NCBI GenBank assembly: GCA_003551865.1
Contig: PUNU01000150.1
Location: 1 to 8,343, forward strand
Direction: 5' to 3'
DNA from: Syntrophomonadaceae bacterium
Lineage (GTDB): Bacteria > Bacillota_D > Dethiobacteria > DTU022
Length of the DNA: 8,343 bases
Below, piece by piece: positions 1 to 8,343 of the stretch. The notes beneath the pieces are model-generated. The model saw only the letters and a list, made by a program, of their open reading frames with translations. It was not told where the DNA came from and ran no database searches. Position 1 is the first letter of the stretch; each line of letters opens with the position of its first letter. Position numbers and translations under genes: made by a program.

Positions 1-615
1 CAACGGGGAGAAAAGACCTTTTTCCGGGTGCGTTTTCCAAATAAATCCGAGGGGTGGTTTGAAGCGCCCCTACCGGGACGGGAGTCGGCCAGTAATGCCC
101 TGGCGGCTCTTACCGTCGGCTATATCCTGGAGATGAGCCTGTCCGAAATGCAAAAAGGTCTTAAGCAAAGTCAGGTTACGGCGGGCAGGCTCCAGGTTCT
201 ACATACGCAAGACGAAGTAAATATTATTGACGATACTTACAATGCCAATCCCAGTTCGGTGCAGTCGGCCTTAAAGGTGCTTGTTGAACTGGGCGGGGCC
301 AACACTGTTGCGGTTCTTGCCGATATGCTCGAGCTTGGTGAAACCGCGGAAGAAGCACATCGTTCCGTGGGCCGTTTTGCAGCCGAATGCGGGATCAACT
401 GCCTTGTTACTGTCGGTGAACTGGCCCGGATCACAGCCGGAGAGGCCGCAGGGGCGGGGCTGAAGGTTTATACCTGCAATAATCATGACGAAGCGGTGGA
501 AGTCTTGAAAAAGCTGCCCCTGCAGAAAGGCTGGTATGTGCTGGTCAAAGGTTCACGGGGGATGCGCATGGAAAAAGTGGTTGAGGCATTACTCGGCGGG
601 AAAGGAGCGGGCTAA
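1..615 (+). CDS. murF: MurF, UDP-N-acetylmuramoyl-tripeptide--D-alanyl-D-alanine ligase (3' part)
   Basis: This cytoplasmic ATP-dependent ligase adds D-Ala-D-Ala to UDP-MurNAc-tripeptide, the last soluble step of peptidoglycan precursor synthesis. The reading frame is open from base 1 and gives 204 codons before the TAA stop. The family is about 450 residues long, so the P-loop half lies upstream of the window. Visible are the end of the central Mur ligase domain (NALAA at about residues 32-36 of the fragment) and the C-terminal domain. The latter has AGR (61-63), the family signature DDTYNANP (77-84), ADMLELGE, and VKGSRGMRME (182-191) near the end. The usual G-x-HN-x-x-N motif reads GRESASN (bases 76-96), so the normally conserved His-Asn pair is Glu-Ser here while the second Asn is kept. 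mraY begins two bases after the stop, with AAAGGAG at 601-607 inside the end of murF. The identity is very clear; only the truncation limits the call. Confidence 0.97.
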   Translation, partial: QRGEKTFFRVRFPNKSEGWFEAPLPGRESASNALAALTVGYILEMSLSEMQKGLKQSQVTAGRLQVLHTQDEVNIIDDTYNANPSSVQSALKVLVELGGANTVAVLADMLELGETAEEAHRSVGRFAAECGINCLVTVGELARITAGEAAGAGLKVYTCNNHDEAVEVLKKLPLQKGWYVLVKGSRGMRMEKVVEALLGGKGAG

Positions 616-617
616 TA

Positions 618-1601
618 ATGACGATTACAACCGTTTTGATGATCGCTGTAACGGCCTCCTTTCTAATTGTGGCCGTGGCCTGTCCTTACTTTATTAAAAA
701 GATGCAGCTTCTGCAGCATGGCCAATATATCCGGGATGACGGTCCGGCCACTCATTCAGTCAAGGCCGGTACCCCGACCATGGGCGGAATTGTCATTATT
801 TTAACTTTTTTCCTGATCAGCATAATTCTGGCTGGAGCTTCACCTTTACTTTATGCGGCTTTGCTGGTTGCTTTGGGCTGCGGCCTGCTCGGCTTTCTTG
901 ATGACTATTTCAAATTGACCCGCAGCCGTTCTTTGGGGATAAAAGCCCGCTCCAAGCTGGCCGGTGAATTTGCCATTGCCCTGCTCTTTGTTTTGATGCT
1001 TAACACTTTTGGGCTTTACTCCACAGAAGTTTCCGTGCCTCTAATTTCTGTAGGCGTCGATCTCGGTTGGTTTTACCCGCTGTTTGCCTTTTTGATCATT
1101 ACTGCAGCCAGCAACAGCGTCAACCTTACCGACGGCATTGACGGACTGGCTGCGGGCACGACGGTAATTGCCATGGGAGCATTTGCTTATATTGCCTACC
1201 GCAGCGGGTTGCCGGAAATTACCCTTTTTTGTGCCGCTGTTGCCGGGGCCTGTCTCGGTTTTCTGGTTTATAACCGCCACCCGGCAAAGCTGTTTATGGG
1301 CGATGTAGGCTCCCTTGCTTTGGGCGGCGCTTTTGCCGCCGTGGCGATACTGACAAAAACAGAATTATTTTTAATTATCATCGGCGGAGTTTTTGTTCTG
1401 GAAGCGCTTTCGGTGATTATCCAGGTAATCAGTTTTCAGCTGACCGGCCGGCGGGTTTTGCTGATGAGCCCGCTGCACCACCATCTGGAGCTGAAAGGCT
1501 GGTCGGAATGGCGGGTGGTGACCACCCTCTGGAGCGCGGCCCTGCTTTTCGCCGCAATCGGAGTAATGGTTTACAACGCCAGTGCCCTGTCAACGTATTA
1601 A
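618..1601 (+). CDS. mraY: MraY, phospho-N-acetylmuramoyl-pentapeptide transferase
   Basis: This integral membrane enzyme transfers phospho-MurNAc-pentapeptide from UDP to undecaprenyl phosphate, giving lipid I. The 327-residue length is normal for the family. Motifs appear in the expected order: HSVKAGTPTMGG (46-57), the Mg-binding pair D95-D96 in FLDDYFK, SNSVNLTDGIDGL (165-177), FMGDVGS (226-232, with catalytic-site D229), and the MSPLHHHLELKGW loop (His287-289). About ten hydrophobic segments separate them, as expected for this fold. GDVGS replaces the more frequent GDTGS, a mild and probably neutral change. The ATG start is supported by AAAGGAG at 601-607, ten bases upstream, and the gene follows murF after two bases, indicating co-transcription. 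Downstream the operon is interrupted by a 337-base gap containing a mobile element, so mraY may be partly uncoupled from murD. Confidence 0.98.
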   Translation: MTITTVLMIAVTASFLIVAVACPYFIKKMQLLQHGQYIRDDGPATHSVKAGTPTMGGIVIILTFFLISIILAGASPLLYAALLVALGCGLLGFLDDYFKLTRSRSLGIKARSKLAGEFAIALLFVLMLNTFGLYSTEVSVPLISVGVDLGWFYPLFAFLIITAASNSVNLTDGIDGLAAGTTVIAMGAFAYIAYRSGLPEITLFCAAVAGACLGFLVYNRHPAKLFMGDVGSLALGGAFAAVAILTKTELFLIIIGGVFVLEALSVIIQVISFQLTGRRVLLMSPLHHHLELKGWSEWRVVTTLWSAALLFAAIGVMVYNASALSTY

Positions 1602-1626
1602 GAGCGTGATTTGTAATTTATTACAA

Positions 1627-1634
1627 CAATTATC
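1627..1634. repeat. Left 8-bp target-site duplication, CAATTATC
   Basis: CAATTATC lies directly before the left terminal inverted repeat at 1635. An identical copy sits directly after the right terminal repeat at 1776-1783. The match is exactly 8 bp: the neighbouring bases on both sides differ. Exact abutment of both copies to the inverted-repeat ends is what a transposition event leaves behind. Confidence 0.85.
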
Positions 1635-1775
1635 GTAACTACTCAGCCTGTTGTCCTTGTTGAGTGAAAAGCGGTGCCATGGGGACGGTTCGAGCGTTCC
1701 TGAGCGTAGCGAAGGCCGAAGGGAAAACGATGGAACCGTCCCCTATGGCATAGCGGGTTAGGCCTGAGTAGTTAC
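1635..1775. mobile_element. 141-bp MITE-like element with IS66-type ends
   Basis: The element starts with GTAACTACTCAG (1635-1646) and ends with the exact reverse complement CTGAGTAGTTAC (1764-1775). Beyond these 12 bp, CCT (1647-1649) and AGG (1760-1762) extend the match after a one-base offset. It is flanked by perfect 8-bp direct repeats CAATTATC. IS66-family insertion sequences are known for ends beginning 5'-GTAA and for 8-bp target duplications, so an IS66-derived non-autonomous element is the best fit; the family assignment is inference. It has no room for a transposase and must have been moved in trans. Its interior carries a second, nested palindrome (1675-1750). It separates mraY from murD without breaking either gene. 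No promoter pointing into murD is evident inside it. Confidence 0.8.
1675..1750. repeat. Nested long palindrome with GGGGACGGTTC arms
   Basis: TGCCATGGGGACGGTTC (1675-1691) is complementary to GAACCGTCCCC (1733-1743) plus ATGGCA (1745-1750), giving a 17-bp stem with a single bulged T at 1744. The apical part is about 41 bases and contains CCTGAGCGTAGCGAAGG (1699-1715), itself an imperfect small palindrome. In RNA this would form a very stable hairpin inside the mraY-murD transcript. No run of T follows it, so it does not look like an intrinsic terminator. From memory, GGGGACGGTTC-type palindromes are common dispersed repeats in Clostridia, sometimes near IS200-like REP-associated transposases; I could not verify this here. 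It may be an integral part of the surrounding 141-bp element or a later insertion into it. Confidence 0.75.
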
Positions 1776-1783
1776 CAATTATC
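1776..1783. repeat. Right 8-bp target-site duplication, CAATTATC
   Basis: This is the second copy of CAATTATC, starting on the base after the right terminal inverted repeat ends (1775). It is identical to 1627-1634. Together the two copies mark the original insertion point; removing 1635-1783 would restore a single CAATTATC and the presumed pre-insertion spacer. Confidence 0.85.
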
Positions 1784-1796
1784 TATTTAAAGGAGG

Positions 1797-1873
1797 TGTT
1801 GCAAGCCGGAAGCGAACATAAAGCGAGCCGTAAAAATTCCAGGCGAGCGATCCGTGAGCGCCGGCTTGCAACA
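1797..1873. repeat. 77-bp inverted-repeat element of unknown type
   Basis: TGTTGCAAGCCGG (1797-1809) and CCGGCTTGCAACA (1861-1873) form a perfect 13-bp inverted repeat around a 51-base, purine-rich centre. The centre repeats a GCGA core: AGCGAACATAA, AGCGAGCCGTAA and GGCGAGCG follow one another, then GTGAGCG. I find no good internal stem. A strong Shine-Dalgarno-like string AAAGGAGGTG (1789-1798) overlaps the left arm, and GTTTT follows the right arm. ATTTAAA occurs on both sides (1785-1791 and 1881-1887), which could be a target duplication or chance in AT-rich DNA. It may be a dispersed repeat, a small structured RNA leader of murD, or a weak attenuator; the sequence alone does not decide. 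Confidence 0.6.
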
Positions 1874-1926
1874 GTTTTGAATTTAAAACAGAACAGACTG
1901 ATTTGACAGGGCACTGGTTATTACAT

Positions 1927-1931
1927 GGAGG
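1927..1931 (+). promoter_or_regulatory. Ribosome binding site that sets the murD start
   Basis: GGAGG ends seven bases before GTG at 1939, an ideal spacing. This favours GTG 1939 over the in-frame TTG at 1903, which has no ribosome site in front of it and would add 12 residues unlike MurD. Confidence 0.85.
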
Positions 1932-1938
1932 TTCCGCT

Positions 1939-3354
1939 GTGATTGATTTAATCAAGGACAGTGAAGTGCTGGTGGTGGGCCTGGCCCGCAGCGGTATGGC
2001 TGCTGTCAAGGTGCTGAGCGAAGCCGGTGCGACCAAAATAACGGTTACCGATCGAAAGCAATCCGAACAGTTGCGCGATGAGCTGGCTGCGCTTAAGCGC
2101 TTTCCGTCAGCCTCCGCGGTAACCGGCGGCAACCCTCCCGAACTGGTCAAGGAATCGCTGTCAATGATCATAAAAAGCCCAGGGGTGCCGCCGTCCCTGG
2201 AGCTGTTTAAACGCGCTGTAGACCTGGGGATACCGGTTTATTCCGAAATTGAACTGGCCTACCCCTTTATAAAAGCTCCCCTTGTAGGCGTGACCGGGAC
2301 CAACGGAAAGACGACAACCACCGCCCTGATTGCGGCAATTCTTGAAGAAGCCCGATTTGACCCGGTCGTTTCGGCGGGCAATATCGGCAACCCTCTGGCT
2401 GGAGTGGCCGGACGGATCAATGCCCAGGGGATTGTAGTAGCCGAGTTAAGCAGTTTCCAGCTGGAAGATATCGAACATTTTCGCCCGGCTGTAGCGGTGT
2501 TCATTAATTTTGCCGCGGATCACCTGGATTACCATGACAGTGTTGATAAATATTTTCAGGCGAAAGCGCGGATCCTGGAAAACCAGGGCAAAGGAGATTA
2601 CGCCGTGCTCAATGCCGGAGATCCAAAAGTGGCTTCCCTGGAAAGCAGGTGCAGGGGACAGCTTATCTGGTTTGACCGTAAGCCGGTTTCACTGGGAGTG
2701 GGCCTGGAAGAAGGTTTGATAACCATTTACCGGCCGAAAGCCGAACCGCAAATGATCTGTCCCCGGAACGAAATAGCCCTGCCGGGTGAGCATAACCTGG
2801 AAAATTCCCTGGCTGCTGCAGCTGCGGCCTGGGCTGCCGGGGCCGATCCTCAGTCTATCGGCAGTGCCCTGCGCAAATTCCGCGCAATCGAACACCGTCT
2901 GGAACCGGTAGCCGTTCTCGGCGGTGTCGACTATATCAATGATTCCAAGGGCACCAACCCCGGGGCAACAATTAAAGCACTGCAATCTTTCCCCGACCGC
3001 CGGAAAATCCTTATTGCCGGGGGCAAGGACAAGGGCGGCGATTTTGGCGAACTGGCTTCCGTGATCAAAGAGGAATTAAAATTCCTGGTTTTGCTTGGCG
3101 AGACGAAAGATCGGATTGCCCGGGCTGTTGAAGAAGCCGGTTTTACAGCCTACCAAAAAGTTGAGACCCTGGAAGAAGCGGTCAAAGCCGCTTATGAGAA
3201 AGCCGAAAAAGGCGACGTGGTTTTGCTTTCCCCGGCCTGCGCAAGCTGGGATATGTTTAGTGATTATGAAGCCCGGGGCAACCTGTTCAAGGAGCGGGTT
3301 AGAAATCTTAAAGCTCCTGAGCAGGATAGGGGGAGTAAGAATGAAGAGCGCTAA
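1939..3354 (+). CDS. murD: MurD, UDP-N-acetylmuramoyl-L-alanine--D-glutamate ligase
   Basis: This cytoplasmic ATP-dependent ligase adds D-glutamate to UDP-MurNAc-L-Ala. From GTG 1939 it is 471 residues, close to the family's usual 440-460 plus a short charged tail. The N-terminal Rossmann-like UDP-binding domain has VLVVGLARSG (10-19) and SPGVP (80-84). The central ATPase domain has the P-loop GVTGTNGKTTT (117-127), catalytic Glu in AELSSFQLE (E169), DHLD (194-197), the lysine expected to be carbamylated in YFQAKARILEN (K209), and EHNLENSLAA (284-293). The C-terminal domain has EHRLE (318-322), NDSKGTN (334-340), AGGKDKGGDF and SPACASWDMF (432-440 region). All catalytic landmarks are present. 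The last 14 bases overlap the ftsW start, implying translational coupling. Upstream is a repeat-filled gap, so murD may depend on read-through or on a promoter I cannot recognise. Confidence 0.97.
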   Translation: MIDLIKDSEVLVVGLARSGMAAVKVLSEAGATKITVTDRKQSEQLRDELAALKRFPSASAVTGGNPPELVKESLSMIIKSPGVPPSLELFKRAVDLGIPVYSEIELAYPFIKAPLVGVTGTNGKTTTTALIAAILEEARFDPVVSAGNIGNPLAGVAGRINAQGIVVAELSSFQLEDIEHFRPAVAVFINFAADHLDYHDSVDKYFQAKARILENQGKGDYAVLNAGDPKVASLESRCRGQLIWFDRKPVSLGVGLEEGLITIYRPKAEPQMICPRNEIALPGEHNLENSLAAAAAAWAAGADPQSIGSALRKFRAIEHRLEPVAVLGGVDYINDSKGTNPGATIKALQSFPDRRKILIAGGKDKGGDFGELASVIKEELKFLVLLGETKDRIARAVEEAGFTAYQKVETLEEAVKAAYEKAEKGDVVLLSPACASWDMFSDYEARGNLFKERVRNLKAPEQDRGSKNEER

Positions 3355-4474
3355 CTACACCGGACAAAACTGTGACCGCGTTCTTGTCCTGGTCACCATG
3401 CTTTTGCTGGCCATCGGGCTGATCATGGTTTTCAGCGCCAGCTTTGTTTTCGCTGAAGAAAGCAGGGGAGATCCCTATTTCTTCCTGAAACGGCAGGCCA
3501 TGTGGGCGGCCATCGGCCTGGCGGGTATGTGGTTTTTCTCCCGGCTTCATTACCTGGCCTTGAAGCGTTTTTCCCTGGTCATTATGTTATTGAACTTTGC
3601 CCTGCTTGGCTTGGTTTTCAGCGGTTTCGGTTCAGACATGGGCACCGAGGCCAGGCGGTGGCTTGCTTTTGGTCCGGTTGTAATCCAGCCCGCTGAATTC
3701 AGCAAACTGGCCTTCATAATATTTACTGCCGCCTACATGAGCAGTCGCCGGCTAAACATTTACAATTTCTGGACGGCCAGTTTTATACCGCTGATTTTGG
3801 CCGGTGCAGCCTTTTTCATGATCCAGGGTCAGCCCGATATGGGCACGGCCCTGGTGGTCCTGCTCGGCTGCGCCCTGGTCATATTTTTCGCCGGTATGCC
3901 TTTTTCCCAGATGGCGGGGTTATCTCTGCTTTGTTTGCCGCCCCTGGCTTACTTTACGGTAAAGGAAGACTATCGTATCCAGAGAATCTTTACGTTTTTC
4001 GATCCCTGGGCCGAACCAACCGGGGCGGGTTACCAGGTCATCCAGTCACTCTATGCCCTGGGCCCCGGACATATTTTCGGCACAGGGCTGGGACGTAGCA
4101 AGCAAAAACTTTTTTACCTCCCCGAGCCGCAGAACGACTTTATTTTCGCTGTCATTGGTGAGGAACTGGGTTTTGTCGGGGCGGTTGCCGTGCTGTTACT
4201 TTACCTGATCCTGGTATGGAGGGGTTTTCAGATTGCTCTCAAGGGGCCCGACCTGTTTGCCAGCCTGCTGGCTGCCGGAATTACTTTTACTATAGGCCTG
4301 CAGGTTCTGATTAATGTAGGGGTGGTAACGGGCTCACTGCCGGTTACCGGGATCACCCTGCCTCTGATTAGCTACGGCGGCAGTTCGGTATTCTTTACCT
4401 TGATTGGCATCGGAATATTGCTCAACATATCGAAACATGCCCGGGAAACCGGCCGGGCTGTAAGGAGAAGCTGA
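3341..4474 (+). CDS. ftsW: FtsW/SpoVE-type SEDS peptidoglycan glycosyltransferase
   Basis: This polytopic membrane protein polymerises lipid II into glycan strands at the septum, working with a class B penicillin-binding protein. It has 377 residues and about ten membrane segments, the first at roughly 14-38. SEDS-family signatures are RRWLAFG with IQPAEFSKLA (105-124), QPDMGTALV (164-172), the Y-RIQRIFTFFDPW block (211-223), GYQVIQSLYALG (230-241), LPEPQNDFIFAVIGEELGF (260-278) and PLISYGGSS near the end. D266 in NDFIF aligns with the Asp known to be essential in RodA and FtsW. The frame stays open far upstream inside murD, but ATG 3341 is chosen: AGGGGGAG (3328-3335) precedes it and the residues before it do not resemble the family. 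In spore-forming Firmicutes the gene at this position can be spoVE; ftsW and spoVE cannot be told apart from this sequence. Confidence 0.94.
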   Translation: MKSANYTGQNCDRVLVLVTMLLLAIGLIMVFSASFVFAEESRGDPYFFLKRQAMWAAIGLAGMWFFSRLHYLALKRFSLVIMLLNFALLGLVFSGFGSDMGTEARRWLAFGPVVIQPAEFSKLAFIIFTAAYMSSRRLNIYNFWTASFIPLILAGAAFFMIQGQPDMGTALVVLLGCALVIFFAGMPFSQMAGLSLLCLPPLAYFTVKEDYRIQRIFTFFDPWAEPTGAGYQVIQSLYALGPGHIFGTGLGRSKQKLFYLPEPQNDFIFAVIGEELGFVGAVAVLLLYLILVWRGFQIALKGPDLFASLLAAGITFTIGLQVLINVGVVTGSLPVTGITLPLISYGGSSVFFTLIGIGILLNISKHARETGRAVRRS

Positions 4475-4477
4475 GAG

Positions 4478-5566
4478 ATGAAAATTTTAATCGGTGGAGG
4501 AGGCACAGGAGGCCATATTTACCCGGCGCTCGCACTGGCCCGCCATGCGGTAGCCAGGAACAGCGGCAGCGAGGTTCTTTTTGTCGGTACTGAAAAAGGC
4601 CTGGAAAATAAAATAGTACCCGCCGCCGGATTTCCCCTGGCCACCATACCGGTCCGTGGTTTTCAGCGCAGTTTTAAACAGCTGGGAGCGGTTGGCAGAG
4701 ACCTGCTTGGCGGGATCCGACAGGCCGGTAAAATAATCAGCGATTTTCACCCCAACGTGGTTTTAGGCACCGGCGGTTATGTCGCCGCTCCACTGATCCT
4801 TTCGGCCCTGTTTAAAAGAGTGCCGACGGTTATCCATGAACAAAACGCTTTACCCGGCCTGACCAACCGCCGTCTGGCTCCTTTTGTAAAAAAAGTGTGC
4901 ATCTCCTTTAAAGATACGGAAACAAGATTGCCCCGATTCAGCCGTGTGATTTTTACCGGCAACCCGCGGGCTTCCGAGGTTTCCGGGTTAAGCCGTGAAG
5001 ACGGCTGCAATCTTTTCGGCCTTGACCCGGAGAGAAAAAATATCCTGATTTACGGGGGCAGCCGGGGAGCGCATGTTTTGAACCGGGTTGTGGCCGCCTA
5101 TCTAAAAGCGAATCTTTTGCCGGAGGAGGTCGGACTGATTTATGTTACCGGGGAAATATACCACGCTGAGGTGAACAAAGAGCTGGGCAAACTGCCCGGG
5201 CGGGTTAAACTGTTCTCCTACCTGGAACGGATGCCCGAAGCGCTGGCTGCAGCCGATCTGGCAGTTACCCGCAGCGGAGCCACCACCCTGGCGGAAATAA
5301 CCGCCCTTGGGGTGCCCGCGGTGCTGGTGCCTTCTCCGAACGTGGTTGACAACCACCAGTATTACAATGCCCGTCTGCTTTCCGATGCCGGGGCGGCGGT
5401 GCTGGTTGAGGAAAAAGATTTTAATTGCCTTCGCCTGCAGGAAGAAATAGACAGGCTAATCAAAGATCCTGATCTGCTTGTCGAAATGAGCGGACGCAGT
5501 AAAAAAATGGGGGTCACCGATGCCGCCGAAAGGGTGTATAAATGCCTTCAGGAGGTTGCTTTATGA
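4478..5566 (+). CDS. murG: MurG, UDP-GlcNAc:lipid I N-acetylglucosaminyltransferase
   Basis: This peripheral membrane GT-B glycosyltransferase adds GlcNAc to lipid I on the cytoplasmic face, giving lipid II, the substrate of FtsW. The length of 362 residues is typical. The N-terminal domain carries the glycine-rich loop GGGGTGGHIYPA (6-17), GTGGYVAAP (97-105) and HEQNALPGLTNR (120-131). The C-terminal UDP-GlcNAc-binding domain has GGSRGA (193-198) and TRSGATTLAE (264-273), where E273 matches the ribose-contacting Glu of the family. PSPNVVDNHQYYNA follows. ATG 4478 lies three bases after the ftsW stop, with AAGGAGAAG at 4462-4470. The stop overlaps the murB start as ATGA, indicating coupled translation. 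Confidence 0.98.
   Translation: MKILIGGGGTGGHIYPALALARHAVARNSGSEVLFVGTEKGLENKIVPAAGFPLATIPVRGFQRSFKQLGAVGRDLLGGIRQAGKIISDFHPNVVLGTGGYVAAPLILSALFKRVPTVIHEQNALPGLTNRRLAPFVKKVCISFKDTETRLPRFSRVIFTGNPRASEVSGLSREDGCNLFGLDPERKNILIYGGSRGAHVLNRVVAAYLKANLLPEEVGLIYVTGEIYHAEVNKELGKLPGRVKLFSYLERMPEALAAADLAVTRSGATTLAEITALGVPAVLVPSPNVVDNHQYYNARLLSDAGAAVLVEEKDFNCLRLQEEIDRLIKDPDLLVEMSGRSKKMGVTDAAERVYKCLQEVAL
5550..5555 (+). promoter_or_regulatory. Ribosome binding site that sets the murB start
   Basis: AGGAGG lies inside the end of murG and ends seven bases before ATG 5563. An in-frame ATG at 5542 lies upstream of this site and would add seven residues without its own ribosome site, so 5563 is preferred. The chosen ATG shares ATGA with the murG stop. 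Confidence 0.85.
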
Positions 5567-6462
5567 AAGTGGAAAAGGAATTGGCACCAAAACTTAAAAA
5601 AAGCGTCAAAAAAAATGAACCGATGGCCTGCCACACCTCCTGGCAGGTCGGCGGACCGGCTGATTATTATCTCTGCCCGGTTGACCTGAAGGAACTGGCT
5701 GAGATAGTCAAATTCAGCAACAAGTACGAACAACCCCTTTACGTTATCGGCAGCGGGACCAACCTGCTTGTCCTGGACGGGGGGATCAGGGGTCTGGTGG
5801 TCAAAATGGGCGAACCGTTCAGCTTTGTTCAAACTTCAGGCAACCGCCTAATTGCTGGGGCCGGCACCCCGGTATCTTACCTGGCTCGAACCGCCTCTGA
5901 ACAGGGCCTGGCAGGCCTCGAGTTTGCCGTTGGCATTCCCGGATCCCTGGGCGGGGCCGTGGTCATGAATGCCGGGGCTTTTGGCGGTTATATTGGCGAA
6001 AAAATCCGGTCGGTTAAGCTGGTTTCAAGCCGTGGTGAAATTAAAACCCTGGAGCGTGATGAGCTTTCTTTCGGCTACCGGACCAGTAATTTGCCTCGCG
6101 AAGGAATAATTGCGGAAGTCGAACTCGAGCTGACGAGCGGGGATCCTGAAGAATCCAATCGGCTAATAGAGCGGTTTTTGGCCGAACGGAGCCTGCGTCA
6201 TCCCAAACTGCCCAGTGCAGGCAGTGTTTTCCGCAACCTGCCCGGACGCCCGGCCGGGCGGTTAATAGATGAGGCCGGCGGCAAGGGAATGCGCGTTGGC
6301 GGGGCGGAAGTATCGCAGCGGCATGCCAATTTTATTGTCAACACTGGCCGGGCTAAAGCTTCCGACATCCTGGCTTTGATCGAAGAAGTCCGCGGGCTGG
6401 TTAAAGACAAGTTTGGAGTTGAGCTTCAACCCGAAGTAAAAATTATCGGCGAGGAGAACTAG
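5563..6462 (+). CDS. murB: MurB, UDP-N-acetylenolpyruvoylglucosamine reductase
   Basis: This FAD- and NADPH-dependent cytoplasmic enzyme reduces UDP-GlcNAc-enolpyruvate to UDP-MurNAc. It has 299 residues, matching the shorter type II MurB typical of Gram-positives rather than the longer E. coli form. The N-terminal FAD-binding domain shows HTSWQVGGPAD (24-34), VIGSGTNLLV (61-70), AGAGTPVSYLAR, and GIPGSLGGAVVMNAGAFGG (124-142). The C-terminal substrate domain has FGYRTS with R173, SAGSVFRN with S221, the proposed proton donor, AGRLIDEAG (231-239), SQRHANFIVN (251-260) and LQPEVKIIGE with E291. These match catalytic Arg159, Ser229 and Glu325 of E. coli. Translation is coupled to murG by the ATGA overlap, and ftsQ begins on the base after the TAG stop. 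murC, often found between murG and murB in related cluster arrangements, is absent here. Confidence 0.97.
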   Translation: MKVEKELAPKLKKSVKKNEPMACHTSWQVGGPADYYLCPVDLKELAEIVKFSNKYEQPLYVIGSGTNLLVLDGGIRGLVVKMGEPFSFVQTSGNRLIAGAGTPVSYLARTASEQGLAGLEFAVGIPGSLGGAVVMNAGAFGGYIGEKIRSVKLVSSRGEIKTLERDELSFGYRTSNLPREGIIAEVELELTSGDPEESNRLIERFLAERSLRHPKLPSAGSVFRNLPGRPAGRLIDEAGGKGMRVGGAEVSQRHANFIVNTGRAKASDILALIEEVRGLVKDKFGVELQPEVKIIGEEN

Positions 6463-7260
6463 ATGATGAAGGGCAAAACCGATCATCTAAAGCTGGTACA
6501 CAATCAAAACAAAAAGCCCGGTTGGAAGAAGGCCATGCGGCTTGCTTTCAGGTTGGTTCTGCTGGTCGTCCTGCTGCTGCTTCTCAAGCAGGGAGAAACC
6601 TACTTCCGGGTCGATCAGATCCGGGTAGAGGGGCACGGTGATCTGTCTGGCAAAGAAATAACCGCGGCCGGACAAATCAGGGAAGGAATGAGTATATTCT
6701 TATTGCGTGAGCAAAAAGCTGCAGAGCGAATTAAAAAAGAGCTTCCGGCCGTGAAGGAGGTCGAGATAGACCGCAGTCTGCCGGATAAAGTAGTGATCAA
6801 AGTGGAAAAAAGAACTCCCGCCGGTTATGTTATGACCGCCGACGGTTTCTGGGTAATTGATCGCAGTGCCGTTGGCTATGCTTACATTGAAGAACCGGAA
6901 GAAGGTTACCCGTTAATTTCCGGCATTGACGGCAGCCTGGTGGTTCCCGGTGAGCCCCTGTCCTGCAAGGCTCGCAGGGAAGCTCTACAGAGTTTTTTTG
7001 CAGCCTGGCCCGGCGGGGTGTGGTTGACATTGGAAAGAATCGACCTGTCGTCCGCCTACAACCTGGTCCTGCATACGTCCGAGGACCTGGAAATATGGCT
7101 CGGAGACGAGACAGAGATTGAACATAAACTGCTGCTGGTGCAGGAGAGTTTGCCTTATATCTCCATCAGCTCTGCGGCAAGGCTGGATGTTCGGTGCGGC
7201 AGGCGCCTGATTGTATCCGGCAGCGCTGTAAGCAAAGACCCCGAGGAGGTGAAACGCTAA
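6463..7260 (+). CDS. ftsQ: FtsQ/DivIB cell division protein
   Basis: This bitopic membrane protein of the divisome links FtsL/DivIC and septal synthases. It has 265 residues, the normal size for Gram-positive DivIB. The layout is a short basic cytoplasmic tail (1-26, rich in Lys), one membrane segment (about 27-41, almost all Leu and Val), then an extracytoplasmic POTRA domain (about 48-117) that begins FRVDQIRVEG and includes AAERIKKELPAVKEVEIDRSLPDKVVIKVEKR-type beta-alpha-beta pattern. A beta domain follows to about 250, ending in RLDVRCGRRLIVSG. The family is poorly conserved, so the call rests on POTRA features, topology and position before ftsA. Two ATGs are possible, 6463 and 6466; GAGGAG (6451-6456) is 6 or 9 bases away, so both fit. 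The first is adjacent to the murB stop. Confidence 0.93.
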   Translation: MMKGKTDHLKLVHNQNKKPGWKKAMRLAFRLVLLVVLLLLLKQGETYFRVDQIRVEGHGDLSGKEITAAGQIREGMSIFLLREQKAAERIKKELPAVKEVEIDRSLPDKVVIKVEKRTPAGYVMTADGFWVIDRSAVGYAYIEEPEEGYPLISGIDGSLVVPGEPLSCKARREALQSFFAAWPGGVWLTLERIDLSSAYNLVLHTSEDLEIWLGDETEIEHKLLLVQESLPYISISSAARLDVRCGRRLIVSGSAVSKDPEEVKR

Positions 7261-7330
7261 ATTCGAAAAAAGGTAATTGTCAAAAAGTGTTGAATGTTGT
7301 AGTAGCAAATACACCATGCTGGGAAGGGTA

Positions 7331-7337
7331 AGGGGGT
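7331..7337 (+). promoter_or_regulatory. Ribosome binding site supporting the GTG start of ftsA
   Basis: AGGGGGT differs by one base from the ideal AGGAGGT and ends nine bases before GTG 7347. An in-frame TAA at 7329-7331 rules out any earlier start, so GTG 7347 is the first possible start in this frame. Confidence 0.75.
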
Positions 7338-7346
7338 AGGAAAGCA

Positions 7347-8343
7347 GTGAAGAAAAATTATATTGTCGGAATCGATGTTGGCACAGCTGAAGTTAGAGTT
7401 GGGCTTGGCGAACCTCGTCCCGACGGCACTGTGAACATTATCGGCTTAGGCCTAAGCCCTTCCGATGGTGTACGTAAAGGTGTGATTGTTGACCTGGAAA
7501 GAACGGTTGAATCGATTGTCAGTGCAGTGGAAGAAGCAGAGAGGATGGCCGGATTAAGAGTCGAGTCCGCTTATGTAGGGCTGAAAGGTTTAAATGTGGA
7601 GTTGATTAACAACCGCGGTGTGGTAGCTGTAACCTCCGAGGATCGAGAAATCCGGGAAGATGATCTGGACAGGGTTATGCAGGCGGCAAGGGTTGTCGCC
7701 CTGCCCATGGATCGTGAAATAGTCGATATTATCCCCCGGGAATTCATAGTCGACGGTTTTGACGGAATTAAAGACCCGGTCGGTATGCTCGGAGTAAGGC
7801 TTGAAGTCGATGCCCTGGTTGTAACCAGCCTGATTACCTCCCTGCACAATCTGCTGCGCTGTGTCAACCGGGCCGGAATCAGCATCAGGGGGTTGGTTTT
7901 ACAGGCTATGGCCAACTCGGAAGTAGCCCTTTCAGCCGATGAAAAGGAACTTGGCGTTTTCCTGGTTGATATCGGTGCCGGAACGACCGAGATCGCGCTT
8001 TTCCAGCATGGTAAACTGCAGAAAATGGCGGTGGTGCCGGTAGGAGGAGACCATATCACCACAGACCTCGCTGCCGGCTTGAGAATCAATTATTATGCAG
8101 CGGAAGACCTGAAGAAAGAGTATGGTTCGGCTATGCCTTCGATGGCGGAGAGCGAACCAAAAATTGAAATCAAAACGGTAGGCAGCAATGAGCTCCGGCT
8201 TGTATCGGAAAGAGAGCTCACGGCGTTTATCGAGCCGAGGGTCCAGGAGATTTTTCAAATAACCAAGGAAGAAATGATTAAAATGGGCTGGCCGTACTTG
8301 CCGCCGGCCGGAGCAGTTTTACGCGGCGGGGTATCTTCTCTTA
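7347..8343 (+). CDS. ftsA: FtsA, actin-like cell division protein (5' part)
   Basis: This cytoplasmic actin-like ATPase tethers FtsZ to the membrane and recruits later divisome proteins. Starting at GTG 7347, 332 codons are present, about 80% of the usual 410-430, and the frame is still open at the window end. The phosphate-1 loop is GIDVGTAEVRVG (8-19). A region rich in VDLERTVESIVSAVEEAE (about 48-65) leads to the FtsA-specific 1C subdomain (about 84-165). Phosphate-2 is DIGAGTTEIALF (208-219) followed by VPVGGDHITTDLA. The adenosine motif AGAVLRGGVSS (321-331) lies at the window edge; many relatives have TGG where this has RGG. The C-terminal membrane-targeting helix lies outside. An 86-base gap separates it from ftsQ, larger than other spacings from murD onward, which leaves room for separate control of ftsA and the ftsZ expected next. 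Confidence 0.97.
   Translation, partial: MKKNYIVGIDVGTAEVRVGLGEPRPDGTVNIIGLGLSPSDGVRKGVIVDLERTVESIVSAVEEAERMAGLRVESAYVGLKGLNVELINNRGVVAVTSEDREIREDDLDRVMQAARVVALPMDREIVDIIPREFIVDGFDGIKDPVGMLGVRLEVDALVVTSLITSLHNLLRCVNRAGISIRGLVLQAMANSEVALSADEKELGVFLVDIGAGTTEIALFQHGKLQKMAVVPVGGDHITTDLAAGLRINYYAAEDLKKEYGSAMPSMAESEPKIEIKTVGSNELRLVSERELTAFIEPRVQEIFQITKEEMIKMGWPYLPPAGAVLRGGVSSL

Follow-up and report, generated by a model that had tools for sequence, protein, structure and literature searches.

What is the short inverted-repeat sequence that lies between mraY and murD in the window (the whole 8,343-nucleotide stretch of DNA analysed here), and how did it come to be in a cluster of cell-wall genes? 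We conclude with high confidence that it is a MITE of the IS66 family, that it is nested in an older inverted-repeat element, here called X, and that the hairpin inside it is a separate repeat. The kinds of part found in this MITE and its two further layers are known, and their combination is new. Our literature search, which covered mainly titles and abstracts and few subscription journals, returned no description of an IS66 MITE or of a MITE with a REP-like hairpin; the MITE described in the accessible part of PMC12888890 has a 4-bp repeat.

Structure and setting of the element

The genes of the window follow the order murF (end), mraY, murD, ftsW, murG, murB, ftsQ-like and ftsA-like. The names were assigned by eye from the ORFs, except for mraY and murD, which were compared with relatives. 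The first murD start proposed by the ORF tool was the TTG at 1903, and by eye the GTG listed in Table 1 is preceded by GGAGG.

Table 1. Features of the mraY-murD region, with positions in the window
Feature	Position	Strand	Remarks
MITE with IS66-type ends, 141 bp	1635..1775	+	ends, duplication, copies, full-length relative L289
Left terminal inverted repeat GTAACTACTCAG	1635..1646	+	
Right terminal inverted repeat CTGAGTAGTTAC	1764..1775	-	
Left 8-bp target-site duplication CAATTATC	1627..1634	.	
Right 8-bp target-site duplication CAATTATC	1776..1783	.	
Inner hairpin unit, ~87 bp	1670..1756	+	also in another MITE family
Core of the inner unit, GGGGACGGTTC ... GAACCGTCCCC, 63 bp	1681..1743	+	
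Older inverted-repeat element X	1579..1917	+	recipient of the MITE
Left end of X, CCAGTGCCCTGTCAA	1579..1593	+	within the last mraY codons
Right end of X, TTGACAGGGCACTGG	1903..1917	-	
mraY	618..1601	+	last codons and stop inside X
murD	1939..3354	+	probable start GTG 1939 (by eye)

The original prediction had described perfect 12-bp inverted ends spanning 141 bp, each directly abutted by an 8-bp repeat, and all of these features were confirmed at the same coordinates. The two terminal repeats are complementary at 12 of 12 positions over an end-to-end span of 141 bp, and CAATTATC adjoins both MITE ends at zero distance. That such a fit is very unlikely to arise by chance, as had also been claimed, was supported by simulation. 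Across 200 Markov-1 random windows there were 58 perfect 12-bp inverted pairs 50 to 400 bp apart, none of which (0/58) had an adjoining 8-bp direct repeat. Seven such pairs were present in the real window (overlapping 12-mers of longer repeats being counted separately), and one of them had an adjoining 8-bp repeat. The MITE has no coding capacity, as 141 bp allow 47 codons at most, and the program-made list held no ORF of at least 80 aa overlapping 1635-1775. A palindrome, TTGTAATTTATTACAA, was seen at 1611-1626, directly to the left of the left duplication.

The strand of the MITE gave a predicted folding energy of -69.8 kcal/mol, compared with a shuffle mean of -45 kcal/mol (sd 3.76; z -6.60), and none of the 200 shuffles folded as well. 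This very stable fold, together with the statement in the available portion of PMC3733652 that transcribed MITE hairpins can alter mRNA stability, might suggest that the element is a functional part of the mraY-murD operon, conserved as a regulatory RNA or as a hairpin for processing, whose likeness to a transposon is only secondary. However, we find this explanation scarcely credible. None of the 80 mraY loci contained a pair of MITE ends or the hairpin core, and their mraY-murD gaps were mostly a few base pairs long. Copies with target duplications are dispersed at other loci, as described below. Furthermore, window 1500-2000 had no Rfam match at E<=1, and no terminator-like site was found in 1500-2050, where the minus strand gave a single weak promoter-like match. 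The element would form a long stem in the mraY-murD transcript; no benefit to the host need be assumed, and its effect on the host is most likely mild or none.

Copies, target duplications and a full-length IS66 relative

Window 1600-1925 was matched at E<=0.01 in 51 of 199 genomes related to G001, where no more than a few candidates per genome were scored. A closer search of five of these genomes, in which no more than 40 candidates were scored per genome, so that the counts apply to the matches listed, gave matches of any extent numbering 41 in G035, 20 in G022, 41 in G038, 29 in G003 and 9 in G037. At least 34 matches in four of these genomes were near-full-length, running from query position 11 or lower through 142 or higher of 157 (19 in G035, 6 in G022, 8 in G038 and 1 in G003), and G037 had partial matches only among those listed. 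The original prediction had held that a lack of other copies would speak against it; relatives do hold multiple dispersed copies, for example the near-full-length ones in G035, with duplications of their own. The insertion had also been called fairly recent. The insertion may be recent, which the intact duplication fits, but among the matches listed the best near-full-length copy was 87% identical to the window MITE.

Of 199 genomes related to G035, 16 contained the pattern GTAACTACTCAGSC, including 38 places in G035, 41 in G051 and 22 in G061, and its reversed control occurred at one place each in four of the 199 genomes. The two-ended pattern with other interiors was found at four places in G372 and at one in G129, the two positive genomes among 299 drawn from the phylum (control, 0), and also in a single viral stretch, L081. 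MITE-type ends surrounded unrelated interiors, with duplications, in L119, L120 and L122 (8/8) and in L081 and L121 (7/8). A distant-mode search of the plasmid collection returned nine records, each matching over 27-30 bp only. The 14-mer GTAACTACTCAGCC was present in 113 viral contig stretches. A scan of loci L149-L260 for two ends separated by 50-4,500 bp, with no more than two mismatches, yielded ten pairs, none with more than 3/8 matching flank bases; these viral pairs are probably mostly chance and were rejected as elements.

The duplication length was examined in 46 elements of 50-260 bp, the window copy included, with at most three mismatches over both ends, flanks of 20 bp or more on both sides and one element per place, all chosen blind to the duplication. 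Identical 8-bp flanks were found in 20 of the 46, and 32 matched at 7/8 or better. Flank identity was 0.79 at length 8 as opposed to 0.28-0.41 at lengths 4-7 and 9-13. No element had identical flanks at lengths 5-7 or 9-13, and one did at length 4. In 1000 shuffled flank pairings, none was identical over 8 bp, and the maximum with 7/8 was three. The remaining 14 elements, with a flank match below 7/8, include pairs with three mismatches as well as L118 and L302, where the end used in the test is followed outward by another, to which the duplication belongs.

In these two loci (L118 1478-1512, L302 987-1012), two or three ends stand in tandem on one side, and the duplication is that of the outermost end. 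Several other variants were observed. Copies in G022 (L126, L136, L145, L313 and L314) form a subfamily with ends GTAACTGCTCAG, in which both ends have changed together. The inner hairpin of L303 778-922 is symmetric, its left half matching the right one, as though by conversion across the hairpin. The 55-bp L308, which has perfect ends and a duplication and carries no hairpin, was considered as a core-less ancestral MITE and rejected; it fits a deletion from an L303-like copy and is therefore uninformative on direction. A consensus fold of 24 copies, weakened by the deletion copies among them, contained a single base pair in which both partners had changed; it lies in the terminal repeat and is A-U in 19 copies and G-C in 5.

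The original prediction had proposed looking for an IS66 transposase locus with the same ends, and such a locus, L289 (element at L289 1029-3472), was found on G064:C122. It is a 2,444-bp element with 21-bp perfect ends beginning GTAACTACTCAGCCT; the first 15 bases of the MITE on the left and 12 bases on the right equal its IS66 end. Its 535-aa ORF matched DDE_Tnp_IS66 (PF03050, E 1.5e-50), and the 510-aa form scored 320.5 bits against NF033517 (IS66 transposase; cut-off 180). L289 also encodes a 289-aa DruA-domain protein (PF14236), and no tnpA-tnpB pair was seen by eye among its ORFs of at least 60 aa. A target duplication was absent from L289, whose flanks are ATATATAT and AAGAAATC. In addition, on five contigs of three genomes (G094:C90, G078:C23, G078:C6, G062:C57 and G062:C40), the C-terminus of an IS66 fragment is followed after ~40-50 bp by a MITE-type end, as in L289. 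Relatives of the L289 transposase occurred in 26 of 199 genomes.

An IS66 transposase was not found in the copy-rich genomes G035, G022 and G038, whose assemblies are in many contigs. MITEs that have outlived their IS66 partner, or incomplete assemblies, would explain this absence. The MITE-richest genomes without an IS66 gene could instead point to a different DDE family with an 8-bp duplication and a GTAA start by coincidence; 8-bp duplications also occur in other IS families, for example in one IS21 and one IS6 member according to the available part of PMC3281130. Such a different family is very improbable, as the identical ends of the full-length IS66 element L289 largely refute it, and the five further IS66 fragments carry the same end at a similar distance. 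The proposal of an IS66-derived non-autonomous element was upheld by the dispersed copies with the same ends, the length-specific duplication, L289 and the empty site described below. An IS66 transposase would have moved the MITE in trans into an AT-rich 8-bp target.

The window MITE resembles IS66-family insertion sequences in its GTAA ends and 8-bp duplication, and PF03050 is present in its relative L289. Unlike those insertion sequences, it is 141 bp long and gene-less. Published members of the family, as far as the accessible sections of the sources describe them, start with GTAAGCG or GTAACCG and have three genes (ISPsko1 and ISPa75; PMC12888890), or are 2.7-2.8 kb long with 8-bp repeats (ISPpa5a and ISPpa7; PMC3281130). 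L289 differs from the published three-gene members by pairing the transposase with a DruA-domain protein. The case further suggests that an IS66 group whose partner is a DruA-domain protein may drive MITEs.

Two other loci were considered as full-length elements and rejected. L123, the only PF03050 match among 13 genomes, has a DruA partner gene, but no exact copy of the MITE ends. L290 has 2,688 bp between two ends; its ORFs appeared by eye to be helicase-like and cold-shock-like, and it was therefore taken as two separate ends. The IS66-type transposase gene adjoins a DruA-domain gene (PF14236, Druantia) in both L289 1029-3472 and L123. Our literature search found no paper on DUF4338 together with IS66.

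The outer element X and the empty site

A 15-bp inverted repeat encloses the MITE and delimits X, with the mraY stop codon inside. The gap between the mraY stop and the probable murD start is 337 bp in the window; in 74 measurable relatives the median is 2 bp and the longest gap 285 bp. These relatives came from 80 mraY loci kept of 577 confirmed ones; 78 had both genes, of which L009, L038, L039 and L053 gave impossible distances and were left out. In mraY, the window is 67-68% identical to its three closest relatives, which are MAGs with the names Bacillota or Syntrophomonadaceae, so the genus of the window is probably absent among the relatives.

We searched 99 genomes with the part of the window to the right of the MITE. 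The best match was G016:C274 (E 3.4e-10 over 45 bp), followed by G001 (1.2e-4); hits at E<=1 came from 68 of the 99 genomes and were almost all near chance level. The X homologue in G016:C274 is without the MITE and lies directly downstream of a ligase-like gene and beside an acyl-CoA-dehydrogenase-like gene (by eye). When the window flanks were joined by a single CAATTATC, they aligned with G016:C274 over 120 gapless columns through the insertion point, with a score of 112. When the MITE was retained, the top-scoring local alignment reached 74 and covered the right side only, and 200 shuffles scored 34 or less. The empty target site is an X homologue at another locus of another genome, and its gapless alignment indicates that the MITE entered an older element X, which is found at different loci. 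The 8-bp target lay inside X, between mraY and murD.

The empty site had been expected in the mraY-murD gap of close relatives; the one seen for the window lies in the X homologue at another locus. The original prediction had further stressed an insertion within an essential gene cluster; the cluster is as described, but the MITE is intergenic and sits inside the earlier insertion X. The locus thus presents a nested insertion in a cell-wall gene cluster with a readable order, X and then the IS66-type MITE.

Among the copies in G035, one was missing from the corresponding gap in six of six aligned relatives, with the flanking genes matching on both sides; the gap sequences of the six did not align in detail, and no single target copy was seen in them. 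Alignments for two other G035 copies showed no clear empty site: one copy had no duplication (1/8), and for the other a MITE-like copy was present in the same gap of the relative G038. A search for X in 199 genomes returned G016 plus two end-like matches. L460 (G037) has CTAGTGCCCTGTCAA, and L461 (G001) shows a weaker match to the X end. X itself contains a second perfect hairpin at 1797-1873 (TGTTGCAAGCCGG / CCGGCTTGCAACA), and the adjacent AAGCCGGAAGCGAACATAAAGCG is found again within short matches to G016 and G001.

The inner hairpin and its carriers

The inner unit of the MITE matched many genomes without the MITE arms. From the fetched loci we collected 93 cases in which GGGGACGGTTC and its complement stand 50-110 bp from each other; the sample is biased, as most loci were fetched for similarity and four cores come from one place in L101. 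Under a loose rule (at most five mismatches over both 12-bp ends), 41 of the 93 cores lay between IS66-type ends, 12 between ACTACAGCGAAA ends, and one between GTATATATTCAG ends, and 39 were left unassigned, several of the last being visibly truncated IS66-type copies. A stricter rule of at most three mismatches at each end gave 33 IS66-class cores, 25 of which had a duplication of 7/8 or better.

These numbers of cores between IS66-type ends, and the conservation of the MITE arms within that family, would also be expected if the hairpin were the ordinary middle of one MITE family with no separate history. We consider this unlikely on three grounds. In eight of 11 testable elements with ACTACAGCGAAA ends, a 4-bp NTAN duplication lies one base beyond the end pattern (the twelfth was excluded because one end was poor; the register was chosen post hoc; 2000 shuffles gave a mean of 1.5 and a maximum of 7). 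The core in L112 is bordered by GTATATATTCAG ends, a pattern taken from L112 itself, and the duplication there is 8/8. Several copies of the hairpin have no recognisable ends. At its centre the MITE carries a separate repeat, which it shares with a second MITE family that differs in its ends and in having a 4-bp duplication; this hairpin has a history of its own. As the same hairpin lies between ends with different duplications, different transposases appear to carry it. Members of the second family, with ACTACAGCGAAA ends and the same hairpin, were observed in L092, L093, L099, L106, L114, L115, L131, L138 and others.

The window element resembles bacterial MITEs such as RUP, NEMIS and ERIC, as described in the accessible text of PMC3733652, in being short, gene-less, intergenic and hairpin-forming, with inverted ends and a target duplication. 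Unlike those MITEs as described there, its interior is a repeat common to another MITE family, and the copy is nested in a third element.

Matches to Y1 transposases were found in 10 of the 12 genomes searched. GGGGACGGT or its complement was present in four of 30 Y1 loci, and 26 of the 30 were without even the first nine bases of the 11-bp motif; GGGGACGGT had no occurrence in 116,394 bp of 19 mraY loci. The motif stands inverted on both sides of the Y1 gene in three of the 30 loci, L382, L398 and L400. Against the NCBIfam model of the REP-associated tyrosine transposase, their proteins scored 82.5, 89.3 and 72.6 bits, respectively, with a cut-off of 80 that L400 does not reach. Because some Y1 genes are bracketed by inverted GGGGACGGTTC, the inner unit may once have been spread by a REP-type (Y1, HUH) tyrosine transposase. 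To judge from the 11-bp motif present in both, a shared origin of the MITE core and the Y1-associated motif is plausible.

The inner unit is like the TIRYT/TIRtron elements and REPINs, as characterised in the available portions of PMC3733652, PMC6006769 and PMC3116915, in being an inverted doublet that forms a hairpin, and its end motif brackets some Y1 genes in related genomes. TIRYT genes are flanked by repeats with the motif GGGGWSAS, according to the parts of PMC3733652 and PMC6006769 that were accessible. The end motif in the window, GGGGACGG, fits only 7/8 of GGGGWSAS, with the mismatch at base 7, and the inner hairpin was therefore not filed as a TIRYT member; some copies, for example in L104, L110 and L116, read GGGGACAG, which fits GGGGWSAS. 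By eye, no GTAG tag was seen at the foot of 1670-1756. Unlike TIRYT elements and REPINs as those sources describe them, the inner unit of the window copy has neither the full GGGGWSAS nor GTAG, and it is carried in MITEs with DDE-type duplications.

We tentatively raise the possibility that a Y1/HUH hairpin unit repeatedly becomes the heart of different DDE MITEs, for example by inserting itself at the exposed tip of a MITE hairpin. If so, the hairpin would gain a second vehicle and might raise the copy number of its carrier, and two unrelated transposition systems would be in a standing partnership. The occurrence of the hairpin in families with 8-bp and 4-bp duplications makes the use of DDE-type MITE carriers by Y1-type repeats testable.

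The motif was also compared between its two settings. There are 28 occurrences that no MITE-type core sequence follows, some of them near one another within a single locus. In 14 of the 28 the motif is the loop of a short hairpin whose stem is at least 5 bp long (~2.7 expected in shuffled sequence), and these stems vary from element to element. None of 106 core-type occurrences, with both ends of each unit counted, had a stem longer than 2 bp. GGGGACGGTTC was seen as a constant loop on a variable stem in L382, L398, L400, L101, L110, L425 and others. The variable stem is alike at both ends of one Y1 gene; GGAAGCAA, for example, occurs twice in L398.
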